From Planctomycetota bacterium (GTDB taxonomy: Bacteria > Planctomycetota > Phycisphaerae > Phycisphaerales > SM1A02): a stretch of DNA of 39,844 nt. Location of the stretch: positions 1 through 39,844 of the forward strand of contig JAAERN010000010.1 of assembly GCA_024230295.1 (NCBI GenBank). The letters are read 5' to 3'. Under the pieces are notes generated by a model that was given only the letters and a program-made list of their open reading frames with translations, was not told the origin of the DNA and searched no databases. Both the position numbers and the translations under genes were made by a program. Shown in pieces: positions 1 to 39,844 of this stretch. Position 1 is the first letter of the stretch. Each line of letters opens with the position of its first letter.

Positions 1-78
1 CGAGCGGCTGAAGGTACCGGTTTGCTAAACCGGCGTAGGGCGTAAGCTCTACCGCGGGTTCGAATCCCGCCCTGTCCG
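1..78 (+). tRNA. tRNA-Ser(GCU), 5' end cut off by window edge
   Basis: The anticodon stem 17-21/29-33 encloses a seven-base loop with anticodon GCT at 24-26. A long variable arm (about 34-53) marks a class II tRNA. The T arm is 54-58/66-70 with loop TTCGAAT, and the 3' acceptor strand CCTGTCC is 71-77 with discriminator G78. CCA is not encoded. The 5' acceptor strand and the first D-arm bases lie before position 1. GCT with a long variable arm gives serine. Confidence 0.93.
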
Positions 79-79
79 T

Positions 80-113
80 TTGAAGTGGCCTCCGCTCTCG
101 GAGGCCATTTCAA
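80..113 (+). terminator. Strong hairpin just after tRNA-Ser
   Basis: A 15-bp stem (80-94 with 99-113) with one G-U wobble and the four-base loop CTCT begins two bases after the tRNA discriminator. No T-run follows, so it is either a U-poor terminator or a 3'-processing stop for the tRNA precursor. Confidence 0.6.
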
Positions 114-271
114 CAGAGCGAGACCGCCCCAGCGGTCGCCCCCCGAAAACCACCCCAACCCAGTGCCGTACCCTGCCTGCACCCAGTTCAGCCGCTCCGA
201 ACTCATCTACCGCACCTTCACCGGCATGGCCTGTCTGGGCAGCACTCTTGCGATCATGGAGGCGAAGCACC

Positions 272-883
272 ATGCTGATCGACATTTCACCGCCAATTTC
301 GGAGTCGCTCGCTGTATGGCCGAGCGACGTTGCGTTCAGCCGATCGATGCACAACACCATGGAGTCGGGCGACGCCATCAACCTCACTTCAATTCAAACG
401 ACGCTTCATCTCGGAGCCCACGTCGATGCAGAACGTCACTATGTCGCAGATGGGCGGGACGTCGCGCAGTGGCCCCTTGAGCGGTTCATCGGCGGGTGCA
501 GGGTTCTGCACGTTCCGGTATCGCGGGGCGGTCTCGTCATGCCGGAGCACATCCCGTCCACTTCGGCATTGCGGGTCCTGCTGCGAACCGATACGTATCC
601 CGATTCTGAACAGTTCAATGAGGACTTCGCGGGCATCCATCCCGACACTGTCGATCTGCTCGCTGATCGGGGCGTCCTGCTCATCGGCATCGACACCCCG
701 AGTGTCGACCGCTTCGCGGACCACGCCTTGCCCACGCATCAACGATTCGGTGAGCGTGGCGTGACGATTCTCGAGGGCCTTCGCCTGGGCCATGTCGCGG
801 CTGGTGCCTACGAACTCATCGCATTGCCGCTCCGCATCACCGGCGGCGATGGCTCGCCGGTGCGAGCGGTGTTGAGGGAGTAA
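272..883 (+). CDS. Cyclase family protein, kynurenine formamidase-like
   Basis: This 203-residue protein belongs to the metal-dependent cyclase/kynurenine formamidase (KynB-like) family, which hydrolyses N-formylkynurenine or related amides. The diagnostic metal-binding motif HLGAHVDAERH is at residues 46-56, and the protein opens with the family-typical LIDISPPISE. Length matches the family (about 200-210). ATG 272 was chosen because GGAGG lies about 10 bases upstream and the family N-terminus begins there; the frame stays open further upstream but runs through the tRNA hairpin. A class I aminotransferase of the KAT-like group lies 1.7 kb downstream, which would fit tryptophan/kynurenine catabolism, but the two are separated by unrelated genes, so the substrate remains an inference. 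Confidence 0.85.
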   Translation: MLIDISPPISESLAVWPSDVAFSRSMHNTMESGDAINLTSIQTTLHLGAHVDAERHYVADGRDVAQWPLERFIGGCRVLHVPVSRGGLVMPEHIPSTSALRVLLRTDTYPDSEQFNEDFAGIHPDTVDLLADRGVLLIGIDTPSVDRFADHALPTHQRFGERGVTILEGLRLGHVAAGAYELIALPLRITGGDGSPVRAVLRE

Positions 884-910
884 GGTGGAAGTCGCTGACG
901 TCTTACGCGA

Positions 911-943
911 TACGCTGGAGCGATGCCGAGTCCTTCGCAATGA
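911..943 (+). promoter_or_regulatory. Candidate -10 box and six-codon leader ORF before the cyclotransferase gene
   Basis: TACGCT (911-916) is followed after six bases by ATG 923, which opens a six-codon frame (MPSPSQ) ending in TGA 941-943. That stop overlaps ATG 940 of the next gene. The layout would allow translational coupling from a leaderless mini-ORF. This is inferred from spacing only and could be chance. Confidence 0.25.
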
Positions 944-1308
944 CCACGACCATCTTTGCCTACGGAACCCTTCGGACCGGAGAGCCGCATTGGGCTCGGC
1001 TGCTGGCGCCGGCGGACGGCGTTCGGGCGGTGACGGAAGCGGCGTTCACAATGCGAACGCTCGGGCGGTTTCCGATTGTGGAGCGGGGGGGCTTGACAGC
1101 GATCGCAGGCGAACTCTTTGAATTGGAATCCGAGACGCTCGCCGTGGTGGATGAACTCGAAGGCCACCCACGTTGGTATGAACGCGCTCAAATCAGCGTG
1201 CGGTTGGCGAGCGGGCAATCACAGCGAACCTGGATCTACCTCATGCCGCCGGGGCGGCATGATGACTCACCCATCATCGCCAGCGGTGACTGGCTGAGGC
1301 GGTGTTGA
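940..1308 (+). CDS. Gamma-glutamylcyclotransferase-fold (AIG2-like) protein
   Basis: This 122-residue protein has the GGCT fold. FAYGTLR at residues 6-12 is the substrate-binding YGTL motif. GELFEL and VVDELEGHPRWYER (about residues 70-87) carry the conserved acidic residue and Y/R positions. Family members release 5-oxoproline from gamma-glutamyl peptides or amines; the exact substrate cannot be read from sequence. No Shine-Dalgarno sequence precedes ATG 940. The 3' end overlaps the convergent C45 gene by 42 bp. Confidence 0.85.
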   Translation: MTTTIFAYGTLRTGEPHWARLLAPADGVRAVTEAAFTMRTLGRFPIVERGGLTAIAGELFELESETLAVVDELEGHPRWYERAQISVRLASGQSQRTWIYLMPPGRHDDSPIIASGDWLRRC

Positions 1309-2535
1309 GTCTTCCGCAGTTGGTAGGGGCTTCGTGGCAAAGAGGTCCTCAAGTCGAAGCGTGGTGATCGGTCGCTTCGTGGCAGATTGAAGGCGTCCAT
1401 GCTCATCGGTTCCGGCGAAGCACACCTGCAACTCGCCCAAACATGGCTGTGCCACGAGCGCGTGCAGGGTCATGAATGAACGGTGATCCTGCGCGACCTT
1501 GCCGAGTGCCTGCCACACCGCCTGCACATCGAGTGGCGACCGGCGAGACTCACACGCCTTGTAAAGCAGGGCGTACCTGGCGTAGGAGTCACCTGCGCGA
1601 AGGCGAGGCGGTTCGTCGCCGCATGTAGTGGCGTGATTCGTCGTGACGGTCAGCGAGCGGCCAGGCTTGGCCGGCCGCGAGCCATCGGCATCAAGGTGCC
1701 AAGTGTGCGCGGGAGCCGGCGATGAAGTGTTACCGTCCACGACGCGAATCATGTAAGAGAATGGGAACGGCCCCTGCGCTTCGAGTTCTCTCTTGGCGAT
1801 CTGCTGCGCGGTCTCCGGCGTGGCCTGCTGGAGGATGTCCAGCATCGCAAGCATGACTGGGCGTTCCGGTTCGAGAACAGCGTCCATTTTTGGCCCGTTG
1901 CCGTCATGCAGAAAGGTGCAGACGCCGTGCTCATTGATGCCGGTCATGGCGCCAAGCAGGCAGACCGGAGTCAGGCTTGCGGTGGCGAATCCCTCGTCGG
2001 GATGACGTACCAGCAGGACCTGCGTCTCGACCCAGTGCGGTGAGAACACAGCAAGATCCAGTGTTCGAGCGGTGATGGGTTGGCCGCCAACCGTCTGCTC
2101 GCCCCAGGCCGTGAAGCCGCTGCAGCCAACCGCGCGAATCATGTCGTAGCCATTCCAGAGAATCAGGTCGGTTTCATCCAGCGGGCGATTGACGCCGGGG
2201 AGCATCAGGCCCTCTTCGCCGACGCGGTCGAGGAGCCCTCGATACATCGCAGAGAGTTCTTGGCGGTGCGCCGGTGACAATGAGATCATCGGCGTCCATC
2301 CCCGCATCATCTCGGCCATGCCATGGGTTGATGGGGGCATGATCTCGAAGAGTTGCTTGATCCCCGTCACAAAGTCCGCCCCGACCAGCCAACCGTGGGC
2401 GTAGCCCATCTCGGCGGGTGTGCCGTAGACGTGAACGATTCGGGTTTCGCCATGTTGCTCAAGATGCCCGCGAACGTCCATCGCCGGCTCGGCCGCAGTT
2501 GTGACCGTCGCCAATACAAGCAGCAGTTGATGCAT
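1267..2535 (-). CDS. C45-type autoproteolytic acyltransferase/hydrolase, exported
   Basis: This 422-residue protein resembles the Ntn-hydrolase family C45 (acyl-CoA:6-APA acyltransferase-like). The motif VGCSGFTAWG places the predicted nucleophile at Cys138, the residue exposed when the precursor cleaves itself. It is followed by GQPITARTLDL, the usual substrate-loop signature. An N-terminal hydrophobic stretch (residues 2-16) looks like a signal peptide. ATG 2535 was preferred over an upstream TTG at 2583 because the signal peptide then sits at the N-terminus. Family members hydrolyse or transfer acyl groups on amides, such as bile-salt hydrolase-like and ceramidase-like enzymes. The true substrate is unknown. 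Confidence 0.82.
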   Translation of the reverse strand: MHQLLLVLATVTTAAEPAMDVRGHLEQHGETRIVHVYGTPAEMGYAHGWLVGADFVTGIKQLFEIMPPSTHGMAEMMRGWTPMISLSPAHRQELSAMYRGLLDRVGEEGLMLPGVNRPLDETDLILWNGYDMIRAVGCSGFTAWGEQTVGGQPITARTLDLAVFSPHWVETQVLLVRHPDEGFATASLTPVCLLGAMTGINEHGVCTFLHDGNGPKMDAVLEPERPVMLAMLDILQQATPETAQQIAKRELEAQGPFPFSYMIRVVDGNTSSPAPAHTWHLDADGSRPAKPGRSLTVTTNHATTCGDEPPRLRAGDSYARYALLYKACESRRSPLDVQAVWQALGKVAQDHRSFMTLHALVAQPCLGELQVCFAGTDEHGRLQSATKRPITTLRLEDLFATKPLPTAEDSTPPQPVTAGDDG

Positions 2536-2605
2536 CTGGGCAGCATACTGCGATCTTGCTTCCGCTTTTTGTTGCAGGGGCAAATCAAGCTAGAATGCCA
2601 CCTCC

Positions 2606-3766
2606 ATGCCCAAGAACCATGTGGCGACGCGACTTCAACCATTCGGCGAGACAGTGTTCGCAACCTGGAGCCGCCTGGCCCTGCAGCATGGCGCGGTGAA
2701 TCTCGGGCAGGGATTCCCCGACTTCGACGGGCCGCCCGAAGTGGTCGAGGCGGCCCACCGGGCGATGGTCGATGGGCACAATCAGTATGCGCCGATGCCG
2801 GGCGTTGCCCCGCTGCGTGAAGCCATCGCGGCAGACTTTGCGAGCGAGACGGGGATCTCACTCGATTCGGACACCAATATCACGGTCACTGCGGGGTGCA
2901 CCGAAGCGATCGCAGCGACGCTGCTCGGGCTCTTGAATCCCGGTGATGAGGTCATCGTCTTTGAGCCCTTCTACGACTCATATCCGGCGTCGATTGCAAT
3001 GGCGGGCGGCGTGATGCGCACGGTGACGACTCGGCCACCCGACTTTGGCATCGATCTCGATGCCGTCCGCGACGCAATAACGCCGCGTACTCGGGCAATC
3101 CTGCTCAATACGCCGCACAATCCTACGGGGCATGTTGCCACGCTCAGCGAGCTTTGCGGACTCGCAGAGATTGCACAGGCGCATGACCTGATTGCGATCG
3201 CCGATGAGGTGTACGACCGAATTGTGTTCGAGGGATCGCACCACCCGATCGCAGCAATCGACGGAATGTGGGAGCGAACAATCACGCTTCGCTCCATGGC
3301 GAAGACGTTCTCGATGACCGGATGGAAGATCGGCTGGGCGATCGCGCCAGCGCCACTGAGCGCCGTCGTTCGGGCGGCGCACCAGTTCATGACCTACGCC
3401 ATCGCGACACCGCTGCAGTACGGCGCGGCCGCTGCACTCGGTCTCGGCGAGGCGTACTACACATCGCTCCACGCCGACTATCTCGCCAGGCGCAACCTGG
3501 TATGCGATGCCCTTGAACAGGCGGGCTTCGGCGTGCACCGACCCGCGGGGACGTACTTCGTCATGTGCGATCACACACCGTTCGGATTCGAGAGTGCCGA
3601 GGCGTTCTGCTCGCATCTGGTCGAGCACGTCGGCATCGCGGCGATTCCGCCCGGATCGTTCTACGCTGATCCGTGTGACGGTCGCGACCTTGTGCGTTTC
3701 GCTTTCTGCAAGACCATGCCAGTACTCAAAGAGGCAATCAAGAGGCTCGATCGTTTGCAGTCTTAG
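2606..3766 (+). CDS. PLP-dependent class I/II aminotransferase (KAT/YbdL-like)
   Basis: This 386-residue fold-type I aminotransferase has the N-terminal VNLGQGFPDF motif of the kynurenine/glutamine/methionine aminotransferase group. The Asn of NTPHNPTG (residues 168-175) and the D200-x-x-Y203 pair contact the cofactor. The predicted Schiff-base lysine is K233 in SMAKTFSMTGWKIGW. Length is typical. ATG 2606 lies 70 bp from the divergent C45 gene start. The stop overlaps the convergent symporter stop by 4 bp. The most likely donors are methionine, glutamine, kynurenine or aromatic amino acids; no further resolution is possible from sequence. Confidence 0.88.
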   Translation: MPKNHVATRLQPFGETVFATWSRLALQHGAVNLGQGFPDFDGPPEVVEAAHRAMVDGHNQYAPMPGVAPLREAIAADFASETGISLDSDTNITVTAGCTEAIAATLLGLLNPGDEVIVFEPFYDSYPASIAMAGGVMRTVTTRPPDFGIDLDAVRDAITPRTRAILLNTPHNPTGHVATLSELCGLAEIAQAHDLIAIADEVYDRIVFEGSHHPIAAIDGMWERTITLRSMAKTFSMTGWKIGWAIAPAPLSAVVRAAHQFMTYAIATPLQYGAAAALGLGEAYYTSLHADYLARRNLVCDALEQAGFGVHRPAGTYFVMCDHTPFGFESAEAFCSHLVEHVGIAAIPPGSFYADPCDGRDLVRFAFCKTMPVLKEAIKRLDRLQS

Positions 3767-5343
3767 GCGATCTGCGTCTGCTGCCCTTGCGGTGCTCTTT
3801 TTCCAAGGAGGCACACACCGAACGCCGCTGCCGATGCAATCGTCATTCTCCATGGAAATGCTGGCGGAGGGAGGGCATCCTCTCCTGCAATCATTGGCAT
3901 CCAGAGATTCCACGCAAAGGGCTGTAGCGACAGAACAGTGAGCAGCCCGACCAACAGGGCAGCAGCAGCAGACCACGCATTCCCTCGCGGCGTCAGCAGG
4001 GCGGTGAGGAAGATGCCAAGAAGGCCTGCATATGCAAAGACCATCACGCCGAGAGCAAAGTCGAGCAGTGTTTCGCCACTGGCGTTTTGCCAATAGGCGC
4101 AGAGCAGAGCAAAGAGTGTCAGTGCTGCGGCCCATGAGGTGATGATTCGCCGGGCCATCGCAGTCTCACGTGCAGGACTCATCGCGGCATGTCCACGCGC
4201 GGCCCTCCATGGTCGGATGATGTCTGATGTGGTCGAGGCCGCAAGAGCGTTGAGCGCTGAGTCGAGGCTGCTCATGGCTGCGGCAAAGAGGCCTGCCATC
4301 ATGAGCCCACGAAGTCCTGTGGGCATGTCCCGCAGAATGAAGTGCAAGAAAATATCTCGATCGCCCTCAGCCGCTAGGTGAGAGATGATGGGCCCGTGCT
4401 CTTGTGTTTCAAGCCAGAGCAACACACCAAGTCCGAGGAAGAGAAATGTGACTGGCCACCCGATGAGATTGGAGAGGATGCCCGCCCATGCTGCCTTTTG
4501 AGGCGTTCTGCATGTCAGGAGCCGCTGGGCGAGATCCTGATCGGTTCCGTAGGCTGCAATGAGAAAGAGCGTCATGCCAATAGCGGCGCCCCAAACTGTG
4601 TAGGGGTTGGTCCACGAGAGCGACCAGTCGATCATGCGGAGTTTGCCCGCATCGTCAAGTTGTGCAAGGGCCTCAGCGGGCGCGATGTCGACTTTGATCC
4701 AGAGCAGACCTACTGCCACCGCGACCGTGCCGACGAGTACGCACGCTTGCAAGACATCTGTCCAGATAACAGCTCGCACACCGCCAAGCACCGTGTACAC
4801 ACATGCTGCCGCTGCGACAAGCACGATGGCGACTGCAAGTGACCCGCCACTTGCGTCACCAAAGGCCACAAGTGAAAAGGGGATGGCCGTCATGAAGAGC
4901 CTTGCACCACTCGCGAGTAGGCGGCCGATGCCGAACATCGCCGCTGCGCCGCCGCCTGCGCTTGCACCAAATCGTTGGGTTATGAGGCCGTACACGCTTG
5001 GCGTACCTGCCTTGAAGATCGCTGGAAGGAACACGAATCCGACGATGATGAACGCTGCCAGTCCGGCAAACTTGAATGTGAGGTAGGAGAGATCGCCTCG
5101 AAATCCCTGCTGCGGCCCGCCGATGAAGGTCGCCGCACTGACTGCTGTGGCAAGCGTGGAGACTGCCACTGCCCAGACTGGCATTGATCGGCCAGCGAGA
5201 AAAAAATCATCGCCCTCTTCGTGGCGGCGAGACGCTGCAGCGCCAATGGCCACAACCAATCCGAGGTACACCACGACTACGAGCCAATCAACCGCCGTAA
5301 ACATTGTGATGAGACTACTCAAGTTCGGCTGCAGCGGGTCCAT
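3763..5343 (-). CDS. Sodium:solute symporter (SSS family)
   Basis: This is a 526-residue polytopic inner-membrane protein with about 13 hydrophobic segments. The SSS signature region is clear: FFLAGRSMPVWAVAVSTLAT near the N-terminus, GGVRAVIWTDVLQ in the middle, and GLFAAAMSSLDSALNALAA further on, which holds Na+-site hydroxyl residues. Such proteins import sugars, proline, pantothenate, acetate or nucleosides with Na+. The sequence does not identify the substrate, though LeuT-fold sugar/sialic-acid type members look similar. ATG 5343 follows a GGGG stretch; an upstream TTG (5364) and ATG 5304 are alternatives. Confidence 0.87.
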   Translation of the reverse strand: MDPLQPNLSSLITMFTAVDWLVVVVYLGLVVAIGAAASRRHEEGDDFFLAGRSMPVWAVAVSTLATAVSAATFIGGPQQGFRGDLSYLTFKFAGLAAFIIVGFVFLPAIFKAGTPSVYGLITQRFGASAGGGAAAMFGIGRLLASGARLFMTAIPFSLVAFGDASGGSLAVAIVLVAAAACVYTVLGGVRAVIWTDVLQACVLVGTVAVAVGLLWIKVDIAPAEALAQLDDAGKLRMIDWSLSWTNPYTVWGAAIGMTLFLIAAYGTDQDLAQRLLTCRTPQKAAWAGILSNLIGWPVTFLFLGLGVLLWLETQEHGPIISHLAAEGDRDIFLHFILRDMPTGLRGLMMAGLFAAAMSSLDSALNALAASTTSDIIRPWRAARGHAAMSPARETAMARRIITSWAAALTLFALLCAYWQNASGETLLDFALGVMVFAYAGLLGIFLTALLTPRGNAWSAAAALLVGLLTVLSLQPFAWNLWMPMIAGEDALPPPAFPWRMTIASAAAFGVCLLGKRAPQGQQTQIA

Positions 5344-5470
5344 GCCAACCCCACAGAGAGCCAATACTCACTGATTCTGGCCTCTTGAGATCCACCAGTG
5401 TTGGCTCTGGGCTGTTCGGAATGCGGGAAGACTGAAGTAGATCGCAGAATGGTGAGATGCGATGCCCTTT

Positions 5471-5499
5471 TTGCAGTTAGCCTGTGTTTGGGCTTAAAG
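5471..5499 (+). promoter_or_regulatory. Candidate sigma70-type promoter of the dockerin gene
   Basis: TTGCAG (5471-5476) and TTAAAG (5494-5499) are separated by 17 bp. They lie just upstream of the Shine-Dalgarno sequence and GTG start of the secreted dockerin gene, giving a 5' leader of about 20 nt. The spacing is ideal but the -10 is a weak match. Confidence 0.4.
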
Positions 5500-5525
5500 T
5501 TTGCCGTGGATGGAGGGATGTCTTC

Positions 5526-6932
5526 GTGCGACGTATCCAAATCGTGTGTGTAATCTGGGCGACTGTCCTGACGCAAGCAGCCGCATGGGCTGGTTTGAAT
5601 TGCTATCCCTATTGGCAGGAGCAAATCGTCTTTCTTGGAGATGACTGGCTTGATTCTCGTTCGGTCGCCGTCTCGTTGCCATGGCTCGCTATTGGCGATC
5701 CATTGTCCGATGAGTATGGCCTTGAGGATGTCGGAAGAGTGACCTTCTATCACTATGACTATGACCTGCACGAATTCACTCCTGTAGACACCATGCTTGG
5801 CCGCGTAGATGAGGGGATGCGCTACGGCGGGGTCATGGAAATGAGTGAAGGTGTGGCGACTGTTTTGTTTCAGTCCGAAGGTTCGAAAATAGAAGTGCTG
5901 TCGACGGACGAGCTTGAGTGGGATCTGCAGCAGACAATTGAACCGCTTTCCGCAGATGGTGTTTTTCAGAGCATGGCGCTCGACCCGCCTTGGCTGGTCG
6001 CTTCAGAAACGCATGACGGTGAAGTCCTGATTCGATTCTTCAAGTGGGATCCTGACTTTGATGAGTTTGATGTCAAGAATGCCAGTCTGCATGCCGGCCT
6101 CGAAGGGTATCTCCTCACTGCTATCCACGGCACAAGTGGCATCTCAACAGCCCTCATTGCTGATCCCTATCTCGAGAGAGAGGTGGCCATTCTGCAATTC
6201 AATCCGTCCAACAGTACGTGGTACTGGAAAAATATTCATCATCCCGACGTCTCGGAGTTCTACGGCCAGAATATCGTCGTGTCCTCTCAGCATGTGGCGA
6301 TATCTGCCTCTCCGAGCGGTGATGCCCCCGGCTATGTTGAGGTCTTTGAGAAAAACAACTTTATGGCCAACGGTGTTCCAACTCCGATCCACACCATGAC
6401 GCTTCCTGAAAGCCACTCGGTATTTGACATGGACCTTTCCTACAGCTGGCTGCTCGTGTCCCACTTTGACACTTGGGCCGATGATCTGGTTGGCGGGCAA
6501 CTCACCAGAATGGATCTCTCTACCGGCGTCGAGACCGAGGTAGTGATTCCAAATTTGAGATCTGACAGCCGAACACGGTCACTTGATCTTGATGGGTCGT
6601 TTTTTGCTGCTGAGGGCATCGAGGACAGCGTCAACAATCGAAGTGTGTTCTACACTCCGCTGGTCGACTGCGATTCCGATGGAGAGAGCGATCCTTGTGA
6701 GATCGAGGACCGATTCGGGCTCGATGCCGACTCTGATGGTGTTCTCGATACCTGCGTGTGTCCAGGCAACATGAACCCGCTCGTGGATACCCAGATTGAT
6801 GCAGAGGACGTCCTGATCCTGCTCCAGAGTGGCTGGGGGGGAGACACCGGCTGGGGCGACTTTAATGGTGACGATGACACCAACGTGCTCGATCTGCTCA
6901 TTGTGCTGGAGAACTGGGGAGACTGCCCCTAG
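5526..6932 (+). CDS. Secreted FG-GAP/beta-propeller-like protein with C-terminal GC-type dockerin
   Basis: This 468-residue exported protein has signal peptide RRIQIVCVIWATVLTQAAAWAG. The body is made of repeated blocks with Ser/Val-rich strands such as SVAVSLPWLAIGD, HVAISASPSGD and YSWLLVSHFD, which resembles a hidden beta-propeller. A calcium-rich linker (DCDSDGESDPCEIE, DADSDGVLDTC) leads to a two-repeat GC-type dockerin ending in ENWGDCP. GTG 5526 was chosen because GGAGGG lies 8 bases upstream and puts the signal peptide at the N-terminus; an upstream in-frame GTG at 5484 lacks this. GC-type dockerins are typical of Phycisphaerae surface proteins. The partner and function of this protein are unknown. 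Confidence 0.85.
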   Translation: MRRIQIVCVIWATVLTQAAAWAGLNCYPYWQEQIVFLGDDWLDSRSVAVSLPWLAIGDPLSDEYGLEDVGRVTFYHYDYDLHEFTPVDTMLGRVDEGMRYGGVMEMSEGVATVLFQSEGSKIEVLSTDELEWDLQQTIEPLSADGVFQSMALDPPWLVASETHDGEVLIRFFKWDPDFDEFDVKNASLHAGLEGYLLTAIHGTSGISTALIADPYLEREVAILQFNPSNSTWYWKNIHHPDVSEFYGQNIVVSSQHVAISASPSGDAPGYVEVFEKNNFMANGVPTPIHTMTLPESHSVFDMDLSYSWLLVSHFDTWADDLVGGQLTRMDLSTGVETEVVIPNLRSDSRTRSLDLDGSFFAAEGIEDSVNNRSVFYTPLVDCDSDGESDPCEIEDRFGLDADSDGVLDTCVCPGNMNPLVDTQIDAEDVLILLQSGWGGDTGWGDFNGDDDTNVLDLLIVLENWGDCP

Positions 6933-6993
6933 GGGAGTGCGGCTTGGTCCCATGATGGCATCACGGCGGCAGGTGTTGTATAGTGATCGATTC

Positions 6994-7009
6994 CCGCCCC
7001 TGAGGGCGG
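6994..7009 (+). promoter_or_regulatory. Short GC hairpin upstream of rplU
   Basis: CCGCCC (6994-6999) and GGGCGG (7004-7009) form a perfect 6-bp stem with loop CTGA, eight bases before the AAGGAG of rplU. It could be the end of the upstream dockerin transcript or a leader structure acting on L21 synthesis. A TATAGT hexamer lies just upstream (6980-6985), which would place the hairpin inside the rplU leader. Confidence 0.35.
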
Positions 7010-7027
7010 TTTCGAAGGAGCTCTGCT

Positions 7028-7396
7028 GTGTACGCGATAGTCGAAGATAGTGGCAGTCAGATCAAACTCGCTCCAGGCGCCGTTCTGGACATCGATCTCC
7101 GTGATGACGCCCCTGAGGGAGCCACCATCACGTTCGACCGCGTGCTCGCCGTCAAAGGCGAGGGCGACGCGCCCGCGGCTCTCGGAAGTCCTTACGTTGA
7201 TGGCGCGACGGTTACTGCCGAAGTCATTGGCGAGATCAAGGGCGAGAAGATCGACGTCATCAAGTTCAAGCGTCGTAAGAATTATCGTCGCAAGGTCGGC
7301 CATCGTCAGCGGCTGCTTCGGATCCGCGTTGGTGAAATCAGCGGCGCTGCCAAGAAGCCAACCAAGAAAAAGGCCGCTGCCAAGGCCGACGAGTAG
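7028..7396 (+). CDS. rplU: 50S ribosomal protein L21 (bL21)
   Basis: This 122-residue protein matches bL21: MYAIVEDSGSQIKL at the N-terminus, the FDRVLAVKG strand, GATVTAEVIGEIKGEKI, and the signature IDVIKFKRRKNYRRKVGHRQ that contacts 23S rRNA. The tail KKPTKKKAAAKADE is a lysine/alanine-rich extension of about 15 residues. GTG 7028 has AAGGAG 7 bases upstream. In most bacteria rplU is followed by rpmA (L27); here it is followed by about 180 bp of non-coding sequence and a minus-strand lipoprotein, so the usual pair is split. Confidence 0.95.
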   Translation: MYAIVEDSGSQIKLAPGAVLDIDLRDDAPEGATITFDRVLAVKGEGDAPAALGSPYVDGATVTAEVIGEIKGEKIDVIKFKRRKNYRRKVGHRQRLLRIRVGEISGAAKKPTKKKAAAKADE

Positions 7397-7576
7397 CAGG
7401 CTCCCTCACGAATCAATATGGATCGGCGGATCTCCGCAACAGCCATGCTGTGCGATGTGATCGCCGTGGTGCCGCGAATGCCGCGTGAGTCGAGGGTAAA
7501 AAATCGCTTGATGAACAGTGGGGCGAATGAGCAGGAGACCTGTTCCTTCGCGGACCTTGTGGCGATGCGCACCACG
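7397..7576. other. Intergenic gap after rplU with no supported gene
   Basis: Open frames cross this stretch on both strands, but none has family-like sequence, a ribosome binding site or a credible boundary. One minus-strand frame contains RGIRGTTAI, which resembles the start of AroH-type chorismate mutase by eye, but the similarity stops after about ten residues. No terminator with a T-run was found after rplU. Confidence 0.5.
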
Positions 7577-8215
7577 TCAGGATCTGACTTGGTTGTCTCC
7601 CGCACGCACGTACATCGTTCGGCCGAAGGCGTTCGTCACAAATTGATCAACGCCATCCGCGAACCGATGTCCCTGAGAGTCGTTGCAGATACCGGTAAAG
7701 ACGGCCGTCAGCCGAGCTGGTGAGAGCAGGTCTACGAATCCCTCTGTCGCCTCGGTCAGTACGAGTCCCGAGGGTTCGACTCGAAGTGACATGTTGCCAC
7801 TCTCATGTCCACCGATCGGATACCCGAACCCTCCGCCCTCGTAGATGCCTACTTCTCCGTTTGATATCAGGATGTATCGAATCGACAGGTTGGTTGCGTC
7901 CGAGTCGATCGGCGTCTCGCCAGGCATCGGGGGGAAGAGCATCTCGACGTGCAGAATCTGCCCTGAATCGATCTCGCCCGATGCCAACTCGCTAAATTTC
8001 AGATCCGACATCCAGAGCGATGTGTGTACGAAGGGGTCGCTCGTGCACAACTTCGTGGCAACAGGCATCGAGAGATGGCCCGCGTTTCCGCCGATTCGCC
8101 GTACATCGCACGAAGCGACAAAATCCCCCGCCCAGTGCCGGGCGTAGTCCAGATAGGCGCACGACGAAAGCATGGCCGCTGTGACGCTGAGTACCGAGAT
8201 GATCCTCAATTGCAT
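7577..8215 (-). CDS. Hypothetical lipoprotein
   Basis: This 212-residue protein has a lipoprotein signal peptide, MQLRIISVLSVTAAMLSSC, with a plausible lipobox (LSSC) at Cys19. The rest is a soluble, mostly beta-strand-like domain with two more pairs of cysteines. No family was recognised. ATG 8215 has no Shine-Dalgarno sequence; TAGACT lies 7 bases upstream, so the mRNA may be leaderless. It is divergent from ubiE with 56 bp between starts. Envelope localisation is the only role that can be supported. Confidence 0.7.
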   Translation of the reverse strand: MQLRIISVLSVTAAMLSSCAYLDYARHWAGDFVASCDVRRIGGNAGHLSMPVATKLCTSDPFVHTSLWMSDLKFSELASGEIDSGQILHVEMLFPPMPGETPIDSDATNLSIRYILISNGEVGIYEGGGFGYPIGGHESGNMSLRVEPSGLVLTEATEGFVDLLSPARLTAVFTGICNDSQGHRFADGVDQFVTNAFGRTMYVRAGDNQVRS

Positions 8216-8271
8216 GGTGGCGAGTCTATCAGACCTATGGCCGACCGCCGCTCCGGGACGGTGGCCACCAG

Positions 8272-9075
8272 ATGGCGAGTATCATGACCCGCGTGAAACC
8301 CACGCAACAAGCCCGACCATCGGCGGCGTGGACCGCGCGTGACCTTCGCAAAAATCCGCATCGGGCCGATGACAAAGCCAGCCGGGTGGAGTCGATGTTC
8401 ACGGCCATTGCGGAAAGGTACGACCTCAACAATCGCCTTCATTCCTTGTGGCTTGACCAGGCCTGGCGACGAGAGGCCGTTCGGTTGGCAGCGATCACAC
8501 CGACCGACGATGTGCTTGATATGGCCTGTGGGACCGGGGATCTCACCGAAATGCTTGCGGGCGAGGGGCCTCGCTCCATCCTTGGAATGGACTTCACCGA
8601 GGCCATGCTTGATGTGGCCCGTCGCAAGATGATGAGAAGCAGTGGGGCAGCCGCCGCGATTGAGTACCGACGTGGCGACGCCATGGCGATTGATCTGCCA
8701 GACGCCTCGATAGACGTCGTGACCATTGCCTTTGGCATACGCAATGTTGATGATCCTGCTGTTGCGGCGACCGAGTTTGCCCGGGTGCTTCGGCCGGGTG
8801 GACGGCTCATTCTTCTCGAGTTCAGCACACCCACAAATCCAATAATCCGATTTGTGAACAGTTGTTACACCCGGCACATCATGCCGCTGACAGCTGGGCT
8901 GCTCGCGGGCGATCGATCGGGAGCCTACCGGTACCTTCCTCGATCAGTTTCGACGTTTGCACAGCCTGCTGCTCTGGCTGACATGCTCTCTGGAGCCGGA
9001 TTCAGCGTGGTAGGCCAGCATCCAAAGACCTTTGGGGCATGCACGATTACCGTTGCTCAGACTCCGGAATCCTGA
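8272..9075 (+). CDS. ubiE: Demethylmenaquinone methyltransferase (UbiE/MenG)
   Basis: This 267-residue class I SAM-dependent methyltransferase performs the C-methylation step of menaquinone (or ubiquinone) synthesis. Family signatures are FTAIAERYDLNNRLHSLWLDQAWRR, the SAM motif VLDMACGTGDLT, and VVTIAFGIRNVDDP. The C-terminal region AGDRSGAYRYLPRSVSTFAQP matches the UbiE hallmark YxYLPxSxxxFP with only the final Pro shifted. The N-terminal 35 residues are an extra basic stretch; ATG 8284 is an alternative start. Planctomycetes use menaquinone, so MenG activity is most likely. The stop overlaps the convergent kinase gene by 19 bp. Confidence 0.92.
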   Translation: MASIMTRVKPTQQARPSAAWTARDLRKNPHRADDKASRVESMFTAIAERYDLNNRLHSLWLDQAWRREAVRLAAITPTDDVLDMACGTGDLTEMLAGEGPRSILGMDFTEAMLDVARRKMMRSSGAAAAIEYRRGDAMAIDLPDASIDVVTIAFGIRNVDDPAVAATEFARVLRPGGRLILLEFSTPTNPIIRFVNSCYTRHIMPLTAGLLAGDRSGAYRYLPRSVSTFAQPAALADMLSGAGFSVVGQHPKTFGACTITVAQTPES

Positions 9076-10433
9076 ATGCGTGGCTGCCTCGGAATCGTGA
9101 TCCGGTGCGACACGCCGTCGGGCGCGTGATAGAGCCGCACGCTACCGTGCAGTTCGCCTTCAACCAAGCCGCGGATGAGCGTGGTGCCGGTCCCCGCTTC
9201 GGCGTTGGGGTCAGGCGGGGGTCCACCAGTCTCGCGCCATGTGATGGCGACATGCTCGCCATCCGCCTCGTAGACCACGTCCCATTGCACATTGAGCCAT
9301 CCTGCTCCGGAGGCCAGGCTGCCATGCTCGGTGGCGTTGGCGAACATCTCCTGCAAGGCCATCGCGAGGGGGGTGGCTTGGGCTGCGCTGATTTCTTCGC
9401 GGGGGCCGCTCAGCGTCACGCGTTCGCCGCATTCTGGCGGTGTCATCCGCTGGAGCAGCTCTTGGAGCTCGACTGGGGTCCAATGGCGTTCGGAAAGCAG
9501 GGCGTGGATCGCTGCAATCGCATCAATTCGGCGGTCAATGCGACGGGCGAACTCATCGACAGAGGTCGTGTTAGTGCGAGTCAGCATGACCAATGCCGAG
9601 AGGGCTGCGAGGTTGTTGCGGATTCGATGATTCAACTCTCGCAGCATGAGACGCTGCAGCGAATTGGTGCGTCGGAGTTCTTCATCCATGCGATTGTGAT
9701 CGGATCGCTCTTCGGCCATTTGTTCGCGAATGGCCTCTAGGCTCGCTCCAATCATGCCAAACTCGCCGCCGATTAGGCCGTCCGAGAGGGGGGCCAGCTC
9801 GCCCTTTGCCAAGCGTGAGGCGCGGGTTTCAAGAATACGAACCGGACGGCCGACAAGGCGACCGATCATGACTATGAGAAACACGCTGACAAGCAGAAAC
9901 AGTGCGCCAAGACTTGCAAGAATCGCCAGGATGTTCCACAACCGCGGCACAAACGCGGCCGAAGCAGCAAGCCACACATCAACCTCGATTCGTCCGTCTG
10001 CACTGATTGTGCGGTAGCTCTCGCCGCTGTCGTCCTTGGTGCCGACTTTCATGGCCGGGCGTCCATTGAGGGTGATTTCCAACCCCGAAACATCCGGCAA
10101 ATCGGTGCTCAGTTGCTGCATGGCCAGCAGGAGCGACTGCTCCTGCCCGGTCCGCTCAGAATTGGCCTCAAGAAACGGCTGCAGGACTACAAGCGCCGCA
10201 CGGCCAATGTGCGCCGCCTCACGCTGAAGCTGGCCTCGAATTCGCCGCTCGCCGCCCACCGTCAGCAGCACAGCAGCGATGACGCAGGCCACAACCAGCC
10301 AGATCAACATGACGCTTAGCGTGCCGACCTGTGTGCCGCCACGGCTCCGTTGCGGCTCGGCGACCAAGCATTCTGCTGCTTCATCCGATGGCCGTTTGGC
10401 CAAGCCCTCATCCGGATGCGTTTTCATTCCCAC
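9057..10433 (-). CDS. Membrane sensor histidine kinase, HisKA_2 type
   Basis: This 458-residue kinase has a first transmembrane segment near residues 38-59, a periplasmic domain of about 105 residues, a second transmembrane segment near 166-190, a HAMP region (about 190-240) and a HisKA_2 dimerisation domain. The phospho-acceptor is predicted at His269 in LRELNHRIRNNL. A HATPase_c domain follows (EMFANATEHGSL N-box, then GTGTTLIRGLVEGELHG). HisKA_2 kinases often act through an unlinked PAS- or response-regulator partner, and no response regulator is present nearby. GTG 10433 and ATG 10427 are both possible starts. The signal sensed is unknown. Confidence 0.88.
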   Translation of the reverse strand: MGMKTHPDEGLAKRPSDEAAECLVAEPQRSRGGTQVGTLSVMLIWLVVACVIAAVLLTVGGERRIRGQLQREAAHIGRAALVVLQPFLEANSERTGQEQSLLLAMQQLSTDLPDVSGLEITLNGRPAMKVGTKDDSGESYRTISADGRIEVDVWLAASAAFVPRLWNILAILASLGALFLLVSVFLIVMIGRLVGRPVRILETRASRLAKGELAPLSDGLIGGEFGMIGASLEAIREQMAEERSDHNRMDEELRRTNSLQRLMLRELNHRIRNNLAALSALVMLTRTNTTSVDEFARRIDRRIDAIAAIHALLSERHWTPVELQELLQRMTPPECGERVTLSGPREEISAAQATPLAMALQEMFANATEHGSLASGAGWLNVQWDVVYEADGEHVAITWRETGGPPPDPNAEAGTGTTLIRGLVEGELHGSVRLYHAPDGVSHRITIPRQPRIQDSGV

Positions 10434-10561
10434 AGAGTACCCGGGAACAGGGTGTCTCCGCGATGAGCGATCCTGCCCGTTCTAGCCCCCCTGAGGCTGG
10501 AGTTTTACATAAGAGTCATTATCGGCGGCGACGGGGGCCCGAAGGGCCGACGTCGACGAAT
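10434..10561. other. Gap between kinase and glycosyltransferase genes
   Basis: This 128-bp gap lies between two minus-strand genes. A small hairpin (GGCCC/GGGCC around a three-base loop, near 10536-10548) sits just downstream of the glycosyltransferase stop. An AT-rich patch near 10502-10522 could hold the kinase promoter. Neither is strong. Confidence 0.35.
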
Positions 10562-11686
10562 CTACCCGCTTGAGCAGCGAGTTCGACACTCGTCAATTGC
10601 TGACTCGATGTGCTCGACCGCAGCGGCGGCTTCCGCAGCCCGAAGATGCTTCTGGATCGCGTTTCGTGTCGCTGCTGGATCGCTGGGCGGCTCCATTGGA
10701 GAGAGTCCTATGCAGCCAGCCGGAACCAACTCTGGATAACTCAATCGGTTCGGGAGCCACGGAAGGCATCCAGCCAGCATCGCCTCGACGACCGCAACGC
10801 CGAAGAACTCATGGTTTGCAGTTGAGGCGACCCAGTCGCACTCCTGGAGCCACGACTCGTAGATCGCTCGCGGTGCTGTGCCGGAGTGAATGACCCGGTC
10901 ACCAGCGTGTTTCAACAAGGCGCTGAATTCGGCGGGCCGCTGCTCGAATTGCTCGCCAAGAAGCACCCACCCGATGCGTGCGGATTCCCCGTATTGCTGC
11001 TCGATTGCGAGGAGTTCCGCCGGCCCCTTGTCGTGTTCCCATCGGTGCGGCCATACGGCGAGCGTGAGCCCCCTTGCTCGGGCCTCGGCGGCGTTATGTA
11101 AAACTTCCCGATCGCTGCCCTGAGGGCGCTCGACCGGCGGCCATGCGATACGGGACTTTGCTTTGACCTCTGCAAGGACATCCGCTTCAACGGCGTGCCC
11201 ACCACGGCTCAGCAGTTCGTCCATCGCCACAAGGAACGACTCAAGATTCCAACGGCTATTCCACAGGACAAGATCTGCGGTCAACATCGAAGTGAGATTC
11301 GTCACCGCTGCGTGCGCATCGCGAGGGTCGCTTCTCCCTTTTGCAGCCGGATACGCCGCCTGATTCTCGTGCATGTACAAGATCCGCGGGCGGGCGGCAA
11401 TGGACGGTGGAAGGCTTGCAATCAGATCGGCCAGCGACACCATCGAGGTTGCGAAGACAACGTCCCACGGCTCATCCAGCACCCCCACTTCTGCAGCATT
11501 GGCGGCGAGATCGACCGCGCCAAGGCGGAGTCGCCACCTCCAGTTGCCACGCGGCAAGGTGCACCATCGCCAATGGCACGAGGCATGACGAACAATCGCC
11601 TCTCGCACACCGCGGTGCGATCCTGCGTCCCACGCCTCAAAGGCGAGGATCCTCGGTTTTTCAGGTGAGGTACACTCGGTACTCAT
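10562..11686 (-). CDS. DUF3524 glycosyltransferase, tRNA-queuosine alpha-mannosyltransferase (QTMAN/GTDC1)-like
   Basis: This 374-residue GT-B glycosyltransferase has an N-terminal DUF3524-like domain. The segments RILAFEAWDAGSHRGV (residues 12-27) and CTLPRGNWRWRLRLGA (42-57) match the domain named for tRNA-queuosine mannosyltransferase. The C-terminal half is GT4-like, with the E-x7-E motif EFFGVAVVE and a following NRLSYPEL block. In vertebrates GTDC1/QTMAN attaches mannose to queuosine in tRNA-Asp; bacterial homologues are less studied, so tRNA modification here is inference. ATG 11686 has GGAG 6 bases upstream and excludes 71 upstream in-frame residues that lie antisense to the Fur-like gene. 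That gene starts on the opposite strand at 11685, so the two start codons overlap within CATG. Confidence 0.8.
   Translation of the reverse strand: MSTECTSPEKPRILAFEAWDAGSHRGVREAIVRHASCHWRWCTLPRGNWRWRLRLGAVDLAANAAEVGVLDEPWDVVFATSMVSLADLIASLPPSIAARPRILYMHENQAAYPAAKGRSDPRDAHAAVTNLTSMLTADLVLWNSRWNLESFLVAMDELLSRGGHAVEADVLAEVKAKSRIAWPPVERPQGSDREVLHNAAEARARGLTLAVWPHRWEHDKGPAELLAIEQQYGESARIGWVLLGEQFEQRPAEFSALLKHAGDRVIHSGTAPRAIYESWLQECDWVASTANHEFFGVAVVEAMLAGCLPWLPNRLSYPELVPAGCIGLSPMEPPSDPAATRNAIQKHLRAAEAAAAVEHIESAIDECRTRCSSG
11671..11676 (+). promoter_or_regulatory. Candidate -10 element of the Fur-like gene
   Basis: TACACT ends 8 bases before ATG 11685. A GGTGAGG further upstream (11664-11670) is too far (14 bases) for a good Shine-Dalgarno, so a near-leaderless mRNA is plausible. 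No clear -35 box is visible. Confidence 0.35.
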
Positions 11687-12155
11687 GAATGCTCCGCCGC
11701 TTGACAACACTTCCGAACTGCCGCCGATTCTTGCGCCGCTGTGCGCCGTTTTTCGCCGATACCTCAAGTCGTGTTCCTTGAGGTATACACCGGAACGCGC
11801 AGACATGCTGGCTGCCGTCATGGAGACAGACGATCTCTTTGATGCCGATTCGTTGCTTGCACGCATGCGAGCCGATGGAGCCAACGTTTCCAAGGCCACC
11901 GTCTATCGCACGCTTCGACTCCTGCAGGATGCTGGCATCCTGACTCCGTTCATGCTGCTCGATGCCAAGGTGACGCATTATCAACTGGCCTATGGCCGTG
12001 ACCCCAAGGACTATCTGGTGTGCGTGCGGACAGGGCGCTTTGAGGCGATCAACAGCAACGAGGTCGTCAAGTTGCGTGACCAACTTGCCGACGAGCGAGG
12101 ATGGGACATCATCGGACACAGATTTGTGATCTATGGATCGAGCCCTGAAGACTGA
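11685..12155 (+). CDS. Fur-family regulator with degenerate metal-binding sites
   Basis: This 156-residue protein has the Fur winged-helix fold: SLRYTPERADMLAAV, then the DNA-recognition helix SKATVYRTLRLLQDAGI (residues 69-85), then a C-terminal dimerisation-like domain. Compared with canonical Fur, the HHxDH segment reads DPKDY (106-110). The first CxxC keeps only Cys113 (CVRTG), the C-terminal CxxC is replaced in YGSSPED, and the His pair near residues 50-51 is Asp-Leu. Asp109 and His145 remain. The DNA-binding half is intact, so it probably still binds DNA but may not sense iron or zinc in the usual way. The start codon overlaps that of the divergent glycosyltransferase. Confidence 0.85.
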   Translation: MNAPPLDNTSELPPILAPLCAVFRRYLKSCSLRYTPERADMLAAVMETDDLFDADSLLARMRADGANVSKATVYRTLRLLQDAGILTPFMLLDAKVTHYQLAYGRDPKDYLVCVRTGRFEAINSNEVVKLRDQLADERGWDIIGHRFVIYGSSPED

Positions 12156-12610
12156 TTGAAGATTTCGTCGAGACGCGACTGGTCCGCCCATAACACGCAA
12201 GCGTCACGTCCCCCACTCGAGTGCCAGAGATCGATGTGCAAGGCGGAGGACGGGATCGCTCCTGCAATTCGATCGCACCACTCGACGCACAGAACAACGT
12301 CGCTCGCATTGATCCACTCGGTCCAGCCGAGTTCTCTGAGATCATCCTCGGTGGCCAGCCGCCATGCATCAATATGAATAAATCGAAGTCCTGAATTCAG
12401 CCTGTATTCATGGGCAATCGTGAAGGAAGGGCTGGAGAGGTCGTCGACGCCGAGCGTGCTTCCGATCGCCTTGGCGAGCGTGGTTTTTCCAGCACCCAAC
12501 GGTCCTTGGAGTGCGACGACATCGCCACCACGCAAGAGTCGCCCGATACTGCGTCCGAGCGACTCCGTTGCGACTACAGACTCAAGATGCATCTCAACAG
12601 GCGTGCTCAT
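12131..12610 (-). CDS. tsaE: tRNA threonylcarbamoyladenosine biosynthesis ATPase TsaE
   Basis: This 159-residue P-loop ATPase works with TsaB and TsaD in making the t6A37 modification on ANN-decoding tRNAs. Walker A GPLGAGKTT is at residues 36-44, switch-like SSPSFTIAHEY at 59-69, and FIHIDAWRL at 77-85 is the acidic Walker B-like strand. Length is typical. ATG 12610 overlaps the thiL stop in ATGA, so translation is likely coupled. The 3' end overlaps the convergent Fur-like gene by 25 bp. tsaB and tsaD are not in the window. Confidence 0.93.
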   Translation of the reverse strand: MSTPVEMHLESVVATESLGRSIGRLLRGGDVVALQGPLGAGKTTLAKAIGSTLGVDDLSSPSFTIAHEYRLNSGLRFIHIDAWRLATEDDLRELGWTEWINASDVVLCVEWCDRIAGAIPSSALHIDLWHSSGGRDACVLWADQSRLDEIFNQSSGLDP

Positions 12611-13587
12611 CCGTGATCCCATCCCATAGCGGATCCGTCCAACACCTGACCGTCCGCAGTGACCGCGTTGACTTGCCCAGATCCTTCGTCTGATGCATGA
12701 AGCGAGCCGATGATCGTGAGCGGGCATGACTCGCCTCGCCCCTCGAAAGATGCAGGAATCTCAGTATCTCCCGCGACAGCCAAGAGCAGTTCGTAGTCTT
12801 CACCGTCTCGCATCGCATCCAACGCGGTGGCTGCACCGCGCCGAGGCAGTCGATTCATATTGATTTCAGCCTGCAGCCCCGAAGCTTCGGCAAGGCGGCC
12901 AGCATCTCGACCAAGTCCGTCGCTGATGTCGATCATCGCGTGCAGCCGTGTCCCGAACGTGTCGGCAGCGGCAATGGCCTCTTCGATTCTTGGGTAGAAG
13001 TCCAAATGATGTCCGGTCCCATCTGGAAGCATGGAGCATCCGAGATTGCCGGTGACAATGAGCAGGTCCCCCGCCCTTCCACCTCCGCGAGTGATTGCAC
13101 CAACTGCGTGGGGAGTTCCAACGACCGTCACCGCAATCGTCAATGGCCCTTCATCCGTCCGATGGATTGCAATATCGCCACCAACCAGCGGCGTATTCCA
13201 GTCATCCGCAGCAGCGTTCAAGCCCACGCAGAGGGCTTCGATATTCAGTCGCGTCGCTCCAGTCGGAACAGCGACAGAGACAACGCTCGCAAGCGGCAGC
13301 CCAGCCATGGCCGCAATATCACTCAGGCATCGGTGTACCGCCTTGCGGCCGATTCGATCCCAATCCATCGTGTCAGCATTGACATGGAGTCCGTCAACAA
13401 CCTGATCGACGCCGATCAGTAGGTTCTGTCCGGACTTGCATCTGACCATCGCAAGGTCGTCTCCCGGGCCCAGGATCACTCGGGAGTCCTGGAGCGGGCC
13501 CCGATTCCGGATGACCGACATGATGTCCTCTTCACGCATGGCCGCGAATGGTACGCCCTGACCAGCCAAGCGATTCGGGGCGTCCAT
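12607..13587 (-). CDS. thiL: Thiamine-monophosphate kinase ThiL
   Basis: This 326-residue enzyme of the PurM/ThiL superfamily phosphorylates thiamine monophosphate to thiamine pyrophosphate using ATP. Signatures are VILGPGDDLAMV, LLIGVDQVVDGLHV, RKAVHRCLSDIAAMAGLP (metal-binding Asp cluster), TPLVGGDIAIH, and MIDISDGLGRDAGRLAE near the C-terminus. The start is uncertain. ATG 13587 has a good GGTGGAG 5 bases upstream, while ATG 13539 matches the usual family N-terminus better. It overlaps tsaE by 4 bp. The upstream region does not show TPP-riboswitch sequence conservation. Confidence 0.93.
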   Translation of the reverse strand: MDAPNRLAGQGVPFAAMREEDIMSVIRNRGPLQDSRVILGPGDDLAMVRCKSGQNLLIGVDQVVDGLHVNADTMDWDRIGRKAVHRCLSDIAAMAGLPLASVVSVAVPTGATRLNIEALCVGLNAAADDWNTPLVGGDIAIHRTDEGPLTIAVTVVGTPHAVGAITRGGGRAGDLLIVTGNLGCSMLPDGTGHHLDFYPRIEEAIAAADTFGTRLHAMIDISDGLGRDAGRLAEASGLQAEINMNRLPRRGAATALDAMRDGEDYELLLAVAGDTEIPASFEGRGESCPLTIIGSLHASDEGSGQVNAVTADGQVLDGSAMGWDHG

Positions 13588-13667
13588 GCCGCTCCACCGG
13601 CAGATTGACCACCTGAGCAGATTTCTTGGAACCCTCCGGCGGGCCGTCCGTATTGAATATTAGTCCG

Positions 13668-13751
13668 GGCGAATTCTCTCTCCTCCTCAATTCGCCTTTC
13701 TCCCCGCACCGCCGCCTGACCCACTGGGGGTCCGGCGGCGGTGTCTCTTTT
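13668..13751 (+). terminator. Two tandem hairpins plus T-tract, read on the plus strand between two minus-strand genes
   Basis: Hairpin 1 pairs GGCGAATT (13668-13675) with AATTCGCC (13689-13696) around a 13-base pyrimidine loop. Hairpin 2 pairs CACCGCCGCC (13707-13716) with GGCGGCGGTG (13734-13743), extended inward by ACCC/GGGT, and is followed by TCTCTTTT (13744-13751). On the plus strand hairpin 2 is a convincing intrinsic terminator, yet both flanking genes run on the minus strand. On the minus strand the hairpin-1 loop exposes GAGGAGG in the thiL leader. Either a plus-strand small RNA ends here or the structures belong to the thiL 5' leader. Confidence 0.6.
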
Positions 13752-13761
13752 GAGTCGCGTA

Positions 13762-15000
13762 TCACTCCATAAGGAGTGCCACACACCGATCCGTGCCCCC
13801 TTGCTCGGCCCGAATGACGGCTTGGCCATTTGAAACCAACTGGCCGCGTGTCTCTGCATCACTTACGAGTCGTTGAATCGCCTCGCCCAGTCCTTCGGAT
13901 TCGACTTGTATGAGCCCTTTGGCCTCTCGGAGCGTGTCGACCGCATACTGGAAGTCGCAGGCCGAAGGGCCAATGATGGTCGCTGCCCCCCTTGCGATTG
14001 GCTCCACGGGGTCGGAGCCATGCAGGCTGCCGAAACTGCGGCCCACAACCACAATGTCAGCCAACCCATAGATATCGGAAAGCTCTCCGATCGTGTCGAG
14101 CAGATATCGATCTGTGCCAGAGGGAGCGGGCTGCCCGCTTGAGCGGCGGACACATGGTGAGAGGGCCTCCGCCGCCTCCTCTCGCCACTCCGGCCGTCGC
14201 GGGGCGCACAGCAATTGGACGCCGGGAGGACACGACGCTCTCAACAACGCATCTTCGCCTGGTGCGGTCGATCCCCCGACAACAAGCAGCCGCGTTCGAT
14301 CAAGACCAAGTGAGGCAGCGATGGCATCTTCCCGGGCGGTGCTGTCGGCCGGTGCGGTAGCGGCATCCCACTTCATGTTCCCGACAAGCTGAACGTGATC
14401 CGGCGAGCAGCCAAGGTCGATGAATCTTGCTGCGGTTTCCTGGTCCTGCGCTGCAACGAATGAGAGACGACGAAACATCGGTCGCACGAACCAGCGGATC
14501 ATGCGATAGCGGCGATGACTTCGCTCCGAGAGCCGTCCACTCACAACAATGGTCCGAATACCCATCCGAGTGCACGCAGCGGTCATGTTCGGCCAGACTT
14601 CGAGTTCAACAAGGCCAAGGCGGGTAGGCGAGACCGACCGTAGAAATCTCCGTACAGCCCATGAGAAATCGAGTGGCCATCTCACGACCGGATGCCGATC
14701 GCCAAAGAGTTCTCTGGCTCGCGCGATCCCGGTGTCTGTCGTACTCGCAATCACGACCTCGACTTCAGGCAATGCCGCGAGGCGATCTACCAGTCCCCGA
14801 ATGGCACCCACCTCTCCTACAGACACCGCATGCAGCAGGATTCGACCACCGGCGGGTGGCGGGCCTAGTTGAGCGGTCTTGCCCAGTCGGCCGCCCCAGT
14901 CGGTCCGATAGGTACCTCGAAACAACATTTTTGAGAGCCACCAAGGGCTCATGAGTACAGCCGCCGATGCCAGTACGAAATCTACAAAAGTACGCATCAT
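13762..15000 (-). CDS. waaA: 3-deoxy-D-manno-octulosonic acid transferase (Kdo transferase)
   Basis: This 412-residue GT30-family enzyme adds Kdo to lipid A precursors at the inner membrane. An N-terminal hydrophobic anchor (TFVDFVLASAAVLMSPWW) precedes the GT30 domain, with LLHAVSVGEVGA, VASTTDTG-like IASTTDTGIARA, and LVELEVWPN, all hallmarks of the family. The C-terminal half has VVGGSTAPGEDALL and VGRSFGSLHGSDPVEPIARG, the nucleotide-sugar site. ATG 15000 is immediately followed by a second ATG at 14997; an upstream in-frame start at 15105 adds a poorly conserved basic stretch. Its presence implies an LPS-type outer membrane. Confidence 0.92.
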   Translation of the reverse strand: MMRTFVDFVLASAAVLMSPWWLSKMLFRGTYRTDWGGRLGKTAQLGPPPAGGRILLHAVSVGEVGAIRGLVDRLAALPEVEVVIASTTDTGIARARELFGDRHPVVRWPLDFSWAVRRFLRSVSPTRLGLVELEVWPNMTAACTRMGIRTIVVSGRLSERSHRRYRMIRWFVRPMFRRLSFVAAQDQETAARFIDLGCSPDHVQLVGNMKWDAATAPADSTAREDAIAASLGLDRTRLLVVGGSTAPGEDALLRASCPPGVQLLCAPRRPEWREEAAEALSPCVRRSSGQPAPSGTDRYLLDTIGELSDIYGLADIVVVGRSFGSLHGSDPVEPIARGAATIIGPSACDFQYAVDTLREAKGLIQVESEGLGEAIQRLVSDAETRGQLVSNGQAVIRAEQGGTDRCVALLME

Positions 15001-15147
15001 CGGCCCCAGAATCCGCACTGGCCGCGCTTCGTGGAACCCTTCTCCCGCAGCCCGCGTATCTCGAGTGTGGCGATTTCGCCATAACTGGGGGTATTTTGTC
15101 CCCACTCGGATCGTCCAGATACGGTACGTTCAGAAAGGACTTCGCTC

Positions 15148-15462
15148 ATGGGAGTGTCTGAAATGATGATGGAACTCCATGTCATCAATCGAAAGACGGG
15201 GAGATTGGTCCGTGCCTTTGCGCTTGGCGATGCGGCCGAACTTCTTATTGGTCGCGACGAGGCTTGTGATATCTGCCTCAATGCACCAAGCGTGTCCCGT
15301 GAACATTGTCTCATTGAAGAAGTCGATGGTGATCTCCACGTGCGCGATCTCGACTCTGCCGGAGGAACCCACTGTGGTGGCAAGAAGATAGAAGACGTCA
15401 GAATTGAGCACGGCCTCGAGATTGAAGTGGGACCTGCGACGCTGCGTTTCATCGAAGATTAG
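15148..15462 (+). CDS. Stand-alone FHA-domain protein
   Basis: This 104-residue protein consists almost wholly of one forkhead-associated domain, which binds phosphothreonine peptides. The key residues are G35-R36 in LLIGRDEACDI, S50-R51-x-H53 in SVSREHC, and the GGTHCGGKKI turn in place of the usual NGT. A good AAGGA lies 8 bases before ATG 15148. No kinase or secretion system is adjacent. The neighbour across a convergent 17-bp gap is a ClpP-like secreted protein. It is likely an adaptor in Ser/Thr-kinase signalling, which is common in planctomycetes. Confidence 0.85.
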   Translation: MGVSEMMMELHVINRKTGRLVRAFALGDAAELLIGRDEACDICLNAPSVSREHCLIEEVDGDLHVRDLDSAGGTHCGGKKIEDVRIEHGLEIEVGPATLRFIED

Positions 15463-15479
15463 GTCGCTCCAGAACGGGC

Positions 15480-16733
<1,254 letters not shown>

Positions 16734-16781
16734 CGGGTGACCCTCTCTGAAACTACTTGGGCGGCCCTCGAGTATACGCCC

Positions 16782-18002
16782 TTACCGACCCTCTGTACGC
16801 CCAGCGAGGGATCGGGCCAACAAGAGGGCAGCTGGAAGATCCTTGATCTTGCCTTCCAACTGCGCATCGTAGACTCCTTCCAGAATCTGTCCAAATTCCG
16901 GGCCAGCAACCATTCCATCGGCCAAGAGGGTGTCGCCATCGAGTATGCGCGGCGGCGCGAGTCCCGTCTTGGACAGCTCTTCGATGTCCGCGCGAATCGC
17001 ACTTGCGGCCGAGTGGTTCTCGACACCAGACATGATCAGGGCAATCCCGGCCCAGGGGCCAGCGGCGAGCCGCTTCTTGCGAGCCACGGTGAGTTCGTGC
17101 CATGTCAGAAAGGAGCGGCTCGCCTGCAAGAACTTTGATACACCGTCTCGTTCATCATTCGAGAGCAGCAGACATCGACGGAGCAACGAGCTTGCCTCGT
17201 CAGGGTCGGCTGCTCCACCGCTTCGATCCGTAGCCCATGCAGCGAGCATCGCAGGTAACTCTCCGCCAGCATGGCCGACCGCATCAAGTCGATTCAGCGT
17301 CGTTGACTCTGGCGCACATCCAAGAATGGCCTTGCCCAGCCCAAGCTCCTCGAGCAGTGCGATACCGCGAATCCGTCCTGTGCCGCGAAGGATCTGCCTG
17401 ACTTCGTCGCCAATTCGCTCTCGCGACACTCCCTGAAGCGATGGCGCGTGCCGGGCGATCGCTTCGGCAGTCATTGGATCCAGTTGTACACCAAGAGATG
17501 CAACGAACCGGACTGCGCGAAGCATTCGGAGGTGATCTTCATTGAGTCTGGCATCGGGGTCGCCAATGGCCCGCAGCACTCCGTCTTCGAGATCGTGTCG
17601 TCCCCCGACATAGTCGTGCACTTCGCCTGTAACGGGATCGCGGAACAATCCATTGATTGTGAAGTCGCGGCGATGAGCGTCACGCTCCGCGCTGCTGAAT
17701 CGGACCGAATCCGGCCTTCGATGGTCGCTGTATGCCCCCTCCTCCCGAAACGTAGCAATTTCAACGGTGATGTTCTGCCGCCGAACAAGGATGACTCCAA
17801 ATGCCGCGCCAACCGAATGGGCTGCTGGGAACACATCCACGACCTGTTCAGGCGTCGCGTCTGTGGCAATATCGTAATCCTTTGGTTGCAGCCCCAGCAG
17901 TTCATCTCGGACGCACCCACCAGCAAACCATGCGGTAAATCCCCGCGATTGCAGGTCGCGTGCGATGCTCGCTGCCACTGCCCTAGCTGAGTCCGCCGTC
18001 AC
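16782..18002 (-). CDS. CCA tRNA nucleotidyltransferase / poly(A) polymerase family protein
   Basis: This 406-residue class II nucleotidyltransferase has the head-domain motif FAGGCVRDELLG (residues 26-37) and the catalytic carboxylates D42 and D44 in KDYDIATDA. It also has RRDFTINGLFRDP and the RMLRAVRFVASLG neck motif. These enzymes add or repair the CCA end of tRNA, or polyadenylate RNA. The tRNA in this window has no encoded CCA, so a CCA-adding role is expected. The C-terminal part is longer than in minimal CCA enzymes. GTG 18002 has GGGAG 8 bases upstream and overlaps the rsmD stop in GTGA. Confidence 0.9.
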   Translation of the reverse strand: MTADSARAVAASIARDLQSRGFTAWFAGGCVRDELLGLQPKDYDIATDATPEQVVDVFPAAHSVGAAFGVILVRRQNITVEIATFREEGAYSDHRRPDSVRFSSAERDAHRRDFTINGLFRDPVTGEVHDYVGGRHDLEDGVLRAIGDPDARLNEDHLRMLRAVRFVASLGVQLDPMTAEAIARHAPSLQGVSRERIGDEVRQILRGTGRIRGIALLEELGLGKAILGCAPESTTLNRLDAVGHAGGELPAMLAAWATDRSGGAADPDEASSLLRRCLLLSNDERDGVSKFLQASRSFLTWHELTVARKKRLAAGPWAGIALIMSGVENHSAASAIRADIEELSKTGLAPPRILDGDTLLADGMVAGPEFGQILEGVYDAQLEGKIKDLPAALLLARSLAGRTEGR

Positions 18003-18589
18003 GTTGCAGGCTCCCGAAGTGGGGCATAGAGCAAGACCTGATGATGTCGGCCGTAGTCACGGATCTCAGGGCCGTCCAGTCCAGATACATCATGAGGCAC
18101 TTGGTGGGCGTCCACAGGAGTCCGAAGCAACACCAACGCGGAAGGCGCCAAGATATCTGCGGTTCTCGCAATCTGATCAAGCACGCGAGTCCGCCCGCCC
18201 TCTTCGCGCATCATGGCGAACGGAGGATCGACAAACACAAGGTCGAGCGGTCGCGGCGCCCTCAAGATCGCAACTGATCCGAGTGCATCACCCCGAAGCA
18301 AGTCCGCCTGATCCTCGCATCCAAAGTCTTCGACATTCTCTTTCAGCAATTCGTAGATGCGCCGATCTTGCTCGACCATCAGGACTTCGCTCGCCCCCCG
18401 GCTGAGGGCCTCCAGCCCCATCGTTCCAACTCCAGCGAACAGATCGAGGACTCTCGCACCCTCGATGTGGCCGCGAATGATATTGAAGACCGACTCCTTG
18501 ACGCGGTGCGCGTAAGGCCTCGTTGTGTTCGCATCAGGCGGCGTCCGGAGACGCCGCGACCTATAGTGACCACCAATGATCTGCAGCAT
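17999..18589 (-). CDS. rsmD: 16S rRNA (guanine966-N2)-methyltransferase RsmD
   Basis: This 196-residue SAM-dependent methyltransferase modifies G966 of 16S rRNA in the small subunit. [13 protein letters not shown] (residues 2-14), TRPYAHRVKESVFNII (23-38), SAM motif DLFAGVGTMGLEALSRGA (49-66) and catalytic DPPF (121-124) are all RsmD hallmarks. ATG 18589 matches the family N-terminus and removes 58 upstream residues antisense to the hydrolase gene. Its start overlaps the head of the divergent hydrolase gene. TTGACG and GATCCT (18-bp spacer) upstream on the minus strand could form a leaderless promoter. Translation of the CCA-transferase gene is coupled to it. Confidence 0.93.
   Translation of the reverse strand: MLQIIGGHYRSRRLRTPPDANTTRPYAHRVKESVFNIIRGHIEGARVLDLFAGVGTMGLEALSRGASEVLMVEQDRRIYELLKENVEDFGCEDQADLLRGDALGSVAILRAPRPLDLVFVDPPFAMMREEGGRTRVLDQIARTADILAPSALVLLRTPVDAHQVPHDVSGLDGPEIRDYGRHHQVLLYAPLREPAT
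18562..18567 (+). promoter_or_regulatory. Candidate -10 element for the hydrolase-trpB operon
   Basis: TATAGT ends 8 bases before ATG 18576. There is no Shine-Dalgarno before either ATG 18576 or ATG 18588, so a leaderless transcript beginning at the first ATG fits. The hexamer lies inside the divergent rsmD coding region. Confidence 0.4.
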
Positions 18590-19439
18590 GTCAGAAGGAT
18601 CGGCCCAACCCCCCCCTTCCGTCAACGCGCAGAGCAATCTTCCTACATTTGAAATGCTGCCTTCCGCGATTCGTCGACAGGGCGAGCGTACGCAGTTCGG
18701 TGATGTGCCTGTCCTGCTCATCCGGCCTGAGGTCGTGGTCAGAGAGCCCTCCCCACTGCTCATCTGGATCCATGGCCGGACCGCGTGTAAAGAGCTGGAT
18801 TCAGGCCGCTACCTTCGGCTGATGCGGCGGGGATTTGGAGTCTGCGCTATCGACTTGCCTGGGCATGGAGACCGGCCCGACCTTGCCCTGCAGGATCCAG
18901 ATCGAGTTCTGGAGGTCGTGATGCAGGTCGCGGGGGAACTAGACGCCGTCGCCGAGGCCGCCGCAACGAGGCTCGGAGCTGACCGTGATCGAGTCGCTAT
19001 TGGTGGCATGTCTGCCGGCGGAATGGCCTGCGCGGCTCGCCTGTGCCAACCTCACCGGTTTGCTGCCGTGGTCTTCGAAGCAACAAGCGGTGACTGGAGT
19101 TTCCTCCCAGATGAGCGGGGTTGCGTGGGGAGGCAGCGTGATCTTCTCGATGCCTTCAACCCCATTGAGCATCTGGAAAAATGGCGTCCTCTGCCGTCCC
19201 TTGCCATTCACTCACGACTCGACCAGTGGATACCCTTCGCAAGCCAGTGGCGGTTTCTTGACGCCATTGAAGCATGCGGCCCGGACTCGCTCATTGAGCG
19301 TGTGGCATACGATCACACAGGGGCGCCAGGCGAACACGCAGGCTTCGGATCCCGTTCGGCAGATGCCAAGGAGCAGTTCTGCCGATTTCTTGAGCAGCGG
19401 CTACTTGCCGAATTCAGTACTGGAGCTACGAGCGTATGA
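18576..19439 (+). CDS. Alpha/beta hydrolase (dienelactone hydrolase/acyl-peptidase-like)
   Basis: This 287-residue alpha/beta hydrolase has an oxyanion segment [15 protein letters not shown] (about residues 61-75) and [12 protein letters not shown] (91-102). The nucleophile elbow GGMSAGG gives Ser146. The candidate acid is in [10 protein letters not shown], and the candidate histidine is in GEHAGFG near the C-terminus. Fold and length fit prolyl-oligopeptidase or dienelactone-hydrolase-like enzymes; the substrate is unknown. ATG 18576 was chosen on the -10 spacing; ATG 18588 is the alternative. The stop overlaps the trpB start in ATGA, suggesting the two are co-translated. Confidence 0.85.
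18596..18625 (-). promoter_or_regulatory. Candidate minus-strand promoter of rsmD
   Basis: Read on the minus strand, TTGACG (18625-18620) and GATCCT (18601-18596) are 18 bp apart. The second lies 6 bases before ATG 18589. The promoter would sit inside the divergent hydrolase gene. The -35 is good and the -10 is weak. Confidence 0.35.
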
Positions 19440-20650
19440 CGCCCCCAACGTCGACGGAGACACAAGGTTGGTTCGGAAGCTTCGGCGGGCGGTTTGTGCC
19501 CGAGACGCTCGTAGCTGCACTTGATGAACTCGATGCCGGTTGGTCTGAGGCAGCTTCGGACCCAGAATTCACCGCGGAACTCGACTCGCTTCTTCGTGAT
19601 TATGTCGGTCGCCCGACCCCGATCACGGACGTGCCACGGCTGACGGCACATGCGGGCGGCGCGACGATCCTGCTCAAGCGGGAAGATCTCGCGCATACTG
19701 GCGCGCATAAGATCAACAATACGATCGGCCAGGTACTGCTCGCCCGGCGGATGGGCAAGCAACGCATCATCGCCGAAACAGGGGCTGGGCAGCACGGTGT
19801 CGCGACGGCTACGGCCTGCGCTCGGTTTGGGTTGGAATGTGAGATCTACATGGGCGCGGAGGATGTCCGTCGCCAGGCACTCAATGTCTTTCGGATGCGA
19901 CTGCTCGGCGCGACGGTGCACGAGGTTGAAGATGGAAGCCGAACACTCAAGGATGCCACCAACGCTGCCATGCGGGACTGGATGGAGTCGGTTGAGACGA
20001 CGCACTATGTTCTCGGTTCGGTTGTTGGCCCACACCCATTTCCTCTACTCGTCCGCACGTTGCAATCCGTCATCGGGCGTGAAGCAAGGTCACAGTGCCT
20101 CGATCGGATCGGCAGGTTGCCGGAGGTCGTGGTTGCATGCGTGGGTGGCGGCTCCAACGCGGCGGGCATGTTCCATCCCTTTGTTGATGACGAATCTGTT
20201 GAATTGATCGGCGTAGAAGCTGGAGGCTCCGGAGCAGACGCAGGACAACACGCTGCGAGTCTCGGTCTCGGGACACCCGGCGTACTTCACGGCTCGCGAA
20301 GCTATGTATTGCAAGATTCAGACGGACAAACGGCCGATGTTCATTCCATTTCCGCCGGGCTTGATTATCCGGGTGTTGGCCCCGAGCACTCATGGTGGAA
20401 GGAAACTGGCCGAGCCCGTTATGTGAGCGTTAGCGACGACGAGGCGCTGGATGCCTTTGAATTGCTCTCTCAACTTGAGGGCATTCTTCCCGCGCTCGAG
20501 TCATCGCACGCCGTCGCTGCCGCGATGAAATCCGCTGCAGCCCTGCCGGCAGATCAGATTGTGCTTGTCAACCTCTCGGGTCGCGGCGATAAGGACGTCG
20601 AAGAAGCACGCGACCTGCTGGCCGCAAGAGAGGCCAACAGGTCGCATTGA
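19436..20650 (+). CDS. trpB: Tryptophan synthase beta chain
   Basis: This 404-residue PLP enzyme condenses indole with serine to tryptophan. Signatures are [30 protein letters not shown] with the Schiff-base lysine K92, the catalytic glutamate E114 in [29 protein letters not shown], and the phosphate-binding GGGSNAAG loop. The sequence matches the TrpB1 type that pairs with TrpA, but no trpA lies downstream; the next gene is convergent. It overlaps the alpha/beta hydrolase gene by 4 bp, an uncommon partner for trpB. Confidence 0.95.
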
Positions 20651-20669
20651 GTCATTGATTATTGTTCGG

Positions 20670-22979
20670 TCAGCGTCCGCCTGCTCTGCTGCGAAGATCT
20701 TCAATCGGTCCTTCGGCAACTTGATCAAGCGTGCCAGTGGCATCACTTTCGGTCTCCGCAAGTACCTGAGCACTCACAAGAAGTACGGCCAATTCAAGTT
20801 GAGGATCGAATCCATCGTCAATCAGCCTTGCGATGTTGGGCGGCCCCTCATCGGCGGGATTCGGCTCAGCATCCGGATCTGGCTCAGGTGGCTCGGGCAA
20901 TGGTATGTCTGAGACCGCTCGTTCTGCGCGGAATCGCAGGCGTTCAGAGGCAATGATGTCATCCATCGACATGCGCACTTCCAAGTCCGGCACCACACCC
21001 CAGTCCATCGATCCAGGACGCTTGTGAACCAGACGACCGGGCGTGTTCCCGTCAACCGACGGAAGACGGTAATACTGATTGGTGACCTTGATACGAGCTT
21101 CTGCTGCGAGGGGATGCACGGTCTGCACGCTGCCCTTCCCGAAACTTCGCTCGCCGAGTACGACGGCAGCTTCGTGAGCCTGCAGGCAACCCGCGACGAT
21201 TTCACTGGCACTGGCCGAGCCGCGGTTGATCAGCACAACTGTGGGTACGCCGCCAAGCAGGCAAGCGTGGCTTCTCGCCGAGAGGCAGAATGTCTGCCGC
21301 CCGTCAGAGTCTTCACCGGTGACGATTTCACCTCGAGGCACGAACAAGTTGCTGACGAATCCAGCCAAGTCGAGTAGCCCGCCCGGATTGTGGCGAAGAT
21401 CAAGAACGAGCCCGTTGAGCGGACCGTTGTTCCGCATGTCCCGCATCGCCCGTTGAAGATCCGGTTGGGTCTCCTGATCAAATCCGGTCAGCTTGATGTA
21501 TCCAATGCCCTGATCGGGTGAGATCATCCAATCCCAAGATTCGCGCCCCGCGTCATCAACACCCTCTTTACGCCAACCTTTAACGTTGGGCATTCGGATG
21601 ATTGCGCGAACGATCGGAACTTCCACGAGTCCGTCTTCACCGTTTCGACGCAGCCCCAGCGTGACCTCGGTGTCCTCGGGGCCTGTGATGTGATGAACTG
21701 CATCCTGGACGGTCCACCCCGCGGTCGATTGCCCGTTGACCGACGCAATAATGTCATCGGCGCGAACGCCAGCATAGAAAGCGGGCTTGCCCTCCAGCGG
21801 TGTGACGACCTTGATTTCGCCCAGATCTGTTTCCTGTATCTGCACACCCACGCCAATAAAGTTGCCCTGCATCTGGCGTCTGAAGGACTCGTAGTCATAT
21901 GGCCAGATGACTTGGCTGAACCGATCCAGTCGATTCATCGCCCCGTCGGCAAACTCTCGCCACAGCACGCCCTCGGGCAGTGCAATTGTGTCGGCGTTGG
22001 CCTGAGCAATTCGCTGCATTGTTCGAACAAGTGAGACGTCGGCTCCCGGGATCTCGATGGATGCATCAGTGGCATCCAAGGCCGCGTGCCACGATGCGAG
22101 GAGCGCCTCGTCGCCAAGCGACGGGAATGTCTCAGCGAGAACATCGTCCTGAGTCAACGTCCGAATGGCATCGATCCCTCCATCTAAGAGCGGAACGAGT
22201 CCCTCGGATTCGACATGCTCTGCAGCAGCGGTATGAATGGCGCGTGCTGCTGTCTCGATGTCAACATCTCGAATCATGTCTTGCCAACGAGTGTCCAGAC
22301 GAGGGCTGTACTCTTCGCTGACCTCGTCCCCCTGAGATCTATGGAAGCTCACATAGAGTTTGTGATATTCATCAAAGCGGTAGCGGCGGAGCAGACGCAG
22401 TTTGTCCCAGAGCAACTCGTACGCCTTTGTCAGCCGGTCCCAATCCTCCTGGTGACCAGTGTCTTCGTAGACGGCGCGAAGTCGCAGGAGCCCCTGCTGC
22501 GCATTGAAGTACTCCTTCGCTCCAATCCACGTATTGATCTGTGCTTCTGCGGCATCAAGGAATTCCTGCACGTGGGGATCTGCGAGGGGCGCTCCGAGTG
22601 TCTTGGATAGTGCCTGCACCTCAATGAGCAGTCGCAAGGCCTCGAGCATGTCGCCATCTGCTTCAGCGGCGAGCATCTCGCTTTTCGCTTCGGCCATCCG
22701 CTCAGTGACATGGGTGCGATCCTCGACCTCATGTGAACGCCATGCCTCCACAGCCTGTATGAATCTCTTTCGCGCATCATCCTGAACGCCGCTGCTTGCG
22801 GGTGTAGCGAACAGTTCGTCGAGTTCCGTACGGTCACCTTCCAGAGCGGCCTCCCAGACATCATCTGCCCACGCCCGCGCCTCGTGTGAGACCGGTCGAG
22901 CGAGAATCGAGGACGTACCTCCCAGAACAACAATTGCGAGAATGCTGGCTAGTGGGGTGCAGGTCGCGTGTCTCAGCAT
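20670..22979 (-). CDS. S41-family C-terminal processing peptidase, large exported form
   Basis: This protein has about 769 residues, much longer than typical CtpA (about 400-450). The order is a signal peptide (SILAIVVLGGTSSILA), an approximately 330-residue helical region with no recognised domain, a PDZ domain (FIGVGVQIQ to VTLGLRRNG), and the S41 protease domain. The Ser/Lys dyad is predicted as Ser590 in GSASASEI and Lys615 in SFGKGSVQ. A proline- and acid-rich segment (LPEPPEPDPDAEPNP) follows. ATG 22979 has AAGGA about 11 bases upstream; ATG 22991 is an alternative. It likely trims C-termini of envelope proteins. Confidence 0.9.
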   Translation of the reverse strand: MLRHATCTPLASILAIVVLGGTSSILARPVSHEARAWADDVWEAALEGDRTELDELFATPASSGVQDDARKRFIQAVEAWRSHEVEDRTHVTERMAEAKSEMLAAEADGDMLEALRLLIEVQALSKTLGAPLADPHVQEFLDAAEAQINTWIGAKEYFNAQQGLLRLRAVYEDTGHQEDWDRLTKAYELLWDKLRLLRRYRFDEYHKLYVSFHRSQGDEVSEEYSPRLDTRWQDMIRDVDIETAARAIHTAAAEHVESEGLVPLLDGGIDAIRTLTQDDVLAETFPSLGDEALLASWHAALDATDASIEIPGADVSLVRTMQRIAQANADTIALPEGVLWREFADGAMNRLDRFSQVIWPYDYESFRRQMQGNFIGVGVQIQETDLGEIKVVTPLEGKPAFYAGVRADDIIASVNGQSTAGWTVQDAVHHITGPEDTEVTLGLRRNGEDGLVEVPIVRAIIRMPNVKGWRKEGVDDAGRESWDWMISPDQGIGYIKLTGFDQETQPDLQRAMRDMRNNGPLNGLVLDLRHNPGGLLDLAGFVSNLFVPRGEIVTGEDSDGRQTFCLSARSHACLLGGVPTVVLINRGSASASEIVAGCLQAHEAAVVLGERSFGKGSVQTVHPLAAEARIKVTNQYYRLPSVDGNTPGRLVHKRPGSMDWGVVPDLEVRMSMDDIIASERLRFRAERAVSDIPLPEPPEPDPDAEPNPADEGPPNIARLIDDGFDPQLELAVLLVSAQVLAETESDATGTLDQVAEGPIEDLRSRAGGR

Positions 22980-23021
22980 GTCTGAAGCCATCCTTATCAA
23001 GACAGTCGTAGCGTGGGTGCA

Positions 23022-23061
23022 GTATCAGACTCCACCGCCTTCTTGGAGAATCGACTGATAC
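23022..23061. repeat. Nested inverted repeat in the divergent spacer
   Basis: GTATCAG (23022-23028) pairs with CTGATAC (23055-23061). Inside, CTCCA (23030-23034) pairs with TGGAG (23044-23048). It lies upstream of the S41 protease gene, so it may be an operator or a leader structure. No T-run follows on either strand. Confidence 0.4.
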
Positions 23062-23143
23062 CACCTGAGGATTCATGAAATGATCAAAATCAGGCCCTTC
23101 ATCCTCACCTACGCCCTTCCTACGCCATAGTTCGCCCACCACC

Positions 23144-23149
23144 TATACT
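23144..23149 (+). promoter_or_regulatory. Candidate -10 element of the small membrane protein gene
   Basis: TATACT is six bases before GTG 23156, with no Shine-Dalgarno between. The spacing predicts a transcription start at or next to the GTG, a leaderless arrangement. Confidence 0.4.
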
Positions 23150-23155
23150 CGATCC

Positions 23156-23356
23156 GTGCCTGAACAGCCCCCACCACTCCTGACACCTTGGGCCCTTATT
23201 GCCCTGGTTATTCTGCTGGCGGTCATTCTCTTGGCTGTCACGATGCTCCTCAGTCGGCGATTTCGGCGGGCAAATAAGCCACCTCATCGCCAGGGAGGGC
23301 CTGATCCATGGTTGGAATCCGGCAGACGAATAGAGACCGATCATCACGGTGATTGA
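23156..23356 (+). CDS. Small single-pass membrane protein
   Basis: This 66-residue protein has one strong transmembrane segment, residues 12-33 (WALIALVILLAVILLAVTMLL), followed by an RRFRR stop-transfer cluster and a hydrophilic tail rich in charged residues. It reads as a real membrane protein and not a shadow frame because of the clear positive-inside signal. GTG 23156 is the only reasonable start. The 3' end overlaps the convergent TPR lipoprotein gene by 13 bp. The function is unknown. Confidence 0.65.
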   Translation: MPEQPPPLLTPWALIALVILLAVILLAVTMLLSRRFRRANKPPHRQGGPDPWLESGRRIETDHHGD

Positions 23357-24357
23357 GCCCCGGAGCGGGCCGCATCCAACGCCTCTTTCGGGGCGGCCAA
23401 CATTTCAGCCTGCCTGAAGAAAGATGCCGCTCGAGGCCTCTCGCCAGTGGCCAAGCATGCTTTGCCTGCTTGTATCGCCAATCGCCACGCATCGGTGCGA
23501 TAGGCATTGGCCATAAAGCACGCGGCCCACACATCTGCAACGCGATCTTGGCGGCCAAGCCCGCTCCAGCAGGCAGCGAGTTCTTCTGTTGCAGGCAACC
23601 GAGTTTGCTCAATTTCCGGCAGCGACAGCAGGATTTCCAATCCATGTGCGTATTCGCCAAGAACCCTGTACACCCTTGATTGCACGACTCGAAGCTGTGA
23701 ATTGCTGCCGTCGAGGTCGATCGCTCGGGCAATTCCGGTTCGGGCGGAGGCCGCATCGCCTTGCTGGGCATCAAGGAGGGCAAGCGAGGCATGCGACTCG
23801 GGCACGAGCGGGTCAATGCGCACTGCGTGTTCGAGAAGTTGCCTGCTCTCGTCAGGGGCCGCATCAAACTGGAGTTGGGCAATGCGAAGCAGGATGCGGA
23901 CGTCATCCGGATCCGAGGCCAAGGCCTTGCGATACCACTCCAAGGCCCGCTCAGGCGCTCCGGCCATTTGGGCAGCGTCGCCTGCGCTCCGCCAAAGACC
24001 TGAATGCGAAGGGCCATGCTGCGTTGCAGAGCTATAGGACTGCACGGCAGATCGCAGTCGTTCGAGGGACAAGTCGATCAGCCCTGCATCTTCATGGCTA
24101 AGCGCACGCTGCATATGTACTCGGGCAAGCAGATCATGCCCCCGCCAATCTTCGGGTGCATCGGAGGTGATCATTACGGCCAGTTGCTCGGCAGAGTCGA
24201 CTTTCCCGTAGTTCAGCAACTGCTCGGCATGAATCAGCCGCTCCTCGAAGGGCAGTGCGGCAGAAACCTCCGCCTCGGGTTCGCTGCCATCACACCCCAA
24301 CGAACTCAGACACAGAACGGCAGCACCGATCGAGCGAACGATCCACACCTGTATCAT
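23344..24357 (-). CDS. TPR-repeat lipoprotein
   Basis: This 337-residue protein has a lipoprotein signal peptide with lipobox SLGC (about residue 20). At least six tetratricopeptide-like helical pairs follow (for example RALEWYRKALASDPDDVRILL, AVRIDPLVPESHASLALLDAQ, and ARAIDLDGSNSQLRVV). The C-terminus continues with CWSGLGRQDRVADVWAAC and ends in QSP. ATG 24357 gives the signal peptide its expected position; the frame continues upstream antisense to valS but that part is not credible. TPR lipoproteins act as scaffolds in envelope complexes. The starts of this gene and valS are only 6 bp apart. Confidence 0.85.
   Translation of the reverse strand: MIQVWIVRSIGAAVLCLSSLGCDGSEPEAEVSAALPFEERLIHAEQLLNYGKVDSAEQLAVMITSDAPEDWRGHDLLARVHMQRALSHEDAGLIDLSLERLRSAVQSYSSATQHGPSHSGLWRSAGDAAQMAGAPERALEWYRKALASDPDDVRILLRIAQLQFDAAPDESRQLLEHAVRIDPLVPESHASLALLDAQQGDAASARTGIARAIDLDGSNSQLRVVQSRVYRVLGEYAHGLEILLSLPEIEQTRLPATEELAACWSGLGRQDRVADVWAACFMANAYRTDAWRLAIQAGKACLATGERPRAASFFRQAEMLAAPKEALDAARSGAQSP
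24352..24357 (+). promoter_or_regulatory. Candidate -10 element of valS
   Basis: TATCAT lies 6 bases before ATG 24364 with no Shine-Dalgarno between. It overlaps the start codon of the divergent TPR lipoprotein gene. Confidence 0.35.
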
Positions 24358-24363
24358 GGACGG

Positions 24364-27300
24364 ATGTCTACGGTTCACTCCAAAGCCTCGCTTCCACGCG
24401 CCTATACACCCGCTGAATCTGAGCCTGCGATCCGCCAACAGTGGCGAGATGCCGGGCTGGGACATGCCGAGCCCCCCGAAGCTGGTGGCGCATGCTATTC
24501 CATTGTTCTGCCGCCGCCCAATGTGACCAGCGCGCTGCACCTCGGGCACGCCCTCAATAGCACGCTGCAGGACATACTCGTTCGATATCACCGCATGCGA
24601 GGCGCAGCCACACTGTGGATGCCTGGGACCGACCACGCAGGAATTGCAACCCAGTCGGTCGTCGAGAAGCGGCTCCTGCAGTCCGGTACACGGCGTGTGG
24701 ATCTTGGTCGCGAGGCGTTCGTCGATCGCGCCAAGGCATGGAAAGACGAATACGAAGCGGTCATCCTCGGACAGCTGAGAGAGCTCGGCGCAAGTTGCGA
24801 CTGGGACCGCACGCGGTTCACGATGGACCCGGTGTGTACCGTTGCTGTGCGGCATGCGTTCTTCCAACTGTTCAAAGACGATCTCATCGAACGTGGCAAA
24901 CGCTTGGTGAACTGGGACCCCGCGACGCAGACTGCACTGGCTGACGACGAAGTCGAGATGGAGGAAGTCGCAGGCCATATGTGGTATCTGCGATATCCAC
25001 TCGACGACGGCGGCGGGCACGTCACCGTTGCAACGACGCGTCCAGAAACCATGTTGGGCGATACGGCGGTCGCCATCAATCCAGCAGACCCGCGAGCCGA
25101 ATCGCTTCGAGGCCGCAGTGTGATACTCCCGATCGTCGGCCGCCGGATACCGATTGTGGAGGACGACTACGTGGTAATGCCCGGTGCCGACGGCGATGCC
25201 AAGGCCGAGTACGCCACGGGATTTCTCAAGGTGACCCCGGCGCACGACCCCAACGACTGGGATATCGGCCTACGGCACGACCTTGAGGTCATCAACATCA
25301 TGGCTCCGGATGCCACGATCTCCGATCGGCACGGCTGGGAAGATGTCTCGCCAGAGGCCAAGCAGTTTGTTGGCATGAGTCGGGAGGCCGCGCGGGAGGC
25401 AATCGTCGCTTGGTTCAAGGATGCCGGGCTGCTCGAGAATATTCGTGACTACAGCCACAGCGTCGGGCATTCATACCGATCACACGTTCCGATCGAGCCG
25501 TACTTGAGCGATCAGTGGTACGTGCGAGTTACAGACGATCGTCTGCGTGGCGCGGCCCTTCGTTCGATGGTTAACGATCAGTACGAGGGCGACCGTGACC
25601 AGTCCGATCGGCCGGACGACGGAGGCATCCGGTTCACGCCGCCCCGCTACGCCAAGACCTTCCAGCAGTGGCATGAAAATCTTCGGGACTGGTGCATCAG
25701 CCGCCAACTCTGGTGGGGCCATCGCATCCCGGTTTGGACGCTCGAGGTTCCGCTGCAGGACGACCTGCCGGACGCCCCGCTTTCGCCGCCGCCCGCCGGA
25801 TGCACGCTGCCAATGTGCGATGTCCAGGACGATGCACTTTGCGTGCGCATCTCGGCCGACCGCGCCGATGACACCGTCCGCATTCTCGCCTGCGTTGACC
25901 GCGATCGCCCCGATCTCGAAGCGGCGCTCGGCGAGGCTGGGTTCGAGCAGGACCCGGACGTTCTTGATACATGGTTCTCGTCGGCGCTGTGGCCAATGAG
26001 CACGATGGGATGGCCCGACCCGAGCGCCTTTCCGGACACCGAGGGTCTGCTCGATGCCTTCAACCCGACCAACGTACTGTGCACCGCGCGTGAAATCATC
26101 ACACTCTGGGTCAGCCGGATGGTGATGTTCAACCGGTACTTCCTCGATGGACGGATCCCATTCCGTGACGTGTATATCCATCCGATGGTTCAGGACGGCC
26201 ACGGGCAGAAGATGAGTAAGTCACTCGGCAACGGCGTGGATCCCCGCGACATCATTCACTCGCACGGCACCGATGCGCTGCGACTGGTCATGGCGCAGAT
26301 TGCAACTGCAACGCAAGATGTTCGCCTTGGCGTGGACCTCGTCGACCCGCACTCGGGCGAGACCTTCGAGCCCGAATTCATTATGACCTCGGCCGGACAC
26401 CGCGTTGCGGCACCAGTGCAGAAGAGCCCCTCGGTCGATGGCGCCGAGATGGTGACGGTGTACGGACTTCTGGCCGGCGAGACGCCTGACGATGCGCGGC
26501 CGCTCGCCAAGAACACATCTAGCCGCTTCGATGTCGGTCGGAACTTTGCGAACAAAACATGGAACGCCGTTCGCTTCGCACTTGGCCGGATCGAATCACC
26601 CGCCACTGAAGTCGATATGCAATCGCTCTCACTCCCTGATCGCTGGATGTGCTCGCGGCTTGCTGCGGCATTCGAAGCCGCAGAGAAGGCGCTGGCCGAG
26701 TACCGATTCAGCCACTATGCGGAGGTCGTGTACGACATCGTGTGGCGCGACTTCTGCGACTGGTATCTGGAAGCCATCAAGCCCACCATCGGAAAAGATC
26801 AGTCGCAGCAGCGAGTACTGCTCTCGGTCCTCGATGCCCTCCTTCGATTGCTACACCCGGTGTGTCCGTTTGTGACCGAAGCGGCATGGCCACACTTGCG
26901 AGTGTTTGGTGAGCGGACCCTACCCGGACTCGAACTTCCCGACGCCGACATGGCGGCGTGCGCCGCATGGCCACGCATTGCGAGTTCGCTGCGTGACGAG
27001 AACGCCGAACGCGAGACCGAACGACTCCAGCGGCTTGTGGGCGAAGTTCGCAGAGCCCGCTCCGAAAACGATGTTCCGGTCAAGGCTGAGATCGCGCTTC
27101 TTGCGCTTCCGGGACTCATCGATCTTGCCGACGCATCGGCCGATCTGCTGGCTGCAATGTGCAGGATCGCCGAGATCAAACCGAGGGGCGATGCGTCGCC
27201 CGCAGGCATGCTGGCCTTTGCAATGGATGGCGAGGAAGTGTTGCTTGATCTCGCAGGCGGCGTCGACCCGGAGGCCGAATCCCTCCGATTGCAGACCAAA

Positions 27301-27465
27301 GCCACTTCGCTGGAAGGCTCGATCAAGGCGCTGAACGGCCGCTTGAGCAATGATGCTTATGTGCAGAAGGCCCCCGCTCATTTGGTTGAGGAAACACGCT
27401 CGCAACTCCAACAGGCCGAAGCGGATCTCGCCGCAACCCAAGCCGCCATCGAGGCACTGTCTTGA
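24364..27465 (+). CDS. valS: Valyl-tRNA synthetase
   Basis: This 1033-residue class I synthetase charges tRNA-Val. HIGH-type motif PPPNVTSALHLGHA is at residues 50-63, editing-domain motifs include MLGDTAVAINP and TPAHDPNDWDIG, and KMSKS is exact at 616-620. The anticodon-binding domain starts at NRNFANKTWN-like GRNFANKTWNAVRF, and the C-terminal coiled coil typical of ValRS covers about the last 60 residues. An insertion of roughly 64 residues (about 655-718) sits between the KMSKS loop and the anticodon-binding domain, beginning LVDPHSGETFEPEF. ATG 24364 was chosen over the long open upstream frame, which lies antisense to the TPR gene. The stop overlaps the next gene. Confidence 0.95.
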   Translation: MSTVHSKASLPRAYTPAESEPAIRQQWRDAGLGHAEPPEAGGACYSIVLPPPNVTSALHLGHALNSTLQDILVRYHRMRGAATLWMPGTDHAGIATQSVVEKRLLQSGTRRVDLGREAFVDRAKAWKDEYEAVILGQLRELGASCDWDRTRFTMDPVCTVAVRHAFFQLFKDDLIERGKRLVNWDPATQTALADDEVEMEEVAGHMWYLRYPLDDGGGHVTVATTRPETMLGDTAVAINPADPRAESLRGRSVILPIVGRRIPIVEDDYVVMPGADGDAKAEYATGFLKVTPAHDPNDWDIGLRHDLEVINIMAPDATISDRHGWEDVSPEAKQFVGMSREAAREAIVAWFKDAGLLENIRDYSHSVGHSYRSHVPIEPYLSDQWYVRVTDDRLRGAALRSMVNDQYEGDRDQSDRPDDGGIRFTPPRYAKTFQQWHENLRDWCISRQLWWGHRIPVWTLEVPLQDDLPDAPLSPPPAGCTLPMCDVQDDALCVRISADRADDTVRILACVDRDRPDLEAALGEAGFEQDPDVLDTWFSSALWPMSTMGWPDPSAFPDTEGLLDAFNPTNVLCTAREIITLWVSRMVMFNRYFLDGRIPFRDVYIHPMVQDGHGQKMSKSLGNGVDPRDIIHSHGTDALRLVMAQIATATQDVRLGVDLVDPHSGETFEPEFIMTSAGHRVAAPVQKSPSVDGAEMVTVYGLLAGETPDDARPLAKNTSSRFDVGRNFANKTWNAVRFALGRIESPATEVDMQSLSLPDRWMCSRLAAAFEAAEKALAEYRFSHYAEVVYDIVWRDFCDWYLEAIKPTIGKDQSQQRVLLSVLDALLRLLHPVCPFVTEAAWPHLRVFGERTLPGLELPDADMAACAAWPRIASSLRDENAERETERLQRLVGEVRRARSENDVPVKAEIALLALPGLIDLADASADLLAAMCRIAEIKPRGDASPAGMLAFAMDGEEVLLDLAGGVDPEAESLRLQTKATSLEGSIKALNGRLSNDAYVQKAPAHLVEETRSQLQQAEADLAATQAAIEALS

Positions 27466-28397
27466 ACGCCCGCTGCTGGCTGCCGATTGTTCTTGGACTT
27501 CTTGCAGGCTGTAGTGCCCCTCATCCTCGGCAGATGCTCCTGGGGACGATGCCCGACGAGTCTCCGATTCCGTGCGGCGCGTGTACCAGTGCGCCCTGGA
27601 CCTGCATGGGCTTTGAAGGCGTGCGTCTTCGTACAACGCGGTGGGATATCTGCACGACCATCTTGATTCCGCGATTGCATGAGCGGTTGCCCGTTGCGCT
27701 TGAGTCGGCACTTGAGACCATGCGGGCAACACTCGATAGCGACGAACTGGCGCTACCAGAGCCGCGAGAACTCATGACCACGTGTCTGATGAGCGATCGG
27801 AGGCAGTGGTCCAATTTGGCTTCGGTGCTTCACCCACAGCACGCCGCCGCCATGCAGGGGCTGAGCCGAGGCGGATTCACTGCAAAAGGCGTCGCTGTGC
27901 TCTACGACATCGATCACCGAGCGCATTGCCGGGACACGATTTCGCTGGCCCTTCACGAGGGCTGGCACCAGTATGCCCAGACCGCGCTTCGCAGCCCACT
28001 TCCGCCATGGCTCGATGAAGGACTGGCCACGGTCATGGAGGGCTATCGCCTGAAGATCGACGGCATCGAAATCGACCATGCCGCCAACCGCCAGCGATCG
28101 CGCCGAGCGTGGTGGATGATTCGAAGGGGCCGAATGCAGCCGCTCGCCGAGTTCACCAGTGACGATCCTCACGCAGCGATGGCTCGGGGCCGCAGCGCCC
28201 TGCTTGACTACTACGCGCAGGCATGGGCCCTGACCCGGTATCTGATGAGCAGCAATGAGGGGCTGGCGGAAGTCCGAGCAATTCTTGAAGGTGCTGCTGC
28301 CGGGGCTACAGTCTCGCACCAACGTCTAAGTACAGAGCATGACCAGGCATTTCTGGACTGGTGCGCAGCCTCCTTGCAACCGTCCTGGTGGCATTGA
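27462..28397 (+). CDS. Lipoprotein with gluzincin-type HExxH metallopeptidase motif
   Basis: This 311-residue protein has lipoprotein signal LPIVLGLLAGC with lipobox Cys17. The motif LALHEGWHQYAQ gives HExxH at residues 165-169 (His165, Glu166, His169), and a downstream glutamate (Glu186) is in PPWLDEGLATVMEG, as in gluzincin peptidases such as DUF1570-type planctomycete proteins. The rest is helical. TTG 27462 is the start that gives a correctly placed signal peptide; it overlaps the valS stop in TTGA. It is likely co-transcribed with valS. The protease substrate is unknown. Confidence 0.75.
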   Translation: MNARCWLPIVLGLLAGCSAPHPRQMLLGTMPDESPIPCGACTSAPWTCMGFEGVRLRTTRWDICTTILIPRLHERLPVALESALETMRATLDSDELALPEPRELMTTCLMSDRRQWSNLASVLHPQHAAAMQGLSRGGFTAKGVAVLYDIDHRAHCRDTISLALHEGWHQYAQTALRSPLPPWLDEGLATVMEGYRLKIDGIEIDHAANRQRSRRAWWMIRRGRMQPLAEFTSDDPHAAMARGRSALLDYYAQAWALTRYLMSSNEGLAEVRAILEGAAAGATVSHQRLSTEHDQAFLDWCAASLQPSWWH

Positions 28398-28471
28398 TTG
28401 CCAATCTATCCCTCTGCAAGAGGCTTCCAAGAGTATCTCTATACTGTGCACCCCGCCCGACCTTACACGCC

Positions 28472-28966
28472 ATGACGCAGCAGCAATCACCACTGATCAG
28501 ATTCGCCACCGAGAAGGACATCCCGGTCCTGCGCGAGCTCTTCGAGGCAGGCGTGTACGAGGGGCAAGTACACATCAACGACACCGGGGCCGATATCGAG
28601 CAACTCGACGATGCCTACTTCAGTGAGGCCGCCCAAGGGTGTTTCTGGGTAGCGACGGCCGGCGAAGAGATTGCCGGAATGATCGGGGTCCAGCGGATGG
28701 ATGACTCCGTCGCCGAAATGCGCCGATTACGGGTTCGGCCGCAGTTCCGCCGCCAAGGCATTGCCTCGGCACTCCTTGAGCATGCGATTCGATTCTGCCG
28801 GGAGCGTGATTATCTCAAAGTGGTCCTTGATGTCCGAGTCGAGCGGCAGCCCGCCATCCAACTGTTCGAGAAGTTCGGATTCTACCTTTCCCGGGTGCGA
28901 GAGCACGACGGCCGACGAACGCTCGATTTCTTCGTCGATCTCTACTCCGACCCACGCGGAGAATGA
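28472..28966 (+). CDS. GNAT-family N-acetyltransferase
   Basis: This 164-residue protein is a GNAT acetyltransferase. The acetyl-CoA pyrophosphate-binding signature is RRLRVRPQFRRQGIASALL (Q/RxxGxG/A type), followed by the AIQLFEKFGFYLSRVRE motif of the C-terminal half. ATG 28472 was preferred over an upstream ATG 28361 that lies inside the preceding gene's reading frame. TATACT (28440-28445) is a candidate -10. The stop overlaps the next gene in ATGATGA-like fashion. A diverged fragment of a homologous gene occurs at 33356-33574. Confidence 0.88.
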   Translation: MTQQQSPLIRFATEKDIPVLRELFEAGVYEGQVHINDTGADIEQLDDAYFSEAAQGCFWVATAGEEIAGMIGVQRMDDSVAEMRRLRVRPQFRRQGIASALLEHAIRFCRERDYLKVVLDVRVERQPAIQLFEKFGFYLSRVREHDGRRTLDFFVDLYSDPRGE

Positions 28967-30294
28967 TGCCACACAGTATGTGCCGACAACTGATCCGCCC
29001 AATCTCGGCAGGACGCTCACTGCTCACGATGGCTGTGGTCGCGTTTCTTCCAGCGTGTGGCAGCCCGCCGAGTCAACCTGCGACGACCTCCCACGGAGGC
29101 GAACACCTCACAACCGGTGAGGCGCTCTCGGCGGATCCCGACGAACTTCGGCAGGATCTTCTGCTCCAACTCCAGGACCGCACCGGGCGGTTCATCAACC
29201 TGCTCGACGGCGAGATCGGTGTCGTGTTGCGGGCGAGGGATCTGACTAATGCCCAGCGCAGCTGGCTGCGCACGATGCGCACCGATGCGACGCAGGGAAT
29301 CCTCTGGGCGATTCAGCAGGAAGATGTTGTTGACTCTGAAATCGAAACGTTGTTCTTCTCGAGGCTACTCCACCGCCTGAAGTCGGAGCAAGCGGTGGCG
29401 ATCTTCGACGCCACCAGCGCCAAGTCCATCGACGACATGCTCCAGCGGGCAGAAGACATCTTCTGGACCCCCGTTCGAGACACGCTTGGCGACTGGGCAG
29501 TGCGAATCGAATCGGCCGCGGACCAGTTTGCCGCTCACCATCCCGATACCCCTTCGATTGCCTTTGCAAGTAGCGATCTGTATGTGGTCGCCGACGACAC
29601 GGCCCATGCCAATCTCATTGACCTCTTTGGTCTCGACGCGCGGCTGGAACTTGCGGCGCAAGGAATTGGGTACCTCAACCAAACTGCAGACCGCGCAGTA
29701 TTTCTCGCCGAATTCCTGCCGAGACTGCTGACGATGTATGGCGAGTCGGCACTGGGCGATCTAATTGACGGCATCAGCACTGGCGACCTGGCTTTGCTTC
29801 CAGCCCAATTGTCCAAGATCGCCGACTCGCTGCGCAGCGCCTTGGCCGAGCGTCAAGAGGCGCTCGCCATGTCACTGCACGATGCTGCCGAGCGTCTCCA
29901 GGTGGCCCTGACGGGCCTCGATAGCGACCTTGCCCGGCACATTTCTTCTGTGGACGACGCCATCAGCCAACAAGTTGAGGTACTGGCCACGAGATTGGAT
30001 CGGCTCAACGAGAGCGGTGAACAACTTGCCCTCGCCATGGGCTCGCTCGAAGAGGACATCGAGCAGTTGGCGGCGAATGTCGATCGACTTGCCGCAAGCA
30101 TCGAGCAGATTCCCGAAGATATCGCGGCAACATTGGCAGACCCACCACCGGCGACGGCGAAGTTCTTGGAGGCTGCTGAACGGCGGTTTGGTTGGAGCAT
30201 CGGGCTCATGATTATCGGCGCGATGGTCGGAAGCGTGCTGGCCTCAACGGTGGTGCTGCTTCTTGGCTTACGAATGCGATCGCCGCGGGCGTAA
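28963..30294 (+). CDS. Coiled-coil lipoprotein with C-terminal membrane segment
   Basis: This 443-residue protein begins with a lipoprotein-like signal (LLTMAVVAFLPAC, lipobox Cys32). The middle is helical. Residues about 270-390 have strong heptad pattern (LSKIADSLRSALAERQEAL, DRLNESGEQLALAMGSLEEDI, EQLAANVDRLAASIEQI), indicating a long coiled coil. A transmembrane segment near 413-438 (IGLMIIGAMVGSVLASTVVLLLGL) precedes a short basic tail. The combination of a lipid anchor and a C-terminal helix suggests an envelope-spanning or membrane-bridging protein. No family was recognised. ATG 28963 overlaps the GNAT stop. Confidence 0.75.
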   Translation: MMPHSMCRQLIRPISAGRSLLTMAVVAFLPACGSPPSQPATTSHGGEHLTTGEALSADPDELRQDLLLQLQDRTGRFINLLDGEIGVVLRARDLTNAQRSWLRTMRTDATQGILWAIQQEDVVDSEIETLFFSRLLHRLKSEQAVAIFDATSAKSIDDMLQRAEDIFWTPVRDTLGDWAVRIESAADQFAAHHPDTPSIAFASSDLYVVADDTAHANLIDLFGLDARLELAAQGIGYLNQTADRAVFLAEFLPRLLTMYGESALGDLIDGISTGDLALLPAQLSKIADSLRSALAERQEALAMSLHDAAERLQVALTGLDSDLARHISSVDDAISQQVEVLATRLDRLNESGEQLALAMGSLEEDIEQLAANVDRLAASIEQIPEDIAATLADPPPATAKFLEAAERRFGWSIGLMIIGAMVGSVLASTVVLLLGLRMRSPRA

Positions 30295-30367
30295 TGGTTT
30301 TGTGGGGTTTCGCCTGTGCGGAACACCTTTGCCATTCCTGCATTGAGAAAGCATGGTCGCACCGGGG

Positions 30368-32197
30368 CTAACACGGGCCCCAGGCTTCGAGGATGGCTGC
30401 GAGGTCGACCATGTCAACAACGCCCGAGTCGTCGACATCGCTTGCCGTGCTGTCACCCCAATCGACCATCACCATGAGCAGGTCTTCGACGCCCACAGCG
30501 CCGTCGAGCGTGATGTCAGGGCAGTCGAGAGGACATGTCTCAGCAATCGTCACACCGCCGAAATCAGCCCATGAGCCACCGATTTGATCAATCGTATTGC
30601 ACCAGATGGTGCTCTCCAGAATCGACACTGGGACACTGGAGTCTGAGTAGATGCCTCCGCCGGCTGGTGCATCATTTCGTGCGATCACCGATTCGACCAC
30701 CAAGACGATGCTGTCGTTGAATGTGTAAATGCCACCACCAAAGACCGTGCCGGTATTGCTGCTGAGACTGCACTGAATCAATGACACGGTTGCGTCCGAG
30801 CCAGCAATGACCGCGCCCCCATACGGGGCATAATTGTAATCCAAGGCCGAGTCAACAATCGACACGTCGCTGCCACTCGATACTCGAATCGCCCCGCCAG
30901 CAGACGATGACTCATTGCTCACGATCGTGCAGTCGACGAAGGCTGGACTGCTTTGTACGCATTCGACGCCGCCACCCGACATCCCGGGAGACCATCCTGC
31001 GACATTTTCAGAGATGATGCAGCCGGTGACAATCGGATTGGAGGAGTCTGTGCAAGAGAGTCCCCCGCCATTGCCCAGCGACTCGGTGCCGTCATCGGAC
31101 GAGTTCCTCCAAATGGTGCAATCCGTAATCGTCGGGCTGCTGCTGTTGTCGCATTGAATTCCACCGCCCAGCCCTCCAACGATGCTGTTGTTTTGAATCC
31201 AACAGTTGGTGACACTGCCGTCACTGTCGTCGAAACCAAGTCCGCCACCCGTATTCTCAGCGATCATGCATCCCCAGAGCAGGCCGGACGCACCTGCCGA
31301 GAACTGAATACCCGCCGGGGCATCATCTTCGGTGTTGTCATTCTGGGAAATGTCGCAGTTGATGAGCGTCACGTCGCTCGCGTCCGCCCAGACACCGACG
31401 CCGCGGCCGGGGGCCACATTTCCGATGATGTCGCAGTCTGAAAAGGTCGCCGAGCAGCCTATTGCGCAGTACACGCCTCCGCCGCCCCACGGCCAGTAGG
31501 TTGCCGTATTCAAGGAGATGCTGCAGTTGGAAAATACTGGATTGGAATTCGTGTAAATCGCCACACCACCTCCGAGCGATGTGGTGTTGTTTTCGATGAT
31601 GCAATCCATGAACGTCGGATTGCACGATGACGAGCACATGACACCTCCGCCGCCGAAGTTCGCCGAGTTGCTACTCACGGTGCATCCGATGAAAATGGGG
31701 CTCGAATTGTCGATGCATGCGATACCGCCGCCGCTGTTGCCGGTTTCGTTGTCTGTGAGAACACACCCCGTGACCGTTGGGCTGGAACTGGCATTGCACA
31801 GTATGCCTGCACCTAGATCAAACTCTTCCCAGCCAAAGGAAATGGTAAACCCTTCGATGACAGTCGAAGCAGTTTCGCCGGAGTCGCACCGAATGACGAG
31901 CCGAGTTGACTCGCCACTAATAATCGTCTTGGCAGCAGTGCCGCTTGCCCGAAGCGTGACAGCTTTGCCCAGCATGTCGACGACTTCATTACCCGACCCG
32001 GTGTAGACCCCCGGCGCCACCACAATCTCATCGCCAGAAAAATTCGCCGCGTTGACCGCAGACTGAATATCCATGAAGTCTGCGCCACCGCTGTCGTCAA
32101 CAGTCCATATCTCTGCCGTCGCCGCGGCCGAGCAAACTGCAATCGAAATTCCTACGACGATATGAGCCGCAGCACTGCGGCGATCAATCCAATGCAT
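30368..32197 (-). CDS. Secreted right-handed beta-helix protein with C-terminal GC-type dockerin (paralogue 1)
   Basis: This 609-residue exported protein has a signal peptide ending SAAATAE. The N-terminal motif WTVDDSGGADFMDIQSAV resembles the start of polymorphic outer-membrane/pectate-lyase-like repeat proteins. About fifteen repeats of the form SSPTVTGCVLTDNETGNSGGG build a right-handed parallel beta-helix with Asn/Gly/Ser-rich turns. A dockerin at the C-terminus (ITLDGAVGVEDLLMVMVDWGD, then DVDDSGVVDMVDLAAILEAWGPC) is of GC type. GGAG lies 8 bases before ATG 32197. It is a clear paralogue of 33571-35400 with identical domain order and the same length. Confidence 0.88.
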   Translation of the reverse strand: MHWIDRRSAAAHIVVGISIAVCSAAATAEIWTVDDSGGADFMDIQSAVNAANFSGDEIVVAPGVYTGSGNEVVDMLGKAVTLRASGTAAKTIISGESTRLVIRCDSGETASTVIEGFTISFGWEEFDLGAGILCNASSSPTVTGCVLTDNETGNSGGGIACIDNSSPIFIGCTVSSNSANFGGGGVMCSSSCNPTFMDCIIENNTTSLGGGVAIYTNSNPVFSNCSISLNTATYWPWGGGGVYCAIGCSATFSDCDIIGNVAPGRGVGVWADASDVTLINCDISQNDNTEDDAPAGIQFSAGASGLLWGCMIAENTGGGLGFDDSDGSVTNCWIQNNSIVGGLGGGIQCDNSSSPTITDCTIWRNSSDDGTESLGNGGGLSCTDSSNPIVTGCIISENVAGWSPGMSGGGVECVQSSPAFVDCTIVSNESSSAGGAIRVSSGSDVSIVDSALDYNYAPYGGAVIAGSDATVSLIQCSLSSNTGTVFGGGIYTFNDSIVLVVESVIARNDAPAGGGIYSDSSVPVSILESTIWCNTIDQIGGSWADFGGVTIAETCPLDCPDITLDGAVGVEDLLMVMVDWGDSTASDVDDSGVVDMVDLAAILEAWGPC

Positions 32198-32611
32198 GCC
32201 AAAACTCCGGCGATTGGTCCGATGGGTGCGCCCCTACCTCGAGGCACCTCATCTCATCTATGTCGGACATTCACAGGCATGTGGTTCAATTCGATAGAAC
32301 CGGGGCCAGAGTACGGCAGATGTCACCTGGTTGCGGTGGATAACACCGGCGGCAGATGATTCGGCCGTTCAATGCGGGTTGCGCAGTCCACTTTGATGCC
32401 ACTGGACTTCACGGGGCCCAACCTAAAAAGCATGCTGCTACCCCGCTTGTCGGTGGAATAAACTCGCCATTTCCACCGGGAGAGTGGCTCTTGACGCAAT
32501 CTATGAATTTTGATGGCAAAAATCGCTACTCGCTCGGGTAGGCTGCGGTCTTGGTACTTCCGGAACGTATCTGGGGGGCTCACTGGGGCTTGAACAAAGG
32601 GAAGAGATGAC
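32198..32611. other. Intergenic region between beta-helix 1 and PEP-CTERM gene 1
   Basis: This 414-bp gap separates divergent genes and holds no supported coding region. A 12-base motif CTTGGTACTTCC at 32550-32561 recurs in the upstream region of the second PEP-CTERM gene. A weak inverted repeat AGTCCA/TGGACT lies near 32390-32408. Confidence 0.5.
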
Positions 32612-33151
32612 ATGAATACTCGAAATGTATGCGTAGGAATCGCCGCGTTGGCAGCGTCCGCTGGAATGGCGTGTGGCAACATGCTGCTCAACGGTGACTT
32701 TGAGTCTGGACAACTGACGCCGTGGTTCGCTAGCAGCGGCGGCCCGTGGATCACCATGGACGAATCACATAGCGGCGTGTACTGCGCAGCGGGCTACGCT
32801 GGTGACGCCATTCGGCAGGACTTCTCACCGATCGCAACCGCGGACATCTCAGAAGTGTCCATTTGGATCAAGCGTGAAGGCGGCGCGTTCAATTCGTACA
32901 GTTTCTTTTACGACGATGGCACAGCGGACGGCTATCTGATTAACAACATCGGAGGCGGCGACGGCTGGCTCATGTACGAAATGACCCAAAATCTCGTGGT
33001 TGGCAAGAACCTCGTCGGCTTCCAGATCTACGGAACCTCGGCAGGCCCCTCCTACATGGACGACGTACGCATCGAAGGCGTGCCGGCACCAGCTGCGCTC
33101 GCAGTGATGGGGATCGCGGGTCTTGCTGGTGGTCGCCGCCGCCGCCGCTGA
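32612..33151 (+). CDS. PEP-CTERM-like secreted protein 1
   Basis: This 179-residue protein has a signal peptide (residues 1-22) and a Gly/Asn/Asp-rich beta-sandwich-like body (LLNGDFESGQLTPWF, YMDDVRIEGV), a pattern common in carbohydrate-binding-like exosortase substrates. The C-terminal tail has PAPAALAVMGIAGLAGG followed by five arginines. That is a proline start, a single hydrophobic helix and a basic end, as in PEP-CTERM sorting signals. A GGGAAGAG lies before ATG 32612. No exosortase or EpsH homologue is in the window. It is likely exported, processed and anchored or released. Confidence 0.85.
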   Translation: MNTRNVCVGIAALAASAGMACGNMLLNGDFESGQLTPWFASSGGPWITMDESHSGVYCAAGYAGDAIRQDFSPIATADISEVSIWIKREGGAFNSYSFFYDDGTADGYLINNIGGGDGWLMYEMTQNLVVGKNLVGFQIYGTSAGPSYMDDVRIEGVPAPAALAVMGIAGLAGGRRRRR

Positions 33152-33208
33152 ACGCCGCGCAGTGAAAGAGGCATACGCGGGCGCAATGCACGGTATAGAA
33201 GGCGGATT

Positions 33209-33229
33209 CAGATACTGGGGCAGTATCTG
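33209..33229. repeat. Perfect 9-bp hairpin
   Basis: CAGATACTG (33209-33217) and CAGTATCTG (33221-33229) enclose GGG. It lies between the PEP-CTERM gene stop and the dockerin remnant, so it may act as a transcription end in one or both directions. No T-run follows. Confidence 0.5.
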
Positions 33230-33244
33230 ACCCAACACCCCCGT

Positions 33245-33274
33245 AATTGCGGAGGTGCTGTGGGGCGATGGTTT
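33245..33274. repeat. Copy 1 of a 30-bp repeat that can fold
   Basis: AATTGCGGAGGTGCTGTGG starts a 30-bp block that is 28/30 identical to 35652-35681. On the minus strand it can pair with flanking sequence into an 8-bp stem (CACCTCCG with CGGGGGTG, one wobble). It directly follows the dockerin remnant stop, like a terminator of that lost gene. Confidence 0.55.
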
Positions 33275-33284
33275 GTTATGAGGG

Positions 33285-33359
33285 CTATGGGCAGGGGGCC
33301 CAGTTGGCAATCACAGTGAGCAGGTCGTTGACCAACACTTCGCCATCACCGCCGACGTC
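33285..33359 (-). pseudogene. Dockerin tail remnant
   Basis: Translating the minus strand gives DVGGDGEVLVNDLLTVIANWAPCP then a stop. This is the final repeat of a GC-type dockerin with no start, no signal peptide and no upstream domain. It abuts the GNAT fragment at about 33356-33362, a likely recombination junction. Confidence 0.7.
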
Positions 33360-33574
33360 GCTGAGGCATTGCGTCATCGCTGTTGGAGCATGCAATACGA
33401 CTTTGCCGTGAGAAGGATTATCTCAAGGTCGTGCTTGATGTCCGAGTCGAACGCCAGCCTGCAATCCAACTCTTCGAGAAGTTTGGTTTCTACCTCTCGA
33501 AGGTCCGTGAGCAAGACGGGCGTCGAACGCTCGACTTCTTCGTGGAAGGTGCACTGCAGACCAGAACGCGCTAG
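33356..33574 (+). pseudogene. 3' fragment of a GNAT acetyltransferase gene
   Basis: Reading in frame, the segment encodes RR, a TGA stop in place of Gln, then GIASSLLEHAIRLCRE and KVVLDVRVERQPAIQLFEKF and on to DGRRTLDFFVE. This is about 90% identical in protein to the C-terminal half of the intact GNAT at 28472-28966. Most base differences are in third positions, so the source gene was under selection while diverging. The N-terminal half, start codon and native C-terminus are missing, so it should be non-functional. It ends at the beta-helix 2 stop in overlapping CTAG. Confidence 0.8.
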
Positions 33575-35400
33575 GAACATGTTCCCCAGGCTTCGATGAC
33601 TGCCAGCAGATCAATCATGTCAACGACTCCAGACGCATCGACGTCGCTCGATGTGGCCTCGCCCCAGTCAGTCAGCACAGCCATGAGATCCTCGACACCA
33701 ACGCTGCCATCGAGCGTGATATCCGGGCAATCAAGAGGGCACGTCTCGGCAATGAGGACGCCGCCGAGGTCATTCCAATCTCCATGCGTCTGATCTGAGG
33801 TGTTGCACCACACGGTGCTCTCCAGTAACGATGCCCCTCCATCATCAGACAACAGGCCACCACCCTCGGGGGCATCGTTCCATGCGATTGTTGCATTGAT
33901 GCATACCGCGGCACCGTTTTTCTTGGCGTACATCCCACCGCCACTGACTGCTGCCACGTTGCTGGAGAGATCGCAACTTTCTACAAGAAGCATTGAGAAA
34001 TCATCATTGAATATCGCTCCGCCGTAGGGCGATGTATTGAAACTCATTGTCGAATTGAAAAAGGATGCATTGCCATCTTCGAGATACACAGCGCCGCCTG
34101 CTCCGGTTGCCGTGTTGCTGTTGAGAACACAATCAACAAAGGTAGGACTGCTGCTATCGGCGTACACGCCACCTCCAAAGACCCCCGCCTCCCACCCAGC
34201 AATGTTTTCTGAGATGACACAACGGGACACGGCTGGGCTTGACTCGCCTAGGCAGGCAAGTCCCCCTCCACCCCCCACCGAACGATCGAATGCTGAATCG
34301 CTTGAGTTTCGCCAAATCGTGCAATCTGTAATGGTCGGACTACTCCCGTTGTCGCAGCGGATCCCCCCGCCTTTGCCGCCCGCCATGACATTGTCTTGCA
34401 CCCACGTTCTGCTGATATGTCCGGAACTGTCATCGAATCCAATACCGCCGCCAGAGTTCTCCGCGATCAAGCAGCCTCGTATAATGGCGACAGATTCCAT
34501 ATTCAGTTGTATGCCTCCTGCCGCATCTCCAAAGATGTTTGTGTTGCCAGTAATGTCACAATCGGTCAGCGTGATGTCGCTCGCGAAAGCGATCACTCCG
34601 GCGCCGTACCCAGGGGCTTCATTGTCGGCAATGACACACTCTGAAAATGTGATATGAGCATTCGTGTCAGAGTAGACGCCGCCCCCCCCATATCCTTCTG
34701 AGGTCGCACTGTTTCCCGTGACTCGGCAATCCGAAAAGAAGGGTTTTGATGATGAAGTCGCAGCGATACCGCCGCCGATAGAAGCCGGGTCGTTGTCGAT
34801 GATGTCGCACGCAATAAATAGAGGTTGACTTGATGAACTGCAATACACACCGCTTCCATTGGAATTGGCGCTATTGGCATTGAATTCACAGTCGATGAAA
34901 GTGGGATGTGACTGATTTTCCATTGAAACACCACCGCCATTGACATCAGTCGAGTTCAGCGTAAAGACACACCCTGTCACCGTCGGGCTCGCCGTCACGC
35001 ACCTCATTCCCCCCCCATGATCCAACGTGATGGAGCAGTGCCGAATGGTAAAACCGTCGATGATCGTGGTCGCTGTCTCACCATCGCTGCACATAATTCC
35101 TCGACGCAATGATTCGCCGTCAATGATCGTCTCGGCCGCCGTTCCACTTGCCTGCAGTGTCACAGCCTTTCCGAGCATATCCACGACTTCAGAACCAACG
35201 CCCGTGTAGATGCCAGGAGCCACGATGATCGTGTCGCCTTGGCTCGCTGCACTGATCGCTGATTGAATATCCAAGAAGTCGGCGCCGCCACCACCGTTGA
35301 CTGTCCATGTCTCCGCGATGGCTGGAAACGCGATGAGGGACAACGCAAGGATTGAAGTGGCCAAAGACACTTCAGCGGAGCGACGAGGTATCAGGACCAT
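33571..35400 (-). CDS. Secreted right-handed beta-helix protein with C-terminal GC-type dockerin (paralogue 2)
   Basis: This 609-residue protein is the paralogue of 30368-32197. It has a signal peptide (to FPAIAE), WTVNGGGGADFLDIQSAI, repeated beta-helix turns (ASPTVTGCVFTLNSTDVNGGG and similar) and a C-terminal GC-type dockerin (ITLDGSVGVEDLMAVLTDWGE, DVDASGVVDMIDLLAVIEAWGTCS). ATG 35400 was chosen over ATG 35430 because GGGAG lies 8 bases upstream and the length then equals the paralogue. It is likely displayed on the cell surface. The role could be adhesion or glycan binding, but no catalytic residues were recognised. Confidence 0.88.
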   Translation of the reverse strand: MVLIPRRSAEVSLATSILALSLIAFPAIAETWTVNGGGGADFLDIQSAISAASQGDTIIVAPGIYTGVGSEVVDMLGKAVTLQASGTAAETIIDGESLRRGIMCSDGETATTIIDGFTIRHCSITLDHGGGMRCVTASPTVTGCVFTLNSTDVNGGGVSMENQSHPTFIDCEFNANSANSNGSGVYCSSSSQPLFIACDIIDNDPASIGGGIAATSSSKPFFSDCRVTGNSATSEGYGGGGVYSDTNAHITFSECVIADNEAPGYGAGVIAFASDITLTDCDITGNTNIFGDAAGGIQLNMESVAIIRGCLIAENSGGGIGFDDSSGHISRTWVQDNVMAGGKGGGIRCDNGSSPTITDCTIWRNSSDSAFDRSVGGGGGLACLGESSPAVSRCVISENIAGWEAGVFGGGVYADSSSPTFVDCVLNSNTATGAGGAVYLEDGNASFFNSTMSFNTSPYGGAIFNDDFSMLLVESCDLSSNVAAVSGGGMYAKKNGAAVCINATIAWNDAPEGGGLLSDDGGASLLESTVWCNTSDQTHGDWNDLGGVLIAETCPLDCPDITLDGSVGVEDLMAVLTDWGEATSSDVDASGVVDMIDLLAVIEAWGTCS

Positions 35401-35503
35401 GTGGTTTCTCCCATTTCTCGTCACCAGCATACGTTGAGAAATGCTGCGGCTTCATGATGGCCCCGCGATCTTCTCGAGCGGCAACCAGTTTGGCGCAGAG
35501 CCA

Positions 35504-35558
35504 AGCATCTGTGGCCGATGAATCAAGGGATGCGGTGGTGTACTTTGTCAACTGAGCC
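35504..35558. repeat. Copy 1 of a 55-bp direct repeat upstream of secreted-protein genes
   Basis: This segment matches 39785-39838 at about 47 of 55 positions with one single-base gap. It lies about 104 bp upstream of the beta-helix 2 start. The gap breaks any shared reading frame, so it is a non-coding element such as a promoter region or a recombination flank. Confidence 0.6.
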
Positions 35559-35631
35559 ACAACACGGCGGTGTCTGGGGAATCTACTGCGCCTGCCACAT
35601 AGCCAAACCCCTCTTTTGGACTGCTCAGGAG

Positions 35632-35681
35632 ACCACCACCACCACCACCACAATTGCGGAGGTGCTGTGGGGTTATGGTTT
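35632..35681. repeat. (ACC)6 microsatellite and copy 2 of the 30-bp repeat
   Basis: Six ACC units (35632-35649) run into the second copy of the repeat (35652-35681). On the minus strand the GGT run can pair with the CACC segment of the repeat to form a hairpin. A looser third version occurs on the opposite strand near 37036-37078. Confidence 0.6.
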
Positions 35682-36143
35682 CAACCAGACCTCCTGCCGG
35701 GTCAGATTCCTCAAGACAACACACCCAAAACACAATCATGCCACCCGCTGAGCGGCTGGCCTGGGGCCAAATCATCGTGTGGATCACTGGATCCAAAGCA
35801 GATAGCTAGGTGAGGGAACACTGGGGGCGCATACCCTAGAAGTCGCTGTGAGGACATTGGAGGCTCTCAATATCCTTGAACGAGATCGGCTCGTACTTCT
35901 CTTCCACTGCTTTTTAGCCCCTTCCCAGGGTCTCGAGCCTGATTCTGAAGGAATAAGCCTCCTTCCAAACCATATCTCTATCTCTCGGCAGCTCGCCGCA
36001 GCATGCAACTGCATGCCCACATCCTCTGTAAAACAAAAGTTTTATGTTTTTACCGGTTGCGAAGACCCTCTCCCTTGGTAACTTCCAAGTTGATCCTGTC
36101 GGAAGCAGGTATTCGGAGAGTGAGAGTAAAAGGAGAGATCGCG

Positions 36144-36788
36144 ATGAAGGCGTTTGCACTAGGTATTGCTGCGGTATTGGCGACATCGACACTTGGTCTG
36201 GCAGACACTGTGAGTGCTACCTACGACTGGGAAGACGGTGGCACCATCGTCGGCTCGTATGGCAACCTTGGATCTGCGACAAACGTCTACTGGGATCCAA
36301 CACAGGGCAATGTGGTGGAACTCACTGAAGATCCTGTTAGCGGCACACCTCAAGCGTTTGTCGCATGGATCACCGGACTCAATGACGGAGACATCATCGA
36401 TGCTTCCTTCCTTGGCTTTGGCGACGGCGAAGATTTCAGTAAGGTCCGTATCTGGGCTCATTACACGACTGGCGGAATCGACGATTACGGCGGTTCTGCT
36501 GGCGGCAACAACACCTACAGCGGCGAGGAGTGGACCCTGCTCTCGGACCAATGGGAATTCAGTGGTGGCACGGACGGTGGTGGTGACCACACCGGCCTCG
36601 TCATTGAAGCTCGCATCTACACATACTCTGGTCAGCTGATGAACAGTGCGTTCGTCGATGACCTCAGTGTCAGCGTGACTGCTGAGGATGTCTCGGGCAT
36701 CGAGATTCACACCCCCGCAATACCGGCTCCTGGTGCATTGGCCCTTCTCGGCCTTGCTGGACTCGCCGGAAGGCGTCGTCGCTGCTGA
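36144..36788 (+). CDS. PEP-CTERM-like secreted protein 2
   Basis: This 214-residue protein has signal peptide MKAFALGIAAVLATSTLGLA. The middle is a beta-rich domain with Asp/Gly-rich loops (DWEDGGTIVGSYGN, FLGFGDGEDFSKVRIWAHY, NSAFVDDLSVSV), resembling a jelly-roll/lectin fold. The C-terminus is PAPGALALLGLAGLAG followed by RRRRC, a PEP-CTERM-like sorting signal that ends in cysteine. AGGAGAG lies 6 bases before ATG 36144. It is probably an exosortase substrate. Confidence 0.88.
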   Translation: MKAFALGIAAVLATSTLGLADTVSATYDWEDGGTIVGSYGNLGSATNVYWDPTQGNVVELTEDPVSGTPQAFVAWITGLNDGDIIDASFLGFGDGEDFSKVRIWAHYTTGGIDDYGGSAGGNNTYSGEEWTLLSDQWEFSGGTDGGGDHTGLVIEARIYTYSGQLMNSAFVDDLSVSVTAEDVSGIEIHTPAIPAPGALALLGLAGLAGRRRRC

Positions 36789-36818
36789 TTCCACAGCGTG
36801 CTCTCGAAATAGATTCAC

Positions 36819-36856
36819 CAGGGCCGCAGCACATTGCTGCGGCCCTGTGACCTTTT
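36819..36856 (+). terminator. Strong intrinsic terminator after PEP-CTERM gene 2
   Basis: A perfect 13-bp stem, CAGGGCCGCAGCA (36819-36831) with TGCTGCGGCCCTG (36835-36847), has a CAT loop and is followed by a short TTTT run. It lies about 30 bp after the stop codon. Confidence 0.8.
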
Positions 36857-37170
36857 GATCGGAGCGATTTGCTTCCCCCGTTTCGAACCACTCCTGTACC
36901 AAGGTGTTCCGAACAGTTGTGACAGACGCGACAAGGCATAGAGACTTTGAGTGAGCAGGCTCCTTCACACGACGAGGATGGCCGCAGAGCGGACCTACAC
37001 GAACGCAAAGGGGAGACAGCCATAGGTCCTTGCCAGAAGCCCCACCACCACCTCACAGCACATCCGTATTCACAGGGGTGGTGTTCTTGAGATAGCGGCG
37101 CATTGCTTCTGAAGAGGTACGCAAGGCAATTTACAGAAACAGTTGTTGCTCCCCTACGTTCCGTTCTCTA
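36857..37170. other. Intergenic region with no supported gene
   Basis: This 314-bp gap holds a loose third version of the fold-back repeat near 37036-37078 (CACCACC with GGGGTGGTG). No coding region, tRNA or promoter was convincing. Confidence 0.4.
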
Positions 37171-37472
37171 ATGGACCTTCTGTGGCCTCGGACCGTCTAT
37201 AGGGGGGGAGCAACGGCTACGGCCAATGCAACGTCCCTGCTGGTGAGACCTTTGTGCAGGTTGCTGCGGGCATGTTCCACACCATCGTCCCTGTTGCTCC
37301 ACCTGATTGTGATGGGAACATCAACGGAGACGGCGAAGTCGGTGTCGACGAGATCCTCGGAGTGGTCGCAGCGTGGGGCACGGACGATGCTGACGCAGAC
37401 GTCAACGACGACGGCATCGTCGACACGAACGACCTTTTGTTTGTCCTCGCCGCCTGGGGTCCCTGCTCATAA
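37171..37472 (+). pseudogene. Frameshifted RCC1-like/dockerin gene remnant
   Basis: The first frame gives MDLLWPRTVYRGG, then a G-run at 37201-37207. The next frame continues SNGYGQCNVPAGETFVQVAAGMFHT, an RCC1-type repeat. It is followed by a GC-type dockerin (DCDGNINGDGEVGVDEILGVVAAWG, then DADVNDDGIVDTNDLLFVLAAWGPCS). A TAG just before the second frame and the frame change at the G-run show it is broken. There is no signal peptide and no earlier RCC1 repeats, so this is a 3' remnant. Confidence 0.75.
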
Positions 37473-37524
37473 CCCCCGTCACAACGGTTGTGGCAGGGGA
37501 ATGTCACATGCAGGCTTGATTTGC

Positions 37525-37530
37525 TATAAA
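37525..37530 (+). promoter_or_regulatory. Extended -10 element of the small membrane protein gene
   Basis: TATAAA (37525-37530) with TGC directly before it forms an extended -10. ATG 37538 is 7 bases further on and has no Shine-Dalgarno, so a leaderless mRNA is predicted. Confidence 0.5.
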
Positions 37531-37537
37531 GAATGTC

Positions 37538-37726
37538 ATGACATGGGTGTTTATCCTCGTTGCGGCATCCACTGTGTTCTTGGCATGTTGGTGCATTGTC
37601 ATAATGCGATCAGCAGAAGTTGTTCGTAAACGACAGGCAAGTGCCAAGGAACTTGAAAATCGTATTTCAGAACTTGAGCGCCGCATCGATCAGAACGGCA
37701 CTCAGGAAGATGAATTCAAGGCCTGA
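37538..37726 (+). CDS. Small membrane protein with coiled-coil tail
   Basis: This 62-residue protein has an N-terminal transmembrane segment (FILVAASTVFLACWCIVIM) and a heptad-patterned helix (RQASAKELENRISELERRID) at the C-terminal side. It resembles phage-shock/DivIC-like small bitopic proteins only in layout; no family was recognised. The extended -10 element just upstream supports expression. A structured RNA region with an intrinsic terminator follows in the same direction. Confidence 0.65.
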   Translation: MTWVFILVAASTVFLACWCIVIMRSAEVVRKRQASAKELENRISELERRIDQNGTQEDEFKA

Positions 37727-37756
37727 TTTGCACAGCCTTGTCCTGCATCAGCGGGA

Positions 37757-37922
37757 ATTTTGATTGAGTCAAACAACAACAGCCCCTCTGCACTCGCAGG
37801 GTGAGTTGTTGGACGTTGTTTGGTTGGTGTGTGGTGGAGGACTACTCGCACGTACGACCAATCGACGAGCGGCATTGCAGGTCGCCGCAGACCACGAATG
37901 ATTCCCTTGGGGCGGCTTTTTT
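37757..37922 (+). ncRNA. Candidate structured RNA or 3'UTR with intrinsic terminator
   Basis: Stems include CCCT/AGGG (37784-37787/37798-37801) inside CAACAA/TTGTTG (37774-37779/37806-37811), and GTTGGT/ACCAAT (37823-37828/37857-37862). The terminator is GCCGC (37884-37888) with GCGGC (37912-37916) plus TTTTTT (37917-37922). GCCGC can instead pair with GCGGC at 37869-37873, giving two exclusive folds. There is no plus-strand gene downstream, so a riboswitch for a following gene is unlikely. It may be the 3'UTR of the preceding small gene or a separate small RNA. Confidence 0.35.
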
Positions 37923-37948
37923 ATTGATTACCTACTACGGATTGATCA

Positions 37949-39739
37949 TCACTCTGCAAAGTCAACTGTCACAACGCCCAGACCGTACGCGCCTGACTGA
38001 CTTCCAACGCGGATGTAGAGCCACCCATCCCCATCGATAACCGGTGCTGACACCTCTGAGTACCCCGGCTGGCAGCCAATGGGATCAACCGCATCGCCGT
38101 TGCATGCGATCTGCATCAACTCGCCCGGGCTAGGGTCTTCAGGACCTTGATACAGCACGAGTGATGTATCAAAGGACCCCTCACTGCAGAGGGATACGAT
38201 TACGGTCCCATCTGCTGGCGGATTGAACTTCATCCAAACATCAACCAAGTCAATCCAGTCCAAGTCGGTGTCCTTGCACATCAGTGCATCGACTGGTTCG
38301 TCACTTGCCATTGCATACGTGTTGGTGAATGGATTGCGGCCAAGGTCCGCAATCTGCGCAGTGGCCACCGTGTCCCCGCGGCCACAGGCCCAACTACACG
38401 CTGTGTTCTCGAACACTGAGACACCGCCAGCGGACTCGCAAACAGAAGGGGGAATGAGAGTGACACAAGTTCCCTGTATGCAACAATCGGCTCGCATGGG
38501 CTCATAGGAACACTCACCAAAGAGGCATCGATCAAACGTGTATGGGTCCCCGTCGTCGCAGTCGGATTCCGAGAGACACTCGAAGCAGGGGCCGAATGCC
38601 GCTATGACGCTGAGAATGTCGCCAACGCCAATCACGCCGTCGCCATCAACATCTGCATTGCAGCCACTGCAATCTTGCCCATACCCCTCAATGATGGCCA
38701 ATAGGTCGTCCACATTGGTGGTGTAGTCCCAATTTGTGTCGCTCGGGCACGGGTGATGCAGATTCGTATTGAGGTATGCCGTTCGGAGGTTCACTGCTGT
38801 CGCACGCATGCGATCGATGCCATCGGGGGTGAACTCGTGCATGCATGGAACCGCGGTGTAGGCCATGTAATTCTCGGTGTCCGGTGTGTAGACCCCATCG
38901 CTCTGGCACGGCCCGGGGTTATCAGCGCAATGCGATAGGAGTTCGCAGGTATACGGATCAACACAGGATTCAAACGACAGGCCAAAGTCAGCCGGAGTGT
39001 CGCAGAGTAAGTCCCCGGCTTCTAGGCAGTTAGTGCGTTCGACGCATTCGTTGCCATTGTAGGCCTCATGGGTATGGAAGAGATCGAACCAGTGTCCGAC
39101 TTCGTGGCAGAACACGCCATCAACATCCCACCAGCCCATGCATTCAGGGCTGATGGCGATTGTGTCGAGCGTGGAGAATGTAAAGGCGGAAATGCCACAC
39201 AGGCCGCCCATTGATTCGGGTGCGGCCCAATAGATGTTCAGCGCGTTCTCGAGTCGCCGGACTGTTCGAAAGTCATCCACGTTAGGAATATCTTCAAACC
39301 AGTTGGGGTTGATGATGCGATCCGTCACGGGATGCGCGGCAAACTGAATGCCCGTGGGCGCCCAGATCTCGTTGGCGAGTTCGAGGTAGTGGTCCAACTC
39401 CCACTGATCCACAGCGCGGTTTGCGGCCCACTCTTCGAGAACATGCCACGCAATCGTGACTTCCACGATCTCACCCGTGTCGCCTCGCAGTTGATAGGCG
39501 CCCCGGTCGACGAGATCCTTTACTCGCTGCCAGTCAGATGATTGGAGCGGAGATCCGCAGAAGGGGGAGTATTGAACAGTGTCCCCTTCGAGCAACTTCC
39601 GAATCTCATCACCATTGCTGGCCGCATCAATCGCTTCTTGAATAGTGGCGTAGTCCGCAGGCACATTGATCGTCGCGGCGGTTGTCACACCACACACGAG
39701 CAAGGCCATCATCGCTGCGGTCAGTATTCGCTGCATCAT
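37949..39739 (-). CDS. Secreted M43-like metalloprotease with internal dockerin; chimeric N-terminus
   Basis: This 596-residue protein has a signal peptide (residues 1-22). Residues 23-46 (ATINVPADYATIQEAIDAAS and on) read like the start of a beta-helix/pectate-lyase domain and then stop abruptly. A pappalysin-like M43 zincin follows. HEVGHWFDLFHTHE at 212-225 gives zinc ligands His212, His216 and His222 with catalytic Glu213. The usual Gly three residues before His222 is Asp219. CDTPAD and the Met-turn NYMAYT (Met292) fit M43. A GC-type dockerin (about 335-395) comes next, then Cys-rich segments and a C-terminal PPC-like domain. GGGAG lies before ATG 39739. It is probably exported and degrades extracellular proteins. 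Confidence 0.85.
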   Translation of the reverse strand: MMQRILTAAMMALLVCGVTTAATINVPADYATIQEAIDAASNGDEIRKLLEGDTVQYSPFCGSPLQSSDWQRVKDLVDRGAYQLRGDTGEIVEVTIAWHVLEEWAANRAVDQWELDHYLELANEIWAPTGIQFAAHPVTDRIINPNWFEDIPNVDDFRTVRRLENALNIYWAAPESMGGLCGISAFTFSTLDTIAISPECMGWWDVDGVFCHEVGHWFDLFHTHEAYNGNECVERTNCLEAGDLLCDTPADFGLSFESCVDPYTCELLSHCADNPGPCQSDGVYTPDTENYMAYTAVPCMHEFTPDGIDRMRATAVNLRTAYLNTNLHHPCPSDTNWDYTTNVDDLLAIIEGYGQDCSGCNADVDGDGVIGVGDILSVIAAFGPCFECLSESDCDDGDPYTFDRCLFGECSYEPMRADCCIQGTCVTLIPPSVCESAGGVSVFENTACSWACGRGDTVATAQIADLGRNPFTNTYAMASDEPVDALMCKDTDLDWIDLVDVWMKFNPPADGTVIVSLCSEGSFDTSLVLYQGPEDPSPGELMQIACNGDAVDPIGCQPGYSEVSAPVIDGDGWLYIRVGSQSGAYGLGVVTVDFAE

Positions 39740-39784
39740 GTCATCTCTCCCTCGGGACCCCGGGGCTCCGCTTCCACCGAAGGT

Positions 39785-39838
39785 AGCATCTGCGGCCGAT
39801 GGATCAAGGGTGCGATGGTGTACTGGGTCACATGAGCC
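39785..39838. repeat. Copy 2 of the 55-bp direct repeat
   Basis: It lies about 46 bp upstream of the M43-like protease start and matches 35504-35558. The repeat lies at the window edge, so neighbouring sequence is missing. Confidence 0.6.
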
Positions 39839-39844
39839 GAAAAA

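Follow-up and report, generated by a model that had tools for sequence, protein, structure and literature searches.

Probable capture of the 5' end of an island-type beta-helix gene by an M43 metalloprotease gene in a planctomycete

Here, we provide sequence evidence that an M43 metalloprotease gene of an uncultured planctomycete is probably a chimera, however its parts came to be joined, with a 5' module that derives from a beta-helix gene of a type found in small genomic islands and a remainder that belongs to metalloprotease family M43. The gene lies on the minus strand at 37949..39739 of the window, i.e., the whole stretch of 39,844 nucleotides that was analysed. Its 5' module would consist of an upstream region, the translation start and a signal peptide, together with ~25 residues of the mature protein that make up a beta-helix N-cap, and the M43 part would have lost its own signal peptide. 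The likeliest history is a body replacement in an island-type beta-helix gene, which would make it a Sec-type parallel of terminal reassortment. One member of a tandem array of beta-helix genes may have had its body exchanged for M43-bearing DNA while its 5' and 3' ends stayed in place.

The protease gene and the source of its start

The open reading frame encodes 596 amino acids, and its N-terminus reads MMQRILTAAMMALLVCGVTTAATINVPADYATIQEAIDAASNGDEI. Codons 1-46 (39602..39739, minus strand) hold a signal peptide, as judged by eye, and the beta-helix N-cap VPADYATIQEAIDAASNGDEI. They are followed by a junction segment, RKLLEGDTVQYS (codons 47-58; 39566..39601, minus strand), that by eye is neither beta-helix- nor M43-like. 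The sequence-only reading had described a signal peptide and beta-helix start that switch without a linker to a zincin; the order of these parts stands, but not the direct switch, as the ~12 residues of the junction segment fit neither family. Behind them, the protein shows an M43 pattern (C..., ..GAY..., ..HVLE) that in M43 relatives is found shortly behind signal peptides (both by eye). Pfam places Peptidase_M43 (PF05572) at residues 209-313 (38801..39115, minus strand) with an E value of 3e-7 and a score of 30.9 bits, above the cut-off of 23 bits. The HEVGH of the zinc motif lies at 39092..39106 on the same strand, and the match includes the Met-turn-like NYMAYT. The zinc motif (HExxHxxxxxH, here HEVGHWFDLFH) and NYMAYT align with those of mirolysin, the sole solved structure matched by sequence (phmmer, E 5e-4). 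A dockerin-like tail (38582..38752, minus strand; residues ~330-386) recurs widely in the genome, where the whole protease as query gives 89 matches that fall mostly in this tail. The C-terminal module (37955..38500, minus strand; residues 414-595) is 34-45% identical to stretches of several other long open frames of the same genome.

Both neighbouring beta-helix genes match beta-helix models of the PF13229 type in Pfam, and the protease matches none at E values up to 1; beta-helix repeats are absent from it and the N-cap alone represents the beta-helix. From family knowledge, we predict an exported, dockerin-tailed protease. It would be Sec-exported via the signal peptide (judged by eye) of the beta-helix gene and would begin with an orphan N-cap, left without its helix. 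With zinc motif and Met-turn in place, the protease domain would not be affected.

The closest match to the start region comes from a congener (G001). In a blastn search, window positions 39601-39844 matched G001:C3:1639-1881 with 84% identity over 244 bp (E 6e-64), and this match breaks off at the junction, 39601. It covers the upstream region of 105 bases (39740..39844, minus strand), which is common to the G001 beta-helix gene and, in part, to an FG-GAP gene of G002. Identical columns between the window and G001:C3 amount to 84/105 upstream and 121/138 in the coding part. Residues 1-47 of the protease have 81% amino-acid identity to the G001 protein, as compared to at most 59% for the other start-region matches in 61 genomes. 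The G001 gene encodes a beta-helix protein of 342 codons (PF13229, E 5e-24). A 244-bp match that ends sharply at the junction supports the earlier proposal that the protease gene captured its start from a beta-helix gene by recombination. The best donor match is not one of the two neighbouring genes but the G001:C3 gene in a tmRNA-linked island.

This closest donor match is of a beta-helix type unlike both neighbours in the window. The neighbours bh1 (33571..35430) and bh2 (30368..32197), both open reading frames on the minus strand with Pfam matches, do adjoin as two full beta-helix genes, but the similarity seen earlier between the openings is only distant. The bh1 and bh2 proteins open with WTV...GGADF.DIQSA and the protease cap reads VPADYATIQEA; the protease opening is 38% identical to bh1 over 42 residues (E 0.2), and the farther bh2 was not matched at E values up to 10. 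The shared 55-bp element reported earlier was recovered at both of its places, 35504-35558 and 39785-39838 (85% over 55 bp), but before the nearer gene only: the copy before bh1 (35490..35558, minus strand) shares only part of the upstream region, and no copy was found before bh2. A 21-base pattern built from both copies has exact fits at these two places only in the genome; at three mismatches it finds one extra place, as does the reversed control.

Two candidate signals in this region were rejected. A promoter read by eye (TTGATC N16 TACCTT as -35/-10) was not recovered in a consensus scan, which found 0 against a mean of 0.2 in shuffles, and a leader hairpin seen by eye gave z-scores of -0.57 to +0.91 in four leaders, no better than shuffles. 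As the consensus scan found no sigma-70-type promoter in the 5' module, we term the segment upstream region only.

With the 243-bp start region as DNA query, the nine genus genomes yielded a match in G002:C6 (86% over 103 bp) that comprises 77 upstream and 26 coding bases and reaches to about codon 9. Under laxer scoring this match lengthens to 205 bp at 73%, and its end is therefore uncertain. The match precedes a gene for FG-GAP repeats (PF14312, E 2e-42), whose reading frame is cut by the contig end. A further copy in G003:C200 (82% over 67 upstream bases) has no secreted-type gene behind it among open reading frames of at least 120 codons, and weaker, shorter matches to the start region occur in all nine genus genomes. 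A sequence model of the upstream region was built from five sequences, two from the source genome and one each from G001, G002, and G003; its strong places are these five source sequences, in four of the nine genus genomes. The upstream region had been expected to be absent from other lineages, and in 181 family genomes the model indeed gave no strong place beyond its sources, with borderline matches in five other genomes (E 9e-4 to 0.01). The same 5' region is found on unrelated bodies, namely M43 in the window and beta-helix in G001:C3 over 244 bp, and FG-GAP in G002:C6 over 103 bp only.

M43 relatives and the contig end

Used as query, the M43 part matches 37 of 400 order genomes at an E value of 1e-8, the source genome included. 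The VPADY cap is present on the N-terminal side in 0 of 25 loci of M43 relatives, nor does a paralogue in the same genome carry it. One locus (L083) is truncated by a contig end, so that 24 of the 25 starts are informative; in L080, 260 residues before the zinc motif were read and the whole frame was covered by the cap scan. Related M43 proteins had been predicted to have unrelated N-termini, and the informative loci agree with this: none has a beta-helix opening, and no orthologous M43 protein with the same N-terminal segment is among them. When all fetched loci were scanned, a cap before a zinc motif was seen in the window ORF and its copies only. The distinct zinc-motif ORFs without a cap number 27, of which one (L030) is matrixin-like rather than M43.

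Seven long M43 proteins were scanned for further modules. Two have beta-helix, three have FG-GAP repeats, and two have a long unassigned front part; in five of the seven, the best-scoring stretch of the extra repeat module lies behind the M43 domain. These combinations show that modules are shuffled in the family and that the order in the window is unusual. M43 followed by beta-helix is seen in L180 (G014:C40) and L185 (G008:C56), and M43 combined with FG-GAP in L181, L184, and L186.

That the N-cap is an old part of the M43 lineage, and the domain order inherited, is very improbable. The presence of M43 and beta-helix in one protein in G014 and G008 would suit such a history, but it is opposed by the position of the extra repeat module behind M43, by the lack of a cap in front of any informative relative, and by the noncoding upstream region, which is also common to a beta-helix gene.

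The nearest relatives of the body among the 400 order genomes are both in G287 (51% and 46% identical). The 51% relative has its own signal peptide (by eye), and a beta-helix gene begins 195 bp behind the other M43 gene on the same strand. This arrangement bears on a variant of the chimera, whose odds overlap with it, in which a deletion fused codon 46 of an upstream same-strand beta-helix gene to the M43 propeptide. We consider this variant possible, though rather unlikely. M43 and beta-helix genes can evidently adjoin on one strand, as in G287, and the window has two more beta-helix genes on the strand of the protease, but the gene order in G287 is opposite to the one that a simple deletion requires.

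Since the window is the entire contig C10 of the source genome, the contig end at 39844 truncates the shared region; the junction is 243 bp from this end. The end of another contig, C82 (L089, 1-39), repeats 39 bases of the protease's signal-peptide DNA exactly, behind a different upstream region; in the window, the repeated word lies at 39674-39712. The gene start at the C82 end resembles that of a cap gene on contig C147 (79% over 134 bp around the start codon). The C82 end points to a further join in the start region or to a repeat that broke the assembly, and it hints at alternative junctions within one genome. The 39-base repeat may have troubled the assembly.

An assembly chimera, in which the last 243 bp come from a beta-helix gene elsewhere and were misjoined to an M43 gene, would be consistent with a junction so close to the contig end, with the exact repeat of a word of the module at the end of C82, and with a genome of 2.70 Mb in 180 contigs and 3.34% estimated contamination. 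We nevertheless judge it improbable: the reading frame is open across the junction, the repeated word lies ~70 bp upstream of the junction and not on it, and no close intact copy from which the segment could stem was seen. A genome search returned no other intact, near-identical copy of this start together with its upstream region; because it also missed the 55-bp copy at 35504, this search bears on close copies only. In addition, a matching island-type 3' tail lies on the same contig and strand, as described below.

Among collections of which some may lack records of the source genome or a very close one, genome_contigs held no second copy of the fusion; its 27 loci all matched within residues 1-96 only. 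Cap-pattern ORFs, all lacking a zinc motif, were seen at 21 of these loci, and the remaining six had no cap-bearing ORF with the second pattern. Searches for the junction in viral_contigs and plasmids returned nothing, and in 61 relatives and 392 phylum genomes no match beyond the window spanned the cap and the M43 body. Three start matches in the 61 relatives (L020, L023, and G020:C18) run past residue 46, to 63-67; L020 and L023 represent beta-helix starts and lack a zinc motif.

tRNA- and tmRNA-linked islands and the layout of the window

The beta-helix gene of G001:C3 sits between a tmRNA gene and a repeated tmRNA 3' end (25/25 bases; L088, 442-466). The empty site is the tmRNA locus of the source genome on contig C16 (G000:C16). 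This locus shows synteny on its far side (71.5% over 11 kb); its tmRNA is 93.5% alike, and the sequence that follows resembles that of G001 beyond the repeat (64.5% over 141 bp). Longer frames that score as Phage_integrase contain parts with 48-49% identity to a G001 fragment located between the tmRNA and the beta-helix gene (1987-2547). The fragment itself gave no integrase match in Pfam, PHROGs, or NCBIfam and no match in the source genome at an E value of 1e-5. Its integrase-frame homologues are accompanied by a tRNA or tmRNA gene in 12 of 14 fetched loci, by tmRNA in four. G002:C11 carries a second island, in which a recombinase fragment (PF00589, E 8e-7) and a beta-helix gene lie between tRNA-Gly and a repeat of the tRNA end (27/30 bases). 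The islands of G001 and G002 measure ~2.1 kb and ~2.5 kb and contain recombinase fragments (putative in G001) and one secreted-protein gene each. A stretch of 234-273 bp at and behind tRNA-Gly, at the end of the recombinase fragment, is common to G002:C11, G002:C6, and contig C82 of the source genome.

Three of the four copies of the upstream module other than that of the protease (G001:C3, G002:C6, and G003:C200) lie ~0.8 kb or less downstream of a tRNA or tmRNA gene; the fourth, before bh1, is not close behind such a gene. We propose that the donor type moves within the genus on small islands integrated at tRNA or tmRNA genes, which would explain the same module, whole or in part, before three unrelated bodies. 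A general tie of beta-helix starts to tRNA genes was considered and rejected (4 of 44 loci, some overlapping, vs. 1 of 40 others). ARAGORN reports no tRNA or tmRNA in the window, and because the contig ends 105 bp upstream of the protease start codon, an island link of the protease locus itself is not seen. At window positions 1-78, we noted the 3' part of a tRNA-Ser-like gene (anticodon GCT, by eye) inside which the contig starts; ARAGORN does not report it. At another G001 locus (L144, G001:C57; 6228-9600), two copies of a tRNA-Thr region flank a ~3.3-kb stretch that contains a beta-helix gene and encodes a DUF4041/phrog_1847 protein; the last tRNA bases are missing from the left copy.

A 3' tail of 41 bases stands behind the beta-helix genes of both islands (G001:C3 and G002:C11). 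It recurs in the window at 35591..35631 on the minus strand, i.e., the strand of the protease gene, 3.9 kb downstream of the protease start region and with six mismatches (35/41 as in the G002:C11 island). A search of the window and the fetched loci (0.9 Mb, overlaps included) at up to 12 mismatches in 41 bases found the tail elsewhere in these two islands only. Judged by these matches, the 5' and 3' ends of an island-type beta-helix gene are both present in the window, separated by 3.9 kb. Between the two ends lie the M43 body, a dockerin-ended remnant on the plus strand, and a PEP-CTERM-like gene on the plus strand (by eye). The 3' tail that the missing gene left behind lies beyond the M43 gene, 3.9 kb downstream, a position that fits replacement or insertion better than deletion.

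A gene remnant at 37160-37472 on the plus strand of the window combines a dockerin-like end with a stretch that by eye resembles RCC1. A 3'-end palindrome, CCCCACAGCACCTCCG... (35639..35681, minus strand), is a dispersed element that lies beside the 3' tail. In the form CCCCACAGCACCTCCGN6CGGGGGTGTTG, it occurs at 33249-33265 and 35656-35672 of the window and at five more places in the genome. With at most one mismatch, its 17-base core has seven genome sites vs. none for the reversed control, and at four of the seven sites it follows a dockerin-like gene end (by eye).

A more far-reaching proposal is that the 5' module acts as a moving or resident export platform, with bodies (beta-helix, FG-GAP, M43), 5' modules, and 3' tails freely combined near tRNA- or tmRNA-targeted recombinases, perhaps in an ongoing switching within the population. 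It appears improbable; if true, one recombination would make any coding segment expressed, exported, and dockerin-tailed. For the body replacement that we favour, the many secreted-type proteins with similar dockerin-like tails in the genome suggest that the case offers a testable route to the assembly of such a repertoire.

Comparison with known systems

No description of the protease gene or of such cassettes was found among the literature matches listed, which were open-licence papers. The protein itself resembles the M43 protease mirolysin (PDB 6r7w) in its zinc motif (HEVGHW.DL.H) and its Met-turn region (NYM.YT). Unlike mirolysin, it has a beta-helix cap, a dockerin-like tail, and a further module, and the match between the two is weak (~108 residues, E 5e-4).

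The Vpma and Vsa surface proteins of mycoplasmas are switched from a single promoter (PMC2268961). In such systems, various surface-protein bodies can come to stand behind one 5' end. The window gene and its counterparts are alike in that one 5' end stands before different bodies. In contrast, the present data show no inversion sites, resident recombinase, or alternative junctions within one genome.

Tycheposons range from 4 to 200 kbp (PMC10872708). The islands described here share with such tRNA-targeted islands a repeat of the 3' end of a tRNA-type gene and cargo in between; a tyrosine recombinase beside that gene is represented by fragments, putative in G001. Set against tycheposons, the G001 and G002 islands are small, at ~2.1 and ~2.5 kb, and hold recombinase fragments and one secreted-protein gene; the window locus cannot be placed in one.

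The closest parallel is with the terminal reassortment of type III effectors, which Stavrinides, Ma and Guttman reportedly described in 2006. There, as described in PMC5675462, a 5' end with an export signal is placed on unrelated bodies, which creates new exported proteins in one step. The window gene likewise joins a 5' end with an export signal to an unrelated body. Its signal is Sec-like (by eye) and its host an environmental planctomycete, in contrast to those effectors. It would give a concrete example, beyond pathogens and type III secretion, of how a single join may yield a newly exported protein in a bacterium, with a donor type tied to small islands beside tRNA or tmRNA genes. It further differs from terminal reassortment in that the transferred piece leaves the mature protein with a structural N-cap and in that the donor type resides in a tmRNA island of a congener.
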